The notes beneath the pieces were generated by a model. It was not told the origin of the DNA, searched no databases, and worked only from the letters and a program-made list of their open reading frames with translations. From Haloprofundus halobius (GTDB lineage Archaea; Halobacteriota; Halobacteria; Halobacteriales; Haloferacaceae): DNA of 64,000 nucleotides. Location of the stretch: positions 620,001 to 684,000 of the forward strand of contig NZ_CP083666.1 of assembly GCF_020097835.1 (NCBI RefSeq), in the 5' to 3' direction. Made by a program: the position numbers and the translations under genes. Positions 1 through 64,000 of the stretch are shown piece by piece (positions within the stretch are counted from its first letter, which is position 1; the number at the start of each line of letters is the position of its first letter).

Positions 1-1
1 C

Positions 2-169
2 CAACAGGCGGCCGCGGCCGCCGCAGCGTCCGACGCCGCGGAGACGTGGGACGGGAGTCGATGGCGGTTCGCCGGGCGCGTCGACGCGCTGCAGGGCCGC
101 TCCGTCAGAGTGCCCGACGGCGCACCGACGGACGCGTGGACCGCCGCGGGGCGGACCGACCGGTTCTGA
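2..169 (+). CDS. Hypothetical protein, C-terminal fragment (5' end outside window)
   Basis: An open frame runs from the first bases of the window to a TGA at 167-169. It encodes about 55 residues: an alanine-rich stretch, then a segment with [17 protein letters not shown] and the ending AAGRTDRF. Composition is typical of a haloarchaeal coding region. The family is not recognised and the N-terminal part lies upstream of the window, so no function is assigned. The reading frame is preferred over the overlapping frames because those are arginine-rich shadows. Confidence 0.5.
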
Positions 170-205
170 GTCCGAAGCTTCTCTCACTACCCCTACCGAA
201 CCGGC

Positions 206-466
206 GTGAAACGACGGCGGTTCCTCGCGTCCGTCGGTGCAGCGGCGGCACTCAGCGGTTGCAGCCCCGTCGGCGGGAACACGGCGTCCGAGTACGCCGT
301 CGGCGAACTCGTCGTCCAGAACCTCACCGACGAGTCGCACCAGCTCCAGATACTGATTCTCGACGGCGACGACCCCGTCTCCGGCCCGGGCGCGTACGAG
401 TTCCACTGCGAGGTCGACGACAGGGAACCCGTTGCGGAGTCGTTCGCGGACCTCGACGCCGACTGA
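206..466 (+). CDS. Tat-type lipoprotein, possibly truncated by an in-frame stop
   Basis: GTG start followed at once by KRRRFLASVGAAAALSGC, a twin-arginine-like signal with a lipobox cysteine about 20 residues in, so the product should be exported and lipid-anchored. The remaining 65 residues look like a small beta-rich haloarchaeal domain (VGELVVQNLTDESHQLQILI). The frame stops with TGA at 464-466. Continuing in the same frame after that stop gives 20 more sensible codons (from LAVIANLETDG to FYQYSRC) ending at TAG 527-529. I suspect the intact gene ran to 529 and that a substitution such as CGA or TGG to TGA shortened it. Function is unknown. Confidence 0.6.
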   Translation: MKRRRFLASVGAAAALSGCSPVGGNTASEYAVGELVVQNLTDESHQLQILILDGDDPVSGPGAYEFHCEVDDREPVAESFADLDAD

Positions 467-671
467 CTCGCCGTCATTGCGAATCTGGAGACAGACGGAA
501 GCGTATTCTACCAGTACTCGCGCTGTTAGCGGCTCTGGCGCTCGCGAACCGCTTGTTCGGTCGGCGGAGTCTCAGTACTCGCCGTCCGCCTCGACGCGGG
601 TTCGCCTCCACCACACCGTACGGTAGTATTTCGTTCTCGGACGCCGTACGTGCAATCGACGGGATGCGAGT

Positions 672-1322
672 ATGACGATAACCGTACATGTCGAGGAGAA
701 CCCGAGCATCAGACTGACCGACCAGCGGTTCGAGGCGCGACCGCCCGACGAACTCTCCTTTCGCGTCGAGGGGAACCTCACCCTGTCCGGCACGCTGTTG
801 GAAACGTTCGAGGGGACGGCGTTGAATCCCGTCAGCCTCGGCGTCGCGGTCGACGGCTCTCCCGACTCGCGGACGGTCGACATCGACCTGGCGGACGAGA
901 CGACGCTGCGACTCGAAGCGGTCGACGTCGGAATCGCGACGCCGGACGGCGACGCGGTGCCGACGGAGCCGGACGACGTCGTCTCAGACGCGGAGGCGGG
1001 CGACGTCGTCCCGGACGCGGAACTGGCGGGCGACGTCGCGACCGAGGCACCGGACGCCGACGCGAGCCCGGCCGCGCTCTCCTTCACGGTCGACGGTTCG
1101 ATATCGGCGGTTCCCCACTCCGCCGTGACGGCGTTCGCAGACGGCTCGCCCCGACTGGTGTCGCTCACCTTCGCCGTCGACGACGCCCTCAGAGGCGACG
1201 TCGGGGCAGGAGCCGACGTCCTCGCCGAACTCTCGTTCTTCGGGTACACCGTCACCGTCCGCCGAGACGGCTCCATCGTCGTCGGCGCGCACGAGAACTC
1301 GACGGGGAAGGGCCTCCCCTGA
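672..1322 (+). CDS. Hypothetical haloarchaeal protein, 216 aa
   Basis: ATG start and an acidic 216-residue product with haloarchaeal composition. The N-terminal 70 residues look beta-rich (MTITVHVEENPSIRLTD), the middle (about residues 90-130) is a low-complexity acidic linker full of Asp/Ala/Glu, and the C-terminal third returns to beta-like sequence ending FFGYTVTVRRDGSIVVG. There is no signal peptide and no membrane segment. I do not recognise the family. It lies alone between the lipoprotein gene and a small membrane protein, all on the plus strand. Confidence 0.65.
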   Translation: MTITVHVEENPSIRLTDQRFEARPPDELSFRVEGNLTLSGTLLETFEGTALNPVSLGVAVDGSPDSRTVDIDLADETTLRLEAVDVGIATPDGDAVPTEPDDVVSDAEAGDVVPDAELAGDVATEAPDADASPAALSFTVDGSISAVPHSAVTAFADGSPRLVSLTFAVDDALRGDVGAGADVLAELSFFGYTVTVRRDGSIVVGAHENSTGKGLP

Positions 1323-1421
1323 GCATCCGTCGACGAGAGCCACCGTTCGTTGACACGACCGTGCTGTCTTCTCGACAGGTTCCCGAGCGCTTTTGCCGGT
1401 CGCCGCGGAGTTCTATACAGG

Positions 1422-1781
1422 ATGGCAGACACAGACGTTTCGGCCGAGGACCCACCGTCACGAAGCGACGGCGGCCAGTCGTCGACGTCGAGTTCGTCAA
1501 GTTCGTCGCAACCGGGGGCGCTCACCCTCGGCGATCTCTTCGGGAGCTCCGAGAAGACCCAGTCCGGACCCGGTCCCACCTGGCTCCTCCGCCACGGGAT
1601 GTACATCGGGGCGATTCTCCTCGTCGGCTTCGTCATCCTGCCCGAACTGCTGCTCTCGTTCGGCGCGGGATGGCCCGTCGGGTTCGCGTGGGCGCTCGCG
1701 GAGGGACTGCGCTACGGGGCGGTCATCCTCGCCGGACTGTACGCGGTGAACGTCGCCATCACGGACGCGTTCGCCGACTGA
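1422..1781 (+). CDS. Small membrane protein, 119 aa
   Basis: The chosen ATG gives MADTDVSAEDPPSRSDGG followed by a serine-rich low-complexity run. In-frame starts further upstream would add a Cys/Arg-rich peptide unlike haloarchaeal proteins and were rejected. Residues about 55-110 form two hydrophobic helices (MYIGAILLVGFVILPELLL and a second containing YGAVILAGLYAVNVAI), so this is a two-pass membrane protein with a cytoplasmic disordered N-terminus. The family is not recognised and no operon partner is evident. Confidence 0.65.
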   Translation: MADTDVSAEDPPSRSDGGQSSTSSSSSSSQPGALTLGDLFGSSEKTQSGPGPTWLLRHGMYIGAILLVGFVILPELLLSFGAGWPVGFAWALAEGLRYGAVILAGLYAVNVAITDAFAD

Positions 1782-1925
1782 ACGTCGCCGTCGCACCCCG
1801 ATCTGGTGCCGATAGTCGCCCCTCCGGTTACCCCCGCGCTTTCGGCAGTCTTCGATTTTCGTCGGAGTTCCCCGCCTTTCGTCGCAGTTCGACCTATCGC
1901 GCCCGCAGAACCCGCGCGGCGAGTT

Positions 1926-1954
1926 CGTCAACCGCCATCACTCGCTGGTTGACG
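1926..1954. promoter_or_regulatory. Inverted repeat resembling a BirA (biotin repressor) operator
   Basis: CGTCAACC at 1926-1933 and GGTTGACG at 1947-1954 are perfect 8-bp inverted copies separated by 13 bp, 58-86 bp upstream of the biotin carboxylase start. Bacterial BirA operators have the form TTGTAAACC-N14..16-GGTTTACAA; the AACC/GGTT inner halves match and the half-site spacing is about two helical turns. The birA gene two positions downstream encodes an N-terminal helix-turn-helix. Binding by BirA is inference from these facts. Confidence 0.4.
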
Positions 1955-2011
1955 GCGCCGATCCCGGACCGATAGAATGAGGTTCCGCATACGAATACGG
2001 AAAGGCAAGAA

Positions 2012-3808
<1,797 letters not shown>

Positions 3809-3915
3809 CGCGACCGTCGACTCTCCCGCGACCACGTCTGATTCTCCGCAGCCGTTCGGTACTGCTCTCGCCGCCGACCGTCGCGTTCATTGCGACCGAC
3901 ACCGGAGTCGTCGCC

Positions 3916-4890
3916 ATGAGCGACACACGGCGGGTGGTACTGGACGCGCTGGCAGACGGGACGGTCTCCGGGCCGGCGCTCGCCGAGCGACTCGGCGTCT
4001 CGCGGGCGGCGGTGTGGAAGCAGATAGAGGCGCTCAGAGACGAGGGATTCACCGTCGAGAGCACCGACGTCGGATACCAGGTGACGGACGTGCCGGAGTA
4101 CGGCGGGTCGGCGGTCGCGTTCGGCCTCAACGCGCCAGTATCCGTCGAGTACCACGACAGCCTCGGCAGTACGAACGACCGTGGCCGCGAACTGGCCGCA
4201 GCGGGCGCGGCAGACGTGGCCGTTCTCGCCGACGAACAGGTCGGCGGGCGTGGCCGACTCAGCCGCGAGTGGACCGCCCCGAGCGGCGGCGTCTGGCTCT
4301 CGCTTGTGCTCCGACCCTCGCGGCCGCCCGCCCACGTGCCGCTTTTCACCCTCGCGGCCGCCGTCGCCACGACACGTGCGGCCCGAGAGGCCGGCGTCCC
4401 GGCCGAGATCAAGTGGCCGAACGACGTGCTCGTCCCCGGCGGAGACGACGAGGGCGACAGAGGCGACGAGGGCGACGCGCTCGGCCGCGGCGGCCGGAAA
4501 CTCGCGGGCATCCTCACCGAGATGGAGGGCGAAGCCGACCGGGTCTCGTGGCTGGTCGTCGGTATCGGCGTCAACGCCAACATCGACGCCGCGTCGCTCC
4601 CGCCGGAAGCGACGAGCGTCCGCGAGGAGGCCGGCGATGTGGAGCGACGGCTGTTCGTTCAGCGCCTCGTCGAGGAGTTCTACGCGCTCCGCGAGAACGC
4701 CGACGCCGTGCTTCCGGCGTGGCGCGAGCACAGCGCCACGCTCGGCCAGCGCGTTCGCGTCGAGACGCCGGGCGGGGTCGTCGTGGGCGAGGCCGTCGAC
4801 GTGGTACACCCGGGTGCACTCGTCGTCGCCACCGACGACGGCGAGGTGACGGTCCACGCCGGCGACTGCGAGCACCTCCGCTCGGTGTAG
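3916..4890 (+). CDS. birA: Biotin-[acetyl-CoA-carboxylase] ligase with N-terminal HTH (BirA)
   Basis: 324 residues. Residues 1-60 form a winged helix-turn-helix (SGPALAERLGVSRAAVWKQIEALRDEG), followed by the biotin ligase catalytic domain with the GGRGRLSREW biotinyl-AMP loop, KWPNDVLV and the GIGVNAN motif, then a C-terminal SH3-like domain. It activates biotin as biotinyl-AMP and attaches it to the carrier lysine of PccA, encoded 107 bp upstream. The HTH makes a bifunctional ligase/repressor plausible. An odd Asp/Gly/Glu-rich stretch (about residues 174-195), encoded by an imperfect repeat of GACGAGGGCGAC, lengthens the loop after KWPND and looks like a recent expansion. Confidence 0.9.
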   Translation: MSDTRRVVLDALADGTVSGPALAERLGVSRAAVWKQIEALRDEGFTVESTDVGYQVTDVPEYGGSAVAFGLNAPVSVEYHDSLGSTNDRGRELAAAGAADVAVLADEQVGGRGRLSREWTAPSGGVWLSLVLRPSRPPAHVPLFTLAAAVATTRAAREAGVPAEIKWPNDVLVPGGDDEGDRGDEGDALGRGGRKLAGILTEMEGEADRVSWLVVGIGVNANIDAASLPPEATSVREEAGDVERRLFVQRLVEEFYALRENADAVLPAWREHSATLGQRVRVETPGGVVVGEAVDVVHPGALVVATDDGEVTVHAGDCEHLRSV

Positions 4891-4942
4891 CGCGAACGAG
4901 GGAACGGGAAAGGGCCAGGCGAGACACCGTCACCGACGACGC

Positions 4943-5398
4943 TCAGGCCGGTTGGCCGGGCGCTTCGTCGCCGACGTGGACGGTCAGCACCGGCACGTTC
5001 GAGCCGCGGACGACCTTCTCCGCGACGCTCCCGAGGAGCAGGCGGTCGATGCCGCCGCGCCCGTGCGTGCCCATCACGATTAGGTCACAGTCTTCGCGTT
5101 CGGCGTAGCTGACGATCTCGCGGCTGGGCGAGCCGTCGACGACGGCGGCCTCGACGGGGACGCCACGTTCGCCGGCGATTCGGCGAACCTCCTCGACGGC
5201 TGCTTCGGCGTCGCTGCGGAGCATCTCGTCGATGCCGTCCCACGATGACTCCATGGGCAGGCCCGCGTAACTCGCCGTGTTGACGACGTAGATGGCGTGA
5301 ATCGTCGCGTTGTGTGCCTCCGCGAGGTCGACGGCGTGGCCGACCGCACGTCGGACGCCATCTGAGCCGTCGGTCGGAACGAGAATCCGTTCGTACAT
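4943..5398 (-). CDS. Universal stress protein UspA family
   Basis: The start was set at the codon giving MYERILVPTDGSDG, the usual haloarchaeal N-terminus; two in-frame ATGs lie 6 and 21 bases further upstream. The 151-residue product is a single Usp domain, a Rossmann-like ATP-binding fold. The C-terminal GTHGRGGIDRLLLGSVAEKV matches the G-x2-G-x9-G(S/T) ATP-binding consensus, so this is likely an ATP-binding Usp. It stands alone, convergent with birA. Its target is unknown, as for most haloarchaeal Usp proteins. Confidence 0.88.
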   Translation of the reverse strand: MYERILVPTDGSDGVRRAVGHAVDLAEAHNATIHAIYVVNTASYAGLPMESSWDGIDEMLRSDAEAAVEEVRRIAGERGVPVEAAVVDGSPSREIVSYAEREDCDLIVMGTHGRGGIDRLLLGSVAEKVVRGSNVPVLTVHVGDEAPGQPA

Positions 5399-5466
5399 CC
5401 CCATGCGATATCGTACCAAACTACTGACGCAGGGTTAATAACTGTTGGCGCGACGAGAGACGACGC

Positions 5467-6480
5467 TCAGAGGACGACGCGTTCGACGTCCGAGACGCCC
5501 GCACGCCGGACGACGGCGCGGACCGGGTCGCGCACACCGGTGAGGTTGTCGGAGTCGCCGTCGAGGACGAGCAGTTTCGCGTCGCGGCCCCCCTCGACGA
5601 GTCCGCAGTTCAGGTCGGCGATGTCGGCTCCGTTGACCGTCGCCATGCGGAGGACTTCGCCGGCGGAGACGTCGGACAACTTGGCGGCGAACTCCATCTC
5701 GCGGAACATCGACGGGCTGTTGAGCATCACGTTGTCGGTGCCGAGCGCCACTTTCGTCCGGTCGACCAAGTCGCGAATGGGCGGAACCCCCACGTTGGTG
5801 ACGAGGTTCGAGCGCGGACAGACCACGATGGGTACCTCGCGGTCGGCGACGCGTTCGAGGTGTAGCCGTTCGGGGTGGACCATGTGGACGAGGAAATCCG
5901 GTTCGAGGTCGAGCGCCGGGTTGATATCGTCCGGGTCACGTTCGCCCGCGTGGATGCCGAACAGCTTTCCGGCCTCGCGGGTCGCGTTGCGGACGCTGCC
6001 GAACTCGCCGTCGCGCGCGCCGCTGGCACCGAAGCCGTCCGATATCTCCATCGCGTCGGCCGTCTCGCGGCCGAGGATGACCGGCCGGAGGTCGACACCC
6101 GCCGCGGCGGCGCGAATCGCGTCGACGCCCTCGCGGCCGCCCTCGCGGAACTCGATGCACGCGGCGGTGCCGCCCGACTGCATGTACTGTAGCGAGCGTC
6201 GCATCGCCGAAATCTTCTCGGACTGACTCGCCGCCCTGAGCAGACGGTGTTTGAGGCCGTCCGGCGGCGCGACGAGTTCGTCGAGGTCCAGGCCGCCACC
6301 GGCCTCCTTCGCTATCGAGTCGCCGATGTGGGTGTGTGCGTTGACGAACGCGGGGAGGATTATCGACGTGGAGTCCGTCGACGCCTCCTCGACTGTCTGT
6401 ATCGTGCCGTCTTCGACGACGACCCGACCCTCGACCGGTTCGAACTCCCGACCGACGAGGACGGTTCCCTCCAGTTCCAT
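5467..6480 (-). CDS. Amidohydrolase-superfamily metal-dependent hydrolase
   Basis: 337 residues of the amidohydrolase superfamily. A small beta-sandwich N-terminus (residues 1-40) is followed by a TIM-barrel metal site: NAHTHIGD (the HxH pair), GIHAGE, HMVHPERLH and LGTDNVM supply the expected His/Asp ligands in order, and the C-terminal strand GRDAKLLVLDGD closes the sandwich. Closest in layout to the chlorohydrolase/cytosine-deaminase group, which deaminates or dechlorinates purine- or triazine-like rings. The substrate is not predictable here, and at 337 residues it is shorter than most members. It lies 81 bp downstream of the HD-domain gene on the same strand. Confidence 0.82.
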   Translation of the reverse strand: MELEGTVLVGREFEPVEGRVVVEDGTIQTVEEASTDSTSIILPAFVNAHTHIGDSIAKEAGGGLDLDELVAPPDGLKHRLLRAASQSEKISAMRRSLQYMQSGGTAACIEFREGGREGVDAIRAAAAGVDLRPVILGRETADAMEISDGFGASGARDGEFGSVRNATREAGKLFGIHAGERDPDDINPALDLEPDFLVHMVHPERLHLERVADREVPIVVCPRSNLVTNVGVPPIRDLVDRTKVALGTDNVMLNSPSMFREMEFAAKLSDVSAGEVLRMATVNGADIADLNCGLVEGGRDAKLLVLDGDSDNLTGVRDPVRAVVRRAGVSDVERVVL

Positions 6481-6561
6481 CGTCTGTGGCGAGACGGCGC
6501 CGTGGCTTGAAACCCTCGTTCCGCCGCGCGGGTCGCGCGGCGCGGTCGATGGGGCCGCGAG

Positions 6562-7785
6562 TCAGTCGAACTGATCGAGCGTCGTCGCCTCGCCGGCGCG
6601 TACGTCGTTGACGAGCGTGCCGTCGATGTCGAGGTCGAGCTCGTCGGCGGCGGCGCGGCCGACCGCCTCCGCCACGTCGGACGGCGCGTAGACGCCGAGT
6701 CGCCACTGGTTTTTCTGGGCGGTTCTGAGCGCGTTGACGAGCGGCGACTGTCGGCCCAGTCGCCGGATGTCGCCGTTGACGACGACTCGACTCGTCGACT
6801 CCCGCATCGACGGTTTCGCGGGGACGTCGACGACGACGTGGACAGGGTCGACGCCCACCGTTTCGGCGACGTTCGCTTCGACGTCTCGAATCTCGTCGTG
6901 GGGCGCTTCCAGGACCGACTCCGGCACGTCCGAGAGTTCCGCCCAGACGCCGCGCTTGTAGAGGTTCCGCGTGTCGAGTCGGCGGGCGAACTCGGTGGTC
7001 TCGCCGATGTTTCGGAGCGCGACGAGCAGGTCGTGGTCGTCCATCCGGCGGAGTTTCTCGGCGGTGCAGTCGGTGTCGGCGAGAAGCCGCTCGGCGGCGC
7101 GGCGGAGCATCGCCTTCGAGATCCGCGCAACCGGATGCTGGTAGACGGTCGGGTTCATCAGCGCGCGGGCGACGAGCAGACTCTCGGCGGTCTGAACGTT
7201 CCCCTCCGCGAGTACCAACTCGCCGTCGACGAAGGTGAGTTCGCGGACGAGGCGCTCGTGGTCGATAGTGCCGTAGGGGACCCCGGTATGGTGGGCGTCG
7301 CGGACGAGGTAGTCCATCCGGTCGACGTCCAGCTCGCCCGAGACCAGTTGGCCGTACTTGCCCTCGCCGCGGACGAGTTCGGCGACACTCGCGGGGTCGA
7401 GGTCGTGCTCGCGAAGCACGTCGCCGACGGTTCCCTCGGCGAGCAGTCCGTCGACGTCGTCGTGGTACTTGCCGGTGTGTCGGTGCGTCAGCGCCTCGAC
7501 GTTGTGGCTGAACGGTCCGTGGCCGACGTCGTGCAGGAGCGCGGCGGCGCGGACGCGTTCGGCGTTGGTTCCCTCGACGCTGAGATGGTCGAGCGCGCGG
7601 GAGGCGAGGTGGTAGACGCCGAGACTGTGCTCGAAACGCGTGTGGTTCGCGGAGGGGTAGACGTACTGCACCGTCCCGAGTTGCTTGATGTGCCGGAGGC
7701 GCTGGACTGACGGCGTATCCAACAGCGCCGCGGCGACGCCGTCGACCTCGATGTGGTCGTGGACGCTGTCCTTGATGGTAATCAT
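6562..7785 (-). CDS. HD-domain phosphohydrolase (dGTPase/SAMHD1-like), copy 1
   Basis: 407 residues from MITIKDSVHDHIEV; an earlier in-frame ATG adds seven residues unlike the paralogue and was rejected. HD-domain metal ligands are visible: HTRFEHSLG near 50, ALLHDVGHGPFSH near 90 and DVDRMDYLVRDAHHTG near 160. This is the COG1078-type architecture related to dNTP triphosphohydrolases, acting in the cytoplasm on phosphorylated substrates. The C-terminal half ends with a conserved domain (QWRLGVYAPSDVAEAVGRAA). It is a tandem paralogue of the gene at 7886-9043. The true substrate is unknown. Confidence 0.85.
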   Translation of the reverse strand: MITIKDSVHDHIEVDGVAAALLDTPSVQRLRHIKQLGTVQYVYPSANHTRFEHSLGVYHLASRALDHLSVEGTNAERVRAAALLHDVGHGPFSHNVEALTHRHTGKYHDDVDGLLAEGTVGDVLREHDLDPASVAELVRGEGKYGQLVSGELDVDRMDYLVRDAHHTGVPYGTIDHERLVRELTFVDGELVLAEGNVQTAESLLVARALMNPTVYQHPVARISKAMLRRAAERLLADTDCTAEKLRRMDDHDLLVALRNIGETTEFARRLDTRNLYKRGVWAELSDVPESVLEAPHDEIRDVEANVAETVGVDPVHVVVDVPAKPSMRESTSRVVVNGDIRRLGRQSPLVNALRTAQKNQWRLGVYAPSDVAEAVGRAAADELDLDIDGTLVNDVRAGEATTLDQFD

Positions 7786-7885
7786 TGGTGGGCGCTTCGG
7801 CGTCATCGCTTAAAAACGGTCGGAGGCCAGTTCACCGAATTTCGGGACGGAACGGTACGGCGAGCGACGTTCGGCGGAACCGGTG

Positions 7886-9043
7886 TCAGTTCTGCACGCC
7901 GAGCACGCCACGAGCCGCGTCGGCGACGGTCTCGACGTGCTCGTCAGGGGCGTACACCCCGAGTCGCCACTGCGCGCGTTCGGTGTTTCTGAGCGCACCG
8001 ACGAGTTCGGAGGCTTCCTCCAGTCGCCGGACCGTCCCGTCGACGACGACGCGCGTCTCCGACTCCTTGAGCGTCGGCCGTCGGGGAACGTCGACGATGA
8101 CGTCGCCCGAATCGACGCCCGCCGCGTCGGCGATGTCGCGTTCGGCGGCGCGCACGTCGTCGTAGTCGAGGTCAGGCACCCAGACGGGCACTTCCCAGAG
8201 GCCGGCCCAGACTGCGCGCTTGAACAGGTCGCGGCATTCGATTCGTCGCCCGAGGTCGGGCACCGAGTCGCCGAGTTCGACGAGCAGGTCGTGGTCGGCC
8301 ATCCGGCGGAACGTCTCGACGCCGAAGTCGGTCTCGTCGAGCAGTCGCTCGGAGGCGCGGTCCAGCATCGCGCCCGCGATGCGCGAGACGTGGTGTCGGT
8401 AGACGACGCCGTTCATCAGCCCCCGCGCGAGGAGCATGCTCTCTGCAGTCTGGACGTTCCCCTCCGCGAGGACGAGGCGACCGTCGTGCAGTCGCAACGC
8501 GCGGACGAGACGGCCGTGGTCGATGGTGCCGTAGGGGACGCCCGAGTGGTGGGCGTCGCGGACGAGGTAGTCCATCCGGTCGACGTCCAACTCCCCGGAG
8601 ACGAGTTGACCCAAGTCGCCCTCGCCGCGGACGAGTTTGGTGACACGGTCGGGGTCGAGGTCGTGCTCGCGCAAAACGTCACCCGCGACCGACGAGGCGA
8701 GCAGGTCACTGATTTCGTCGTGGTGCTCACCGGTCCGGCGCATGATGACCTCCTCGGTCTGGTGTCCGTAGGGGCCGTGACCGATATCGTGGAGGAGCGC
8801 CGCGGCGCGGACGTGCGCCGCCTGGTCGTCGTCGACGCCGAGGTGGTCGAGTGCGCGGGAGGCGAGGTGGTAGACGCCGAGACTGTGCTCGAAGCGCGTG
8901 TGGTTCGCGGAAGGGTAGACCAGCCGGACGGTCGAGAGCTGTTTGATGTGCCGGAGGCGCTGGAGTTCGGGCGTATCGAGGAGGGCGCGGGCGACAGGGT
9001 CCACGGAGATGTAGTCGTGGACGCTGTCCTTGATGGCGTTCAT
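7886..9043 (-). CDS. HD-domain phosphohydrolase (dGTPase/SAMHD1-like), copy 2
   Basis: 385 residues, start chosen at MNAIKDSVHDYISV to align with the neighbouring paralogue; the open frame extends much further upstream but only as low-quality sequence. It carries the same metal-binding motifs (HTRFEHSLG, AALLHDIGHGPYGH, DVDRMDYLVRDAHHSG) and the same C-terminal QWRLGVYAP ending. Similarity to the downstream copy is high through the catalytic half and falls off after about residue 270, as expected for an old tandem duplication with divergence in the accessory domain. The spacing of 100 bp suggests possible co-transcription. Confidence 0.85.
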   Translation of the reverse strand: MNAIKDSVHDYISVDPVARALLDTPELQRLRHIKQLSTVRLVYPSANHTRFEHSLGVYHLASRALDHLGVDDDQAAHVRAAALLHDIGHGPYGHQTEEVIMRRTGEHHDEISDLLASSVAGDVLREHDLDPDRVTKLVRGEGDLGQLVSGELDVDRMDYLVRDAHHSGVPYGTIDHGRLVRALRLHDGRLVLAEGNVQTAESMLLARGLMNGVVYRHHVSRIAGAMLDRASERLLDETDFGVETFRRMADHDLLVELGDSVPDLGRRIECRDLFKRAVWAGLWEVPVWVPDLDYDDVRAAERDIADAAGVDSGDVIVDVPRRPTLKESETRVVVDGTVRRLEEASELVGALRNTERAQWRLGVYAPDEHVETVADAARGVLGVQN

Positions 9044-9185
9044 GACCCACGGGTTCGAGAGCGGAGGACAAATAGCCGACTCACTCGGTGTCGGGGGAGT
9101 CACCGCCGCGGTGCCGTCCGACTCGGCGTCGAAGTCGTCGCCGTGAAGGCCAGATACAAATCGCTGCCCGGTCAACCTCCGACAA

Positions 9186-10181
9186 ATGGTCACCTTTCTC
9201 GCCGGAGGGACGGGAACCCCGAAACTGCTCGACGGCCTCGGGGCGTCGAGTTTCGACCCGAGGGAGACGACCGTCGTCGGCAATACCGGCGACGACGTGG
9301 AACTCGGGGGGCTTCTCGTCTGTCCGGACCTCGACACGGTGCTGTTCGACGGCGGCGGCGTCCTCGACCGGGAGCGCTGGTGGGGTATCGACGGCGACAC
9401 CACCGAGACCCACGAGGAACTGCACCGCCTCGCCGACGCCGCCGGACTCGACGGCGGACCGCGCTATCTCTCCGACGACGCGCAGACAGGGGGGCGAAGA
9501 ATCGCCCGCTGGCGGCGCTTCTCGGGCGTCGCGGAGTTCATGGAACTCGGCGACCGGGACCGAGCGGTCCACGTGACGCGGACGAGCCTCCTCGACGAGG
9601 GTCACAGTCTCACCGAGGTCACCCGCCTGCTGGCCGACGCGTTCGACCTCGACGTGACGCTTCTCCCCATGTCGGACGACCCTGTCGCCTCCGTCGTCCA
9701 CACCGACGAGGGACCGATGCACTTCCAGGAGTACTGGGTCGGCCGCCGCGCCGACCCCGCGGTCCGCGACGTGGAGTTCCGCGGGGCCGCCGACGCCGAC
9801 CCGACCGACGAGGTGCTCACGGCGCTCGACTCGCCACTCGTCGTCGGTCCCTCGAACCCGGTGACGAGCATCGGGCCGATGCTCGCGGTTCCCGGCGTCC
9901 GCGAGGCGCTGGAGTCGACGCCGGTCATCGCCGTCTCGCCGTTCGTCGAGGACACGGTGTTCTCCGGTCCCGCCGCCGATCTGATGCGCGGCGTCGGCTA
10001 CGAGGCCAGCACCGCGGGCGTCGCCGCGGCGTACCCGTTCGCCGACGCGTTCGTCCTCGACGACGCGGACGGGACGGAACTCGACCGGCCGGTCGTCAGG
10101 ACCGACACGAGACTCGACGGACCCGACGACGCGGCCCGCGTGATGGGCGCCGTCGAGGCGGCGCTGGAGGCGGTCTCGTGA
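9186..10181 (+). CDS. cofD: 2-phospho-L-lactate transferase CofD (coenzyme F420 biosynthesis)
   Basis: 331 residues beginning [18 protein letters not shown], the diagnostic CofD N-terminus. CofD transfers the phospholactyl moiety from its guanylated donor to the deazaflavin Fo, giving F420-0. Further conserved parts are [10 protein letters not shown], the [16 protein letters not shown] region, LPMSDDPV and [13 protein letters not shown]. Length is normal. It heads a tight run of four genes whose stop and start codons overlap by 4 bp, and divergent HD-domain genes lie behind it. The other F420 genes (cofC, cofE, cofG, cofH) are not in the window. Confidence 0.93.
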
Positions 10182-11020
10182 CCGCCCCCGACCGGAGAGT
10201 CGAGCGACCGTCGCTGCGTCTCGCCGCCGCGAGCCTCAGCGGCGAGTCCGACGCGACGTGGGCGAAGGCGGCCGCCCCGTACGTCGATGCGGCGTTTCTC
10301 GGCGGCGTCGCACTCGACGACGCCTCTCGCGAAGCGGCGCGCGAACTCGTCGCCCGCGGGCGCACGGAGTTCCTGCCCGACGACCCGCTGGCGTTCCTCG
10401 ACGCCGAACTGGGAACGCTGACCGACGTGCCCGTTCGCCCCGGCATCAACGTCCGCAGCGCGACCGTCTCGCCGGTTCGGGCGGCGGCGACCGTCTGCGC
10501 CGACCACGACGCGATACTGGAGGTGAACGCCCACTGTCGACAGGACGAACTTCGCGCCGTGGGGTGTGGTGAGGCGCTGCTGGCGGACACCGACCGCCTC
10601 TGTCGCTACGTCGCCGCGGCCGCCGACGCGGGCGCGACGGTGAGCGTGAAGGTCCGGACGGAGGTTCCGGGCGTCGATCTCGTCGAGACGGCCCAGCGGG
10701 TCGCGGGTGCGGGCGCGACGATGTTCCACGTCGACGCGATGGACTCCGAGCACGTCGTCGGCGAGGTGGCCGCGGCGGTCGGCGACGACCTCTTGCTCGT
10801 CGCCAACAACGGCGTCCGCGACGCCGAGAGCGTCCGCGAGTACTTCGACTACGGGGCGGACACCGTGAGTGTCGGCCGACCGAGCGACGACCCCCGCGTC
10901 CTGCAGCGGGTCCGCGACGCCGTCGACGATCGGTTCGGGGACGACGACTCTGACGAGACGGACAGGCCGGAGGAACCGGACGAGTCTGAGGAACCGAACG
11001 AGTCGGAGGTCCCGGCGTGA
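10178..11020 (+). CDS. tRNA-dihydrouridine-synthase-like flavin TIM-barrel protein
   Basis: GTG start overlapping the cofD stop (GTGA), 280 residues. The sequence is a DUS-like FMN barrel: [21 protein letters not shown] in the active-site region, then [27 protein letters not shown] and [27 protein letters not shown], which form the later strands and the phosphate-binding end. The last 30 residues are a Glu/Ser/Pro acidic tail. It could reduce uridines in tRNA, but archaeal members of this branch are poorly characterised and may do something else. Translational coupling to cofD is likely. Confidence 0.72.
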
Positions 11021-11853
11021 CGCCCGCCGAGCACGCAGAACTCGCGCTGTTGCTGGAGGTCGCGAGCACGCCGAAACCGGGCAACGTCGACCGGAGACGC
11101 GACCTCGAAAACCTGCGATTCGAACACTTCCTCGCCGGGGCCGTCGGGTCCGGAGAAGGGCTTCGGATGGCCGCCGACGGCGCACCGGTCGGCGAGGCGT
11201 TCGAGCGCGCGGTCGAGGGGATGAGCCGCCAGGGGGGCGGTAACACACAGTTCGGCTGTCTGTTGGTGCTCGTGCCGCTCGTGAAGGCGGCCGCCGAGAA
11301 CGACGGCGAACTGACGCCCGCCGCGGTGACGCGCGTCGTCGAATCGACGACCGTCGCCGACGCCGCCGACTTCTACCACGCCTTCGAGCACGTCGACGTC
11401 GCGGTCGACGATCCGCCGGCGGACGCGCCGGAACTGGACGTTCGCCGCGGGTCGGAGGCGGTTCCGGCGCTCGAATCCCGCGGGCTGACGCTGTACGACG
11501 TGATGGAACTGAGCGCCGACCGCGACGGCAACGCCCGCGAGTGGACCGGCGGGTTCCGGCGGACGTTCGCCGCGGCCGACGCCATCTGCGACGACGACGG
11601 CCCGGTTCCGGACCGCGCGGCGCGGGCGTTTCTCGACCTGCTGGCCGACGAACCGGACACGCTCGTCACGACCCAGCACGGCGGAGACGTCGCCGCCGCG
11701 GTGTCGAAGTGGGCCGACGACGCCCGCGGCGACGAGGCGGCGGCGGAGCGACTCGCCGAGGCGCTGGTCGCCGAAGGCGTCAATCCGGGGACGACCGCCG
11801 ACATCACTGCCGCGGCGCTGTTCGTCGCGCTCGAACGGGGGGTTCGCGTGTGA
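11017..11853 (+). CDS. Triphosphoribosyl-dephospho-CoA synthase family protein (CitG/MdcB-like)
   Basis: GTG start overlapping the previous stop by 4 bp, 278 residues. STPKPGNVDRRRDLENLRFEHFLAGAV near 20 and MSRQGGGNTQFGCLLVLVPL near 70 are the CitG signatures; QHGGDVAAAVSKWA and the NPGTTADITAAALFVALERG ending fit the family. Bacterial CitG makes the citrate lyase prosthetic-group precursor from ATP and dephospho-CoA, but haloarchaea lack that enzyme, so the archaeal substrate is probably different. Position directly downstream of cofD hints at a cofactor role, which is inference. Confidence 0.8.
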   Translation: MTPAEHAELALLLEVASTPKPGNVDRRRDLENLRFEHFLAGAVGSGEGLRMAADGAPVGEAFERAVEGMSRQGGGNTQFGCLLVLVPLVKAAAENDGELTPAAVTRVVESTTVADAADFYHAFEHVDVAVDDPPADAPELDVRRGSEAVPALESRGLTLYDVMELSADRDGNAREWTGGFRRTFAAADAICDDDGPVPDRAARAFLDLLADEPDTLVTTQHGGDVAAAVSKWADDARGDEAAAERLAEALVAEGVNPGTTADITAAALFVALERGVRV

Positions 11854-12485
11854 CTGTGGACAGTAACGCGGACGAGGGGTGGCCCGTCGAACTGCGCGGC
11901 GTCACCGAGTCCGTCGTGACGACGCTCGGGCCGAACGACCTGTGGAACGTCGCTGCGCTCGGGGTGCACGCGCCCGAGACGGTCGGAGGCGGTAGTGACG
12001 AAGACACACCCGCGACCGCGACGACCTGGGGAAACACCCGGACACGACGGAACTTCCACCAGCGGGGCGAGGGCGTCGTCCAGTTCGTCACCGACCCGCG
12101 GACGTTCGTCGACGCCGCGGTGACGATACGCGAGGAGCCGAACCCAGTCGTCGACTGCGCCGACGCGTGGGTTCGCGTCGCAGTCGAGTGCATCGACAGC
12201 GACGAACGAGCGGGGACGACCGTCGAACGGTGGGAACTGTTCCCTATCGAGGCCGAGGTGGTCGAGACGGGCGTCCGAACCATCAACCGCGGGTTCTACG
12301 CCGTCGTCGACGCGACGGTCGCCGCGTCGCGGTTGGACGTACCCACCTACGACACCGAGCCCCTTCTGACGCGACTCGAGTACTTCGAGGAAACGGTCGA
12401 AAAGTGCGGCGGCGAGGCCGAACAGGAGGCGTTCGAGCGACTGAGCGAGGAGACCGGGTGGCGTGAACGACGCAATGAGCGGTGA
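11850..12485 (+). CDS. DUF447 family protein
   Basis: GTG start, overlapping the CitG-like stop by 4 bp, 211 residues. WPVELRGVTESVVTTLGPNDLWNVAALGV, FHQRGEGVVQFVTDPRTFVDAAV and the IETGVRT-type INRGFYAVVDATVAASRL region match DUF447, a flavin-reductase-like split-barrel family of archaea. It probably binds FMN or a related cofactor. It completes the four-gene overlapping run with cofD, which fits a redox-cofactor theme but does not prove it. No signal peptide. Confidence 0.8.
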   Translation: MTVDSNADEGWPVELRGVTESVVTTLGPNDLWNVAALGVHAPETVGGGSDEDTPATATTWGNTRTRRNFHQRGEGVVQFVTDPRTFVDAAVTIREEPNPVVDCADAWVRVAVECIDSDERAGTTVERWELFPIEAEVVETGVRTINRGFYAVVDATVAASRLDVPTYDTEPLLTRLEYFEETVEKCGGEAEQEAFERLSEETGWRERRNER

Positions 12486-12567
12486 CCCGAACGGTGCCTG
12501 GGGTCGTCCGCGAGTCCGGGGCCACGGGTCGTGACACCGTCACCCACACCGAAGGCGCGGAACGAAT

Positions 12568-12579
12568 CGTTTTAGTGGC
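12568..12579 (+). promoter_or_regulatory. TATA-like promoter element for rps17e
   Basis: CGTTTTAGTGG-type sequence centred about 26 bp upstream of the S17e start codon. The position fits a leaderless haloarchaeal transcript, so rps17e can be made independently of the cofD run before it. Confidence 0.4.
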
Positions 12580-12599
12580 CTACGACGGAAGATTTCCGT

Positions 12600-12794
12600 A
12601 TGGCTATCAAACCCAAGTACGTCAAGCAGATGGGAACGCTGCTGTTGGAGAAGTACCCGCAGGCGTTCAACACCGACTTCGAGACGAACAAGGAGAACGT
12701 CGAGAAACTGACCAACGTCGACTCGAAGGGCGTTCGCAACCGTATCGCCGGCTACGTCACCCGCAAGAAGCAGTCGCAGGCGGCCGCCGCGTAA
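12600..12794 (+). CDS. rps17e: 30S ribosomal protein S17e
   Basis: 64 residues, MAIKPKYVKQMGTLLLEKYP followed by AFNTDFETNKENVEKLT and SKGVRNRIAGYVTRKK. This is the archaeal/eukaryotic S17e, a component of the small ribosomal subunit body. Length is typical of archaeal versions, which lack the eukaryotic C-terminal extension. It starts 114 bp after the DUF447 gene with its own TATA-like element. In many haloarchaea S17e is adjacent to metabolic genes rather than a ribosomal operon, as here. Confidence 0.95.
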   Translation: MAIKPKYVKQMGTLLLEKYPQAFNTDFETNKENVEKLTNVDSKGVRNRIAGYVTRKKQSQAAAA

Positions 12795-12933
12795 ACGCCC
12801 GTTTTCCCGAGTTTAGGCTCCGAGCGAGACGCCGAGCGATGCGAGTACCGCAACCCGCTGTGAGTCGAGGAGTCGCCGCGGGTCGTGTACGCCACCGGAG
12901 TCGCTGTGAGTCGTGTACGTCGTCGACTCCGCT

Positions 12934-14319
12934 TCAGAGGGTGTACTCGGACTCTTTCAGTTGAACGTAGCGGCCATTGCGGAACTTGAATTTGCGTTTC
13001 TTGTACGCGCCCACGAGGCGAGCGGCGTTGATACCGGCGCGTCTCCCTTGCTCCAGCATCTGCAGGGCTCCGTCGCTGCCCATCAGTTTCCGCGCCGTCT
13101 CGAACGCCCAGTCCCAGTCGTCGGGCCCGTAGTCGTGGACCATGTCGGCCATCGCGACGTTTCGGAGAATCTCGTCGTCTATCGCCTCCTTCCAGCGGTC
13201 GTTGTACGGAGAGAGGTCGCCGGAGGCCGCGAGTTCCCCCGCGATAGCGCCCGTGCGGACGGCGACGTGGTCGCCGCCCTCGTGGAAGGCGGAGGTCGCA
13301 CCCATCGCGCCGCCGACGACGGCGACGCCCGCGCCGACCGGCGAGTCGATGGGTCGCGTCGAGGAGATGGAGTACGTCTCCGTCCCGCCGCGCTTGCCGC
13401 GGTCTTCCACCAGCGGGAAGTCGTCGAGGTCGTACTCGTCGCCGTAGGCGTGGTCGAGCAGGCGTCGGATGTACTCTTTGCCCTGCGGGATGCGCTCGTC
13501 GTCGTCGCGGAGGAGCGCGTACTTCTCTCTGTCTTCCACTTCGTCGATGTCCATCCCGATGGGCATCGTCAACCCGACGCGGCAGACGTTGTCGTCGTTC
13601 GGGAACACCCACGGATAGGCGGTATGGCCTGGCATGTACCCCCACCAGAACGTGATGGCCGACCCGATCTCCTCGAACAGTTCCTCGGGGAAGCGGCGAT
13701 ACTCCTGGTAGGCGATGTGGTTCGACCGCCGCGAGGAGAGACGTTCCGAGGCCTTCTCGCCGTCGGTAAGGAACCGGTCGAGCACGCGATTGGTGACGGT
13801 TCGCTGGGGACCATCAGCGAGAATCAGGAAGTCGGCGGCGACGTCGTCGCCGCGCTTCGTCTTGACTCGATGTCGCGCGTCGTCGCCCGTCGCGGCGAGG
13901 TTCGTCTCGACGTCCTGCACCGAAACTTTGACGCGGTACTCCGCGCCCGCGTTCTCGGCGCGTTGGCGCATCCAGTCGTCGAACCGAGCGCGGTGGAAGG
14001 TGTAGCCGAACTCGTCGTACGACGCGTCGATACCCGTTTCCCGGAGCGTCAGCGACTCGTTCGGGCCGACGAACTCGGCTCGGTCGAGCGTTTGGAGGAC
14101 GATTCCGTCGGGCATCTCGTCGGGGTGAATGCCCATGATATCCACCCAGTAGTCGAGGATACCCGCGGCGTCCGTCGAGTCCGGTCCGAGTCGGTCTCGG
14201 TCGGCCCGCGGGACGCCTCTCTCCATCACGACGGCGGTCGCTCCGGCCGACGCGGCGGCGTGCGCCGCTGCCGTGCCGCCCGGACCGCCGCCGACGATGG
14301 CCACGTCTGCGCGCTGCAT
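12934..14319 (-). CDS. Geranylgeranyl-reductase-family FAD-dependent oxidoreductase
   Basis: 461 residues from MQRADVAIVGGGPGGTAAAHAAA, an FAD Rossmann loop. Upstream in-frame codons do not look coding. Further features: FLILADGPQRTVTNRV (second FAD motif), WWGYMPGHTAYPWVFPNDDNVCRVGL (the substrate-side GGR signature) and VVGGAMGATSAFHEGGDHVA. Family members reduce isoprenoid double bonds of archaeal ether lipids or menaquinone. The chain is about 60 residues longer than typical GGR, so membrane-lipid saturation is probable but the exact substrate is open. It acts at the inner face of the membrane. It is convergent with rps17e. Confidence 0.82.
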   Translation of the reverse strand: MQRADVAIVGGGPGGTAAAHAAASAGATAVVMERGVPRADRDRLGPDSTDAAGILDYWVDIMGIHPDEMPDGIVLQTLDRAEFVGPNESLTLRETGIDASYDEFGYTFHRARFDDWMRQRAENAGAEYRVKVSVQDVETNLAATGDDARHRVKTKRGDDVAADFLILADGPQRTVTNRVLDRFLTDGEKASERLSSRRSNHIAYQEYRRFPEELFEEIGSAITFWWGYMPGHTAYPWVFPNDDNVCRVGLTMPIGMDIDEVEDREKYALLRDDDERIPQGKEYIRRLLDHAYGDEYDLDDFPLVEDRGKRGGTETYSISSTRPIDSPVGAGVAVVGGAMGATSAFHEGGDHVAVRTGAIAGELAASGDLSPYNDRWKEAIDDEILRNVAMADMVHDYGPDDWDWAFETARKLMGSDGALQMLEQGRRAGINAARLVGAYKKRKFKFRNGRYVQLKESEYTL

Positions 14320-14548
14320 ACCACGTATCCGGCAGTACTCCGCCATTAAAGGTCCGGAACGCTGCGCGACGACGCGACAGTAACGCGACGGCGAGACGCT
14401 GGCCGGAGACACTACGTACAGACGTTGCGTTACCGTTTGACTGTCGAGCGGGGTCGCCGAATCGGTCTCGCATACCGCGAAGAGTCCGAAACAGGCCGCG
14501 ACTGCCGAAGGGGGTGCACTCATACCGTTCGTCGGGAAACGGAGAGCT

Positions 14549-15502
14549 ATGACCGATCCCGACATCGTCGTGTTACGACAGAAGATACACGGCCTCTCCG
14601 CGGAGGCGTACGCCGAGACGCTGCGCGAGCGACTCCCCGACTACGAAATCGCGCGAGCGAAGACACCTACCGAAGAACGCGAGTACCTCAAGACGGCGCG
14701 CGTCGCCACCGGTCTCTCGCTCGACGCCGGGGCGCTGGACGCCGCGCCAAATCTCGAACTGTTCGCCTGCGTCTACGCCGGAACCGGACATCTGGACCTC
14801 GGTGTCTTCGAAGAACACGGCGTCGCGGTCACGAACGCCTCGGGCGTTCACGGACCGAACATCGCCGAGTACGCGCTCGGCGCGATGCTCTCGTTTGCCC
14901 GCGGCTTCGACACGGCGTGGCGGCGTAAGGAGCGCACCGAGTGGCGCTCGTACCAAGCCACCGAGGTTCGCGGAAGCCGGGTCGCCGTCGTCGGCCTCGG
15001 TGCCATCGGTGAGGCGGTCGTCGACCGCTTGGAACCGTTCGGTGTCGAGACGGTGGGCGTCCGATACTCACCCGAGAAGGGTGGTCCGACCGACGAGATC
15101 TATGGGTTCGACGAGATTCACGAGGCGCTCGCCGACAGCGATTACGTCGTCGTCGCCGCCCCGCTGACCGAGACGACCGACGGCCTCTTCGACGACGAGG
15201 CGTTCCGGACGTTGCCGCCGCACGCGGTGCTCGTCAACGTCGGTCGCGGCCCAATCGTCGACACCGATGCACTCGTCTCGACGCTCCAGACGAACGGCCT
15301 CCGCGGCGCAGCGCTGGACGTGACCGACCCCGAACCCCTGCCGCGAGAACACCCGCTGTGGTCGTTCGACAACGTGCTCATCACGCCGCACAACGCGGGC
15401 CACACGCCGAAGTACTGGGAGCGGACGGCGGCCATCCTGGCGCGGAATCTCGAACGAGTCGAGGAGACGGGGGAGTTCGAGGGATTGGAGAATCAGGCCT
15501 GA
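14549..15502 (+). CDS. D-2-hydroxyacid dehydrogenase (NAD-dependent)
   Basis: 317 residues of the D-isomer-specific 2-hydroxyacid dehydrogenase family. The NAD-binding GLGAIGEAVVDRLEPFG lies near 150; catalytic Arg is in NVGRGPIVDTDAL, the Glu in DPEPLPREHPLW and the His in ITPHNAGHTPKYWE. The N-terminal catalytic half includes VYAGTGHLDLGVFEEHGVAVTNASG. It interconverts 2-oxoacids and D-2-hydroxyacids, with substrate not predictable. It is divergent from the GGR-like gene with about 230 bp between them and convergent with the FAH-family gene. Confidence 0.9.
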   Translation: MTDPDIVVLRQKIHGLSAEAYAETLRERLPDYEIARAKTPTEEREYLKTARVATGLSLDAGALDAAPNLELFACVYAGTGHLDLGVFEEHGVAVTNASGVHGPNIAEYALGAMLSFARGFDTAWRRKERTEWRSYQATEVRGSRVAVVGLGAIGEAVVDRLEPFGVETVGVRYSPEKGGPTDEIYGFDEIHEALADSDYVVVAAPLTETTDGLFDDEAFRTLPPHAVLVNVGRGPIVDTDALVSTLQTNGLRGAALDVTDPEPLPREHPLWSFDNVLITPHNAGHTPKYWERTAAILARNLERVEETGEFEGLENQA

Positions 15503-15550
15503 CGGATTCACCCCGCGCGCTTGGGATACAGAATAGGAGCCGTTCGCCCG

Positions 15551-16261
15551 CTACTCGACCGCGTTCCGCAACGTCCCGATTCCCTCGTAGGTAATTTCGA
15601 CCACGTCGCCGGGTTCGATGGTCCCGGGGTTCGCCGGACTGCCGAACGCGATGGCGTCGCCCGGTCCGAACGTGAATCGCTTCGAGAGGTAGGAGACGAT
15701 TTCGTACGGGCCGAACAGCATCAGTTCGGTGTTCGCCTCTTGACGGCGCTCGCCGCTCACGTCGGTGTGCATGTCGAGGCTTCGGGGGTCGAGGTCGGTC
15801 TCTATCCACGGCCCGAGCGGACCGGAGCCGTCGAACGCTTTTCGCGCGGTTCGGCCCTGCTGGTCGAGGGCGTCAACGTCGTTCATGATGGTGTAGCCGC
15901 GGACGTAGTCGGGGGCCTCGTCGGGAGAGATGTCGTGGCACTCCTCGTCGACGACGGCGACGAGTTCGCCCGCGTACGTGAGTTCGTCGGTGAACTCCGG
16001 ATAGGGAATCGGCTCCTCGTGGGCAAGTATCGACGTCGGCGGCTTGATGAAGAAGTCCGGTTCCTCGGGGCGCTCGTACTCCATCTGGTCGAGCGTCGCC
16101 GCGTAGTTACGGCCGACGCAGTACAACGCCGAAGGTTCGCACGGCGCGAGCAGTTCGCCGTCTTCGCCGACGACGTACTCGCCATTTTCGGTGATGACTG
16201 CTCCGTCCTGGTACTCGCCCTCGCGCGGGCCGTCGGAGGTCTGGATACGGGCGATTCGCAT
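15551..16261 (-). CDS. Fumarylacetoacetate hydrolase (FAH) family protein
   Basis: 236 residues from MRIARIQTSDGPREG. The FAH fold is shown by ALYCVGRNYAATLDQM, PDFFIKPPTSILAHEEPI, TYAGELVAVVDEECHD (metal-binding Glu), VRGYTIMNDVDALD and the C-terminal GDAIAFGSPANPGTIEPGDVVEI. Members hydrolyse or decarboxylate 2-oxo-diacids, for example 2-oxo-hept-3-ene-dioate or oxaloacetate. The usual motif before the metal site is ND-x-S/T-x-RD; here it is NDVDALD, so activity may differ. Convergent with the hydroxyacid dehydrogenase. Confidence 0.85.
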   Translation of the reverse strand: MRIARIQTSDGPREGEYQDGAVITENGEYVVGEDGELLAPCEPSALYCVGRNYAATLDQMEYERPEEPDFFIKPPTSILAHEEPIPYPEFTDELTYAGELVAVVDEECHDISPDEAPDYVRGYTIMNDVDALDQQGRTARKAFDGSGPLGPWIETDLDPRSLDMHTDVSGERRQEANTELMLFGPYEIVSYLSKRFTFGPGDAIAFGSPANPGTIEPGDVVEITYEGIGTLRNAVE

Positions 16262-16407
16262 GGTCGTCACTCTCGTTGCGGCTCGAAAGGAGTACCGGAA
16301 ACGGCGGAGACTGCGTTTCGGAGCGTTGCAGCCGTCTGCATCGTCCGATGAGCCCCTCATTCCGCGACTATGGTCCACCAAATCGAAGTGTGCGGGCTGT
16401 TGTATGG

Positions 16408-16457
16408 CTCTGTTGGCATCCTTAGATTGCGACAGAAGTTGTATGCTGCATACAGAG
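16408..16457. other. AT-richer stretch with a sequence resembling an insertion-sequence end
   Basis: From about 16340 to 16760 the composition drops clearly below the surrounding GC. TGGCTCTGTTGGCATCCTTA starts near 16408 and resembles terminal repeats of haloarchaeal IS elements (forms such as CTCTGTTGAAATCC). No transposase reading frame is present, so this would be a solo relic. No matching second end was found by eye within the next few hundred bases. Confidence 0.25.
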
Positions 16458-16559
16458 CGCGTATCTCCCGTAGAGAGGACACCTCCTCGAGAAGATTTCC
16501 CAGTCATTACGGACTGAAATCATCGAAACATATTACTGAATCTCCTGATATTATTTCGC

Positions 16560-16679
16560 ATGGACAGCGGACCGATCATTCCTTTGGACAAGTCGAGTAA
16601 GGGTGGGGATAGCCCGTGGCTCATTCTCCCACTAATTCTCTTATTCCTCGCGTTTGTAGCCGTGCTCTATTTCATTTGA
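16560..16679 (+). CDS. Small single-pass membrane protein, 39 aa
   Basis: ATG to TGA encoding 39 residues: a polar N-terminus MDSGPIIPLDKSSKGGDSPW, then a 19-residue hydrophobic helix of Leu/Ile/Phe/Ala/Val ending YFI. It sits in the AT-richer region between the FAH-family gene and the hairpin array. The clean polar-then-hydrophobic layout favours a real tail-anchored microprotein over a chance frame, but there is no recognised family and no operon partner. Confidence 0.4.
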   Translation: MDSGPIIPLDKSSKGGDSPWLILPLILLFLAFVAVLYFI

Positions 16680-16792
16680 TTCAGCTGTACACTTTTGAAT
16701 AGGTAGCTCTCACCCTGCTGGACTCGTCCTCTGTCTGCAGCACGGCCTCGCCAAGCTGTCACTAATTGTGGGTTTCAACGGAGCTTGTTGTA

Positions 16793-17005
16793 CGAAAATC
16801 GCGGAGCGATTTTCGGCCGACGACCGAACGGAAGCCGCGAAGCGGCTTCCGTGAGAGAGGAGTGTCCTCGTGAGTGAAACGAACGAGGGCTCGTCAGAGC
16901 TTCGCTCTGACGGTGCTTTTGGTCCGAGAGCAGACGCTTCGCGTCTGCTAAGCCTTCGCGGTGAAACCGCGAAGAGAGCTTTTGCCGAGGGCCGCGAAGC
17001 GGCCC
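16793..17005. repeat. Array of seven short perfect hairpins
   Basis: Seven perfect stems follow one another: 16793-16815 (9-bp stem, loop CGGAG), 16829-16851 (9 bp, CGAAG), 16866-16888 (6 bp, 11-nt loop), 16892-16912 (8 bp, CTTCG), 16930-16948 (8 bp, TTC), 16954-16974 (9 bp, GAA) and 16989-17005 (7 bp, GAA). It lies downstream of asd, which reads toward lower coordinates and ends at 17040. A single terminator cannot explain seven unrelated stems. Loops are mainly GAA/TTC or CGAAG/CTTCG while the stems differ, so the loop rather than the stem is shared. Confidence 0.8.
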
Positions 17006-17039
17006 GCAGCGCAAAAGGTGGGTAGTAAAAGGTCGCGGT

Positions 17040-18074
17040 TTAGACCCAGCCTTCTTCGACCAACAATTCGCCGTTGAGCACGCTCGCGCCCGCCGCGCCG
17101 CGAATCGTGTTGTGCGCGAGGCAGTTGTACTTGATACCCGTGCTCGTTTCCTCGATACCGCCCGCGGAGACGGCCATCCCGTCGCCGTGCATCCGGTCGA
17201 GACGCGGTTGCGGCCGGGTCGGGTCGTCGAAGACGCGGATGAGCGGGTCCGGCGCGCTCGGGAGGTCGATACCGGGGAACTCGCGCATCGCGTCGGCGAC
17301 GTCGTCGACGGAGGGGTCGTCTTCGAGTTCGGCGAAGACGTTCTCGAGGTGGCCGTCGAGCGTCGGAATCCGGTTGCAGGAGGCCGAGACGTCGGCGCCG
17401 TGCAGCGAGAGTTCCGCGCCGTCGAAGGAGCCGAGCAGTTTGCGTGACTCGCTCTCCATCTTCTCCTCCTCGCCGCCGATGTGCGGGATGGCGTTGTCGA
17501 TGATCTCCATCGAGGTGACGCCCGAGTAACCCGCGCCCGAGACTGCCTGTAGGGTAGAGACGTGGACGCGTTCGAGGCCGAACGCGTCGAGAGCGGCGAG
17601 CGTTGGCGTCATCGTGATAGTCGAGCAGTTCGGGTTCTTGATGAGCGCGCCGTCCCAGCCGCGTTCGTCGCGCTGAACCTCGATGAGGCCGAGGTGGTCG
17701 GCGTTGACCTCCGGAATCGTGAGCGGGACGTCGGGAGCCATCCGGTCGTTAGAGGAGTTCGAGGAGACGACGTAGCCAGCCGCCGCAAAGTCGGGTTCGA
17801 CGTCTGCGGCCGCAGCGGAGGGCAGCGAGGAGAAGACGAGGTCCAGGTCGTCGGGCACGTCGTCGACGGCGGTTCGTCGGACCTCCATCTCGGCGACGTC
17901 GTCCGGGATGGGCGTGTCGACGCGCCACTTGGCGGCCTCACGGTAGCTCTTGCCCGCGCTCTCGTCGCTCGCGGTGACCGTCGCGAGTTCGAAGCTCGGG
18001 TGTCCGTCGAGAAGTTGGATGAATCGCTGTCCGACTGCGCCGGTGGCGCCGAGGATGCCAACACGTACTGCCAT
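17040..18074 (-). CDS. asd: Aspartate-semialdehyde dehydrogenase
   Basis: 344 residues from MAVRVGILGATGAVGQRFIQLL; the in-frame upstream codons were rejected because they precede this NADP-binding start. LIKNPNCSTITMTPTL contains the catalytic Cys, and SGAGYSGVTSMEIIDNAIPHI and HGADVSASCNRIPTLDGH are further family signatures. The enzyme reduces aspartyl phosphate to aspartate semialdehyde, the branch point to lysine, threonine and methionine. Length and order match the archaeal/fungal type of Asd. The hairpin array begins 35 bp beyond its stop codon. Confidence 0.95.
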   Translation of the reverse strand: MAVRVGILGATGAVGQRFIQLLDGHPSFELATVTASDESAGKSYREAAKWRVDTPIPDDVAEMEVRRTAVDDVPDDLDLVFSSLPSAAAADVEPDFAAAGYVVSSNSSNDRMAPDVPLTIPEVNADHLGLIEVQRDERGWDGALIKNPNCSTITMTPTLAALDAFGLERVHVSTLQAVSGAGYSGVTSMEIIDNAIPHIGGEEEKMESESRKLLGSFDGAELSLHGADVSASCNRIPTLDGHLENVFAELEDDPSVDDVADAMREFPGIDLPSAPDPLIRVFDDPTRPQPRLDRMHGDGMAVSAGGIEETSTGIKYNCLAHNTIRGAAGASVLNGELLVEEGWV

Positions 18075-18653
18075 TAGCGTGTGCGTGGGTGACACTCGCA
18101 TAAGTGGGTTCGGATTCGGACGCAATCGGGCGTATATTCGTGAACATTGGGCAGTTTGACGCCCGATTTGGCGATTTGCCGAGAAACCGTCGGCGGCCGG
18201 CCGAGTCGGCTTTGAGTCTCTCGGCGAAGCGGGTCGAAACCCGTATGAGGGCGCGAACGCTACATCGACTGCGTGCCTTTAGTCCCCGCCCGAGTGTTCC
18301 CATTTCGGGAGCGATGACCGCGCGGCGAACCCGGGCACGCGACATCAGTGCAACCGCCGTCGGGCCTAAAGAGACGGCTGCCCGGCACGAGGGTTTCCCG
18401 GCCGACGCGGCACGCCGCCACGGGATGAGGCCGGTCGTTAGTGTTCCGGGTAACATTTCACCGATCCGGACCGCCGTGAGCCACTTCGCCTCTCTTCCAC
18501 GGAACCACCGATACCACAGAAGGCGACGAGATAGTCGCGGAAATCGTCACGAATCCGCCCAGGTCCGGGAGATACCAAACGCTCGTCGATGCTTTCTACC
18601 AAACTCGGCTACCCTGTCAATTTATCTTGCATGTCGGCACTACAAATTCGCAA
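18075..18653. other. Intergenic region, no convincing gene
   Basis: About 580 bp between the divergent asd and cold-shock genes. A long open frame crosses it in phase with the cold-shock gene, but its translation is Arg/Ser-rich and unlike haloarchaeal protein, so it is not called. The asd and csp promoters should be here. GC falls toward the right end (from about 18590). No RNA gene was recognised. Confidence 0.5.
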
Positions 18654-18664
18654 GCCTTATTCGT
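18654..18664 (+). promoter_or_regulatory. TATA-like element of the first cold-shock gene
   Basis: GCCTTATTCG-type sequence about 26-35 bp upstream of the cspA start codon, consistent with a leaderless transcript. The second cold-shock gene has a comparable TTAT-containing element at the same distance (59443-59452). Confidence 0.35.
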
Positions 18665-18688
18665 GAACGGCGATTGGTTTCAGAAGCA

Positions 18689-18883
18689 ATGGCGAAAGGC
18701 GAAGTTGATTTCTTCAACGACACTGGCGGCTACGGTTTCATCTCGACGGACGACGCGGACGACGACGTGTTCTTCCACATGGAAGACGTTGGCGGCCCGG
18801 ACCTCGAAGAGGGACAGGAAGTGGAGTTCGACATCGAGCAGGCCCCGAAGGGCCCGCGCGCGACGAACCTCACCCGACTGTAA
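18689..18883 (+). CDS. cspA: Cold-shock-domain protein CspA, copy 1
   Basis: 64 residues, MAKGEVDFFNDTGGYGFIST then DDVFFHMEDVGG and GQEVEFDIEQAPKGPRATNLTRL. This is a single cold-shock OB-fold with the RNP1-like GYGFI and RNP2-like VFFHM motifs that bind single-stranded RNA or DNA. The start was set at the MAKG codon, matching copy 2 at 59223-59417. The two proteins differ at only a handful of positions (E/T at 5, S/E, T/T, D/E around 19-21, L/V near the end). Likely an RNA chaperone. Confidence 0.93.
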   Translation: MAKGEVDFFNDTGGYGFISTDDADDDVFFHMEDVGGPDLEEGQEVEFDIEQAPKGPRATNLTRL

Positions 18884-18896
18884 AGTAGTTTAGTAC

Positions 18897-18911
18897 GCCG
18901 CCTGCGGCGGC
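18897..18911 (+). terminator. GC hairpin after cspA
   Basis: GCCGCC-TGC-GGCGGC, a perfect 6-bp stem with a 3-nt loop, starts 13 bp after the cspA stop codon and is followed by AAAACGACC. It may stabilise the 3' end or mark termination. There is no clear T-run, so confidence is modest. Confidence 0.4.
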
Positions 18912-18990
18912 AAAACGACCCCACATTACTACCATTATTTTCGCGCCAGCGGTGGTACTCGACTCGAACAGACGGGAGTCGTCCTGCGTG

Positions 18991-19030
18991 AGACCGATTC
19001 GTCCCCAGTCAGACCGATTCGTCCCCAGTC
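18991..19030. repeat. Perfect 20-bp tandem duplication
   Basis: AGACCGATTCGTCCCCAGTC occurs at 18991-19010 and again directly at 19011-19030 with no mismatch. The second copy overlaps the first two bases of the Rieske gene stop triplet on the minus strand (19029-19031), so it leaves that protein unchanged. Exact identity suggests a recent slippage event. Confidence 0.95.
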
Positions 19031-19583
19031 ACAACACCCGTCCGCCGTCGAATCGTTCGTCGGTCAGGTAGACGCCGTCGTCTCGGCGTTCGACCTCGAT
19101 GAGTTCGAGCGACTGGCCCCGGCACGGACCACGGGTGCAGAACCCGTCACCGCGGACGAACCGCGCACCGTGCTCGTGACAGACGATGTGGTCGTCGGTC
19201 ACGCGCGCACCGAACCCGGGGTCCAGCCGAACGTGCGGTTTGTGCGGGCAGGAGTTACGCCACGCGTACACCTCGTCGCCGTTTCGTTCGAGTATCCCCT
19301 CGGCTCCTCGCTGTCCGTTTGTCGCCTCGAATCGGAGCGTCCCCCCCGTCGGGATGTCGTCGATGGCGACGAGTCGGCGCGGGTCGGACACGGCATCTGC
19401 CTCTTCAGTCGGTGCGTCGTTCCCCTCGGCGGGGGCGTCGCCGTCTCCGCCGCCGTCGCGCTCGTCGTCGACGCTGAATCGGAACGTCGCGTCGCCGACT
19501 TCGACCGTTCCTTCCGTATCGGAGAGTCGCACCGTCTCTTCTTCGTCCTCTGTCTCGACGGTCACCCGGATGGCGTCGTCCAT
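19029..19583 (-). CDS. Rieske [2Fe-2S] ferredoxin-like protein
   Basis: 184 residues. The C-terminal half is a Rieske domain: NSCPHKPHVRLD gives the first Cys-x-His pair and VCHEHGARFV the second Cys-x2-His pair, which together ligate a 2Fe-2S cluster. Residues 1-85 hold a short beta region then an acidic Gly/Asp/Ala linker, an unusual N-terminal addition for such a small protein. It has no signal peptide or membrane helix, so it is probably a soluble electron carrier of the nitrite-reductase-small-subunit type. Partner unknown; it is divergent from the Gfo/Idh gene. Confidence 0.85.
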   Translation of the reverse strand: MDDAIRVTVETEDEEETVRLSDTEGTVEVGDATFRFSVDDERDGGGDGDAPAEGNDAPTEEADAVSDPRRLVAIDDIPTGGTLRFEATNGQRGAEGILERNGDEVYAWRNSCPHKPHVRLDPGFGARVTDDHIVCHEHGARFVRGDGFCTRGPCRGQSLELIEVERRDDGVYLTDERFDGGRVL

Positions 19584-19748
19584 GTGTGACCGCTTACGGA
19601 CGCGAGCAAGGATAGCTTGTCGGCGGAAATCACGTCCGCACGCGGCGACTCGGTGCGGGGTGGGGCGGGTCCATACGGGCCGGTTCGAGACGATGCGGTG
19701 CGTTCCGGAATGACCAGAGTCATTCCTGTGACGGTGGTTTTCGACGCC

Positions 19749-20741
19749 ATGCCAACCGAATCCGTTTACGACGTGGGGGTCGTCGGCTGCGGGGTCGTCG
19801 GCAACCGCCTCGCCGACTCGTTCACCGCCCACGAGCGGACGAACGTCTGGGGCGTCTGCGACCTCGTCGAATCGAAAGCGACGGCGTTCGCCGACAAGTA
19901 CGACTGCGCGGCGTTCACAGACTACCGGGAACTGCTCGAACGCGACGCCGTCGATGTCGTCTACGTCGGCGTGCCGCCCGCCTCGCATCTCGAAGTCGCA
20001 CGCTTCGCGTTGGAACTGGAGAAACACGTTGTCTGCGAGAAACCGATCGCCGAGAACGCCGACGAGGGCGAGAAGTTGGTCGAACTCGCGGCGTCGTCGT
20101 CGCAGACGACTGCGGTCAACCTCCCGTTTCGCTACACGCCGGGGTTCGTCGAGATGCGGGAACGGATCCGGAACGGGGACGTCGGTCACCCGAAGCGAAT
20201 CAGTCTCGACTTCCGATTCCCGCGGTGGCCCCGCGAGTGGCAAGATGTGTCGTGGTTGACGGGTCGCGAACAGGGTGGTCCGCTCCGAGAAGTCGGGACG
20301 CACTTCCTCTTCGGCGTGCAGGAGATTTTCGGCCCCGTCGACCGACTCAGCGCCGAGGTGTCGTACAGCGGTCCCGAGACGTACGAGGAGTCTATCGTCG
20401 GTTACTTCGAGACCGACGGCGTCCACGGCACCATCGACGTACTCTGCGACCACCAACAGTCCGAGGAGAACTCGATTACGGTCGTCGGGTCGAAGTCGGC
20501 GCTCACGCTGACCGAGTGGTACAAACTCGTCGAGCATCGCGGCGACGACGGCGGAGCGCGCGAGACGACGCTCAACGAGACGCGCGAACGGACGACGCTG
20601 ACACTCGTCGACGAGTTCGTCGCCGCGCTCGACGGCGACGGCGGAAATCTGGTGTCGTTCGAGGAGGCGAATCGAGTCCAGCGGGTCGTCGACGCCGTCT
20701 TCGCCTCCGAGGGGACGGTGCGAGAACTCGACGACGACTGA
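19749..20741 (+). CDS. Gfo/Idh/MocA family oxidoreductase
   Basis: 330 residues from MPTESVYDVGVVGCGVVGNRLADSF, an NAD(P) Rossmann loop. The family motif CEKPIAENADEGEKL lies near 100 and the C-terminal domain contains LREVGTHFLFGVQEIFG. In-frame codons before this ATG look non-coding. Such enzymes oxidise or reduce sugars, inositols or amino-sugar derivatives, with no substrate prediction possible here. It is divergent from the Rieske gene and followed after 49 bp by a small membrane protein. Confidence 0.87.
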   Translation: MPTESVYDVGVVGCGVVGNRLADSFTAHERTNVWGVCDLVESKATAFADKYDCAAFTDYRELLERDAVDVVYVGVPPASHLEVARFALELEKHVVCEKPIAENADEGEKLVELAASSSQTTAVNLPFRYTPGFVEMRERIRNGDVGHPKRISLDFRFPRWPREWQDVSWLTGREQGGPLREVGTHFLFGVQEIFGPVDRLSAEVSYSGPETYEESIVGYFETDGVHGTIDVLCDHQQSEENSITVVGSKSALTLTEWYKLVEHRGDDGGARETTLNETRERTTLTLVDEFVAALDGDGGNLVSFEEANRVQRVVDAVFASEGTVRELDDD

Positions 20742-20790
20742 GTCCACCGAGGACGGAACAGCCATATCGTTGCTTCACAGTCGTGGACGT

Positions 20791-21006
20791 GTGAACCGCG
20801 ACCGTTTCGTCCGACTCTCGCTTCTGGCGTTCGGCCTCATCCTCGTCAGTTTCGTCGTGATGGGGACGACCAGAATTTTCCTCCCGTACCGCGTCGCACG
20901 GTTGCTCGCCGCGCCGACGTTTCTCGCGGCGTTCGGCCTCGTCGTCTACCTGTTCGTGCGCGCGACCCTCTCCGTTCTCGGCGTCGTCCCCATCGAGGAG
21001 TCGTGA
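20791..21006 (+). CDS. Small two-helix membrane protein, 71 aa
   Basis: GTG start giving VNRDRFVRLSLLAFGLILVSFVV; a TTG seven codons earlier is possible. Two hydrophobic segments (about residues 9-25 and 38-60) separated by a short Arg-containing loop indicate a double-pass membrane protein. No family recognised. It lies between the Gfo/Idh gene and hisD on the same strand but with gaps of 49 and 179 bp, so co-transcription is not certain. Confidence 0.6.
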   Translation: MNRDRFVRLSLLAFGLILVSFVVMGTTRIFLPYRVARLLAAPTFLAAFGLVVYLFVRATLSVLGVVPIEES

Positions 21007-21185
21007 GTTGGCGAGCAGGCGGCGAAGCTACCAGCACACGGGGGGTCGCCGCACACTCGCCTCGTTCCCCGCCTGGCTGTCGTCAGAACACACCCGGGGT
21101 TGGTCGCCCTCTCTCGGATAAACGTTCGTGAGAGCGCATCTCTCACTATCGGAACGTCTTTTCGCGCCGCCTTCGAAGCGCGCCC

Positions 21186-22514
21186 ATGGAAGTCAAGCGA
21201 ATCGCGGACCTCGGCCCCGACGAACGCGACGCGCTGTTCGAGCGCGACGCGGGCGTCGACGCCGTCCGCAACGACGTCCGTGACATCGTCGGTCGCGTAC
21301 GTGAGGAGGGAGACGTGGCCCTCCGGGAGTTCTCCCGTGAGTTCGACGGCGTCGAAGTCGGCAACGTCGACGTGACGGACCTCGCCGAGCGAGCGTACGG
21401 CGACGTCGGCGAGGAGATACGCGAAGCCATCGAGACGGCCGCCGAGAACGTCCGAGAGTTCCACGAGCGGCAGATTCCCGAGGACTGGCGCGACGACTTC
21501 GGGGGTCACGTGAGCGAAGCGAATGTGACTACGGAAGCGCGAAGCGCTTCCGGCAGTCGAGAACTCGGTCGTCGGTTCCGACCGCTCGAACGCGTCGGCG
21601 TTTACGTCCCGGGCGGTGCGGCCGCCTACCCGTCGAGCGCGCTGATGGGCGTCATTCCAGCCAAGGTCGCCGGCGTCGAGCACGTCGCCGTCGCCACGCC
21701 GCCCGCCGACGAGATCAACCCGGTAACGCTCGCCGCGATTCACGCCGCGGGTGCCGACGCGGTATACGCTGCGGGTGGCGCGCAGGCCATCTCGGCGCTC
21801 GCCTACGGCACCGAGACGGTCAACGCGGTGCAGAAAGTCGTCGGCCCCGGTAACAAGTGGGTGACGGCCGCGAAGGCCGAGGTCCGCGGCGACGTCGAGA
21901 TCGATTTCCTCGCCGGACCGAGCGAGATTCTCGTCGTCGCCGACGAGACAGCACGTCCGGAGTTCGTCGCGGCCGACCTCCTCGCGCAGGCCGAACACGA
22001 CCCCGAAGCCTCGGTCGTCGCGGTCACGGACGACGAGGAGACGGCCGAGGCCATCGCCGAGGCGGTCGACGCGGGCGTCGCCGACCGCGAGCGCGGCGAC
22101 GTGATTTCCGAGGCGCTCGCCAACGACGCCAGCGGCGTCTTCCTCGCGCGGTCGATGCCCGAAGCCGTCCTCTTCGCAGAGGAGTACGCCGCCGAGCACC
22201 TCTCGATTCAGGCGCGAGACGACGAGGAACTGCTCGACCGCATCACCAACGCCGGGAGCGTCTTTTTGGGTCCCTACACGCCCGTCGCCGCGGGTGACTA
22301 CGCCTCCGGAACTAACCACGTCCTGCCGACGAACGGCGGCGCGAAGCTATACGGTGGCCTCTCGGTCGACACGTTCGTTCGCTCGACGACAGTCCAGCGA
22401 CTCGACAGAGAGGGACTGGACGAACTGTCCGGGACGATCACGACGCTCGCGGAGGCCGAAGGGTTGGAGGCGCACGCCGAGAGCGTGCGCGTTCGCCTCG
22501 GCGACGGGAACTAA
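21186..22514 (+). CDS. hisD: Histidinol dehydrogenase with an in-frame palindromic insertion
   Basis: 442 residues. HisD oxidises L-histidinol to L-histidine in two NAD-dependent steps with a catalytic zinc. Signatures: [50 protein letters not shown] and [20 protein letters not shown]. Between the conserved [14 protein letters not shown] and [15 protein letters not shown] there is an additional stretch, [19 protein letters not shown], about 16 residues longer than in E. coli HisD, encoded by two adjacent hairpins (21505-21552). It lies on the surface side before the NAD-domain loop and probably does not abolish activity. No other his genes are nearby. Confidence 0.94.
21505..21552. repeat. 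Two hairpins inside hisD
   Basis: CGGAAGCG-CGAAG-CGCTTCCG (21532-21552) is a perfect 8-bp stem with the same CGAAG loop as the hairpin at 16829-16851. It is preceded by a weaker one (GTCAC 21505-21509 with GTGAC 21525-21529, loop containing GAGCGAAGCG). Together they coincide with the extra protein segment in HisD, so the element seems to have inserted in frame. Confidence 0.75.
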
Positions 22515-22691
22515 GCGACAGACGAGTAGCGGTTCCGGGGGCAAAAATTGTGCAAATTCCACGAAGTTTCACAATCGTACGCCACGGAGGGATGGCGTCC
22601 AGTTCCGACATCGTTCGCTGCTTTCTCGCAGCGTCGTACGACCCTGTGAACCAGCGTCACAGTTAACATCCTCCGGACGATACGCTCAGCC

Positions 22692-23057
22692 ATGAGTACC
22701 GAATCCGTCGACGGCGACGCCGAGACGCCGGTGAAAGTGACAGAGAGCGCGGCGTCGGAGGCGCTGTCGCTTCTGGAGAGCGAGGGACTGGACACCGACG
22801 TGGCGGGTCTTCGGCTGTTCGTCCAGCAGGGGGGCTGTGCCGGGCTCTCCTACGGCATGCGTTTCGACAACGAACCCGAAGACGACGACGCGGTGACCGA
22901 ACACCACGGGCTGCGCATCTTCGTCGACCCGGCGAGCCGCCGCTACATCGGCGGCAGCGTCCTCGACTACGAGGGCGGCCTCCAGGCGGCGGGGTTCCAC
23001 GTCGAGAACCCGAACGTCGTCTCCGAGTGCGGGTGCGGCGAGAGCTTCCGGACGTAG
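22692..23057 (+). CDS. HesB/IscA-type iron-sulfur cluster assembly protein
   Basis: 121 residues of the A-type carrier family. VKVTESAASEALSLLESEG opens the domain. The three cluster cysteines are seen in QQGGCAGLSYGM and SECGCGESF near the C-terminus. It carries Fe-S clusters or iron to apo-proteins in the cytoplasm. A 15-residue acidic N-terminal extension precedes the domain, common in haloarchaea. It begins 177 bp after hisD and 36 bp before the DUF5816 gene, with which it may be co-transcribed. Confidence 0.92.
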   Translation: MSTESVDGDAETPVKVTESAASEALSLLESEGLDTDVAGLRLFVQQGGCAGLSYGMRFDNEPEDDDAVTEHHGLRIFVDPASRRYIGGSVLDYEGGLQAAGFHVENPNVVSECGCGESFRT

Positions 23058-23093
23058 AAACGGAGTTAACTCCCGTCACCTGTAGTCGAACGC

Positions 23094-23339
23094 ATGGAAC
23101 TCGAAGTCGCCACGACACCCGCAGACGACACCGTCTACGTCGACCGCAGCGAGGGCGAGCGCGGGTCGAAAGCGCCCTTCTTCACCACTTACGTCTCCGA
23201 GTCGCGCGACGTTCGATGGGGCTACCGCTGCGGCAACTGCGAGACGTTCGACAACGCGATGGACACGATGGGTCGCATCGAGTGCAACACCTGCGGCAAC
23301 ATCAAGAAACCCGACGAGTGGGACGCCGCCCACGAGTGA
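23094..23339 (+). CDS. Small zinc-ribbon protein, DUF5816-like
   Basis: 81 residues. The N-terminal half is beta-like (MELEVATTPADDTVYVDRSEG). The C-terminal half has CGNCETFDNAMDTMGRIECNTCG, two Cys-x2-Cys pairs that should bind one zinc. The ending KKPDEWDAAHE matches my memory of the haloarchaeal DUF5816 family. Possible roles are nucleic-acid or protein binding, not established. Close spacing to the IscA-type gene suggests shared transcription. Confidence 0.75.
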   Translation: MELEVATTPADDTVYVDRSEGERGSKAPFFTTYVSESRDVRWGYRCGNCETFDNAMDTMGRIECNTCGNIKKPDEWDAAHE

Positions 23340-23455
23340 GACGGCCGAGCAAACCGGCCGAATCTGTCCGGTTCGACGCCCGTGTTTCACCCACCCGGAC
23401 TGTTTGAGCAGGCCGTGACAAGGTTTATCAGACGAGGGCGAGTAGTTTCAGTTAC

Positions 23456-23797
23456 ATGGCCCCTGTTACCATGCCACCAGTCGAGGAGGCCAAGACGATT
23501 TTCACCCGCCTCGGCTACACCGTATCCGGAGAGGGGACGGACCTACGGGCCGAACGAAAGTGGCGTACCGTACAAGTGACGGCCGTCGCAGACAACGATA
23601 CGATGGGTCGCGCGCTCGCCGACGGCGGGCGCGACGACGGCCCGCCGTTCCGCTGCTTCGTCACCTGGGACGAACACGCCGACTCGCTCTGTCAACGACT
23701 CGAACGCACCGCTCGAACCTACGAGTGGGCGGTCATCAGCGTCGGAGACGCCGACGACTATCGGGTCATCCGCGAAGACGTCCCGACCGTCGCCTGA
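23456..23797 (+). CDS. Haloarchaeal conserved protein, DUF7116-like
   Basis: 113 residues. MPPVEEAKTIFTRLGYTVSGEGTDLRAERKWRTVQVTAV is well conserved in haloarchaea, followed by a charged domain with FRCFVTWDEHADSLCQRLER. No membrane helix or signal. It may start at the first ATG or at the Met five residues in; the first is used. A TATA-like GGTTTATCAG is about 25-30 bp upstream. Function unknown. Confidence 0.7.
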   Translation: MAPVTMPPVEEAKTIFTRLGYTVSGEGTDLRAERKWRTVQVTAVADNDTMGRALADGGRDDGPPFRCFVTWDEHADSLCQRLERTARTYEWAVISVGDADDYRVIREDVPTVA

Positions 23798-23847
23798 CAG
23801 TCTCGGGCGACGCGGTGTTTATCTTTCCTGACCGCTAATCGCGGCAT

Positions 23848-24798
23848 ATGTTCGTCGGGCACGCAGTATTCGCCTTCGCGCTCGTCGCCGGTGCGGCCGC
23901 GATTCGCGGCGTCGACTCGACACGCGCGCTCTCTTTGGGAGCGGTCGCTGCGGCGTTCGCCGCCGCCCCCGACGTCGACATCGCCTACGCGCTCGTCGGC
24001 GTCGTCGGCGCGCAGACGACGGACGCGCTCTCGGTCGCCTCCCAGTTCTGGCAGACCGGCAACCTGGTCCACCGAGCGATGACGCACTCGGTCGTCGTCG
24101 CCCCCATCGTCGCCGTCGCCGCGGCGTTGTGGCTCCGCGGCCGTCGCGTCGGTCGCCGGCGGGGACTCGTCGCCGCGGCCGCGTTGCTGGCGACCGTCGT
24201 CGCCGTCGCCGCCGCGGTCTCTGGCGGCCTCGGTCTCCTCGTCATGGCGCTTTTCGCCGCCGCCGTCCTCGCCATCACCGAGGCAACCGAACGCTGGACC
24301 GACCTCGGTCCGCGAGCGACGTTCTCGGCGGCGCTCGTGGGACTGCTCTCGCACCCATTCGGCGATCTGTTCACCGGGTCGCCGCCGGCGATGCTCTACC
24401 CGTTCGACGCGACGCTGTTCGCCGACCGACTCGCCTTCAGCGTCGACCCGACGCTGAACCTGCTGGGCGCGTTCGGTCTCGAACTGCTCACCATCTGGGC
24501 GGGATTGCTCGTCGCGCTCCACCTCTCGGGCTACTCGCTCCGCGACGCCGTCGACGGCCGCGCGGCGCTGGGCGCGGCGTACGCGGTGAGCGTGCTTCTC
24601 ATCCCCGCGCCGACGCTCGAACTCTCGTACCCGTTCGTCTTCAGCGTTCTCGCCGTCGGGATGGTCGGCGCGGCCCCGCGAGTCGGTATCCGCAGTCGGC
24701 GCGTCGAACTCCCCGACAGAGTCGCCGCGCTCTGTACCGGTCTGACGGCCGTGAGTATCGCCGGTGTGGCCTACGCCGTCGCGTATCTCGTCGCGTGA
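23848..24798 (+). CDS. Membrane-bound metal-dependent hydrolase (YdjM/DUF457 family)
   Basis: 316 residues with 7-8 hydrophobic helices. The opening MFVGHAVFAFALVAGAAAI, the PDVDIAYALVG segment and HRAMTHSVVVAP carry the His/Asp ligands typical of the YdjM membrane hydrolase family, and LSHPFGDLFTGSPPAMLYPF supplies a further HPxxD-type motif. Family members include proteins linked to phospholipid or LexA-regulated functions in bacteria, but biochemical roles are mostly unknown. It begins the membrane-protein group that continues to 26.2 kb. Confidence 0.83.
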   Translation: MFVGHAVFAFALVAGAAAIRGVDSTRALSLGAVAAAFAAAPDVDIAYALVGVVGAQTTDALSVASQFWQTGNLVHRAMTHSVVVAPIVAVAAALWLRGRRVGRRRGLVAAAALLATVVAVAAAVSGGLGLLVMALFAAAVLAITEATERWTDLGPRATFSAALVGLLSHPFGDLFTGSPPAMLYPFDATLFADRLAFSVDPTLNLLGAFGLELLTIWAGLLVALHLSGYSLRDAVDGRAALGAAYAVSVLLIPAPTLELSYPFVFSVLAVGMVGAAPRVGIRSRRVELPDRVAALCTGLTAVSIAGVAYAVAYLVA

Positions 24799-24917
24799 AC
24801 CGCCGCGCGAACCGTCGCGGCCCTCGTCGAGACGCGGCGCGGGTGATGGGACCAATCGACACGCAGCGACCGTCACAGTGGGAAGCCTTTTTGCTCGAAA
24901 CAAAACGATAGGAGCGC

Positions 24918-25565
24918 ATGAATCGGTCGGGGCTGAGCCACGTCGTCGAAAACGAGCGGACGAACGCGGTCGTCGGATGGGTATTCGTCGCCGTCTTCTG
25001 CGTCGCCGGCGTCGGCGAGCTGCTGACCGGCGAACTCGTTCAGGCGGGGTTCGTCCTCGCCACCGCCGGGTTGGCCGTCGTCCCGGCCGTCGCCTACCGG
25101 GACCCGCGGGCGATGCTCCCGTGGGAGGTGCTGGCGCTGGCGGTGTTGCCGGTCGTCGGGCAGGCGGTCGTCGGCGGACAGACCATCGACGGTGTGACGC
25201 TCAGCGGCCGCGTCGTCCGTTACTTCGCCGTCGCCGCCGTCGCGCTCGTCGTCGCCGTCGAACTCGACGTGTTCACGCCCGTGCGGATGAACTACTCCTT
25301 CGCCGTCCTGTTCGTCGCCGTCACGACGATGGCCGCCGCCGGGGTGTGGGCCGTCGTCCAGTGGCTCTCTGACCTCTATCTCGGCACCGAGTTTCTCCTG
25401 GACGGTCGCCCCGAAGACGTCGTCCACACCGCGATGATGTGGGACTTCGTCGCGGCGACGCTCGCCGGCGTCGGGGCTGGACTGCTGTTCGAGTTCTACT
25501 TCCGCCGTCGCTCGCACGCCCGCGAACGCCTCCCGGCGACCCTCAGCGGCGGTGAGAGCCGATGA
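24918..25565 (+). CDS. Polytopic membrane protein, 215 aa, upstream member of a related pair
   Basis: 215 residues with six predicted membrane helices and a cytoplasmic Arg-rich tail (FEFYFRRRSHARERL). It overlaps the next gene by 4 bp (ATGA), and the two share a general layout, so they look like a related pair. It lacks the conserved Asp/Asn signature visible in its partner. No specific family is assigned. A TATA-like AGCCTTTTTGC about 27-36 bp upstream could drive both genes. Confidence 0.7.
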   Translation: MNRSGLSHVVENERTNAVVGWVFVAVFCVAGVGELLTGELVQAGFVLATAGLAVVPAVAYRDPRAMLPWEVLALAVLPVVGQAVVGGQTIDGVTLSGRVVRYFAVAAVALVVAVELDVFTPVRMNYSFAVLFVAVTTMAAAGVWAVVQWLSDLYLGTEFLLDGRPEDVVHTAMMWDFVAATLAGVGAGLLFEFYFRRRSHARERLPATLSGGESR

Positions 25566-26230
25566 GAGTTCGCGAGAAACTCGGCATCAGCGACCGGCGG
25601 CAGACGCAGTTGGCGCGGTTGATGCAACTGTTTCTGGTCGGGATGGTCGCCATCGGCGTCGAGCGCGGCGACGTGGGCGTCATCGTCAACGCGGGCGTTG
25701 CACTCGCGGTGACGTACGTTCCGGCCCTTCTGGAGCGAGACTACCACATCCCGATGGACGCGGGACTGACGCTGTGGGTGACGACGGCCGTCTTCCTCCA
25801 CGCCATCGGGAGCGGCGGCCTCCCGGGCGTCGAGACCGGACTCTACCGCCAGTTCCCGTGGTGGGACCACATGACGCACACCCTGTCGGCGTCGCTCGTC
25901 GCCGCCGTCGGCTACACCGTCACCCGCGCGCTGGACGTCCACACCGACGCCGTCAAGTTCCCGCCGCGGTTCATGTTCGTGTTTATCCTCATGTTCACCG
26001 TCGCCTTCGGCGTGTTCTGGGAGGTGCTGGAGTTCGCCATCGGCGAGGTCGCGGCGACGACCGGCGGCGACCCGGTGTTGACCCAGTTCGGACTCAGCGA
26101 CACGCTCGGCGACATCATGTTCAACACGCTCGGCGGCGTCGTCGTCGCCGTCTGGGGGGCGGCGCACCTCTCGGACGTCGTCGGCGCGGTGGCGTCGAGG
26201 TTCGGGCGGGGTCGAGCGGAGTCGAAGTGA
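25562..26230 (+). CDS. DUF2238-like polytopic membrane protein
   Basis: 222 residues, about six helices. WWDHMTHTLSASLVAAVGY and DTLGDIMFNTLGGVVVAVWG form the conserved W-D-x2-x-H and D-T-x-x-D-x2-x-N-x3-G pattern of the DUF2238 (YjdF-like) membrane family. A hydrophobic EVLEFAIGE segment carries buried charged residues that suggest a substrate or metal site. Translationally coupled to the preceding membrane gene by a 4-bp overlap. Function unknown. Confidence 0.78.
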   Translation: MRVREKLGISDRRQTQLARLMQLFLVGMVAIGVERGDVGVIVNAGVALAVTYVPALLERDYHIPMDAGLTLWVTTAVFLHAIGSGGLPGVETGLYRQFPWWDHMTHTLSASLVAAVGYTVTRALDVHTDAVKFPPRFMFVFILMFTVAFGVFWEVLEFAIGEVAATTGGDPVLTQFGLSDTLGDIMFNTLGGVVVAVWGAAHLSDVVGAVASRFGRGRAESK

Positions 26231-26284
26231 GCGGAACCCGCACGAGCCGGCGGTGGAGTTCTCGCGGCGTGTGACCGCCGCGTG

Positions 26285-26297
26285 GCTTTTTACTGCC
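26285..26297 (+). promoter_or_regulatory. TATA-like element for dodecin
   Basis: GGCTTTTTACTG-type sequence 24-36 bp upstream of the dodecin start codon, consistent with leaderless transcription. Confidence 0.35.
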
Positions 26298-26319
26298 GGG
26301 AGTCGTAGCCGTACCCGAG

Positions 26320-26514
26320 ATGGTGTTCAAGAAAATCACGCTCATCGGACAGAGTAGCGAGGGATTCGAAGCGGCCGTCGACGACGCCGTCGACCGCGCC
26401 GAGGAGACCCTGGAGAACGTCTACTGGGTCGAAGTCGACGAACTGATGGTCGAACTCGCCGAGGAGGGACGGCAGTATCAAGCGGAGGCGACCGTCGCCT
26501 TCAAACTCGAATAA
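26320..26514 (+). CDS. Dodecin (flavin-storage protein)
   Basis: 64 residues, MVFKKITLIGQSSEGFEAAVDDAVDRAEETLENVYWVEVDEL. This is the dodecin fold, a beta-alpha-beta-beta subunit that assembles into a hollow dodecamer. In Halobacterium salinarum dodecin binds riboflavin and lumichrome and buffers free flavin. The Trp in NVYWVEV stacks on the flavin. Length and key residues are standard. It precedes the phosphoesterase gene by 69 bp. Confidence 0.93.
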   Translation: MVFKKITLIGQSSEGFEAAVDDAVDRAEETLENVYWVEVDELMVELAEEGRQYQAEATVAFKLE

Positions 26515-26583
26515 TCGGTCGCCGACCCGAACAGTCGGGGCGACCCGGTGGCTTCTTACCGCGGCCACTCCGACGCGGAGTGA

Positions 26584-27957
26584 ATGCCGCGGTTGCTTCA
26601 CTACTCGGACATCGAGAACGTCTACGACGATCCCGAGCGTGCTGGTCGTCTCGCAGGACTGCTCTACTCGCTCGACGGAGCCGATTCGCTCGTCGTCGGC
26701 AGCGGCGACAACACCTCCCCCGGAGTTCTGGCGCTCGTCTCGAAGGGTCGCCAGGCGCTCGACTTTTTCCGTGCCGTCGACAGCGACGTTGAGACGTTCG
26801 GCAACCACGACTTCGACTACGGTCCCGAGGCCACGCGCCAGTTGGTCGCCGACGCCCCGCAGACGTGGGTGAGCGCTAACGTCCGCGACGACGCGGGCGA
26901 GAGATTTGGCCGCGGCGAGGGCGTCGTCCCGTGGACCGTCGAGTCCGTCGACGGCGACGAAATCGGACTCTTCGGACTCACCGACCCCGCCACCGACTCG
27001 CTGAACCCACAGGCCGCCGAGTTGACGTTCACCGACCCGTACGAGGCGGCCGAACGCGCCGTCGCCGACCTGCGCGCCGAGGGCGTCGAGTACGTCGTCG
27101 CCGTCTCGCACCTCGGCGCGAGTGACGACGAACTCGCCCGCCGGGTGGACGTCGACGCGATTCTCGGTGGTCACGTCCACGCCGAGCGGGCGGAGTACGT
27201 CGCCGATACGCTGCTGCTTCGACCGGGCGTCAACGGTCGCGCCGTGCTCGAAGTCACGCTCGACGAGGACGGGGCGCGCGCGGAGCGCCACGACCCGAGC
27301 GAGGGTAACGTGCCCGTCGACGGGTCGCTGGTGGCGGCGCTCCGGGGTCGTCTCGCAGAGTCCGGTCTCGACAGCGTCGTCGGCGAGGCCGAGACGCCGA
27401 TGCGGCGGAGCGAAGAAGTCGTCTTCGGCGGCGAGTGCGCCGTCGGGAACTTCGTCGCGGACGCGTACCGCTGGGCCGCCGACGCCGACGTGGGCCTGCA
27501 GAACAGCGGCGGTATCCGAAACGGTCCGCCGCTGTCGGGCGAGGTGACCGTCGCCGACCTGGTGAGCGTCGTCCCGTTCGCCGAACCGGTCGTCGTCGCG
27601 GAACTCACCGGCGAGGAGCTGCTGACGGCGTTCCGCCAGGCCGCCGGCGGCGCGGTGGACTTCGGCGAACCATACTGGTGGCACGGCCACGTCAGCGGCG
27701 CGACGGTCCGGTGGGACGATGCCCGAAACGAACTCGACGGCGTGCGCGTCGGCGGCGAACCCGTCGACAGCGACAGACTGTATCGCGTGGCGACGGCGGA
27801 GTATCTGCTCCACAGCGACCACGAGTTCCCGGTCGTCGAGGAACGACACCGCGCCGGCGAGTACGGCATCCAACACGAGATTTTGGCCGACTACGCCCGC
27901 GAGTTCGGCGTCTCCGCGAGCGTCGAGGGGCGGATTCAACGGCCGACGGGCGACTGA
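26584..27957 (+). CDS. Metallophosphoesterase / 5'-nucleotidase (UshA-like), no signal peptide
   Basis: 457 residues. The N-terminal calcineurin-like domain has LHYSDIENVYDD, VVGSGDNTSPG, FGNHDFDYG and ILGGHVHAE, which hold the two-metal site. The C-terminal 5'-nucleotidase domain shows VGNFVADAYRW, LQNSGGIRNGPPL and DSDRLYRVATAEYLL. The usual D-x-H first motif reads HYSDIEN here, so the first metal ligand arrangement may be altered. Unlike UshA it has no export signal, suggesting a cytoplasmic nucleotide hydrolase. Confidence 0.85.
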   Translation: MPRLLHYSDIENVYDDPERAGRLAGLLYSLDGADSLVVGSGDNTSPGVLALVSKGRQALDFFRAVDSDVETFGNHDFDYGPEATRQLVADAPQTWVSANVRDDAGERFGRGEGVVPWTVESVDGDEIGLFGLTDPATDSLNPQAAELTFTDPYEAAERAVADLRAEGVEYVVAVSHLGASDDELARRVDVDAILGGHVHAERAEYVADTLLLRPGVNGRAVLEVTLDEDGARAERHDPSEGNVPVDGSLVAALRGRLAESGLDSVVGEAETPMRRSEEVVFGGECAVGNFVADAYRWAADADVGLQNSGGIRNGPPLSGEVTVADLVSVVPFAEPVVVAELTGEELLTAFRQAAGGAVDFGEPYWWHGHVSGATVRWDDARNELDGVRVGGEPVDSDRLYRVATAEYLLHSDHEFPVVEERHRAGEYGIQHEILADYAREFGVSASVEGRIQRPTGD

Positions 27958-28078
27958 GCGACGTGAGTCGGGCGGTGGTGTTCGTCGGGCTCTAATCAAC
28001 TGACGAGAACGTCGGGACACGGTATCTATCCGGAGCGGGATAGAAATATTCACACCCGCGAACGCTGACTATTCTACA

Positions 28079-28507
28079 ATGACGTTGGTTGTCGTCCCGG
28101 TTCGGTATCCGCTGACCAGCCACTCGAAGGCGACGTTGGGCGAAGCGGTTCGCATCGCCGACGAACGAGACGCCGAGTTGACCGTCCTCCACGTGAACCT
28201 CTACCAGAACGGCGAGAACGTCTCCCGGGCGGAGCTGAAACGGGCCGCGCAGACCGAGTTCGGACGGCTTCCGCGTGCGCGGTACGTCATCCGCCGCGGC
28301 TTTCTCGTCGAGGAGACGATTCTCGAAGAAGTCGCCGCCGAAGGCGCGGACATCGTCGTCATCGGGTCGAAACAGGCGGGGCGCTGGCGGCGGATGCTCC
28401 GCAAGTTCCTCGACGATCCGGACATCGAGGCGTATCTCCGCGGGAAACTCGACTGTACGGTCATCACCGTCCGGGCCGACGGCGAGACGAGTACGATAAA
28501 CGGCTGA
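28079..28507 (+). CDS. UspA-family protein without the ATP-binding signature
   Basis: 142 residues. MTLVVVPVRYPLTSHSKATLGEAVRIADERDAELTVLHVN is a Usp-type N-terminus and EEVAAEGADIVVIGSKQAGRW the later strand. The glycine-rich ATP consensus seen in the UspA at 4943-5398 is absent (GSKQAGRWRRMLRKFLDDPD instead), so it is probably a non-ATP-binding Usp. A TATA-like GAAATATTCAC lies about 26-36 bp upstream of the ATG. Convergent with the DUF63 gene. Confidence 0.8.
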   Translation: MTLVVVPVRYPLTSHSKATLGEAVRIADERDAELTVLHVNLYQNGENVSRAELKRAAQTEFGRLPRARYVIRRGFLVEETILEEVAAEGADIVVIGSKQAGRWRRMLRKFLDDPDIEAYLRGKLDCTVITVRADGETSTING

Positions 28508-28529
28508 GAGGAACGGTCGACGGAACGCC

Positions 28530-29672
28530 TCAGATGCCGAACGTCGCCCGGAGCATGTCGCGAGTGCCGGGGCCGAGTCCGACCGCGAGCGCCGCGACGA
28601 GAAGCAGTATCGCGTAACGCGGACTCTCCTCGAATATCTCCGGTTCGAAGATCCAGATGATGAAGACGGCGGCCGCGAGTTTCACGAGCAGGAACGGCCA
28701 CGCGTCGCCGGTCACCGCCAGCACCGACGCCGGGAGCACCGTCGAGGTGATGTCGACGATACCGGCGTTCACCGGATGCTTCGGCACGAGGTTCGGCCCC
28801 GCGCCGAGCGCCGGCATCCAGTCGAGGCCGACGACGTTGGCGACGCCGTCGAGGGCGTGCCCCCAGATGAGCAACAGACCGACGTGGGCGGTGCCCGCGT
28901 TGAGTTCGGGTCTGTACGTCTCGACGAGCCACCACGTGACGGCGGTGACGACGGTGGTCGCGACGAGCATCACGGTGATGACCTGCGGGTAGAACGCGAC
29001 GTACGTCGTCGTCGTCGCGAGGTAGCCGAGATACGCGAGCGTCACCGCGAGGACGACCGTTCCGATGGCCGCCAGCGGCCGGTAGAACTCCTCGAACACG
29101 CCACGCCGCGAGAGCGTCACCGTGACGACGACGGCGGCGAGCGTGACGAAGAAGACGGTGAAGTAGATGAAGGGGCTGATGATGAGCGCGCTCCACGGGA
29201 ACGGGATGGCGGGTTCGACGCCCGCGCGAATCGCCGCGATACCCGAGTCCTCGACGACGCGGAGCGCCCCGCCGAACAGCATGAACGGGAACAGCGCGTA
29301 GAAGAACTTGCGACTCGTGCCGATGTTCAGGCGGCGAAGAAGCAAGACGACGCCACCGAGCATCAGGAGGAGGGTGACGACGTAGCCGGCCTCGGAGACG
29401 AGCGTGTAGCCGGGACGGGCGACGTAGCCGGTCGCGGACTGGCACGCCGCCGCACTATCGAGGAGCGTCGTCGTTCCGTCGGTGCGGACGGCGCACGTCG
29501 CGCCCTCGCCGTCGGCGACGACCGGACCCCAGAAGTAGCGCCAGAGGAAGCCGTCGTAGACGATTCGGGGGAAGAGAAGCGACCCCCCGACGAGTGCGGC
29601 GACGAGCGCGGCCATCGCCGCGAGCCACGTCCGCTCGGGGTCCGCCTCAACGCGTTCTGCGACCGTTGCCAT
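28530..29672 (-). CDS. DUF63 family polytopic membrane protein
   Basis: 380 residues with about eight to nine membrane helices, start at [16 protein letters not shown]; the frame extends upstream but only as Arg-rich shadow. [31 protein letters not shown] and [19 protein letters not shown] are typical of archaeal DUF63, a conserved family of unknown function. It lies on the minus strand, 96 bp past the Lrp regulator gene, which might be co-transcribed. Confidence 0.85.
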
Positions 29673-29767
29673 ACCCGAACTGCCGGAGTGGCGGATGTTG
29701 AGGGTTCCGGTCTCGGGCGTCCGCGGCGGACGCCCGTGCTCCTCGATGGGCTGGTCGATCCGGGCGT

Positions 29768-30217
29768 TCAGACCGAGAGTCCCGCTCGCTCGTACTCGGT
29801 CCCGAGGATGACCATCGTCTGCGACCGCGAGAAGCCGTCCATCGCCGCGATGTGGTCGAACATCAGTTCGCGCAGGCCTTCGGTGTCGGCGGCGAACACG
29901 CGGAGCATCACGTCCCACTCGCCCGTCGTCAGGTAGATCTCCTTGACCGCTTCGAGTTCCTGCAGTCGCTCCAGCGCCTCCGCCTCGTGGCCCTGTTCGA
30001 CACGGAGTCCGACCAGCGCCGACGTGCCGTACCCCACCGCCTTCGGGTCGACTTTGGCGTGGTATCCCTCGATGACGCCGGCGTTCTCCATCCGGCCGAC
30101 CCGGTCGTGGACGGTCGCACTCGACATGTCGATTCTGCGTGCGATTTCGCTGAAGGGGGTGCGGGCGTCCTCCTGGAGAATGCGGAGAATCGACCGGTCC
30201 GTCTCGTCGAGTTCCAT
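29768..30217 (-). CDS. Lrp/AsnC family transcriptional regulator
   Basis: 149 residues. [49 protein letters not shown] is the winged helix-turn-helix; residues 65-140 form the RAM ligand-binding domain ([34 protein letters not shown]). It should bind DNA as dimer or higher oligomer and respond to an amino acid or related small molecule. The ligand and targets are not predictable. The gene is 84 bp from the IMPase gene end, same strand. Confidence 0.92.
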
Positions 30218-30300
30218 GCGCGCACCTGGTGGTCCCGCGACTTTTGCCTACCGAATCGTGCAACTCGGCGACGAGACGCTCCGTTTCCCCGGAGAATCGC

Positions 30301-31152
30301 TCACTCGTTCAGTTTTTCGATGCCGCGGGCGGCGGCGAGCACCTCGTCGTGGACCGCGCCGTTGGAGGCGACGAGTCCCTTCGAGTCGTGTCGCCAGCGG
30401 TCGCCCTCCAAGTCGGTGACCGTGCCGCCTGCACGCCGAACCATGTACACGCCGGCGACGGTGTCCCACGGGTTCGTCACGATGTTGGTGATCGCCCCCT
30501 CCAGGGAGCCATCGGCGACCATCGCCAACACGGCCTGCGCACAGCCGACTCGGCGCATGTCGCCGAACCGCTCGACGATTTCGCGGGTCGCGGCCGCGTA
30601 CTCGTCGCGGTGGTCGAAGTCCCACCAGACGGTGGGAACGACGGTACTCTTTTCGGGGTCGGTCTCGGCGCTGACCGTGACTTCGTGGCCGTTCCGATAG
30701 ACGGCGTCGGCGTCGGCGACGTAGGTGTCACCCAATGCAGGAAGGGCGCTCGCGGCCGCGACGGGGTCGCCGTCGCGGACGGCGGCGACGGCCGTCGCCC
30801 AGACGCGGATGTTCCGGACGTAGTTGTTCGTCCCGTCGATTGGGTCGACGACCCACGCGTCGCCGTCGTCGGGGACGGATTTCAGCGCGTCGTCTGCTCG
30901 GCCTCGCCCGCTCGCTTCTTCCGTAGCGCGTGGCGCTACGCTCTCCTCGCCGACCAGCGCGTCCTCCGGAAACGCGTCGGCGATGACGTCGGCGACGCGG
31001 GCCTGCGCGTCCCTGTCGGCCTGCGTCACTACGTCGGTCTTGCCGTCTTTCGTCTGCACGTCGATTCCACGTCGGAAGCGGTCGAACGCGACTGCTGCGC
31101 CCGCCTCGGCGGCGCGCACAGCGACTGCCGCGCGGAGTGAAACGTCTGCCAT
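30301..31152 (-). CDS. Inositol monophosphatase-family phosphatase with an in-frame palindromic insertion
   Basis: 283 residues from [18 protein letters not shown]. Metal and catalytic motifs: [32 protein letters not shown] and [17 protein letters not shown], typical of IMPase/fructose-bisphosphatase-type enzymes of haloarchaea. Between the metal-binding GEE and WVVDP there are 29 residues where E. coli SuhB has about 12. The excess ([15 protein letters not shown]) coincides with a perfect hairpin in the DNA. The addition is next to the active-site loop and could alter activity. Likely substrates are inositol phosphates or fructose-1,6-bisphosphate. Confidence 0.9.
30922..30940. repeat. Hairpin inside the IMPase-family gene
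   Basis: CGTAGCGC-GTG-GCGCTACG, perfect 8-bp stem with a 3-nt loop, within the coding sequence and coincident with the extra protein segment VAPRATEE. Size and shape match the hairpins in hisD, the DUF309 gene and the intergenic arrays. Confidence 0.7.
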
Positions 31153-31682
31153 TGGTAGGTCGGCGGCCGACCACACCGAATAGGCGTCGGTTTGGCTGTG
31201 CGATGTGGAAACGGCGCGTGGGCGGCGCGTGTTCGATACGGGAAAACGGGTTGCGGCGACGCGAACGCTCGGCGTCGCGGTGTACGAAGAAGCGAGAATC
31301 ACAAATTGGACTCGGACGGGAGACGTTTTCAACCGCCCTAACGGCCCATCCGACTTTCGTCGGTTTCGCGAACGCCGTTTTCACGTCGTCCGTTACTTGA
31401 CCTTTTTCCGACCTCGTACGGTCGAATGCGGGCGGGGTCGGTTCTCCTGCGACGCGTTGACCTCGATTTCCTCTTACGAATCTCTCGGTGTTTACGTCTG
31501 ACCGCGTCCGGTGTGTACGGAGGCGGTCGTCCGGTGTGTCCTTGCGACCCTCGCAGTATGTTGTATGCTACCTACCATCATGAATCTTTTCCCACGGGGA
31601 GAGATACGTCGCCGTCGCGCTGTCGATATTCGGTCCCCGTCGCCACGGAGATTCATGTACCGCGGGGGCGTATCGGCGGCCG
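31153..31682. other. Intergenic region between divergent IMPase and HARP genes
   Basis: About 530 bp. Small open frames on both strands are Arg/Ser-rich and lack haloarchaeal composition, so none is called. The right part is AT-richer and contains TTGTATGCTACC near 31562, close to a motif also seen ahead of the PrkA genes (TATGTATGCTACTG near 36940); this may be promoter sequence. No RNA gene recognised. Confidence 0.4.
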
Positions 31683-32306
31683 ATGGCCGACTACCCGCTG
31701 AAACAGCGGTTCGTCCTCGACACGTCGCTGTTTCTCACCGACGAGATACGCCGGGAGGGCGAGACGATGGAGGAGGCGCTGGGGCGACTGCTCGACACGC
31801 TGGCGCTCGCGAAACTCCGACTGAACATCTCCTGTTACATGCCGCCGTCGGTCCACGACGAGCTGATGGGCATCCTCCGGAGTCGGGGTATCGGCGAGGA
31901 GACGACGGCGCAACTCAACACGTGGGTCATCCGCAAACACCCCTCCCGATTCGAGGTGATGATTCCGGCCGAGGTCGTCTCACGGTTCATGCGCGAGATG
32001 AGTTCGCGCGTCGACGCGGGCCTGCGCGTCGCCGAGGAGGCGGTTCGAGACGCCGCGGAGGCGGGCATCGCCGACGACGCCGTCTCGGACCTCCGCCGCG
32101 ACTACCGCCAGACGCTGCGCCGCGGCGTCGTCGACTCGCAGGAAGATTTCGACCTCCTGATTCTCGCGCGCGAACTCGACGCGGGTGTCGTCACCGAGGA
32201 CACCGGCATCGTCGACTGGACGGAGGATTTCGGCCTGCGCTACCTCCGCGGGCGCGACTTCCCGAACCTCCTGAACGCGTACCTCGATGCCAGTTTCGAC
32301 GCTTGA
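31683..32306 (+). CDS. HARP-type protein-only RNase P (RNA ligase partner / UPF0278 family)
   Basis: 207 residues. [19 protein letters not shown] is the first acidic strand of a PIN-like metallonuclease. A helical middle follows (residues 60-150), then [40 protein letters not shown] with the remaining conserved Asp residues. This is the HARP (Homolog of Aquifex RNase P) family, known from haloarchaea such as Haloferax volcanii, where it can cleave pre-tRNA 5' leaders but is not essential beside RNA-based RNase P. It probably supports tRNA processing in the cytoplasm. Confidence 0.85.
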
Positions 32307-32390
32307 GCGGCCGAGAGACGGCCGTGATGATTGATTAACTCGATTCCGAAATAGAGTAACTTTATGGCCGTCGAGGTAGAACACGTTCCC

Positions 32391-32663
32391 ATGCGCCCAG
32401 AAACTGCCGCTCGACAACTCACGTACATCGCCGACACGCGCTACGACGAGGATAGTGCCAGTCACTGGGAAGAGTACGCGTACGCCGACGTGTTCGAGTA
32501 CGTCTACGAGAACGGCGAACGACAGCACATGACCGACCTGGTCGCTCGAATCGGCGACGAACTCCGCGACGGCTACCGACCCACCTCCGACGACGCGCAG
32601 ATGTTTGCAGACAGCCTCATGACCGAGGGTGGGCGGCCGCTGACCGACGGCGGCAAGAAGTGA
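32391..32663 (+). CDS. Hypothetical acidic protein, 90 aa
   Basis: The start is set at the ATG giving MRPETAARQLTYIADTRYDED because a TATA-like AACTTTATGG lies about 25-34 bp upstream, as for a leaderless gene; an in-frame ATG nine codons earlier would overlap that element. The product is acidic, soluble and helical (YADVFEYVYENGERQHMTDLVARIGDEL), ending in a Gly/Lys tail. I do not recognise the family. It stands 58 bp behind its HARP neighbour's stop, before the tRNA-Leu region. Confidence 0.6.
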   Translation: MRPETAARQLTYIADTRYDEDSASHWEEYAYADVFEYVYENGERQHMTDLVARIGDELRDGYRPTSDDAQMFADSLMTEGGRPLTDGGKK

Positions 32664-32866
32664 GTTTCGAGAGATAAGTTGGCGACGACGAGGCAGTAGC
32701 GTTTCCGCTTTTTCGGTGTTCAGTAGTTGTGTCGTGGTATCGCTAGCGATGAGGACGCGGCGATGGCGGGACAGCGAAGTCGCTCAGCGGTCGTGTTGGA
32801 TGAGAAGTTTTGCGAGGGAAGAGCGCTCCGAGAGCGGTCTTCCCGCACTACGCCCGGTGAGGACGG

Positions 32867-32930
32867 TAGTGCGAGGGGAGGGATTTGAACTACGTCCGGA
32901 CGCCGAGGCGACCGGTCTCATTCAAATCCC
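32867..32930 (-). repeat. Second copy of the tRNA-Leu tail with an inverted partial copy
   Basis: Positions 32867-32890 repeat 32974-32997 exactly (24 bp). In tRNA terms this is from G53 of the T-loop to three bases past the discriminator. An inverted partial copy follows: TTCAAATCCC at 32921-32930 is the reverse complement of GGGATTTGAA at 32880-32889. The block lies directly 3' of tRNA-Leu, so it looks like a tRNA-tail attachment-site duplicate. Confidence 0.8.
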
Positions 32931-32947
32931 CCCGTTGCGCACGTTCA

Positions 32948-32971
32948 CGCCGCCGCGTGAGTGCGGCGGCG
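32948..32971. repeat. Strong GC hairpin between the tRNA-Leu tail copies
   Basis: CGCCGCCGC (32948-32956) and GCGGCGGCG (32963-32971) form a perfect 9-bp stem with a 6-nt loop, ending 5 bp beyond the tRNA-Leu 3' end. It may terminate or process the tRNA transcript or belong to the duplicated element. Confidence 0.6.
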
Positions 32972-32976
32972 ATTAG

Positions 32977-33060
32977 TGCGAGGGGAGGGATTTGAACCCA
33001 CGGACCTCTACAGGAGCGGATCTTGAGTCCGCCGCCGTTTCCGGGCTTGGCTACCCTCGC
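32977..33060 (-). tRNA. tRNA-Leu (anticodon CAA)
   Basis: 84 nt on the minus strand including discriminator A. Acceptor GCGAGGG pairs with CCCTCGC; anticodon stem GCGGA/TCCGC encloses the loop CTCAAGA, giving CAA. A long variable arm (TCCTGTAGAGGTCC region) marks a type II tRNA. The T-loop is TTCAAAT. One irregularity: the T-stem GTGGG/CCCTC has a U-U mismatch at the second pair (50-64). The 3' strand of that stem lies inside the 24-nt tail that is duplicated downstream, which could mean the tail was exchanged. Confidence 0.9.
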
Positions 33061-33193
33061 ACGCAGTTTTCGGTGGAACCTCGGGACGCTAAAACGTTCC
33101 GGAAACCGTGGCACACTCTCAGTCCATACGGGTTCGAGAACGGATGGCAAGCGTCCGAAACAACTACGCGTTCACCGAAACCATCCCGGAACC

Positions 33194-34219
33194 GTGACGA
33201 CGATTTCGGCGGATGCGCGAGAGCGAATCGAGGCGGCGCTCCGCGAACTCGAAACGGAACACGAGATATCGGTCGTGCTCGCGGTCGCCCGCGGGAGTCA
33301 CGCGTGGGGCCTCGACTCGCCCGAGAGCGACTACGACGTCGGTGTCGTCTACGCACCGAACGACCTCCGGACAGGCTTTCACCTCTCTGCACCGCGCGAC
33401 ACCGTCGAACGGAAATTCGGCTCCGATATCGAGGTTTCGGGGTGGAACGTCACCAAGTTTGCGAGGCTCCTCTCGCAGTCGAACGACGGAGCCATCGACA
33501 CGCTCCGGAGTCCGATTCGGTATCGCGAGCGCTTCGACGCCGACGCGCTCCGCGAGTACGTCGAGGCGACCTACAATCCCGTGGAACTCTACTACTGCTA
33601 CCGGGGCATCGCGAAGTCGAACTACCGAAAGTACCTCTCGTGGCACCTCACCGACAGCGAGAAGCAGTTGTACCCGATCGTGGAACGGACCGCCGACGAG
33701 TACGTCGTCCGGAGTCGCGAAAGCGACGGGCAGTTTTCGATTCCACGTCACCTCGTCGACAGCGGAAAGCCGGTGCGCATCCCCGCCGAACACGTCGAAC
33801 CGGAATCGACGAGCGAAGCAGCGCAGCCACCGCACGAGTTCGTCGAGCGAGCCGTCCAGTCGACGAAGACAAGACGGACGGTGAAGCGAAATCTCGCGGT
33901 GCTCGTCGCGGTGATGGACGCCCGGTTTCTCCTCGCGACGGGCGAGGCGGGCGCGCACGAACTGCCGCACGTCGACTTCCCGACGTTCCTCGCCGAGCAA
34001 GCGCCGAGCGTCTTCGACGACGACGTGCTCGCGCTGGCCGAGGAGCTGGTCGAGCGAAAGCGTCGCTGGGACAACGGAGAAATCGGCGACCGAATCGGCT
34101 ACGAGACGGCGACGCTCCCCGAAGCAATCGACTACGAGACGCACACTCGTCCCGGTCCGGACGAGGCGACGTTAGACGAGTTTATCGACGAGATGCTCGA
34201 CGCTGCGGCGGAGTCGTAG
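33194..34219 (+). CDS. Nucleotidyltransferase-domain protein (YcgL/COG3541-like)
   Basis: GTG start, 341 residues. [22 protein letters not shown] is the minimal nucleotidyltransferase active site (G-S then D-x-D). The following [23 protein letters not shown] and [19 protein letters not shown] fit the predicted-nucleotidyltransferase COG3541 group, members of which occur in phages and bacteria and have unknown substrates. The C-terminal half is helical and acidic. The gene starts 134 bp past tRNA-Leu and is divergent from it, the kind of position where tRNA-linked acquisition is common, though base composition is like the neighbours. Confidence 0.82.
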
Positions 34220-34287
34220 CGCCGAGCGAGTCGGACCCGGTTTCGGACCACCGATGCAGTTACGGGTCTCGACGCGGACCACCGACT

Positions 34288-34821
34288 ATGGACGAACACA
34301 CCCGGGATCCGAGCGTGGCCCCGCCGCTCGGCGACCCGACCGGGTGGCGCGCGGACAACCGGTGGGAACACGCCACGCTCCGCCGCGCCGTCGAACACGG
34401 GATTCGACTGTTCAACGCCGGCGAGTTCCACGAGAGCCACGACTGCTTCGAGGACGAGTGGTACAACTACGGTAGCGGCACGACCGAGAGCGCCTTCCTT
34501 CACGGGATGGTGCAGGTCGCCGCAGGCACCTACAAACACTTCGACTTCGAGGATAGCGAGGCGCAAAGCGCCTCGGACTATCCGAGCGGTCAGAGACCGC
34601 GAGGAAACGACGCCGGGATGCGCTCGCTGTTTCGGACGGCGCTGCAGTATCTCCGCGGCGTCCCCGACGACTTCTACGGCGTCGACCTGCCCGAAATCCG
34701 TGAGACGATGCAGGCGGCGCTCTCGGACCCGACGGCGCTGGAGGGCTTTCGCATCAGCCTCGACGACCACCGACCGACCGCGTACGAAGCCGACTACGAG
34801 TACGCCGAGCGTCTCGACTGA
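34288..34821 (+). CDS. DUF309 family protein with an in-frame palindromic insertion
   Basis: 177 residues. [58 protein letters not shown] is the DUF309 helical core, with the conserved His-E-x2-HDxxE pattern. Where the next helix ([19 protein letters not shown]) should follow directly there is an additional stretch [18 protein letters not shown] of about 18 residues encoded by two hairpins (34551-34598). DUF309 function is unknown, though the His/Glu pattern suggests a metal site. It lies 68 bp after the nucleotidyltransferase gene. Confidence 0.85.
34551..34598. repeat. Two hairpins inside the DUF309 gene
   Basis: CGAGGCGC-AAA-GCGCCTCG (34557-34575) is a perfect 8-bp stem with a 3-nt loop; an outer GGATAG (34551) pairs with CTATCC (to 34583) after a 2-nt bulge. 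A second hairpin GCGGTC-AGA-GACCGC follows at about 34586-34600. The double hairpin has the same design as the hisD insertion and lies where the protein has its extra segment. Confidence 0.7.
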
Positions 34822-34910
34822 GCGCGACTCGCCTCGCTCGGCGTCGGTTCGGTGACAGCTTCCCGCGGAATCCTAAAGCGATATGAGCGACCGCTCCATT
34901 GTCCAGGTTC

Positions 34911-35714
34911 ATGCGAGTTCACCAACTGGGCGAGGGAACGCCCGAGGTCGCCGTCGTCGCCGGAATTCACGGCGACGAACCGTGCGGCCCGCTGGCCGTC
35001 GAACGCCTCCTCGCCGAAGAACCGACCGTCGAACGCCCCGTCAAGTTCGTCGTCGCCAACGAGGAGGCGCTCGAACGCGGCGTCCGCTTCATCGACGACG
35101 ACCTGAACCGCTCGTTTCCGGGTGCCGCCGACGCCGAGAGCCACGAGCGCCGCCTCGCCTACGACCTCGTCAACGAACTCCGCGATTGCACGGTGCTGGC
35201 GCTGCACTCCACGCAGTCGACGCCACGACCGTTCGCCGTCGTCGATTCGGTCGACGCCGTTGCGCGCGCCGTCTGTCCGCATCTCCCGGTCGACCTCCTC
35301 GTCGAGACCGCCGGCTTCGCGGAGGGGCGACTCATCGACCACGCTCACACCGTCGAAGTCGAGTGCGGCCTGCAGGGGAGCGACGAGGCCGCCGAGAACG
35401 CCTACGACCTGATTCGGGGCTTCCTCGCGGCGACGGGGGCGTTCCCGGCCCCCGAGAGCACCGACCGCCTCGACGCGGGGCAGAGCGACGAAGTGACCGT
35501 CTTCCAACTGGCCGACAAGATTCCGAAACCGCCCGCCGGCGAGTACGAGGTGTTCGCGACGAACTTCGAACCGGTCGAGGCGGGCGCTCGGTTCGCCACC
35601 TACGACGGCGAGGAACTCACCGCCGAAGTCGACTTCTACCCCGTGCTGCTCTCGCCGTACGGCTACCCCGACCTGTTCGGGTACACCGCCGAGAAGGCCG
35701 GGACGTTGGAGTGA
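34911..35714 (+). CDS. Succinylglutamate desuccinylase/aspartoacylase family protein (1)
   Basis: 267 residues from MRVHQLGEGTPEVAVVAGIHGDE; the ATG was chosen over a TTG four codons earlier. The zinc-site motif GIHGDEPCG supplies His and Glu, and TVLALHSTQSTPRPF the later His. DLNRSFPG is the substrate-binding Arg motif. The family hydrolyses N-acyl amino acids or similar amides with one zinc. A second, longer member lies at 51723-52748. Physiological substrate unknown. Confidence 0.87.
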   Translation: MRVHQLGEGTPEVAVVAGIHGDEPCGPLAVERLLAEEPTVERPVKFVVANEEALERGVRFIDDDLNRSFPGAADAESHERRLAYDLVNELRDCTVLALHSTQSTPRPFAVVDSVDAVARAVCPHLPVDLLVETAGFAEGRLIDHAHTVEVECGLQGSDEAAENAYDLIRGFLAATGAFPAPESTDRLDAGQSDEVTVFQLADKIPKPPAGEYEVFATNFEPVEAGARFATYDGEELTAEVDFYPVLLSPYGYPDLFGYTAEKAGTLE

Positions 35715-35757
35715 GAGCGATAGCGGACGACGCGGCGCGGACGCGCGGAAACGCGAT

Positions 35758-36207
35758 TCACTTCTCCTTCGGTTCCAACTCCACGAGCGTCAGCGACCGA
35801 TTGAGGTGACAGTAGTCGTGCGGCGGGTCGCCGACGATGGACTGGATGCGGTACTCCTCGTCGAAGTCGGCACCGTCGGGTTCGCAGAACTCGTGGCTCG
35901 GGCACTCGGTGTGCGGACACGGTCCCTGCAGACGGGCTTTGCTCCCGGCGTACGCGCCCTTCGAGGGGACGTTCGCCGGGACGGGCGCGGGTTCGACTTC
36001 GACGGCGCGGACGCCGCCGTCGTGGACGGCGCATTCGAGGGTCTGGGTGTTCTCGCGGACGTCGAGGACGCGGTAGCGCGTTCCCTCCGAAAGGTTCAGA
36101 CACTGCTTTCGGTACGGACAGCCCTCGCAGGCGGTGGACTCGCCGCCGTAGACGAACTCCCGGCCGGGGTCCGCCAGACGGGTCCCGATGAGCGTGACGG
36201 TCGACAT
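35758..36207 (-). CDS. UPF0179 family cysteine-rich protein
   Basis: 149 residues from MSTVTLIGTRLADPGREFVYGG. It is rich in Cys: CEGCPYRKQC, LECAVHDGG, CPHTECPSHEFCEP and DYCHLNRSL, suggesting a metal or Fe-S cofactor. UPF0179 is an archaeal family of unknown function found across methanogens and halophiles. An in-frame upstream extension was rejected as non-coding. Convergent with the aspartoacylase-like gene. Confidence 0.85.
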   Translation of the reverse strand: MSTVTLIGTRLADPGREFVYGGESTACEGCPYRKQCLNLSEGTRYRVLDVRENTQTLECAVHDGGVRAVEVEPAPVPANVPSKGAYAGSKARLQGPCPHTECPSHEFCEPDGADFDEEYRIQSIVGDPPHDYCHLNRSLTLVELEPKEK

Positions 36208-36298
36208 GAGCGGGCGTTTGACGGCCTCGGTGTTAAGCCTCGCGTCCAGCGGACGGAGGTCGTGACCGTCTCGGCTTCGAGACGGTCGCCGCGGTCGA

Positions 36299-36685
36299 TC
36301 AGCGGCCCCGTCCGGTGAGTTCGTCGAGTTTCTCGAAGTACGCCTCGCGTGGGACCTGATACTGTGACCGGTAGTCCACCTCGCCGTCGGCGAACCGCCT
36401 CGCACACTCGACCGCACCGTCGACCGCCGCCTCGCGCGAGTCGAACTCGGTCGTCTCGGCTTCGATTTCGGGCTCTAACAGGAGCGTCACGTGCCACGTG
36501 TCGGTCTCTATCTGCGAGGCTCCCGGCCGCCGCCTCCGAGAGCCGTTGCTGAGAAACACCGTCGGCATGCACGGAGCGGGGAACTGTTGACTGTCGAAGA
36601 CGTCTGGCCGATAGGCGAGAATCGCCCGGCTGCCGGGTTCGTCGTTCCAGACGGTCCACCCCTCGGGGAGAGTCTCGAAGCTCAT
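36299..36685 (-). CDS. DUF5820 family protein
   Basis: 128 residues. MSFETLPEGWTVWNDEPGSRAILAYRPDVFDSQQFPAPCMPTVFL is the typical opening of this haloarchaeal family. The middle holds an Arg-rich turn and the C-terminal half is acidic and helical (FDSREAAVDGAVECARRF). Soluble, no signal. Function unknown. It is 91 bp upstream of UPF0179 on the same strand. Confidence 0.8.
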   Translation of the reverse strand: MSFETLPEGWTVWNDEPGSRAILAYRPDVFDSQQFPAPCMPTVFLSNGSRRRRPGASQIETDTWHVTLLLEPEIEAETTEFDSREAAVDGAVECARRFADGEVDYRSQYQVPREAYFEKLDELTGRGR

Positions 36686-37251
36686 ACCCGGTTCTCGGTC
36701 GCCCGTCGGTTAAGCCGTCTCGTTCGTCGTCGCCGCGAACCGTCGACGCTCGGCCGACGCGCTCGACGCGCTCGATGGGGTCTTCTAGGCGGCCCCGTCG
36801 GTCGATTTTACCTTCGGAAAACGTGTGGAGGTACATAAATCTCTCTCGTGATAGGTTCGACGAATCACTCTCACCGCCGCCTCGTCTACCTGTTTCTCCG
36901 TTCCAATTCCGTGAACGAACCCGAAATTGGGAAAAGACTTATGTATGCTACTGACTCACACTCTAAATAGTCTCGGACAACTCCGAGGTGGATGCAGCTA
37001 CCACCCTCCACGCACCACTCGTCGAACGAGAGCCGTTCTATGTCGTCCGCTGCCGTCGATAATGTCGCCGTGCGCGAAGGAGGTGTGTCAAACAATGTCA
37101 TGGACAAACGGCCCCCGGTCACGACCGCCACACCCCTCGGCGCGAGCGACGCGTCGCCGTCCCGCACGTGGCGGGCGGCGGTCACCCGACGGGGTCTCCG
37201 TCCGCGACAGACGCCCGTCCGCAGACTACACGAGACTCCGTCAGTGATACA
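36686..37251 (+). promoter_or_regulatory. Long intergenic leader ahead of the PrkA operon
   Basis: A BRE/TATA-like GAAAAGACTTATGTATGC lies at 36931-36948, which would start transcription near 36970 and give a 5' leader of about 280 nt, unusually long for a haloarchaeon. A small open frame (36992-37255, 87 codons) crosses the leader and its TGA overlaps the prkA1 ATG as ATGA. Its Ser/Arg/Pro-rich composition makes a real protein doubtful, but translational coupling or a leader peptide is possible. Confidence 0.4.
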
Positions 37252-39324
37252 ATGAACGGCGAAATCGAAACCCTCGAAGACCTGAGCCAGCACTACCAGG
37301 ACTCCGTGCCAGCGGACCTCCGCGAGGCGAACACGTTCGACTGGTATCTGCGCGAACTGTACGACGACCCGCGCATCGCTCGCAACGCCCACCAGCGCGT
37401 TGCCGACATGTTCGACTACTACGGCACCGAGTACGACGAAGACGCCGGTGTCGTCGAGTACCTCATGGCCTCGGAAGATCCGCTGCACGACGGCGAGAAC
37501 ATCTTCTACGGCCGTGAGGTCCACGAGTCCATCCACGAGTTCGTCAACAAGGTGAAAAGCGGTGCACGCGGACTCGGCCCCGAGAAGCGCATCAAACTTC
37601 TCCTCGGACCCGTCGGCTCCGGCAAGTCGCACTTCGACCAGATGGTCCGACGCTACTTCGAGGACTACACGATGCGCGACGAGGGCCGGATGTACACGTT
37701 CCGGTGGACGAATCTCTGCGACGTCATCCGCGACCAGGACCCCGCAGACGACACCGTCCAGTCGCCGATGCACCAGGACCCCATCGTGCTGCTCCCGCAG
37801 GAACAGCGCGGCAGAGTCATCGAGCGCCTCAACGAGAACCTCGACGCCCCGTACACCATCCGCAACGAGCAGTCGCTGGACCCCGCCAGCGAGTTTTACA
37901 TGGACAAACTGCTGGCGGAGTACGACGACGACCTCCAGTCGGTACTGGAAAACCACGTCGAGATAATCCGACTCGTCGCAAGCGAGAACAAACGCCAGTG
38001 CATCGAGACGTTCGAGCCCAAGGACAAGAAGAATCAGGACGAGACCGAACTGACCGGCGACGTCAACTACTCGAAACTCGCCGTCTACGGCGAGTCCGAT
38101 CCCCGCGCGTTCGACTACTCGGGGGCGTTCTGTAACGCGAACCGGGGTCTGTTCTCCGGCGAGGAACTACTGAAACTCCAGCGCGAGTTCCTCTACGACT
38201 TCCTGCACGCCAGTCAGGAACAGACGATCAAGCCGAAGAACAACCCCCGAATCGACATCGACCAGGTCATCGTCGGGCGGACGAACATGCCCGAGTACCG
38301 CGACAAGAAGGGCGACGAGAAGATGGAGGCGTTCAACGACCGGACGAAACGCATCGACTTCCCGTACGTCCTCGAGTACACCCAGGAGGCCGAAATATAC
38401 CGGAAGATGCTGCGGAACGCCGACGTGCCCCACATGCACATCGAACCGCACGCGATGGAGATGGCGGGCCTCTTCGGCGTGCTGACGCGCATCACCGAAC
38501 CCGACGGCGAGCGTATCTCGCTCACGCAGAAGGCGAAAGCGTACAACGGCGAGATAGACGACGGTGACGACGTGGACGTGAAGAAACTCCGCGAGGAGGG
38601 CGAGTCGAAAGCCGACATCGCCGAAGGCATGGAGGGCGTCTCCGCGCGCTTCATCGGCGACGAGATCGCCGAGGCCATCATGGACTCGACGCACCGCGGC
38701 CGCGACTACCTCAGCCCGCTCTCCATCTTCACGCACTTCGAGGAGAACCTCGAGAATCACGGCTCCATCCCCGAAGAGAACGTCGAGCGCTACCACCGCT
38801 ACCTGGAGATGGTCCGCGACGAGTACAAGGAGCGAGCCATCGAGGACGTTCGCCACGCGCTCGCCTACGACCTCGACGAGATCCAGCGCCAGGGCGAGAA
38901 GTACATGGACCACGTGATGGCGTACATCGACGACGCCACCGTCCGCGACGAACTCACCGGCCGCGAGCAGGACCCCGACGAGAAGTTCCTCCGCTCGGTC
39001 GAGGAGAAACTGGAGATACCCAGCGACCGGAAGGACGACTTCCGTCAGGAAGTGTCGAACTGGGTCTCGCGTCGCGCCCGCGAGGGCACGTCGTTCAACC
39101 CGCAGGACAACGACCGACTCCGCCGCGCGCTGGAGCGCAAACTGTGGGAGGACAAGAAACACAACATCAACTTCTCCGCACTGGTGTCGGCCAACGAACT
39201 GGACGACGACGAGCGCAACGCGTGGATAGACGCGCTCGAAGAACAGGGCTACTCCCGCGAGGGGGCGCGCGAAGTGCTCGAATTCGCCGGCGCGGAGGTG
39301 GCCAAAGCCGAACTTGAGACGTAA
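37252..39324 (+). CDS. prkA: PrkA-family serine protein kinase / AAA+ protein, copy 1
   Basis: 690 residues, start at MNGEIETLEDLSQHYQDSVP. The AAA+ module has Walker A LLLGPVGSGKSHFDQM near 120. PrkA C-terminal kinase-like region runs through EISL-type RITEPDGERISLTQKAKAY, DEIAEAIMDSTHRGRDYLSPLSIFTHFEENL and the last 150 helical residues. Bacterial homologues are PrkA of Bacillus and YeaG of E. coli, involved in stress and nutrient adaptation with YeaH and YcgB. First gene of a four-gene operon, 4-bp gap to copy 2. Confidence 0.92.
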   Translation: MNGEIETLEDLSQHYQDSVPADLREANTFDWYLRELYDDPRIARNAHQRVADMFDYYGTEYDEDAGVVEYLMASEDPLHDGENIFYGREVHESIHEFVNKVKSGARGLGPEKRIKLLLGPVGSGKSHFDQMVRRYFEDYTMRDEGRMYTFRWTNLCDVIRDQDPADDTVQSPMHQDPIVLLPQEQRGRVIERLNENLDAPYTIRNEQSLDPASEFYMDKLLAEYDDDLQSVLENHVEIIRLVASENKRQCIETFEPKDKKNQDETELTGDVNYSKLAVYGESDPRAFDYSGAFCNANRGLFSGEELLKLQREFLYDFLHASQEQTIKPKNNPRIDIDQVIVGRTNMPEYRDKKGDEKMEAFNDRTKRIDFPYVLEYTQEAEIYRKMLRNADVPHMHIEPHAMEMAGLFGVLTRITEPDGERISLTQKAKAYNGEIDDGDDVDVKKLREEGESKADIAEGMEGVSARFIGDEIAEAIMDSTHRGRDYLSPLSIFTHFEENLENHGSIPEENVERYHRYLEMVRDEYKERAIEDVRHALAYDLDEIQRQGEKYMDHVMAYIDDATVRDELTGREQDPDEKFLRSVEEKLEIPSDRKDDFRQEVSNWVSRRAREGTSFNPQDNDRLRRALERKLWEDKKHNINFSALVSANELDDDERNAWIDALEEQGYSREGAREVLEFAGAEVAKAELET

Positions 39325-39328
39325 ACCC

Positions 39329-41602
39329 ATGCGCGAAGATTACATCCGCGCCGCCGACGCCGAGTTGCGCGGTGCGTACGAGGAGCCGATGAGCCTCGAC
39401 GCGTACGTCGACGCGGCGTTCGAGGCGCCCTCCATCGCCTCGCACGCCTCGAAGTACCTGCTGGAGGCTATCGAGTCGATGGGGACGCGGACCGTCGTCG
39501 AGGAGGGCGAAGAGCGCCAGCGCTACCGCTTCTTCGACGACCCGCACAACGGGGGCGAACACGCCATCCTCGGCAACACCGAGGTGCTCAACGGCTTCGT
39601 CGCCGACCTCCGAACCATCGCCGCCGACCGCGGCAAGAGCGAGAAGATCCTCTGGTTCGACGGGCCGACGGCGACCGGTAAGTCGGAGCTAAAGCGGTGT
39701 CTCATCAACGGACTCCGCGAGTACTCGAAGACGCCCGAGGGACGGCGCTACACCGTCGAGTGGAACATCTCGACGGCCTCCGACACCCGGGGGCTGAGCT
39801 ACGGTGGTGAAGAGTCGACCGAGAACGAGGACAACTGGTACGAGAGTCCGGTGCAGGTCCACCCGCTGACGGTGTTCCCGCCGGACGTGCGCAAAGCCCT
39901 CCTGACGGACCTCAACGAGTCGTCGGGCGACCACATCCCGACGGTCGTCGACGAGGAACTCGACCCGTTTTCGCGGGAGGCGTACTCCTACCTCGAAGAG
40001 CAGTACCGCCGCAACGGGAAGGCCGACCTGTTCTCGGCGGTGGCCGACACGCGCCACCTCCGGGTGAAGAACTACGTCGTCGACGTGGGCCGCGGCATCG
40101 GCGTACTGCACTCCGAGGACGACGGCAGTCCCAAGGAGCGACTCGTCGGCAGTTGGATGCCGGGGATGCTCCGCGAACTCGACTCGCGGGGTCGAAAGAA
40201 CCCGCAGGCGTTCAGCTACGACGGCGTGCTCTCGCAGGGCAACGGCCTCCTCACCATCGTCGAGGACGCCACGCAGCACTCTGACCTCCTGCAGAAACTG
40301 CTGAACGTCCCCGACGAGGGGCGCGTGAAGCTGGACAAAGGAATCGGGATGGACCTCGACACGCAACTGCTCATCATCTCCAACCCCGACTTGGGCGTCG
40401 AACTCGACAAGTTCGCCGATCGGAACGGGCGCGACCCGCTGAAGGCGCTGAAGCGCCGCCTCGACAAACACGAGTTCCGCTATCTCACCAACTTGAGTCT
40501 GGAGACGCAACTCGTCCACCGCGAACTGACGAACGAGACGGCGGTGTGGGAGGACGGCGACTACGCGGACGTCGAGGCGCGCATCCGCGAACCGGTGTCG
40601 GTGTCGGTACGCGACGAGGGCGGGGTCGTCGTCGAACGCGAACTCGCGCCCCACGCCGTCGAGGCGGCGGCGCTGTACAGCGTCGTCACGCGTCTCGACG
40701 GCGAGGACCTCCCGTCGGGACTGACGCTCGTCGACAAGGCGTTGCTGTTCGACCGGGGGTACCTCCAGGAGGGCGACGAGCGACAGACCATCGACGACTT
40801 CGAGTTCGAGCGCGACGGCGAGGAGGGAACCCACGGCATTCCCGTGACGTACACCCGCGACACCGTCGCGGACCTGCTGCAGACCGAGAGCGAACGCGCA
40901 CACGCCGACCTTCCCGTCGAGCGGGTCGTCATGCCCGACGACGTGCTCGACGCGATGGCCGACGGACTCCGCACCGCGCCGGTGTTCTCCCGCGGCGAGG
41001 TCGCCGAGTACGAGTCGAGATTGGCGGGCGTCAAGAGTTACATCTTCGACCAGCAGGAACGTGACGTGCTCGACGCTATCCTCGCGGAGAAACACGTCGA
41101 ACGGGAGACGGTCGCCGAGTACGTCGAACACGTGTACGCGTGGGCGGGCGACGAGGAGATAGAGACCGAACGCGGCCCCGTCGAGGCCGACGCGCTGCTG
41201 ATGAAGCTGTTCGAGACCGAACACCTCGGCCGGTTCGACGACAGCGCGTACACGGGCAACGAACCGTCGCCGCAGGTGGCGCGGTTCCGCCGCGAGAAGG
41301 TCATCTCGGCGTTGAACCGCTACGCGTGGGAGAACCGCGACGAGGAGTTCGCGGTTCACAAGGTCGACTTCACCGAGATTCCGGTCATCCGCGCGGTGCT
41401 GGAGAACCACGAGTGGAGCGACGTGAAGCGGCTGTTCGAGGACTTCGACCCCCGCCAGTGGGAGGACCCGCCGGCGAACACCGAGACGGCGCGGCTGAAG
41501 GAGAAGACCATCGATCGACTGACCGATGCGGGGTACTCGGCGGCCAGCGCCGAGTTGACCAGCCGAAAAGTGATGCGGGAGGTGAGCTACAGATGGGACT
41601 GA
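39329..41602 (+). CDS. PrkA-family serine protein kinase / AAA+ protein, copy 2
   Basis: 757 residues from [20 protein letters not shown]; upstream in-frame codons belong to the preceding gene. Walker A is [17 protein letters not shown] near 115, so the P-loop differs from copy 1 (GPTATGKS against GPVGSGKS). [58 protein letters not shown] contains the sensor-1 region. Haloarchaea commonly carry two PrkA paralogues side by side, possibly acting as a hetero-oligomer. Its stop overlaps the next gene start by 10 bp. Confidence 0.9.
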
Positions 41603-42909
41603 GAGACGACCTCGAACGGTTCCGCGAAGTGGGCGAGGAGCGAAGAGAGGACCTCGAAGAGTTCATCAGCTACGGCGACCTCGGCGGGTCGGGCGCGAAC
41701 AATATCAACATCCCCATCAAAGTAGTCGACCTCCCGGAGTTCGCCTACGACGTCCGCGACCGCGGCGGCGTCGGCCAGGGGCAGGGCGGCACGCCCGACG
41801 TGGGTCAACCCGTCGGCCCGCCGCAGCCCGGCGACGGTGACGAGGAGGGCGACCCCGGGGAAGAAGGAGCCGACCACGAGTACTACCAGATGGACCCCGA
41901 GGAGTTCGCCCAGGAACTCGACGAGCAACTGGGACTGGACCTCGAACCCAAAGGCAAGGAGGTCATCGAGGAGATAGAGGGCGACTTCACGGACGTGACG
42001 CGAACCGGTCCGAACAGCACCCTCGACTTCGAGCGTCTGTTCAAGGAAGGGCTGAAGCGCAAACTCTCGATGGACTTCGACGAGGAGTACGTCAGAGAGG
42101 CGCTGAAAGTCGAAGGCAAGGACGCCGAGGACGTGTTCCGCTGGGCCAGAGAGAACAACATCCTCGTCTCGTGGGCGTGGGTCGCCGACGCGTACGACGA
42201 CATCCCCGAAGACGAACGCGACAAGTGGTCGAGTTTCGAGGAGATGGAGGAGAACGTCGAACAGACGACCACGCTCCAGCGCATCCGCCGCGAGGGCCTG
42301 CGCGAGGTGCCGTTCCGACGCGAGGACGAGCGCTACCGCCACCCCGAGATAATCGAGAAGAAGGAGAAGAACGTCGTCGTGGTCAACATCCGCGACGTGT
42401 CGGGGTCGATGCGCGAGAAGAAGCGCGAACTCGTCGAGCGGACGTTCACGCCGCTAGACTGGTATCTGACCGGGAAGTACGACAACGCCGAGTTCGTCTA
42501 CATCGCCCACGACGCCGAGGCGTGGCAGGTCGAGCGCGAGGAGTTCTTCGGCATCCGCTCGGGCGGCGGCACCAAAATCTCGTCGGCGTACGAACTCGCC
42601 GCGGCGATTCTCGAAGAGGAGTACCCCTGGCACGAGTGGAACCGCTACGTGTTCGCGGCGGGCGACAGCGAGAACTCCTCGAACGACACGACCGAGAACG
42701 TCGTGCCGCTGATGGAGGAGATCCCGGCGAATCTGCACGCGTACGTCGAGACCCAACCCGGCGGCAACGCCATCAACGCGACCCACGCCGAGGAGGTCGA
42801 GCGGGCGCTCGGCGACGCCGGCAACGTCGTCGTCGCGCGCGTCTCGCGCCCCGAGGACGTGATCGACGCCATCTACGACATCCTGAGCACGGAGGACGAC
42901 GACCAATGA
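41593..42909 (+). CDS. YeaH/YhbH family protein (DUF444), von Willebrand A-like
   Basis: 438 residues, start overlapping the end of prkA copy 2. A low-complexity Gly/Pro/Gln segment (about 65-95) separates an N-terminal helical part from a VWA-like domain with the MIDAS motif [16 protein letters not shown] near 265 and [30 protein letters not shown]. In E. coli YeaH works with the YeaG kinase. The conserved Asp-x-Ser-x-Ser suggests metal-dependent protein binding. Ends with an ATGA overlap into spoVR. Confidence 0.92.
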
Positions 42910-44930
42910 GACCGAACCGACTGACAGCGAGAAAGGCGGCGAGTAAACTCGAAGAACCGACGCGAGAGGCGGCGAACCTCGCCCGAAAGCTCGGTCTCGA
43001 ACCGTACCCGGTGAACTACTGGGTCGTCAGCTACGACGAGATGAACGCGCTCATCGCCTACGGCGGCTTCCAGACGCGATATCCGCACTGGCGCTGGGGG
43101 ATGACGTACGACCGCCAGCAGAAACAGAACCAGTTCGGGATGGGAAAGGCGTTCGAGATCGTCAACAACGACAACCCGAGCCACGCGTTCCTCCAGGAGT
43201 CGAACACGCTGGCCGACCAGAAAGCGGTCATCACCCACGTCGAAGCCCACGCCGACTTCTTCGCCAACAACAGTTGGTTCGGGCTGTTCGGCGGCGACCT
43301 CGACGCCGCGGCGATGCTCGAACGCCACTCCGCGGCCATCGCGAACTACATGGAAGACCCCGAAATCGACCGCGCGGAGGTCGAGAAGTTCATCGACGCG
43401 GTGCTCTGCTTGGAGGACTGTATCGACCAGCACCGGCCGTTCGCGGAGGCGACGGACCCGCGCGAGCGGACGACGCCCGAGGACCTCCGCGAGCGGCTGG
43501 AGGGGATGAACATCTCCGACGAGGTGCGGCGGCAGGTGTTCGACGAGGAGTGGCTCGACCGACTCGCGGAGGCCGAGGAGGCCGCCGCCGACCTCACCGA
43601 CCCCCAGAAGGACGTGCTCGGCTACCTCCAACAGCACGGGATGCAGTACGACGAGGAGGAGGGCAAAGCGACCGAGTTGGAACCGTGGCAGCGCGACGTC
43701 CTCGACATGCTGCGGACGGAGGCGTACTACTTCGCCCCCCAGAAGATGACGAAGGTGATGAACGAGGGGTGGGCCGCCTACTGGGAGTCGCTGATGATGG
43801 GCGAGGAGCGCTTCGCCGGCGAGAACGAGTTCCTGCTCTACGCCGACCACCAGGCGAAGGTGCTCGGCTCGCCGGGACTGAACCCGTACAAACTGGGCAA
43901 GGAGCTCTGGGAGTACATCGAGAACACGACGAACCGCCGCGAGGTGGCGGACAAACTCCTGCGCGTCGAGGGCGTCTCGTGGCGCAACTTCCACGAGGTC
44001 GTCGACTTCGACGAGGTGCAGGAGTTACTCCTGCCCGACCCGGCGCTCGACGGCATCCGCCCGGACACGCTGGAGGACCTCGTCGCGCTCGGCGACGACC
44101 CGCGCGTCGACGCCGAGGCGCTCGACCGGGCGGTGTCGGAGTACGCCGACGAGAGTCTCGACGAGGAGGAGCGCACCGTCGACGTGGAGGCGTACCCGTG
44201 GAAGGTGCTCACCTACGAGGGACTCACCGAGCGGCATTTCTCGCTCGTCAAGCCCCAGAACAGAGGCTTCCTCGGGCGCATCCGCCGCTCGGAGCTCGAA
44301 CAGCTCTCGCGGTACATGTTCGACGACGAGCAGTACGCGACTGTCGAAGACGCGATCGCCGACGTCGACTGCGCCGCGGGGTGGGACCGGATGCGCGAGA
44401 TCCGCGAGAGCCACAACGACGTGACGTTTCTCGACGCGTTCCTCTCTCAGGAGTTCGTCACGAACAACCACTACTTCACCTACGAGTTCACCCGTGCCAG
44501 CGGCGACTACCGCGTGACGAGCACCGACTACCAGGACGTGAAGAAGAAACTGCTACTGCAGTTCACGAACTTCGGGAAGCCGACCGTCGCCGTCTACGAC
44601 GGTAACTACGGCAACCGCAACGAACTGCTGTTGGGCCACCAGTACAACGGTATCATGCTGGACCTGGAACAGGCCAAGCAGGTGCTGAAGCGGACGTACG
44701 ACCTCTGGGGCCACCCGGTCAACCTGATGACCATCGTCAAGGAGTACGATGACCACGACATCGAGGTGGCGCGGCGACGGAGCCGCGAACCGACGCCCAT
44801 CGAGAACGGTATCCGCATCCGATACGACGGCGAGACGTTCGAACACCACGACCTCGAACCGGCACTCGAAGAGCGCATCGCCGCCGGCGACATCGACTAC
44901 GATACGAAACCCGAGGAGTGGCTCTCGTAG
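42906..44930 (+). CDS. SpoVR family protein (YcgB-like)
   Basis: 674 residues. [37 protein letters not shown] is the SpoVR opening; [23 protein letters not shown] and [19 protein letters not shown] follow, then the C-terminal [25 protein letters not shown]. SpoVR was found in Bacillus spore cortex formation and YcgB in E. coli stress response; its biochemical role is not known. Last gene of the PrkA operon, coupled by a 4-bp overlap. Confidence 0.93.
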
Positions 44931-45037
44931 ACACTCTCCACCGCCGATACCGTCGAATCTCCTCTCCACGCGTATATTTCCCATCTCCGTCGGAGACAAA
45001 GAAATCCGGTAGATTCTTGTTATTTCAGCGGGGACGA

Positions 45038-45589
45038 ATGGCTATCATGGGAGCAGCGCTCCGACAGCGAGAGGGGGAGAGCGACCCACGGGGGTCGCTC
45101 GCGGAGACGGAGATATACGACGTACTCAAGAACGAGCGGAGACAGCACGTCGTCGAGCAACTCGCCGAACGAGCCGAGACCTGGTCGATACGAGAACTCT
45201 CCGAGCACATCGCCGCTGTTGAGACGGACAGCGATACCCCCCCACGCAAGGTCCGTCACAGCGTCTACGTCTCGCTCTGTCAGACGCACGTCCCGAAACT
45301 CGACGACCTCGACATCGTCTCCTACGACGCCGACGCGAAGGAGGTCGCTCCCGGACGACACGCTCGGCGGGTCGCGACGTACCTACTGGACACCCCGAGC
45401 GAGCGCTCCCCGCACGACGAGTACTACCTCGGTCTCGGCATCGCCGGAACGGCGCTGGTCGCCGCCGGCGTCCTCGGCGCACCGGGGTTGGCCGCCGCTC
45501 CCGCCGTGGTCGCGTTGGCGTTTCTCGTACTGACGACGCTCGTTTCAGGGTTCTTCGTCGGTCGGCGTCGCCTCCCCTTCCGCCGGTGA
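45038..45589 (+). CDS. DUF7344-type winged-helix membrane protein (1)
   Basis: 183 residues. ETEIYDVLKNERRQHVVEQLAERAETWSIRELSEHIAAVE is an ArsR-like winged helix, followed by RHSVYVSLCQTHVPKLDDLDIVSYD. This is the haloarchaeal DUF7344 layout. Two C-terminal hydrophobic helices (LGIAGTALVAAGVLGAPGLAAAPAVVALAFLVLTTLVSG) anchor it in the membrane. A second in-frame ATG three codons later is equally possible as start. It lies 107 bp after spoVR and could sense a signal linked to the kinase operon, but that is inference. Confidence 0.82.
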   Translation: MAIMGAALRQREGESDPRGSLAETEIYDVLKNERRQHVVEQLAERAETWSIRELSEHIAAVETDSDTPPRKVRHSVYVSLCQTHVPKLDDLDIVSYDADAKEVAPGRHARRVATYLLDTPSERSPHDEYYLGLGIAGTALVAAGVLGAPGLAAAPAVVALAFLVLTTLVSGFFVGRRRLPFRR

Positions 45590-45721
45590 ACTGGACCCCC
45601 CGTGCGTGTCGACCCCGACGACCGAGTGGGAGCATAACTTCATCAGCCCAGCCATCTGACAGAGAGTATAGCGGAGCGGAACCACGGCTCGAAGCAACCC
45701 GAACAGTATGAACCCCCGCCG

Positions 45722-46231
45722 ATGACGCGAACGGAGATCGAGAAGCCGGCAGCCGACGGACTCACCGAAGCCGACGTCCACGACGTGCTCCGAAACGACC
45801 GACGACGCCTGACGCTCGAACGCCTCGCCGAGACGGGCGAGGAGACGGTGCGAGCGCTCTCGGAACACATCGGTGCCATCGAGTCGGGTGAGAGCCCGCC
45901 CCCGCGAAAGGTCAGACAGAGCGTCTACATCTCGCTGCACCAGACGCACCTCCCGAAACTCGACGACCTCGGTATCGTCGACTACGACGACAACTCGAAG
46001 AACGTCTCGCTTGAGGGTAACGCCGATCGGGTGCTCGCCTACATGCAGTTTTCTGGGACGAGTGCGCCCGAATCACCGCCGTACGCGCTGAGTATCGGCG
46101 TCCTCGGTCTGTTCTTCGTTGCCCTCTGGATGGCCCTCCCCGACGTCGGAACGCTCGCCGCCGCCGGCTGTGCGGTGTTGTTCGCGGTCCTGACCGCGTA
46201 CGAAGCGTACGGGTTCCTCTCCCGTCGATAA
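45722..46231 (+). CDS. DUF7344-type winged-helix membrane protein (2)
   Basis: 169 residues with the same plan: TEADVHDVLRNDRRRLTLERLAETGEETVRALSEHIGAIE, RQSVYISLHQTHLPKLDDLGIVDYDDNSKNV and two C-terminal helices (SIGVLGLFFVALWMALPD, LAAAGCAVLFAVLTAYEAYGF). It is a paralogue of the gene at 45038-45589, sharing the H/C-QTHxPKLDDL block. The ArsR-like domain should bind DNA while the helices tether it to the membrane. Follows copy 1 by 132 bp. Confidence 0.84.
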   Translation: MTRTEIEKPAADGLTEADVHDVLRNDRRRLTLERLAETGEETVRALSEHIGAIESGESPPPRKVRQSVYISLHQTHLPKLDDLGIVDYDDNSKNVSLEGNADRVLAYMQFSGTSAPESPPYALSIGVLGLFFVALWMALPDVGTLAAAGCAVLFAVLTAYEAYGFLSRR

Positions 46232-46281
46232 CCCCGATTTCGAGGTCCGTCGCGCCACGAGCGGCGCGTCGTCCGCTGTCG

Positions 46282-46908
46282 TCAGCGAGCGCCGAGGAGG
46301 CGTGTGAGCAACCCATTTCGGCCGGTGGTGAGTTCGGCCGGCACCTCCGTCGAACCGAGGTGCATCCGTCGGAGGTGGCACGCGTGGATGGCTGCCGAAA
46401 TCAGGAGCGTGACGGCGATGACTGTCGCGTACGTCAGGTCGGCAACGAACGTAAACGGTGGGAGACCGAGTCCGGCCGCCGCGAGGACGGCGAGCGAGAC
46501 GCTCGCCAACCCGAGGTAGTACTGACTCCACGAGATGTCGTTACGCCCGACGACTTGGAGGTAGATGTCGAGGTCGGCCGCCCGCTCGGTGAGCGTCGCG
46601 ACGCCCCGTCCCCGTTCGTACTCGACGATGCCGTGGCTGTCGAGTTTCGGGAGATGTGTCTGATGTAACGACGTGTAAACGCGCTTTCGCTGCTTGTACG
46701 TCAACTCCTCGATTCCGCATCCGTTCTCCCATGCGGCCACCTGTTCGGCCAGATTGCGGATGGGTGTCGGTTCTCCGACCCGTTTGAGGTGGTGTAACAC
46801 GTACCGCCGACGTTGGTTCGAAAGTATCGAGAAAGACACGTCTCTCGATAGCGCATTGTCGGTTGACCTTCCGGACGAGTGACCCATTTGTAACTCCGTA
46901 TTCGCCAT
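46282..46908 (-). CDS. DUF7344-type winged-helix membrane protein (3)
   Basis: 208 residues on the opposite strand, convergent with copies 1 and 2. SFSILSNQRRRYVLHHLKRVGEPTPIRNLAEQVAAWEN is the winged helix, RVYTSLHQTHLPKLDSHGIVEYERGRGVATL the shared block, then two helices (YLGLASVSLAVLAAAGLGLP, FVADLTYATVIAVTLLISAAI). The N-terminal 20 residues are an extension not seen in the other two. Regulators of this type are numerous in haloarchaea; three together are notable. Confidence 0.84.
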   Translation of the reverse strand: MANTELQMGHSSGRSTDNALSRDVSFSILSNQRRRYVLHHLKRVGEPTPIRNLAEQVAAWENGCGIEELTYKQRKRVYTSLHQTHLPKLDSHGIVEYERGRGVATLTERAADLDIYLQVVGRNDISWSQYYLGLASVSLAVLAAAGLGLPPFTFVADLTYATVIAVTLLISAAIHACHLRRMHLGSTEVPAELTTGRNGLLTRLLGAR

Positions 46909-47046
46909 TGTACTCCCCTCGCGCAGATTGTATTCGGCGACGATGTCTTATCTGTTTGGATGAATTTCTCTATTGCTGTACAATGTTACCATGGAGAGGA
47001 ATCGGGGAGTGAATCGACGATGTCGCTCCGCGTGCAGCGTTCGGAG

Positions 47047-47110
47047 AAGTGCTCGGTAGGGGATTTGAACCACCGGAACTTCGCTACGCTCGTTCCGTAA
47101 TTCAAATCCC
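47047..47110 (-). repeat. Second copy of the tRNA-Glu tail with an inverted partial copy
   Basis: Positions 47047-47070 repeat 47142-47165 exactly (24 bp): G53 of the T-loop through three bases beyond the discriminator of tRNA-Glu. GGGATTTGAA (47060-47069) is mirrored by TTCAAATCCC at 47101-47110. Between them CGGAAC (47074-47079) pairs with GTTCCG (47092-47097) around a TTCGCTACGCTC loop. Same layout as beside tRNA-Leu. Confidence 0.8.
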
Positions 47111-47144
47111 TACGCTCGCATTTCACTCATCGAATTCGTGAAAG

Positions 47145-47219
<75 letters not shown>

Positions 47220-47279
47220 GACGTTCTCAACTGTCGCCCAGAGAAGTTTAAAGATTCCGTTACGCCGCCGGTGTGCGTG

Positions 47280-49259
47280 TCACTTCCCCTCGAACTCGGG
47301 CTCTCGGTCGCTCGAAAAGGCCATCACTCCCTCCATCAGGTCGTCGGTGGTGAACAGGATGCCGAACGCCTGCGCTTCGACCTCCAGACCGGCCTCGGTG
47401 TCCTCCCAGCCGCGGTGCATCGCGCGCTTCGTGTAGCGTTGCGCGATTGGCGGGCCGCCCGCGAGCGACTGCGCGAGTTCCATCGCCTCGGCTTCGAGGT
47501 CGCCGTTGTCGACGACGCGGTTGAGGAAGCCGTAGTCGGCCATCGTCTCGGCGTCGTAGCGCTCGGCGGTGAAGATTATCTCCTTGGCGCGACCGGTGCC
47601 GACGATGCGCTGGAGACGGACGGTGCCGCCCCACCCCGGCAGGAGGCCGAGGTTGTGCTCGGGTTGGCCGAGTTCCGAGCGCTCGGTGGCGATGCGGAGG
47701 TCCGCGCACGCCGCGAGTTCCATCCCGCCACCGAGACAGAAGCCGTCGATGCCGACGACCACGGGCTTGTCGCACTCTTCGAGTTTGCCGAACGTCTGCT
47801 GGCCCTTCCGCGAGAGTTCGACCGCCGGGATCGGGTCCGCGCCGCCACCGGCCATGCTCGTCACGTCGGCTCCGGCCGAGAACGCTCGGTCACCAGCGCC
47901 GGTGAGCAGGATGGCGCGTACCTCGTCGTCATCGCTCAGCGCGTCGATGGCATCCGAGAGGTCGTCCATCAGGTCGGCGCTGATGGTGTTGAGACGGTGC
48001 GGTCGGTCGAGGACGACGTGAGCGACGGCGTCGTCGATTTCGACGCGGAGGTTGTCGAAGTCGAGGGCGTCCGACTTCTCGTCGCCCCCCTCACCGCCGT
48101 GGAATCCCTCGTCGGCTTCGGCGAGTTCGCGGAGATAGTCGACGACTTCGTAGCGCTCGGCACCGGTCTCGTCGCGGAGTTCGTCGAGCGTCTCGACGAG
48201 TGTCGCGAGTCCCGCGTCGTCGGCCATCTTCGCCGGACCGTCGGGGAAGCCGCCGCCGAGCATCACCGCGCGGTCGATGGCGTCGGCGTCGGCGACGTCC
48301 TTCTCGACGAGTGCGGCGACCTCGTTGGCCATCACGGCGAGCAGGCGGCGCTTCACGTCCTCGCGCGCGGCGTCCGTCGGTACGTCGACGCCGCCGTCGT
48401 CGTAGTCGTAGAAGCCCTCGCCTGTCTTCTTACCGAGGTTCTCGCTCTCGACTTTCTCCGCGAGGAGAGGACAGGGTTCGTAGGCGTCGCCGAGCACCTC
48501 GTGCATGTACTCGAGCACGTGGTAGCCGACGTCGATGCCGACCTGGTCGGCGAGTTCGAAGCTACCCATCGGGAGGCCGATGTCGAACTTCGTCGTGCTG
48601 TCGACCTCCTCGACGGTGGCGACGTCGTCGTGGACGATCCAGGCCGCCTCGTTCATCAGCGGGACGAGAATGCGGTTGACGATGAAGCCCGGACTGTCCT
48701 TGCGGACGCGGACGGGCGTTTTGCCCATCGACTCCGCGAGATCTTCCACGAGGTCCATCGTCTCGTCGGCGGTGTGCGCCCCAGCGATGACCTCGACCAG
48801 CGGCATTCGGACGGGTGGATTGAAGAAGTGCATCCCGCAGAACTGCTCGGGTCGCTCTGTCACTTCGGAGAGTTCCGTGATGGAGAGACTCGACGTGTTC
48901 GTCGCGAAGACGGTGTGGTCGGGCGCGGCCGCCTCCAGTTCCCCGTACACGTCCTTCTTTATCTCCATCTTCTCGGGGACGGCTTCGATGACCACGTCGG
49001 CGTCGGCGACGGCCTCGTCGAGGTCGACGACCGGCGTGACGCGTTCGAGCGCGGCGTCGGCCTCCTCCTCGCTCAACTGGTCCTTCTCGGCCAACTTGCC
49101 GAGGCTCCACTCTATCTGGTCGTAGCCGTTCTGGACGAACTCCTCGTTGATATCGCGCAGCACCACGCCGTAGCCCGCCAGCGCCGCGACTTCCGCGATG
49201 CCGTGGCCCATGTTCCCCGCGCCGAGAACCGTGATACTGTTGATGTCATCCAGCTCCAT
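47280..49259 (-). CDS. 3-hydroxyacyl-CoA dehydrogenase / enoyl-CoA hydratase fusion
   Basis: 659 residues from MELDDINSITVLGAGNMGHGIAEVAALAG, an NAD(H) Rossmann loop. Residues 1-290 are the 3-hydroxyacyl-CoA dehydrogenase (FATNTSSLSITELS, GMHFFNPPVRMPLVEVIAG, DSPGFIVNRILVPLMNEA), followed by its C-terminal domain. After an acidic linker near 390, residues 400-659 form an enoyl-CoA hydratase (DRAFSAGADVTSMAGG, GIDGFCLGGGMELAACADLRIA). It performs the hydration and oxidation steps of fatty-acid beta-oxidation or of a related butyrate/PHA route. Domain order is dehydrogenase first, the reverse of bacterial FadB and common in haloarchaea. Confidence 0.92.
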   Translation of the reverse strand: MELDDINSITVLGAGNMGHGIAEVAALAGYGVVLRDINEEFVQNGYDQIEWSLGKLAEKDQLSEEEADAALERVTPVVDLDEAVADADVVIEAVPEKMEIKKDVYGELEAAAPDHTVFATNTSSLSITELSEVTERPEQFCGMHFFNPPVRMPLVEVIAGAHTADETMDLVEDLAESMGKTPVRVRKDSPGFIVNRILVPLMNEAAWIVHDDVATVEEVDSTTKFDIGLPMGSFELADQVGIDVGYHVLEYMHEVLGDAYEPCPLLAEKVESENLGKKTGEGFYDYDDGGVDVPTDAAREDVKRRLLAVMANEVAALVEKDVADADAIDRAVMLGGGFPDGPAKMADDAGLATLVETLDELRDETGAERYEVVDYLRELAEADEGFHGGEGGDEKSDALDFDNLRVEIDDAVAHVVLDRPHRLNTISADLMDDLSDAIDALSDDDEVRAILLTGAGDRAFSAGADVTSMAGGGADPIPAVELSRKGQQTFGKLEECDKPVVVGIDGFCLGGGMELAACADLRIATERSELGQPEHNLGLLPGWGGTVRLQRIVGTGRAKEIIFTAERYDAETMADYGFLNRVVDNGDLEAEAMELAQSLAGGPPIAQRYTKRAMHRGWEDTEAGLEVEAQAFGILFTTDDLMEGVMAFSSDREPEFEGK

Positions 49260-49471
49260 GGCCGAACGCTCGGCTGCCGTCAGTTTCAACGTTTCCCTCG
49301 GACAGCCGAACAACTCGAATTTAGTTTATTTAGATGGTTCGTGAGGGATTCGACGCGAGGCCGACGCGCTCGGCGGAGGGCAGCGGGTCGACGGTCTCCG
49401 ACGCGCGGAATCGCCCGCGGAGTCGACGCGCGGTCCGTCGGTGAAGCTCGAAGAGACGCGCTGTGACGCAC

Positions 49472-50065
49472 TCAGGAGTCGGACTCGTACTCGGCCCAGA
49501 TGTACTTCGTCGCGACCGAGCGGTACGGACGCCACTGCTCGGCGACCTCGCGCATCTCGGCGCGCGTCATCTCCTCGCCGTCGCCGTACAGCAGCTCGAT
49601 ACCCCGACGAACCGCGAGGTCGCCGAGCGGCAAGATATCGTCGCGGTCGAGCACGAACAGGAGGTACATCTCCGCGGTCCACTCCCCGATACCCTTGATC
49701 TCGGTGAGTCGGTCGACGACCTCGTCGTCGGTGTACTCGGCCAGCGCCTCTCTCGTGAAATCGTGCTGCTGGAAGGCGCGGGCGGCGTTCCGGAGGTACT
49801 CGGTCTTCATCCGCGAGAGCCCGGCGTCGCGCAGCGCCTGCTCGTCCGCGTCGAGAACGGCTTCGGGCGTGACCTCGCCGTCCAGCAGGTCGAACACCCG
49901 CCCCCTGACGGCGGCCGCGCTCGCCGTGGAGAGCTGCTGGTTGATGATGGAGATGCAGAGCCGTTCGTACTCGGTCCAGTTCGGTTCGGAGTAGGGGTCG
50001 TGCCTGTCGATGAGTTCCGCCATTACTAGGTCTCGACGGAGGACGGACTCGGCCTCGTCTGTCAT
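49472..50065 (-). CDS. DNA-3-methyladenine glycosylase, AlkA-type HhH-GPD
   Basis: 197 residues from MTDEAESVLRRDLVMAELIDR. The helix-hairpin-helix LTEIKGIGEWTAEMYLLFVL and the downstream catalytic Asp in LPLGDLAVRRG identify the HhH-GPD superfamily; CISIINQQLSTASAAAVRGRV is the base-excision enzyme signature. It removes alkylated bases such as 3-methyladenine from DNA. There is no Fe-S cysteine cluster, in contrast to endonuclease III. Upstream in-frame Met extension rejected. Confidence 0.9.
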   Translation of the reverse strand: MTDEAESVLRRDLVMAELIDRHDPYSEPNWTEYERLCISIINQQLSTASAAAVRGRVFDLLDGEVTPEAVLDADEQALRDAGLSRMKTEYLRNAARAFQQHDFTREALAEYTDDEVVDRLTEIKGIGEWTAEMYLLFVLDRDDILPLGDLAVRRGIELLYGDGEEMTRAEMREVAEQWRPYRSVATKYIWAEYESDS

Positions 50066-50174
50066 GCTGTGAACGACGTAAGTCAGGGAGTGCGAAGGCA
50101 AATGCGTCTCGGTCGAACGCCGGGTGAGAGAGAAAACGGACAGCAGACCGCGACGGCGACGACGACCGACTCAG

Positions 50175-51536
50175 TTATTCGAGATACTCCTCTTCGCGTT
50201 CGGCGTCGTCTTTCGAATCGACATCGGCACGCCGACGGACGTCGACGCGGTAGTGTTCGAGGATGTCGCGGCCCAGGAGCAGCGGGTAGTCCATGTGACT
50301 GCGGTCCTCGACGCTCGCGGTAACCGTGTGCTGGTTGCCGCCGATACCGATAACCAGGTCGACGACCGGGCGTGCCTTCCCGCGCTTCATGCTCCCGGAT
50401 TTGACGCGCGTCATGCTCTTGATGGGTCCCGCACCGATTTCGGCGGCCAGCGACGTGTCGATGCTCGTCCGCGTCGCGCCCGTGTCGGACTTGGCGAGCG
50501 TCTGCGTCGACCCGCTGGTCCCGCTGACGACCACGTCCTCGATGTAGCCGATCATCGGTACCTCCTGGTTCTCCGGCGGTTCGATGCGCGGCATGCACGA
50601 CGGACGGGAGTCGTCGAGAGTGTTCGACAGTTCCTCGACGCGCGTGTCGTCGACGTCGCCGCCGGCACGTTCGATAGCCAGTTGCGCGATGTGCGGCGCG
50701 GGGCTCTTGCCGGTCGCCTTGTAGAGGCCTTTGAACCCGGCGGTCGGGTTCACTTCGAGGACATACCAGCCGTCGTTACCTTCGACGAGGTCGACGCCCG
50801 CGTAGTCGAGGCCGATGACTTCAGCCGCATAGAGCGCGGTTTCGGCCGCCTCGTCGGGCATTGTCTCGGTGGCGTTCTGCACGTCGCCGCCGAGGGCGAC
50901 GTTCGTCCGCCAGTCGCCCTCGGGCGCGTAGCGGTGCATCGCGCCGACGATCTCCTCGCCGACGACGTAGACGCGTAGGTCGCGGTGTCGGTCGCTGTCG
51001 CGCTCGATGAGTTCCTGCAGGAACGCCTGGCGGTTGCCGACCTTCGGGTTGACGGGTTCGGTGAGGTCGACCTTCCACGTGCCGCCGCCGTGGGTGCCGA
51101 TGGCGGTCTTGTAGACGCCGACGTCGCCGAAGCGCTCGCGGTCCTGGTTCAGTCGGTCGTTCGAGAGCGCGAGCAAGGCATCGGGAACCTGGATGTTCCA
51201 GTCGGCCAGCGTCGCCGCCGTCGCGAACTTGTGGATAGCCGTCAGCACCGCACCGGGTTCGTTCAGCATCGGCCGGACGCGGTTGAACGTCGCCGCCAAG
51301 CCGAGTCCTTCCGCGGGTTCTTCGGTATTCGAGAGCAGTAGTCGGTTCGCGATGATGTCGACGCCGGGTTCGATAGAGACCTCGCTGTCCTCGATGCTCA
51401 TCGCGGTGTTCTCGCGGCGGAGCCACACCGGCCGGTGACCGAGTTCCTCGATGGCGTTCAAAATCGCCTTGGTCTCCTTACTGTTGTGCAGCGAGAGAAC
51501 CCCGACACGCACCGCCTCGTCGTCTGAAAGTGCCAT
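50175..51536 (-). CDS. RimK-type ATP-grasp ligase fused to a retropepsin-like (RimB/DUF785) domain
   Basis: 453 residues from MALSDDEAVRVGVLSLHNSKETKAIL. Residues 1-300 form a RimK-like ATP-grasp (GVYKTAIGTHGGGTWKVDL, ERDSDRHRDLRVYVVGEEIVGAM, VIGLDYAGVDLVEGNDGWYVLEVNPTAGFKGL). Residues 315-435 have the aspartyl-protease-like SDTGATRTSIDTSLAAEIG and DYPLLLGRDILEHY of the RimB family. RimK adds Glu residues to proteins or cofactors and RimB is thought to cleave them, so the fusion joins tail-building and trimming. Divergent from a deacylase gene, which may complete the set. Confidence 0.85.
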   Translation of the reverse strand: MALSDDEAVRVGVLSLHNSKETKAILNAIEELGHRPVWLRRENTAMSIEDSEVSIEPGVDIIANRLLLSNTEEPAEGLGLAATFNRVRPMLNEPGAVLTAIHKFATAATLADWNIQVPDALLALSNDRLNQDRERFGDVGVYKTAIGTHGGGTWKVDLTEPVNPKVGNRQAFLQELIERDSDRHRDLRVYVVGEEIVGAMHRYAPEGDWRTNVALGGDVQNATETMPDEAAETALYAAEVIGLDYAGVDLVEGNDGWYVLEVNPTAGFKGLYKATGKSPAPHIAQLAIERAGGDVDDTRVEELSNTLDDSRPSCMPRIEPPENQEVPMIGYIEDVVVSGTSGSTQTLAKSDTGATRTSIDTSLAAEIGAGPIKSMTRVKSGSMKRGKARPVVDLVIGIGGNQHTVTASVEDRSHMDYPLLLGRDILEHYRVDVRRRADVDSKDDAEREEEYLE

Positions 51537-51722
51537 GTAGGCAGATATACCGGATGCAGTTTCAAAGATATGCCGGTCCGGACACCGCTCGACGCTCACA
51601 ACCGTGTAGCGCCGGCGCGTCCGCGTGACGGCGACGGTGCGGCGGTTTATATTCAAATCACCGACGTGTTATATGCGATTCCGTTGCAGGTGTTTATATA
51701 CGGGCCCGTCAGAGAGACGCCC
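51537..51722. promoter_or_regulatory. Divergent promoter region between the RimK fusion and the deacylase
   Basis: TTTATATA at 51693-51700 sits 23-30 bp ahead of the deacylase ATG, consistent with leaderless transcription. For the minus-strand gene a TATCTTTGAA element lies at 51561-51570, 25-34 bp ahead of its ATG. Two more TATA-like strings (GTTTATATTC near 51645 and GTGTTATATGC near 51667) suggest additional promoters. Coupled control of the two genes is plausible. Confidence 0.5.
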
Positions 51723-52748
51723 ATGAGCGACGACTCGGCCTTCACCTACAACGGGGGGAGGGTCGGCCCGGGCGAGACGCAGAACCTGCGGTACAGCGTG
51801 AGCGAGACGTATCTCGGCGACCCGGTTCGCATCCCGGTCACCATCGTCAACGGCGAGCGCGACGGCCCGACGGTGTTTCTCTCGGCGGCGGCGCACGGCG
51901 ACGAACTGAACGGCATCGAAGTGGTCAGAACCGTCGCCCACGGGTGGGACCACACCGACCTCCGCGGGACGCTCGTCTGCATGCCCGTACTGAACGTGCC
52001 GGGCTTTCTCGCCCAGCAGCGGTACCTCCCGATTCTCGACCGCGACCTGAACCGGTCGTTTCCGGGCTCGGAGAGTTCGACGAGCGCCAAGCGGATGGCC
52101 TACCAGATCTTCCGAAACTTCATCGAACCGTGCGACGTCGGACTCGACTTTCATACCTCCACGCGTGGCCGGACGAACATGCTCCACGTCCGCGGCAACC
52201 TCGCCGACGATGGCGTGAATCGACTCGCTCACGCGTTCGGGTCGAACGTCATCCTCGCCGGCGAGGGACCGGACGGGTCGCTCCGCGGGGAAGCGACACG
52301 AGCGGGCGTCCCGACGATTACGCTGGAGATGGGCGAGGCCCACCGGTTCCAGCGCGACCTCATTGACGAGGCGCTCGACGGCGTCCGGAGCGTCTTCGCG
52401 GAGTACGGCCTCGCGGAGACCGACACGGTCCGGTGGCCGGGGTGGCGGACGGTCATCACGGGCGACCGCGAGAAGACGTGGATTCGCGCCGACGCCGGCG
52501 GTATCGTCGACATGCACTACTCGCGGGGGGCGCTCGTCCACGAGGGCGACCGTATCTGCACCATCACGAACCCGTTTCTCGACGACAACGTCACCGTCGA
52601 AGCGCCCTTCACGGGTCTGCTCGTCGGTATTTTGGAGAATCCGGTGGTGTACCCGGGTAACCCTATCTGCCACCTCGTCGAACTGAGCACGTCCACGCGG
52701 CGGGTGCTCGAACGCCAGCAGTCGCCCGCCGCGGAAGCCGAGACGTAG
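51723..52748 (+). CDS. Succinylglutamate desuccinylase/aspartoacylase family protein (2)
   Basis: 341 residues from MSDDSAFTYNGGRV. Zinc ligands are in AAAHGDELNGIEVV and GLDFHTSTRGRTNM, the catalytic Glu probably in ITLEMGEAHRF, and DLNRSFPGSES is the Arg-binding motif. The C-terminal third forms a beta domain (GGIVDMHYSRGALVHEGDRICTITNPF). Association with RimK/RimB genes is known in bacteria and archaea, where it may remove or process a glutamate tail. Longer than copy 1 by 74 residues. Confidence 0.88.
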   Translation: MSDDSAFTYNGGRVGPGETQNLRYSVSETYLGDPVRIPVTIVNGERDGPTVFLSAAAHGDELNGIEVVRTVAHGWDHTDLRGTLVCMPVLNVPGFLAQQRYLPILDRDLNRSFPGSESSTSAKRMAYQIFRNFIEPCDVGLDFHTSTRGRTNMLHVRGNLADDGVNRLAHAFGSNVILAGEGPDGSLRGEATRAGVPTITLEMGEAHRFQRDLIDEALDGVRSVFAEYGLAETDTVRWPGWRTVITGDREKTWIRADAGGIVDMHYSRGALVHEGDRICTITNPFLDDNVTVEAPFTGLLVGILENPVVYPGNPICHLVELSTSTRRVLERQQSPAAEAET

Positions 52749-52796
52749 CGTTCGCGACGTGGTTCGTCTCGTTCGCGACGTGTTCGGTTTTCCCCC

Positions 52797-52814
52797 CGGA
52801 GACGTTTTTCTCCG
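52797..52814 (+). terminator. Terminator-like hairpin after the deacylase gene
   Basis: CGGAGA (52797-52802) and TCTCCG (52809-52814) form a perfect 6-bp stem whose loop is T-rich (CGTTTT). It lies 49 bp after the deacylase stop. The preceding 50 bp also contain CGTTCGCGACGTG twice as a direct repeat (52749-52761 and 52770-52782). Confidence 0.4.
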
Positions 52815-52871
52815 AGCTAGAAAGCGGCAAAACAGGGAGACCGCCCCGAGTCGACGAGCGGATACACGTAA

Positions 52872-52881
52872 CTTCTATAGC
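52872..52881 (+). promoter_or_regulatory. TATA-like element of the sdh operon
   Basis: CTTCTATAGC at 52872-52881, about 26-36 bp ahead of the sdhC start, consistent with a leaderless transcript. Confidence 0.4.
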
Positions 52882-52907
52882 ACCCCGGTTCTGAGACTCA
52901 CGGGAGT

Positions 52908-53300
52908 ATGAGCCAATCGTACAATCGAGGCCTCGTGGAGGACTTCGGCCGCTGGCGGGAGTTCTCGGCCGGCATGTGGGCCTGGATTTTCCACAAGTTC
53001 ACCGGATGGGTGCTGGTGGGCTACCTGTTCACCCACATCGCCGTTCTCTCGACGGCGTTGACGGGCGCGGGAGCGTACACCAACACCATCCAAGGGCTGG
53101 AGGCACTCCCTATCGTGCGCATCCTCGAAGTGGGGCTGCTCGCGGTGGCGGTGTTCCACATCCTCAACGGACTCCGACTGCTGTTCGTCGACCTCGGTGT
53201 CGGACTGGAGGCACAGGACAAGAGTTTCTACGCGTCGCTGGTGCTGACGGGCGCTATCGTCGTCGCGAGCATCCCCACGTTCGTCGCGGGGGCGTTCTGA
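52908..53300 (+). CDS. sdhC: Succinate dehydrogenase cytochrome b556 subunit (SdhC)
   Basis: 130 residues with three membrane helices. [29 protein letters not shown] has the HKxTG motif and a heme-ligand His; [20 protein letters not shown] gives the second helix with a His. SdhC anchors the dehydrogenase and carries quinone and heme b sites. First gene of sdhCDBA; one base separates its stop from sdhD. Confidence 0.93.
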
Positions 53301-53301
53301 G

Positions 53302-53673
53302 ATGGCCGAACGCTACTCCTCGTTCGAGCGCGGCGGCCGCCGCTGGCTGTGGCAGCGCATCACCGCGGCGTTTCTCGTCGTCGTGCTCGCGTTCCACTTC
53401 TTCCTCCTGCACTTCGTCAACCACGCCGACGAGGTGACGTTCGCCGCGAGTCAGGCACGGATGGAGACGCTGACGTACTTCTCGCTGATGATTCTGTTCC
53501 TCGTCACCGCGACGTTCCACGGCGTCAACGGCGTCTACAACGCGCTCGTCAACCAGGGACTGGAAGGCACGAAGCTGAGCGTCGTGAAGTGGACGCTCGT
53601 CGTCGCCAGCGCGGTTCTCATCGTCCAAGGCGTCCGGACCGCCCTCGCGTGGGCCGGAGGCATCCCACTCTAA
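53302..53673 (+). CDS. sdhD: Succinate dehydrogenase membrane anchor subunit (SdhD)
   Basis: 123 residues with three helices: WLWQRITAAFLVVVLAFHFFLLHFVNH, YFSLMILFLVTATFHGVNGVYNALVNQ and VVKWTLVVASAVLIVQGV. His residues in helices one and two are candidates for heme or quinone binding. It pairs with SdhC in the membrane. The next gene, sdhB, starts one base after the TAA. Confidence 0.92.
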   Translation: MAERYSSFERGGRRWLWQRITAAFLVVVLAFHFFLLHFVNHADEVTFAASQARMETLTYFSLMILFLVTATFHGVNGVYNALVNQGLEGTKLSVVKWTLVVASAVLIVQGVRTALAWAGGIPL

Positions 53674-53674
53674 C

Positions 53675-54571
53675 ATGAGCACGCAAGTACCCGAAACCCA
53701 AGAAACCGAAGAGTCGGAGGCGGAGACCGAAACGGAGTCGGTCCCCGTCGCACAACAGCAGCGTCAACAGCGGAAGACCGAGCGCCGTGAACGGGTGGCC
53801 GAACGCGAGCGCGAGCGGACCGAGGAGGAGGCCGCGAGCGACGAGAGTCGCTACCACCTGAAGGTGTTCCGCTACGACCCCGAAGTCGAAGGCAAACAGG
53901 AACCGCGGTTCGACGAGTTCCACGTCCCCTACCACAAGGGGATGACCGTCCTCGACGCGCTCATCTACGCGCGGGACCACTTCGACTCCTCGCTCACCTT
54001 CCGGCACTCGTGTCGACAGGCCATCTGCGGCTCCGACGCGATGTTCGTCAACGGGAGTCAGCGACTCTGCTGTAAGACGCAGCTATCGGACCTCGAACAG
54101 CCGGTGCGCGTCGAACCGCTGCCGTACCAGGAGGTCGTCAAGGACCTGGTCGTCGACATGGAACACTTCTACGACCAGATGGAGGCGGTCGAGCCGTACT
54201 TCCAGACGAACGACCTGCCCGACGGCGAACTCGAAGAGCAGCGCCAAACCCGCGAGAACCGCGAGAAAGTGAAGATGTCGACACGATGCATCTGGTGCGG
54301 TGCCTGTATGTCCTCGTGCAACATCGCGGCGGGCGACAACGAGTATCTCGGCCCGGCGGCCATCAACAAGGCGTACCGCTTCGCGATGGACGAACGCGAG
54401 GGCTCGGACATGAAAGAGCACCGCATGCGCATCCTCGAACAGGAACACGGCGTCTGGCGCTGTCAGACGCAGTTCTCCTGTACCGAGGTGTGCCCGAAAG
54501 ACATCCCGCTGACGGCGCACATCCAGGAACTCAAGCGAGAGGCCGTCAAGAACAACCTGAAGTTCTGGTAG
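53675..54571 (+). CDS. sdhB: Succinate dehydrogenase iron-sulfur subunit (SdhB)
   Basis: 298 residues, about 50 longer than bacterial SdhB because of a Glu/Thr/Arg-rich N-terminal extension (residues 1-55). Cluster ligands: SCRQAICGSDAMFV plus LCC ([2Fe-2S]), CIWCGACMSSC ([4Fe-4S]) and CQTQFSCTEVCPKDIPL ([3Fe-4S]). The pattern of electrons passing from FAD to quinone is standard. The acidic/charged extension is a haloarchaeal adaptation. Confidence 0.94.
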   Translation: MSTQVPETQETEESEAETETESVPVAQQQRQQRKTERRERVAERERERTEEEAASDESRYHLKVFRYDPEVEGKQEPRFDEFHVPYHKGMTVLDALIYARDHFDSSLTFRHSCRQAICGSDAMFVNGSQRLCCKTQLSDLEQPVRVEPLPYQEVVKDLVVDMEHFYDQMEAVEPYFQTNDLPDGELEEQRQTRENREKVKMSTRCIWCGACMSSCNIAAGDNEYLGPAAINKAYRFAMDEREGSDMKEHRMRILEQEHGVWRCQTQFSCTEVCPKDIPLTAHIQELKREAVKNNLKFW

Positions 54572-54616
54572 TGAACCTCAAGTTCACCCAGTCCTAACAA
54601 CGATCAGAAATCAGAT

Positions 54617-56470
54617 ATGTACGAACACGACGTAATCGTAGTCGGCGCGGGCGGCGCCGGTCTGCGCGCCGCCATCGCGGCGCAGGAAGAGGGGGCGGAC
54701 GTGGCTATCGTCTCGAAACTCCACCCCGTACGCAGTCACACCGGCGCGGCCGAAGGCGGCATCAACGCCGCGCTCCGCGACGGCGACTCGTGGGAGGACC
54801 ACGCGTACGACACCATGAAGGGGTCGGACTACCTCGGCGACGCCCCGGCCATCGAAACGCTCTGTCAGGACAGCCCGAAGGAGACCATCCAACTCGAACA
54901 CTGGGGGATGGCGTTCTCCCGGGACGACGACGGCCGCGTCAGCCAGCGGCCGTTCGGCGGCCTCTCGTTCCCGCGGACGACGTACGCGGGCGCGGAGACG
55001 GGCCACCAGTTGCTCCACACGATGTACGAGCAGCTCGTCAAGCGCGGCATCAAGGTGTACGACGAGTGGTACGTGCTCAACCTCGCCGTCTCCGACGAGG
55101 AGGTTCCCGAGGACCGCACCTGCCACGGCATCGTCGCCTACGACATCCAGTCGGGTGAGGTGTCGGGCTTCCGCGCCCGCAACGGCGTCATCCTCGCGAC
55201 CGGCGGCCCGGGCCAGGTGTACGACCACACGACCAACGCCGTCGCCAACACCGGCGACGGGGTGGCGATGGCCTACCGCGCGGGCGTCCCGATGGAGGAT
55301 ATGGAGTTCATCCAGTTCCACCCGACGACGCTGCCGTCGACGGGCGTTCTCATCACCGAGGGTGTCCGCGGTGAGGGCGGCATCCTCTACAACGAGAACG
55401 GCGAGCGGCTGATGTTCGAGTACGGCTACGCGAACAACGCCGGCGAACTCGCCTCCCGCGACGTGGTGTCGCGCGCCGAGTTGACCGAGATCAACGCCGG
55501 CCGCGGCATCGACGACGAGTACGTCCACCTCGACATGCGCCACCTCGGCGAGGAGCGCATCATCGACCGCCTCGAGAACATCGTCCACCTCTCGGAGGAC
55601 TTCGAGGGCGTCGATCCGCTCGAAGAGCCGATGCCGGTCAAGCCCGGCCAGCACTACGCCATGGGCGGCGTCGAGACCGACGAGAACGGCGAGACGTGCA
55701 TCACAGGACTCTACGCCGCCGGCGAGTGCGCCTGTGCCTCGGTTCACGGCTCGAACCGTCTCGGCGGCAACGCGCTCCCGGAACTCATCGTCTTCGGACG
55801 CCGCGCCGGCGCGCACGCCGCAGGCAAGGACCTCGGCACGGCCGAGATCACGACCGGCAAGCGCGGTGAGTGGGAAGCAGGCGAAGTCGACACGCCCGTC
55901 GCCCCCGGTGCGGTTCGAGGAACGGACGAGGACGCCGTCGCCGACGGCGGGAAAGCCCCTGACGGCGGTGCCGTCGCCGCGACCGGCGACGAAATCGTCA
56001 CTCGTGCCGTCGACGCCGAGAACCGCCGCATCGACCGCTTGATGACCAAAGAGGACGGTGTCCAGCACGCCGAGATTCGCTCGGAGGTCCAGAAGTCGAT
56101 GACGCGGCACGTCAACGTCTTCCGCGAGAAGGACGGCCTGAAGCAGGCGCTACGCGACCTCAGAGAGGCGCGCGAACGCTACACCGACGTGTACGTCAAC
56201 GACCCCTCGCGGACGTACAACACCGACCTCATCCAGACCATCGAGACGCGCAACATCCTCGACCTCGCGGAGGCCATCACGCTCGGTGCGCTCGCGCGAA
56301 ACGAGTTCCGCGGCGCGCACTGGCGTAAAGAGCACCAGGAGCGCGACGACGAGAACTGGCTGAAGCACACGATGCTGTCGTGGAACGACGGGTCGCCGGA
56401 ACTGTGGTACAAGCCGGTCATCCTCGAAGGCGAGGAGAAGACGTACGAACCGAAGATTCGCAGCTACTGA
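54617..56470 (+). CDS. sdhA: Succinate dehydrogenase flavoprotein subunit (SdhA)
   Basis: 617 residues, MYEHDVIVVGAGGAGLRAAIAAQEE with FAD attached at His in VRSHTGAAEGG. The substrate site shows QFHPTTLPSTGVLITEGVRGEGG and GQHYAMGGVETDENG. Between about residues 430 and 475 there is an Asp/Gly/Ala-rich loop, variable among haloarchaeal SdhA. It oxidises succinate to fumarate in the TCA cycle, feeding electrons to SdhB. Last gene of the operon, starting 45 bp after sdhB. Confidence 0.95.
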   Translation: MYEHDVIVVGAGGAGLRAAIAAQEEGADVAIVSKLHPVRSHTGAAEGGINAALRDGDSWEDHAYDTMKGSDYLGDAPAIETLCQDSPKETIQLEHWGMAFSRDDDGRVSQRPFGGLSFPRTTYAGAETGHQLLHTMYEQLVKRGIKVYDEWYVLNLAVSDEEVPEDRTCHGIVAYDIQSGEVSGFRARNGVILATGGPGQVYDHTTNAVANTGDGVAMAYRAGVPMEDMEFIQFHPTTLPSTGVLITEGVRGEGGILYNENGERLMFEYGYANNAGELASRDVVSRAELTEINAGRGIDDEYVHLDMRHLGEERIIDRLENIVHLSEDFEGVDPLEEPMPVKPGQHYAMGGVETDENGETCITGLYAAGECACASVHGSNRLGGNALPELIVFGRRAGAHAAGKDLGTAEITTGKRGEWEAGEVDTPVAPGAVRGTDEDAVADGGKAPDGGAVAATGDEIVTRAVDAENRRIDRLMTKEDGVQHAEIRSEVQKSMTRHVNVFREKDGLKQALRDLREARERYTDVYVNDPSRTYNTDLIQTIETRNILDLAEAITLGALARNEFRGAHWRKEHQERDDENWLKHTMLSWNDGSPELWYKPVILEGEEKTYEPKIRSY

Positions 56471-56541
56471 AGCGCCGTCTTTCCGTTTTTCGACGCCCGG
56501 TGACCAATGAGTATTAGCTTCCGTCGGTAGTAGTCCGACGT

Positions 56542-56639
56542 GGAAGGGTAGCTCAGTGGTAGAGCAACCGCCGTTCGGGTGCGCACGCATCCACGGTGGA
56601 TTACGTAGGCTTCGCGTGGTTCGACTCCCGCCCCTTCCG
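56542..56639 (+). tRNA. Atypical tRNA-like gene, identity unresolved (about 98 nt)
   Basis: Acceptor GGAAGGG pairs with CCCTTCC, D-arm GCTCAGTGGTAGAGC is normal, and the T-loop is TTCGACT. Two parts are abnormal. The anticodon region is a long hairpin: CCGCCGT (56569-56575) pairs with ACGGTGG and an inner GGGTGC/GCATCC closes on a GCAC loop, about 24 nt longer than usual. The T-stem GCGTGG/CCCGC needs a bulged T. By the U33 rule the anticodon could be TCG (Arg) or CGG (Pro). It may be a tRNA with an intron or insertion, or a decaying tRNA; no bulge-helix-bulge was seen. Confidence 0.55.
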
Positions 56640-56871
56640 TTCGACCGCCGCACTGGTTCGATGACGAACGATTGTCAAGGTTCCGGCAAATCACGACGAC
56701 AGTCGAAAGCTTACCGCCTGAAAGTCCAGCCTACCGGACGTTTCGAGCGTTACTCGAATACGGAGTAATCGTCTGATGGCGGCTCTAGAGACCGATTTCG
56801 TCGCTTCCTGAAAGGTTCGACAACTGTCGTAGAGGGATTTTATTATTGTCGAAGACGTTGGCCGGAGCAAG

Positions 56872-57096
56872 ATGATGTCTCAATCGAGTCAGCGGGCAAC
56901 CGTGCCCGATACCCTCCGGTCGCCGCGCGCAAAACTCGTGTACCTGTACCTCTCGACACACGGTGACGCCACCGTCGCGGAACTCCAAGAGAGTCTCGCC
57001 ATGACGAAACTGACGCTCTACAGCATCCTCCGGACGCTGCAAGGGGAGGGACTTGTCGGGCGCGACGCCGACTCAGACCGGTACTCGCTCGTCTGA
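56872..57096 (+). CDS. Small helix-turn-helix protein, 74 aa
   Basis: LRSPRAKLVYLYLSTHGDATVAELQESLAMTKLTLYSILRTLQGEGLVGRDADSDRYSLV is a bare winged-helix (MarR/TrmB-like) domain with no effector domain. There are two adjacent ATGs (56872 and 56875). It probably binds DNA as a dimer. The 230 bp before it is AT-richer and contains no other gene after the tRNA-like element. Its stop codon is 4 bp from the zinc-ribbon gene reading the other way. Confidence 0.8.
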   Translation: MMSQSSQRATVPDTLRSPRAKLVYLYLSTHGDATVAELQESLAMTKLTLYSILRTLQGEGLVGRDADSDRYSLV

Positions 57097-57100
57097 GCGG

Positions 57101-57259
57101 CTATCGGTTCCTCGGAGCGCGCGCTTTCCGGACCGTCGAACCGTCTCTAACCATATCGTCGCAGCGCGGGCAGACCCGCGGGTTCTCCATCCCTTCGGGC
57201 GTAAAGACACGGGCGTACGCGCTGGTGACGAACGCGCCGCAGTTCTCACATTCAGGCAT
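57101..57259 (-). CDS. Small zinc-ribbon protein, 52 aa (DUF7563-like)
   Basis: 52 residues from MPECENCGAFVTSAYARVFTP with a second pair in VCPRCDDMVRDGS. Two Cys-x2-Cys motifs form one zinc knuckle, and the C-terminus is Arg-rich (TVRKARAPRNR), suggesting nucleic-acid contact. It resembles the tiny haloarchaeal zinc-finger microproteins, several of which affect growth phenotypes in Haloferax. Convergent with the HTH gene. Confidence 0.8.
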   Translation of the reverse strand: MPECENCGAFVTSAYARVFTPEGMENPRVCPRCDDMVRDGSTVRKARAPRNR

Positions 57260-57302
57260 ATCGATACGTTTCGGCGGTACCTGTATATAAAATTTCTTGG
57301 AA

Positions 57303-57389
57303 TCAGAGGAGCGCGAGCGCCACGCCGAGCAGAATCAGTCCGAACAGCAGCAGTACGACGCCGAGGAAGAACCGGTCTGCTCCATCCAT
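57303..57389 (-). CDS. Single-helix membrane microprotein, 28 aa
   Basis: MDGADRFFLGVVLLLFGLILLGVALALL: five polar residues then an uninterrupted hydrophobic helix. Start at the outer of two adjacent ATGs, TGA stop. It is in line with the zinc-ribbon gene (44 bp downstream) and the membrane protein gene upstream. Very short frames can be chance, but codon usage and clean topology favour a real microprotein. Confidence 0.5.
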   Translation of the reverse strand: MDGADRFFLGVVLLLFGLILLGVALALL

Positions 57390-57472
57390 CGTACCGAGAG
57401 TGTACGCCGATTCGACATAAACGTTCGCCGAGGTTCGTCAGGTTCGCCAAGACTCACCAGGGTTCGCCGCCG

Positions 57473-58153
57473 TCACAGCTCCCGGTCGAACCCGCGGACC
57501 GACGCCTCCATCGAGAGCACCGCCGCCAGAATCAGGAGACAGACGCCGGAGACGAGTGCGACGACGGAGACGGTCACCACGTCGACGCCGAAGCCCGCCT
57601 GCGTGAAGGGGTTGCCGCCACCCGCGGCGACGTATCCCTCGACGGCGTCGACGCCGCCGAATCCCAGGAGGACGAACGCGTGTGCCATCGCCGTCGCGAA
57701 CCCGCCCGTGACGAACCCGAGCAGCGAACAGACCGCCTCGACGTTGAGCAGTTCGCGGGCCTTCGGTTCGCCCATCGACCGACCGAGTCGAAGCCGCCAG
57801 ACGCCCACCGCCGCGTGGCCGACGCCGGTCAGCGAGACGAGGGAGACGCCGACCATCGCGATGAACGCCACTTTCGGCGCCGAGAACGCGACGGAGTCGG
57901 CGAAGTACGACCGCCGCACCGTCGGCGGCAACGACGTGAGCGCCGGATACAGCGCCGCGAGCGAGAATAGGAGGTACCCCTGCCACGTGAGCTTCCGCGC
58001 GATAGATTGCTGAAAGAGGGTGTGTCGCTCCGCTTGCAGTCGCTCGTAGGCGGATTCGCCCAAGAGCGCGTCGGCAATCGGATCCTCGACTGACACGCTG
58101 GTGGGTCCATGCTCCTGATATTTGTATGTGTCGCCACTAGTTAGCACACCCAT
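57473..58153 (-). CDS. Polytopic membrane protein, 226 aa
   Basis: 226 residues with an N-terminal soluble part (about 50 residues, EDPIADALLGESAYERLQAERHTLFQ) and four to five hydrophobic helices, among them GYLLFSLAALYPALTSL, APKVAFIAMVGVSLVSL, VEAVCSLLGFVTGGFATAMAHAFVLLGF and VVTVSVVALVSGVCLLILAAVL. No family recognised. The start is a plausible ATG; a few residues shorter is possible. Confidence 0.7.
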   Translation of the reverse strand: MGVLTSGDTYKYQEHGPTSVSVEDPIADALLGESAYERLQAERHTLFQQSIARKLTWQGYLLFSLAALYPALTSLPPTVRRSYFADSVAFSAPKVAFIAMVGVSLVSLTGVGHAAVGVWRLRLGRSMGEPKARELLNVEAVCSLLGFVTGGFATAMAHAFVLLGFGGVDAVEGYVAAGGGNPFTQAGFGVDVVTVSVVALVSGVCLLILAAVLSMEASVRGFDREL

Positions 58154-58409
58154 CGGTTACGGTTCGCAATCGAGTCTCGTCACTCGCCCATCAGGGTCCG
58201 CCGACACACGTCGTACGCCCGTCTGACGTAGTTATTTATGCCCTACCGCATATCTGTCACTGCGCAGTCGGATACTGCACACTCCGCGCCGTGGACTCAC
58301 CGCGGCAACCTGACACACCTTCTCCGCGCCGCCCGCCGCCACGGAGCGAAGCGCGAACCGGTGCCGAACGCGTGGTGAGACGTCGCGAGAGGCGTCGCTC
58401 GCCTACTGC

Positions 58410-59075
58410 TCACTCGGAGCGACGCCGGAACTGGCGGAGTGTGTCGTTTTTGAGGCGTTCAGCCGACGTCTCGACGAACCCGCGGTTGGAGAAGATTCGC
58501 CCCCAGCGACGGTAGTAGAGGGGGAACTCGTCGTCGACGTAGTTCACCTCGGAGACCTCGTTTCCTTCGGAGCGTCCGCCGCTTTCGCCGAGTTCGGTTC
58601 CCTCCGTACACTCGTCGGCCGCACCCTCTATCTCGACGGTGACGAGATAGTCGCTCGTGATGCGCGCGAGTTCGTCGAACACCCACTCGTGGTCGGGGTG
58701 GATGTGCTGGAGCGTCTCCACCGAGTAGACCGCCTCGAAGGCGTCGTCGTCGAACTCCGGGACGACGTTTTCGATGGTGTCGATGTGGAACGTTCCCGCG
58801 GCGGCGAGTTCGGGATACGCCTGCCGCATCACCGTCATCGCCTCCTCGTTGACGTCGATGCCGTGGAGATTCCGGTAGCCGTGGTCGTGGAGGTGCGCGA
58901 GATGCCGACCCGAACTACACCCGAGTTCCAGAATCGACGCGTCCGCGTCGAACTCGGCGTCGATGCGCCGACGAATCGCCTCGCTCGCTTCGTCGGGACC
59001 GTAGTACGCGTAGTAGTCCGGGGAGAACTCGCCGGAGCGTTCGGCCCACCGTTGACGGACTTCGTCGGGGTGCAT
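58410..59075 (-). CDS. SAM-dependent methyltransferase
   Basis: 221 residues. ASILELGCSSGRHLAHLHDHG is the SAM-binding motif I, HGIDVNEEAMTVMR motif II, and YSVETLQHIHPDHEWVFDELARI the region around motif IV of class I methyltransferases. A Glu/Gly/Ser-rich stretch (about residues 155-178, CTEGTELGESGGRSEGNE) enlarges a loop near the C-terminus without a palindrome in the DNA. Substrate unknown. Confidence 0.85.
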   Translation of the reverse strand: MHPDEVRQRWAERSGEFSPDYYAYYGPDEASEAIRRRIDAEFDADASILELGCSSGRHLAHLHDHGYRNLHGIDVNEEAMTVMRQAYPELAAAGTFHIDTIENVVPEFDDDAFEAVYSVETLQHIHPDHEWVFDELARITSDYLVTVEIEGAADECTEGTELGESGGRSEGNEVSEVNYVDDEFPLYYRRWGRIFSNRGFVETSAERLKNDTLRQFRRRSE

Positions 59076-59222
59076 ATCTCGAACGTATCCGCCCGCGCGG
59101 TTAAGCGACCGGTTGTGTCGGAGCGACTTCGTCGGTTCTCGAACCGCGAAGCGACCCGCTACCGGAGTAGTCGCTAAAAAATAGGTAGTTCGGTGAAGAA
59201 CCGTTTCGAGTGACTTCGGTTC

Positions 59223-59417
59223 TTAGAGTCGGGTGACGTTCGTCGCGCGCGGACCCTTCGGGGCCTGCTCGATGTCGAACTCCACTTCCTGTCCCTCTTC
59301 GAGGTCCGGGCCGCCGACGTCTTCCATGTGGAAGAACACGTCGTCGTCCGCATCTTCTGTCTCGATGAATCCGTAGCCGCCGGTGTCGTTGAAAAAGTCG
59401 ACCGTACCTTTCGCCAT
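59223..59417 (-). CDS. cspA: Cold-shock-domain protein CspA, copy 2
   Basis: 64 residues, MAKGTVDFFNDTGGYGFIETEDADDDVFFHMEDVGG, nearly identical to copy 1 at 18689-18883. RNP1-like GYGFI and RNP2-like VFFHM are present. A TATA-like GGGTTATGAG about 26-35 bp upstream fits a leaderless gene. Likely single-stranded nucleic-acid chaperone. Two such close copies may give different expression with the same activity. Confidence 0.93.
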   Translation of the reverse strand: MAKGTVDFFNDTGGYGFIETEDADDDVFFHMEDVGGPDLEEGQEVEFDIEQAPKGPRATNVTRL

Positions 59418-59543
59418 TGCATCTAGTCTGACTCGCTACCCACTCATAACCCTTTTGAGCGAATCGGGGGAGGTGAGACAGGGCTCCGGACGAGTCGAAG
59501 AGTCGGATAACGGCCGCCTATCGGATGGAGACGCCGTTTTCGC

Positions 59544-59723
59544 CTACGTTGACTCGTTCCGAGACTGATGTGCTTCGAACGCCACGCCGAACACGACCCC
59601 GAGCGCGATACCGATAGTCAACTGATCCATCGCGACGCCGACTGCGACACCGAGACCAAGACCGAGTGCCATCCCTGTGCCGGTGTCTCGCTTCGAACTG
59701 GTTTCCTCGCTCGACGGGGCCAT
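59544..59723 (-). CDS. Glycine-zipper-like small membrane protein, 59 aa
   Basis: 59 residues from MAPSSEETSSKRDTGTG. Residues 18-50 form one or two helices with regular Gly spacing (GMALGLGLGVAVGVAMDQLTIGIALGVVFGVAF), a glycine-zipper pattern for helix packing. No family assigned. It lies between the second cold-shock gene and tRNA-Thr, where nothing else is coded. Confidence 0.65.
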   Translation of the reverse strand: MAPSSEETSSKRDTGTGMALGLGLGVAVGVAMDQLTIGIALGVVFGVAFEAHQSRNEST

Positions 59724-59830
59724 CGCCGGTCAGTACTCCGGATTTCGAGATAATACTGCCGGTCACTAGGGTCTTCGTGTCGAAGACACCTCCGGGGAGT
59801 TACCCCTCACGTCCGTTCGGGCACAGAAAA

Positions 59831-59904
59831 AGCCAGGAGTGGGATTCGAACCCACGAAGTCTCGATTACAAGTCGAGTGCATGAACCGCCCATGCTCTCC
59901 TGGC
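59831..59904 (-). tRNA. tRNA-Thr (anticodon UGU)
   Basis: 74 nt on the minus strand. Acceptor GCCAGGA pairs with TCCTGGC, discriminator T, anticodon stem CTCGA/TCGAG encloses CTTGTAA giving TGT, and T-stem GTGGG/CCCAC is perfect around TTCGAAT. Unlike the Leu, Glu and Ser tRNA genes, no second copy of its tail is seen downstream. It lies 10 bp after the GNAT gene stop on the same strand. Confidence 0.94.
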
Positions 59905-59914
59905 GCGCCGCGGG

Positions 59915-60406
59915 TTATCGGTCCGTCGGGGCGGTATTATCGTTTTCGACACGCTTCTCCAACTCGACGCGGTGGAGGCGGTAGCCGCGGCGTTCGTACA
60001 GCCTGCGGGCGGCCTCGTTTCCGGCCATCGCTTCGAGATGGATCACGTCCGCGCCGGCGTCGGCGAGCGCGCGCTCGGCGGCATCCAAGAGCGCGGTCCC
60101 GACGCCGTCGTTTCGGTACGCCGGGTCGACGTAGACGTTCTGAATCGCCCCCCGGCAGACGTCCTGCGCGTAGCTGTCGGTCTCCGGTTCGAACATGACG
60201 AAGCCGACGAGTTCGCGGTCGTCCGCGCGCGCGACGAGCAGTCCGCCGGTGACGACGTGTCGCGCGATGGCGTCGTGAATCTGTCCGCGGTTCGCCTCGG
60301 CGTGGAGATGCGAGCCGAACTCGCGTTGTCCAGCGGCGAGCGTCACCCATAGCTCGGCGATGCGCTCGGCCTCCTCCATCTTCGGGGATTCTATCTGTAC
60401 GCTCAC
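59915..60406 (-). CDS. GNAT family N-acetyltransferase
   Basis: GTG start at VSVQIESPKMEEAERIAELW, 163 residues; a Met nine residues later is an alternative. The acetyl-CoA motif is NVYVDPAYRNDGVGTALLDAAERAL, with HLEAMAGNEAARRLYERRGYRLHRVELEK as the C-terminal GNAT signature. It transfers acetyl to an amine of an unknown acceptor, often a protein N-terminus or small molecule. Convergent with the MazG-like gene's upstream region. Confidence 0.88.
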   Translation of the reverse strand: MSVQIESPKMEEAERIAELWVTLAAGQREFGSHLHAEANRGQIHDAIARHVVTGGLLVARADDRELVGFVMFEPETDSYAQDVCRGAIQNVYVDPAYRNDGVGTALLDAAERALADAGADVIHLEAMAGNEAARRLYERRGYRLHRVELEKRVENDNTAPTDR

Positions 60407-60611
60407 GGAGAACCGCCTCCAGGTCGGCGAGCGCGGTCGGCGTCGTTCGGTTCGATACCCATTTTTCCGTGCCAAACGGTATAGCGTTTTCTTCGGTCGG
60501 TTTCCGCAGCGATGGCATCGAGCGCGCAGGGTATTCCATCGTCGCGCGCTCGCGGGACCGACGAACGGGAGTTCGAAACGATTTCCTTCGACGCCCGAGC
60601 GTGTCGACATC

Positions 60612-60938
60612 ATGGGAGACGACCACCGTTCGATGCCCGAACAGCAGCAAGTTGCCGCGTTCCTCGACCGGTACGAGATGCACGCCGACCCGGCGTACCA
60701 ACTGCTGGACCTTACCTCCGAAGTCGGCGAACTCGCCGCCGACGCGACGAAATCCTCACAGTGGGGTGCGTCGCCCGAATCGCTCGACGTGAAGACCGAC
60801 GAACTCGGTGACGCGCTGTTCTCGCTTCTGACGCTCGCCGAATCGCTCGACATCGACGCGGGCGAGGCGCTGCGCGAATCGCTCCGGAAGTACGAGTGTC
60901 GCATCGCCGAGAGCGGCGACGCGTCCTCGGCGGAGTAA
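60612..60938 (+). CDS. MazG-like nucleotide pyrophosphohydrolase
   Basis: 108 residues. FLDRYEMHADPAYQLLDLTSEVGELAADATKSSQWG and the KTDELGDALFSLLTLAESLDIDAGEAL helices hold the E-x2-E and ExxD metal ligands of MazG-type all-alpha NTP pyrophosphatases. Such enzymes remove damaged or excess NTPs. Start chosen at MGDDHRSMPEQQQ; the longer frame is a shadow. Single short MazG domain, half the size of bacterial MazG. Confidence 0.85.
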   Translation: MGDDHRSMPEQQQVAAFLDRYEMHADPAYQLLDLTSEVGELAADATKSSQWGASPESLDVKTDELGDALFSLLTLAESLDIDAGEALRESLRKYECRIAESGDASSAE

Positions 60939-61029
60939 CGGCTGGGTTCGGACGTCGACGACCGACGCCGTTCCCCACCGAGCGTCGGCAGCGAAACGGC
61001 GTCTCTGGAAATTCCTCGGGCAGACGCCG

Positions 61030-61617
61030 TCAGACCTCTCGGCAGTCAGAACAGACGAGTTGTCCGTTGACGTTCGAGAGCGTCCGAGCGAGCGATCCGC
61101 ACACCTCACAGATGCTCTGCGAGGAGTACGCCTCCGAATCGACGCCGCCGTTCGTCTCGATGTCGGAGGGGTTGTCGTTCGGCTCTCCGAACTCGCCGCC
61201 GGCGGGCGTCCGATCTCGGCTCTCCGGCCGCATCTCCTCCTGGGTCAACGTCGCTGCCATCAGGATGTCCCGTTCGGTGAGCAGCCCGACGAGTTCGCCG
61301 TTGTCGACGACGAGCGCCCACGGCGTCGCCTCCGAGCGCATCCGGTCTTTGGCGACGACGAGCGCCGTCTCCGACTCCACTATCGGTTCCGGTTCGACCA
61401 TCACGTCCGAGACTGACGTCTCGTCCCTGTCGTCCAACACGACACCCAGCGCCACCCGCGAGGAGACGACGCCGACGGGCCGGTTTCCGCGGAGGACGAC
61501 GATACAGTCGGCGTCCTCCTCGAACATCAACTCGGCAGCGGCTCGAACCGAGTCCGACTCACTCACCCCGACGAACTCTCGCTCCATGGCATCGCGTACC
61601 GTGACATCCGTATTCAT
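61030..61617 (-). CDS. CBS-pair protein with C-terminal zinc ribbon
   Basis: 195 residues. TVRDAMEREFVGVSESDSVRAAAELMFEEDADCIVVL and VSDVMVEPEPIVESETALVVAKDRMRSEATPWALVV are the two CBS domains, which together bind adenosyl ligands such as AMP. Residues about 165-195 carry CEVCGSLARTLSNVNGQLVCSDC, a zinc ribbon. The combination is typical of archaeal regulators of unknown target. Convergent with the MazG-like gene, divergent from udk. Confidence 0.88.
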   Translation of the reverse strand: MNTDVTVRDAMEREFVGVSESDSVRAAAELMFEEDADCIVVLRGNRPVGVVSSRVALGVVLDDRDETSVSDVMVEPEPIVESETALVVAKDRMRSEATPWALVVDNGELVGLLTERDILMAATLTQEEMRPESRDRTPAGGEFGEPNDNPSDIETNGGVDSEAYSSQSICEVCGSLARTLSNVNGQLVCSDCREV

Positions 61618-61804
61618 ACTAGAGTGTTTGCCGGAAATGGGCTAAAGTCTACCTCCAGTAGAGTTAATCCGCCCGACGTGCTATCTTTCTGTTCCGCGAT
61701 TTCGGACGGACAGACCGCGGCCGGATGCTGCGCGACCTGTCAACGAACGCGGTTCGAGCGTCGGAAACAGTAGGTTCAAATCGCTCGGTGGACGCCTATC
61801 TGTA

Positions 61805-62500
61805 ATGACCATCCCCTCGTTCGTCATCGGCATCGCGGGCGGCACGGGGGCGGGAAAGACGACCGTCTCACGACTCATCACCGAGAGCGTCGGCGAGTCG
61901 GTGACGCGAATCCCGCTCGACAACTACTACGAGGACCTCAGTCACCTCGAGTTCGAGAAGCGAACCGAGGTGAACTACGACCACCCCTCGGCGTTCGAGT
62001 GGGAGTTACTGCGCGAGCAGTTGACCTCGCTCACCGAAGGTCAGTCGGTCGAGATGCCGCAGTACGACTTCGAGATACACAACCGACAGGAGGAGCGCGT
62101 GACCGTCGAACCGACGGACGTCATCATCCTCGAAGGAATTCTCTCGCTGTACGACGAGGAGATAAACGAGATGATGGACCTCCGCCTCTACGTCGAGACG
62201 GACGCCGACGTGCGGATTCTCCGGCGCATCGAGCGCGACGTGGTCGACCGCGGACGGGACCTGGAGGGCGTCATCGACCAGTACCTCTCGACGGTGAAAC
62301 CGATGCACGAGCAGTTCATCGAACCGACGAAGAAGCACGCCGACCTCATCATCCCCGAGGGTGCCAACAGCGTCGCCGTCGACCTCCTAGAGGAGAAAGT
62401 GCGCGCCGAAGTCACGGGCGACGCGACGCGCAACTGGGAGCGCGAGTCGTTCGACCGCGAACTCTCCGACACGGTGACGCTGAGCGAGCCCGAACCCTGA
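61805..62500 (+). CDS. udk: Uridine kinase
   Basis: 231 residues. Walker A is GIAGGTGAGKTTVSRLI near 10, and the uridine-kinase motifs IPLDNYYEDLSHL, NYDHPSAFEWELL, MPQYDFEIHNR and VIILEGILSLYDEEINEMMDLRLYVETDADVRILRRIERDV follow in order. It phosphorylates uridine and cytidine to the monophosphates. C-terminal 30 residues are acidic, as elsewhere in haloarchaea. Convergent with the DUF5785 gene, 19 bp apart. Confidence 0.93.
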   Translation: MTIPSFVIGIAGGTGAGKTTVSRLITESVGESVTRIPLDNYYEDLSHLEFEKRTEVNYDHPSAFEWELLREQLTSLTEGQSVEMPQYDFEIHNRQEERVTVEPTDVIILEGILSLYDEEINEMMDLRLYVETDADVRILRRIERDVVDRGRDLEGVIDQYLSTVKPMHEQFIEPTKKHADLIIPEGANSVAVDLLEEKVRAEVTGDATRNWERESFDRELSDTVTLSEPEP

Positions 62501-62519
62501 AGGAGGCGTTTTCGGCCGC

Positions 62520-62837
62520 CTACGACCGCGTGCGGGTGAAGTTCTCCGCGCCCTCGTAGAACCAGTAGCCGTTCGCGCGCATCGCGCGGCCGACCGCCTT
62601 GTGGAAGTCGACGAAATCCGAGAACTCCTCCTGGTCGACGCCCTCGAAGATGTCGCGGAGCGGGACGACGCGCTCGTAGTCGAGGCGAATCGGGTCGTCG
62701 CCGAACTCGGAGACGAACTCGTCGCGGTTCAGCGGGAAATCCTCGTCCTCGTTGACCTTCTTTGCGATGACGGCGTGGCCGTACTTTCGGCGTCCTTCGC
62801 TACCCTGTTCGCCATCGGGGTCGTGTGGCCAGTCCAT
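62520..62837 (-). CDS. DUF5785 family protein
   Basis: 105 residues. MDWPHDPDGEQGSEGRRKYGHAVIAKKVNEDEDFPLNRDEFV and ADIF-like RDIFEGVDQEEFSDFVDFHKAVGRAMRANGYWFYEG match a family known only from haloarchaea. Soluble, helical, rich in acidic residues. Function unknown. It is 51 bp from the zinc-ribbon gene upstream and may be co-transcribed. Confidence 0.85.
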   Translation of the reverse strand: MDWPHDPDGEQGSEGRRKYGHAVIAKKVNEDEDFPLNRDEFVSEFGDDPIRLDYERVVPLRDIFEGVDQEEFSDFVDFHKAVGRAMRANGYWFYEGAENFTRTRS

Positions 62838-62888
62838 ATCCGGCAGTTGGTCGGTGGTCGCAAAACCGTTACCCTTCTCTGCAGGCTC

Positions 62889-63065
62889 TCATCTGGTGTG
62901 CGGATACGCGTCAAGTTCGACGAACGCCGTCGACCCGCAGGCGGCGCACTCGGTCGGCGATTCGTAGTGGTGTTCGTTTTCGTCGCTCCTGACGACTGTC
63001 CCGGCGTAGATGAGGTGACAGTTCTCGCAGACGAACTCATGCGGACGTTCGGGCACGTGTGACAT
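62889..63065 (-). CDS. Small zinc-ribbon protein, 58 aa
   Basis: 58 residues from MSHVPERPHEFVCENCHLIYAG with a second pair in TECAACGSTAFVELD. Two Cys-x2-Cys motifs about 30 residues apart form a zinc ribbon. It is the kind of small zinc-finger protein common in haloarchaea, with no assigned role. Same strand and close to the DUF5785 gene. Confidence 0.75.
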   Translation of the reverse strand: MSHVPERPHEFVCENCHLIYAGTVVRSDENEHHYESPTECAACGSTAFVELDAYPHTR

Positions 63066-63149
63066 ACGGTCTCGTCAGCGTCTGGAGATTTGTAACTTCG
63101 TTGTGGTTTTTCTGAGTGTTCGGCGAGTGGATGGGCCCACGGCATCTGT

Positions 63150-63367
63150 CGGAACGAGTTCCGAAACCGGGGTCTCCAGTCGCTGTACCGCGAACGAGGC
63201 CGTAGTCGAGCGAGCGGCTTTTTGGTCCACCGTCAGAGCAGAGCTCTGACGAGCCGCTGACAAGCGCTTCGCGTTTGTCGCGTCGCGGAAGTCTACGACT
63301 TCCGCAGACTTCACTCACTTCGTTCACGAAGACAGGTTTTTGCGCCGAGTGGTCGCGCGGAGCGCGA
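63150..63367. repeat. Second array of short hairpins
   Basis: Hairpins in order: 63150-63163 (CGGAAC/GTTCCG), 63231-63251 (CGTCAGAG-CAGAG-CTCTGACG), 63259-63279 (GACAAGCGC-TTC-GCGTTTGTC, one G-T pair), 63285-63305 (GCGGAAGTC-TAC-GACTTCCGC), 63318-63331 (CTTCGT/ACGAAG) and 63353-63367 (TCGCGC-GGA-GCGCGA). The second shares its exact 8-bp stem with the hairpin at 16892-16912. No gene is coded here. The array ends near the tRNA-Ser tail copy. Confidence 0.75.
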
Positions 63368-63388
63368 ACCGAGGCGGAAACAGGTGGA

Positions 63389-63465
63389 GCGGTGGGGCTG
63401 GAATTCGAACTCGCCGAGACGGTCGCTCCCGCCGGCCGCACTGCGACTCGTCTGCTCGAATCCAG
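63389..63465 (-). repeat. Degenerate second copy of the tRNA-Ser tail with inverted partial copy
   Basis: 63389-63410 matches 63537-63558 at 20 of 22 positions: from G53 of the T-loop to the acceptor end of tRNA-Ser. TCGAATCCAG at 63456-63465 is a partial inverted copy. The spacing and order are as at tRNA-Leu and tRNA-Glu but the copy has diverged, so it is probably older. Confidence 0.65.
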
Positions 63466-63535
63466 TCGTCTCCGAATCAGATGCTCACGTCGGAGGCGAG
63501 CGGAGACACCGCTCGCCGTAATGTTCGCGCGAAAA

Positions 63536-63622
63536 TGCGGTGGGACTGGGATTCGAACCCAGGAGGCCGAAGGCCACCTGCTTTCAAGGCAGGCGCAATA
63601 GTCCACTCTGCCATCCCACCGC
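63536..63622 (-). tRNA. tRNA-Ser (anticodon UGA)
   Basis: 87 nt on the minus strand with discriminator A. Acceptor GCGGTGG pairs with CCACCGC, anticodon stem CCTGC/GCAGG encloses CTTGAAA giving TGA, the long variable arm has GGCC-TTC-GGCC, and T-stem CTGGG/CCCAG is perfect. A diverged copy of its tail lies 126 bp downstream at 63389-63410. Confidence 0.93.
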
Positions 63623-63709
63623 ACTCACGGGTTGGAAAGCCCGTGGTATAGACGTGACGGTCGACTTGGTTCCGTTAGCAGTTGTCGATAACGAAGGGAA
63701 CGAACAGTT

Positions 63710-64000
63710 CTATCCGCTCTCCATCAAGTGGAATTCCTCTGGGTGGAACGTCGTCGCATCGTTCAAATTGACGTGAAGAGCGTCCGCAAATACATCGTCG
63801 TTGGAGAGACTAAACGTCATCAAATAACAGCCACCCTGACTTCCGTTTAGCTCTAGTTCTTTCCGTTCTCTCCCCGACCGCGACGTGCGTCTGGTCGTAC
63901 GGGAGACCGTGAGCGGTTGTTTTCGTCGGGGTTGTCCGTCGTTCTTGTAGACGACTCTGTCACCCTTCTCGACGCGATCGACGGCGTCCCTTCCGGAAGC
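63710..64000 (-). CDS. Hypothetical protein, C-terminal 96 residues (5' end outside window)
   Basis: Open minus-strand frame entering at the window edge and ending at TAG 63710-63712. AVDRVEKGDRVVYKNDGQPR is a KOW- or SH3-like strand pattern, followed by a basic loop (TVSRTTRRTSRSGRERK), then ELELNGSQGGCYLMTFS. GDRVVYKND with later GGxYxL is common in small haloarchaeal domains. The overlapping plus-strand frame is less plausible. Function unknown, start not in the window. Confidence 0.5.
   Translation of the reverse strand, partial: ASGRDAVDRVEKGDRVVYKNDGQPRRKQPLTVSRTTRRTSRSGRERKELELNGSQGGCYLMTFSLSNDDVFADALHVNLNDATTFHPEEFHLMESG

Follow-up and report, generated by a model that had tools for sequence, protein, structure and literature searches.

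A tail-bounded miniature unit behind a Haloprofundus halobius tRNA-Leu gene belongs to a very large family of gene-less insertions at haloarchaeal tRNA genes

Results

The short unit behind the tRNA-Leu(CAA) gene in the window (the whole 64,000-nucleotide stretch of H. halobius DNA that was analysed) is a member of a very large family of tiny gene-less insertions, which are found behind almost every kind of tRNA in haloarchaea. Read in the sense of the tRNA, the unit has the order T-h1-T'-h2-T (tail, hairpin, inverted tail, hairpin, tail), and its two outer tails, T1 and T2, form an exact direct repeat of 24 bp with a spacing of 107 bp, leaving 83 inner bases between them (Table 1). Chance is not expected to give an exact 24-bp repeat inside 0.8 kb. 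A sequence-only reading of the window had described this repeat as starting at G53 and ending 3 nt beyond the discriminator; base-level comparison confirmed the identity of the two copies, and the span fits the ARAGORN and Rfam placement of the gene. The same reading had proposed a miniature element bounded by two tail copies and too short for an integrase, and with 83 inner bp this was right as anatomy. The inverted copy that it had noted is present but longer than described: positions 32921-32933 pair with both direct copies (13 nt, 92%), and in folds the inverted copy reaches position 32942, with the far-end GTGCG included. The 9-bp GC hairpin is also real, but it separates the tRNA-proximal tail from the inverted copy and not, as had been stated, the inverted copy from the distal tail. 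To this first picture two things are added here, namely the haloarchaea-wide family membership and the inverted tail as a constant part of the design.

Table 1. Features of the tRNA-Leu(CAA) locus and of the two other units in the window
Feature	Position in window	Strand	Basis or composition
tRNA-Leu (anticodon CAA), host gene	32976-33060	-	ARAGORN; Rfam RF00005, 50.2 bits, Rfam span 32977-33060
T1, proximal tail copy (G53 to 3 nt past discriminator), still within the tRNA gene	32974-32997	-	exact 24-bp repeat
h1, GC-rich hairpin right after the tail, 9-bp stem	32948-32971	-	inverted-repeat search and folds
T', inverted tail copy GTGCGCAACGGGGGGATTTGAA	32921-32942	-	inverted repeats; pairs with T2 in folds
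h2, tip hairpin TGAGACCGGTCGCCTCGGCGTCCGGACGTA	32891-32920	-	sequence comparison of units
T2, distal tail copy	32867-32890	-	exact 24-bp repeat
Original tRNA-Leu trailer, conserved GAGGGAAGAGCGCTCC..GGTCTTCCC hairpin	32810-32858	-	alignment with relatives
tRNA-Glu (TTC), host of second unit	47144-47219	-	ARAGORN
Second unit	47049-47165	-	T1 47144-47165, h1 47113-47143, T' 47101-47112, h2 47071-47100, T2 47049-47070
tRNA-Ser (TGA), host of third unit	63537-63620	-	ARAGORN
Third unit, partly decayed	63389-63558	-	T1 63537-63558, T' 63455-63466, h2 63411-63454, T2 63389-63410

When folded, T'-h2-T2 forms one long imperfect hairpin. The fold of the 107-nt unit was strong both as single-stranded DNA (z = -5.6) and as RNA (z = -7.1), and none of 200 shuffles folded equally well. 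In an Rfam search only the tRNA passed the gathering score, the unit itself having no match to a known RNA family. On the other side of the tRNA-Leu gene lies a gene for an RlaP-type RNA-repair nucleotidyltransferase (33197-34216 in the window), which was also aligned in congeners.

The locus was compared in five genomes of the genus: the host's own (G000), G001, G002, G003, and G004. The 107-bp unit was present in G000 and G001, while in G002, G003, and G004 both flanks matched around just one tail, their matches overlapping by 23-24 bases; this is an exact empty site, which lacks the 83 inner bases. The search for the same tRNA-Leu locus without the unit, which had been suggested from the sequence, thus gave three congeners of this kind, and the contrary pattern named alongside it, with all relatives carrying the unit and diverging slowly and uniformly, was not what these three unit-free genomes displayed. 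Plain tandem duplication of the locus was also ruled out, as the 83 inner bases are missing from the relatives. Between G000 and G001 the inner 83 bp differed at 3 positions (96.4% identity, compared to 78.6% in the adjoining intergenic DNA), a level of conservation reached by about 10% of all 83-bp segments. A tree built from 20 kb around the locus had the topology (G001, G004, (G002, (G000, G003))); the two carriers are not sisters on it, and at least two events are therefore needed. Precise deletion between direct repeats has been described in Haloquadratum (PMC3119063), and since deletion between direct tails can also yield exact empty sites, gains and losses are inseparable at the tRNA-Leu locus alone. 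The hairpin in the tRNA-Leu trailer is strongly conserved and common to many haloarchaeal genera; it occurs in the unit-free relatives and follows the last tail in other genera, which means that the unit separates the tRNA from the trailer that it originally had, now shifted away by 107 bp. Apart from G000 and G001, none of 392 genomes of the order contained a copy of the 83 bp, and plasmid and phage matches to the locus covered the tRNA body only.

Two further units were found in the window, one behind tRNA-Glu, with T1 and T2 identical across 22 nt and an h2 of the form TTACGGAAC..GTTCCGGTG, and a partly decayed one behind tRNA-Ser, in which T1 and T2 are identical at 18 of the first 20 nt. 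We then took a census of the tRNA regions of the two carrier genomes, each with 46 tRNA genes, counting downstream tail copies of at least 16/20 and using the tails of other tRNAs as the control. A downstream tail copy followed 16 of the 46 genes in G000 (9 perfect; mismatched-tail control 0.7%) and 18 of the 46 in G001 (15 perfect; control 0.08%). The two genomes did not carry the same set: His, Pro-TGG, and Thr-TGT had units in G001 with no clear copy in G000, and one Tyr gene had an exact tail copy in G000 only. Several h2 classes exist and are common to different tRNA genes within one genome; the class of the tRNA-Leu unit recurs at tRNA-Lys(TTT) of the same genome with the related tip AGACCGG..CCGGGCGTA.

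A tail search through 158 genomes of the host's taxonomic family revealed two to five tail copies, spaced by 81-150 bp, in many of them. Tandem tRNA genes were ruled out, as only one tRNA was called per array. Alignment of the multi-tail loci gave a common T-h1-T'-h2-T plan and a shared h2 class, CAGGGAG - hairpin - CGACCGTG, which matched 138 of the 158 genomes, up to 19 times per genome, compared to mostly zero for the reversed-pattern control. Scanning the named genomes, we found at least 120 h2 sites with the tail signature; among the matches listed, at least 107 had an upstream tail copy, almost always 82-145 bp away, and at least 84 of these copies were inside recognised tRNA genes, representing 27 anticodons. 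Inversion of h2 between T' and T was not seen, T1 lying upstream on the same strand at 107/107 of the listed sites in a search that covered that side only, although still no site was better matched by a tRNA on the other strand. When T' and T were both required around h2, matches came from 32 of the 53 genomes sampled from the haloarchaeal order and from none of 242 genomes elsewhere in the phylum. Among 2.9 million viral contigs there was no credible copy and no canonical h2. At G394:C2:1035239-1035603, four tandem units of 86-87 bp, nearly identical to one another, are framed by five tRNA-Leu tails.

In decisive comparisons, made at positions that vary between tRNA tails, T' agreed with its own tail 75% of the time, compared to 50 +/- 1.4% after shuffling; for example, T' reads GGGAATTGAAT beside the tRNA-Gly tail GTTCAATTCCC. 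The match was best over the 9-10 bases adjoining h2 and weaker outward. Pairing within h2 is kept through compensatory two-sided changes, with 97.9% Watson-Crick pairs in the stems (shuffled maximum 87.4%) and 56 two-sided changes (at most 29 in shuffles), while the first seven and last eight bases of h2, including the apparent mismatches and the bulge, were set by the search pattern and do not represent independent conservation. Mismatches between T' and T comprised 133 sense G-U and 114 antisense wobble pairs, i.e., no sense excess, in what is a weak test of raw counts uncorrected for base composition. Triloop tips were found in 55/115 cases under DNA parameters, and C-GNA-G in 38/246 in a cruder count; as a sign of folding as single-stranded DNA these DNA-type triloops are suggestive only, and we did not rely on them.

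Units were not confined to tRNA genes. In Natronorubrum texcoconense (L198:960-1270), a protein gene with a weak OB-fold match, adjoining a thiolase-like ORF, has three consecutive units at its 3' end, and the repeated tail GTTCGAACCGGTCTGATCCCTG includes the last codons and the stop of this gene. At G293:C1:1471935-1472458 (L330), eleven perfect 50-bp copies in tandem contain the h2 motif GGTTCGATCCGTTCCGGAGGGCGGCTCGAATCAGGGAGTGAAACGACCGTG, and no tRNA was called in the vicinity. Together, these two loci speak for a DNA target resembling GTTCRAA. Among Haloferax species, the unit at one tRNA decays stepwise without being replaced. In Halorubrum and others (L144, L146, L149, L150, and L067), a tRNA-Leu pseudogene was seen about 250 bp downstream, with AGTCGC..GACCGTCT hairpins in the variable arm and then another tail. 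In Haloterrigena salina contig_37 (L236), 3.1 kb with an ORC/CDC6-like ATPase gene separate a tRNA-Val(CAC) tail from a unit, an arrangement that suggests use of the same tail by a larger element.

Discussion

Architecture, family, exact empty site, patchiness, arrays, decay, tracking of the local tail, compensation in h2, and non-tRNA targets were all read directly from the genomes. To explain them, we favour, at a little under an even chance, that the unit is a miniature, ORF-less mobile DNA that may move by site-specific recombination at a GTTCRAA target, with the folded T'-h2-T as its site and an enzyme acting in trans; here the recombination itself, the circle, the recognition of a folded strand, and the enzyme are what we infer. 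The form in which units enter and leave would be a small circle of DNA with the order h1-T'-h2-T (about 107 nt in this case); recombination would take place at G53/T54 of the T-loop-like target, so that the tRNA would be restored. The long imperfect T'-h2-T hairpin would be recognised in its folded form, as the integron integrase recognises attC, by a recombinase provided in trans. Arrays could then result from repeated insertion or from unequal crossing-over between tails, and recombination between direct tails could remove units. This reading is supported by the exact empty site in three congeners, the patchy presence on the tree, and the census counts, by the insert being better conserved than the adjoining intergenic DNA, the tracking by T', and the co-variation in h2, and by the use of a protein-gene 3' end and a non-tRNA array as sites. 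It also agrees with archaeal integrases often using tRNA 3' ends, where cleavage has been proposed at the loop borders (PMC8371274).

Some observations fit recombination less well. At a given tRNA, units frequently give the impression of having been inherited and of decaying, as in the Halorubrum and Haloferax series; deletion between direct tails would also give empty sites; and the viral contigs held no credible copy. The weak point is the tail-tracking, as simple movement between different tRNA genes leaves the match of T' to the local tail unexplained. In a copying accident, replication at a tRNA gene would switch template by way of hairpins and so generate T' and T2 from T, with the conserved palindromes as turning points. 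Such an accident would account directly for the match of T' to the local tail and for the hairpins at both turns. However, it explains neither the fixed start at G53 nor the recurrence of one h2 class, CAGGGAG..CGACCGTG, at 27 anticodons in many genera, and we regard it as unlikely. Compensatory changes in both h2 and T'/T, the strong RNA fold, and the conservation of the insert relative to its flanks could alternatively reflect selection at the RNA level on a structured pre-tRNA trailer, in which T' would pair with T2 or T1 and guide folding or 3' processing of the tRNA. This is quite unlikely, given that units also occur at a protein gene 3' end and in a non-tRNA array, that they decay in Haloferax without replacement, that most tRNA genes of the same genome have none, that their presence is patchy between congeners, and that the raw counts, although a weak test, gave no clear sense G-U excess.

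Ordinary integrative elements that target tRNAs (e.g., of the SNJ2 type) use tRNA 3' ends (PMC8371274), and the 3.1-kb stretch in Haloterrigena salina would fit such an origin, but that the units are remnants or attP scraps of these elements after internal deletion seems very unlikely to us: more than 100 sites share one 82-145-bp design, where independent scraps would vary freely, and the viral contigs contained no canonical h2. Casposases also insert at tRNA-Leu 3' ends and duplicate their target (PMC6977970), and a Cas1/casposase-like enzyme could in principle have inserted the units and duplicated the target site. This is highly improbable given how long the repeat is and where it lies: the casposase duplication is 14-15 bp and covers no more of the tRNA gene than its final 4 bp (PMC6977970), compared to about 20-24 bp from G53 here. 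A duplicated target also does not explain T'.

If the units do move by recombination, the tail-tracking means that each tRNA must keep a lineage of its own, with T' held in step by selection for pairing. It is conceivable, though on balance doubtful, that they represent a new class of tRNA-bound mobile DNA, i.e., minimal circles of about 80-150 nt that would enter gene tails by folded-strand recombination with one tail-matched lineage per tRNA. Such a circle might be dumbbell-like, with T/T' as the stem and h1 and h2 as the loops, in an integron-like system without cargo genes. The haloarchaeal tail-unit family is apparently undescribed, as we found no description in searches of the open-access literature. 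If the reading is right, an ordinary haloarchaeon would have members of a single insertion family, unnamed in the family libraries used, behind about one third of its tRNA genes, and few site-specific mobile units would be smaller. The units would also provide a ready system for studying how a palindromic site stays matched to a target that changes, and could account for the incomplete tRNA tails of haloarchaeal genomes that are currently interpreted as prophage scars. For larger elements, they may provide additional landing sites beside tRNA genes.

Compared with known systems, the family is filed under none of attC, integrative elements, casposons, or Rfam families. Like the attL/attR of SNJ2-, SSV-, and pT26-2-type archaeal elements, the units have direct repeats that are the tRNA 3' end, restore an intact tRNA, and have a boundary at the T-loop border; they differ in having about 83 inner bp, in which no integrase gene would fit, a constant inverted tail, and many copies per genome. 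Casposons share the direct repeats and the use of tRNA-Leu 3' ends, but are kilobases long, with Cas1 and PolB, neither of which fits in 83 inner bp, and with terminal inverted repeats of their own sequence; their 14-15-bp duplication is at the extreme tRNA 3' end, compared to 20-24 bp from G53 in the units. REP/BIME and MITE/PATE-type elements are likewise short, non-coding, hairpin-forming, and dispersed. Their insertion is dispersed and intergenic, however, whereas the units are bound to gene tails with palindrome arms that track the target, and in place of the own-sequence terminal inverted repeats and short target duplication of MITEs, the inverted arm copies the host tail. The units resemble integron attC sites and cassettes (IntI) in several ways: each unit carries a single site, a long imperfect palindrome that can fold on one strand, with a tip that varies and conserved bases left unpaired; the size range is similar; and tandem arrays extend from a fixed point of entry. 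Unlike cassettes, they have no ORF cargo, and instead of the 7-bp attC core, G^TTRRRY, the repeat is a gene tail of 20-24 bp whose junction reads G-TTCRAA, with C as the fourth base in aligned sites, and whose palindrome arm copies the tail of the host gene and changes with the tRNA.
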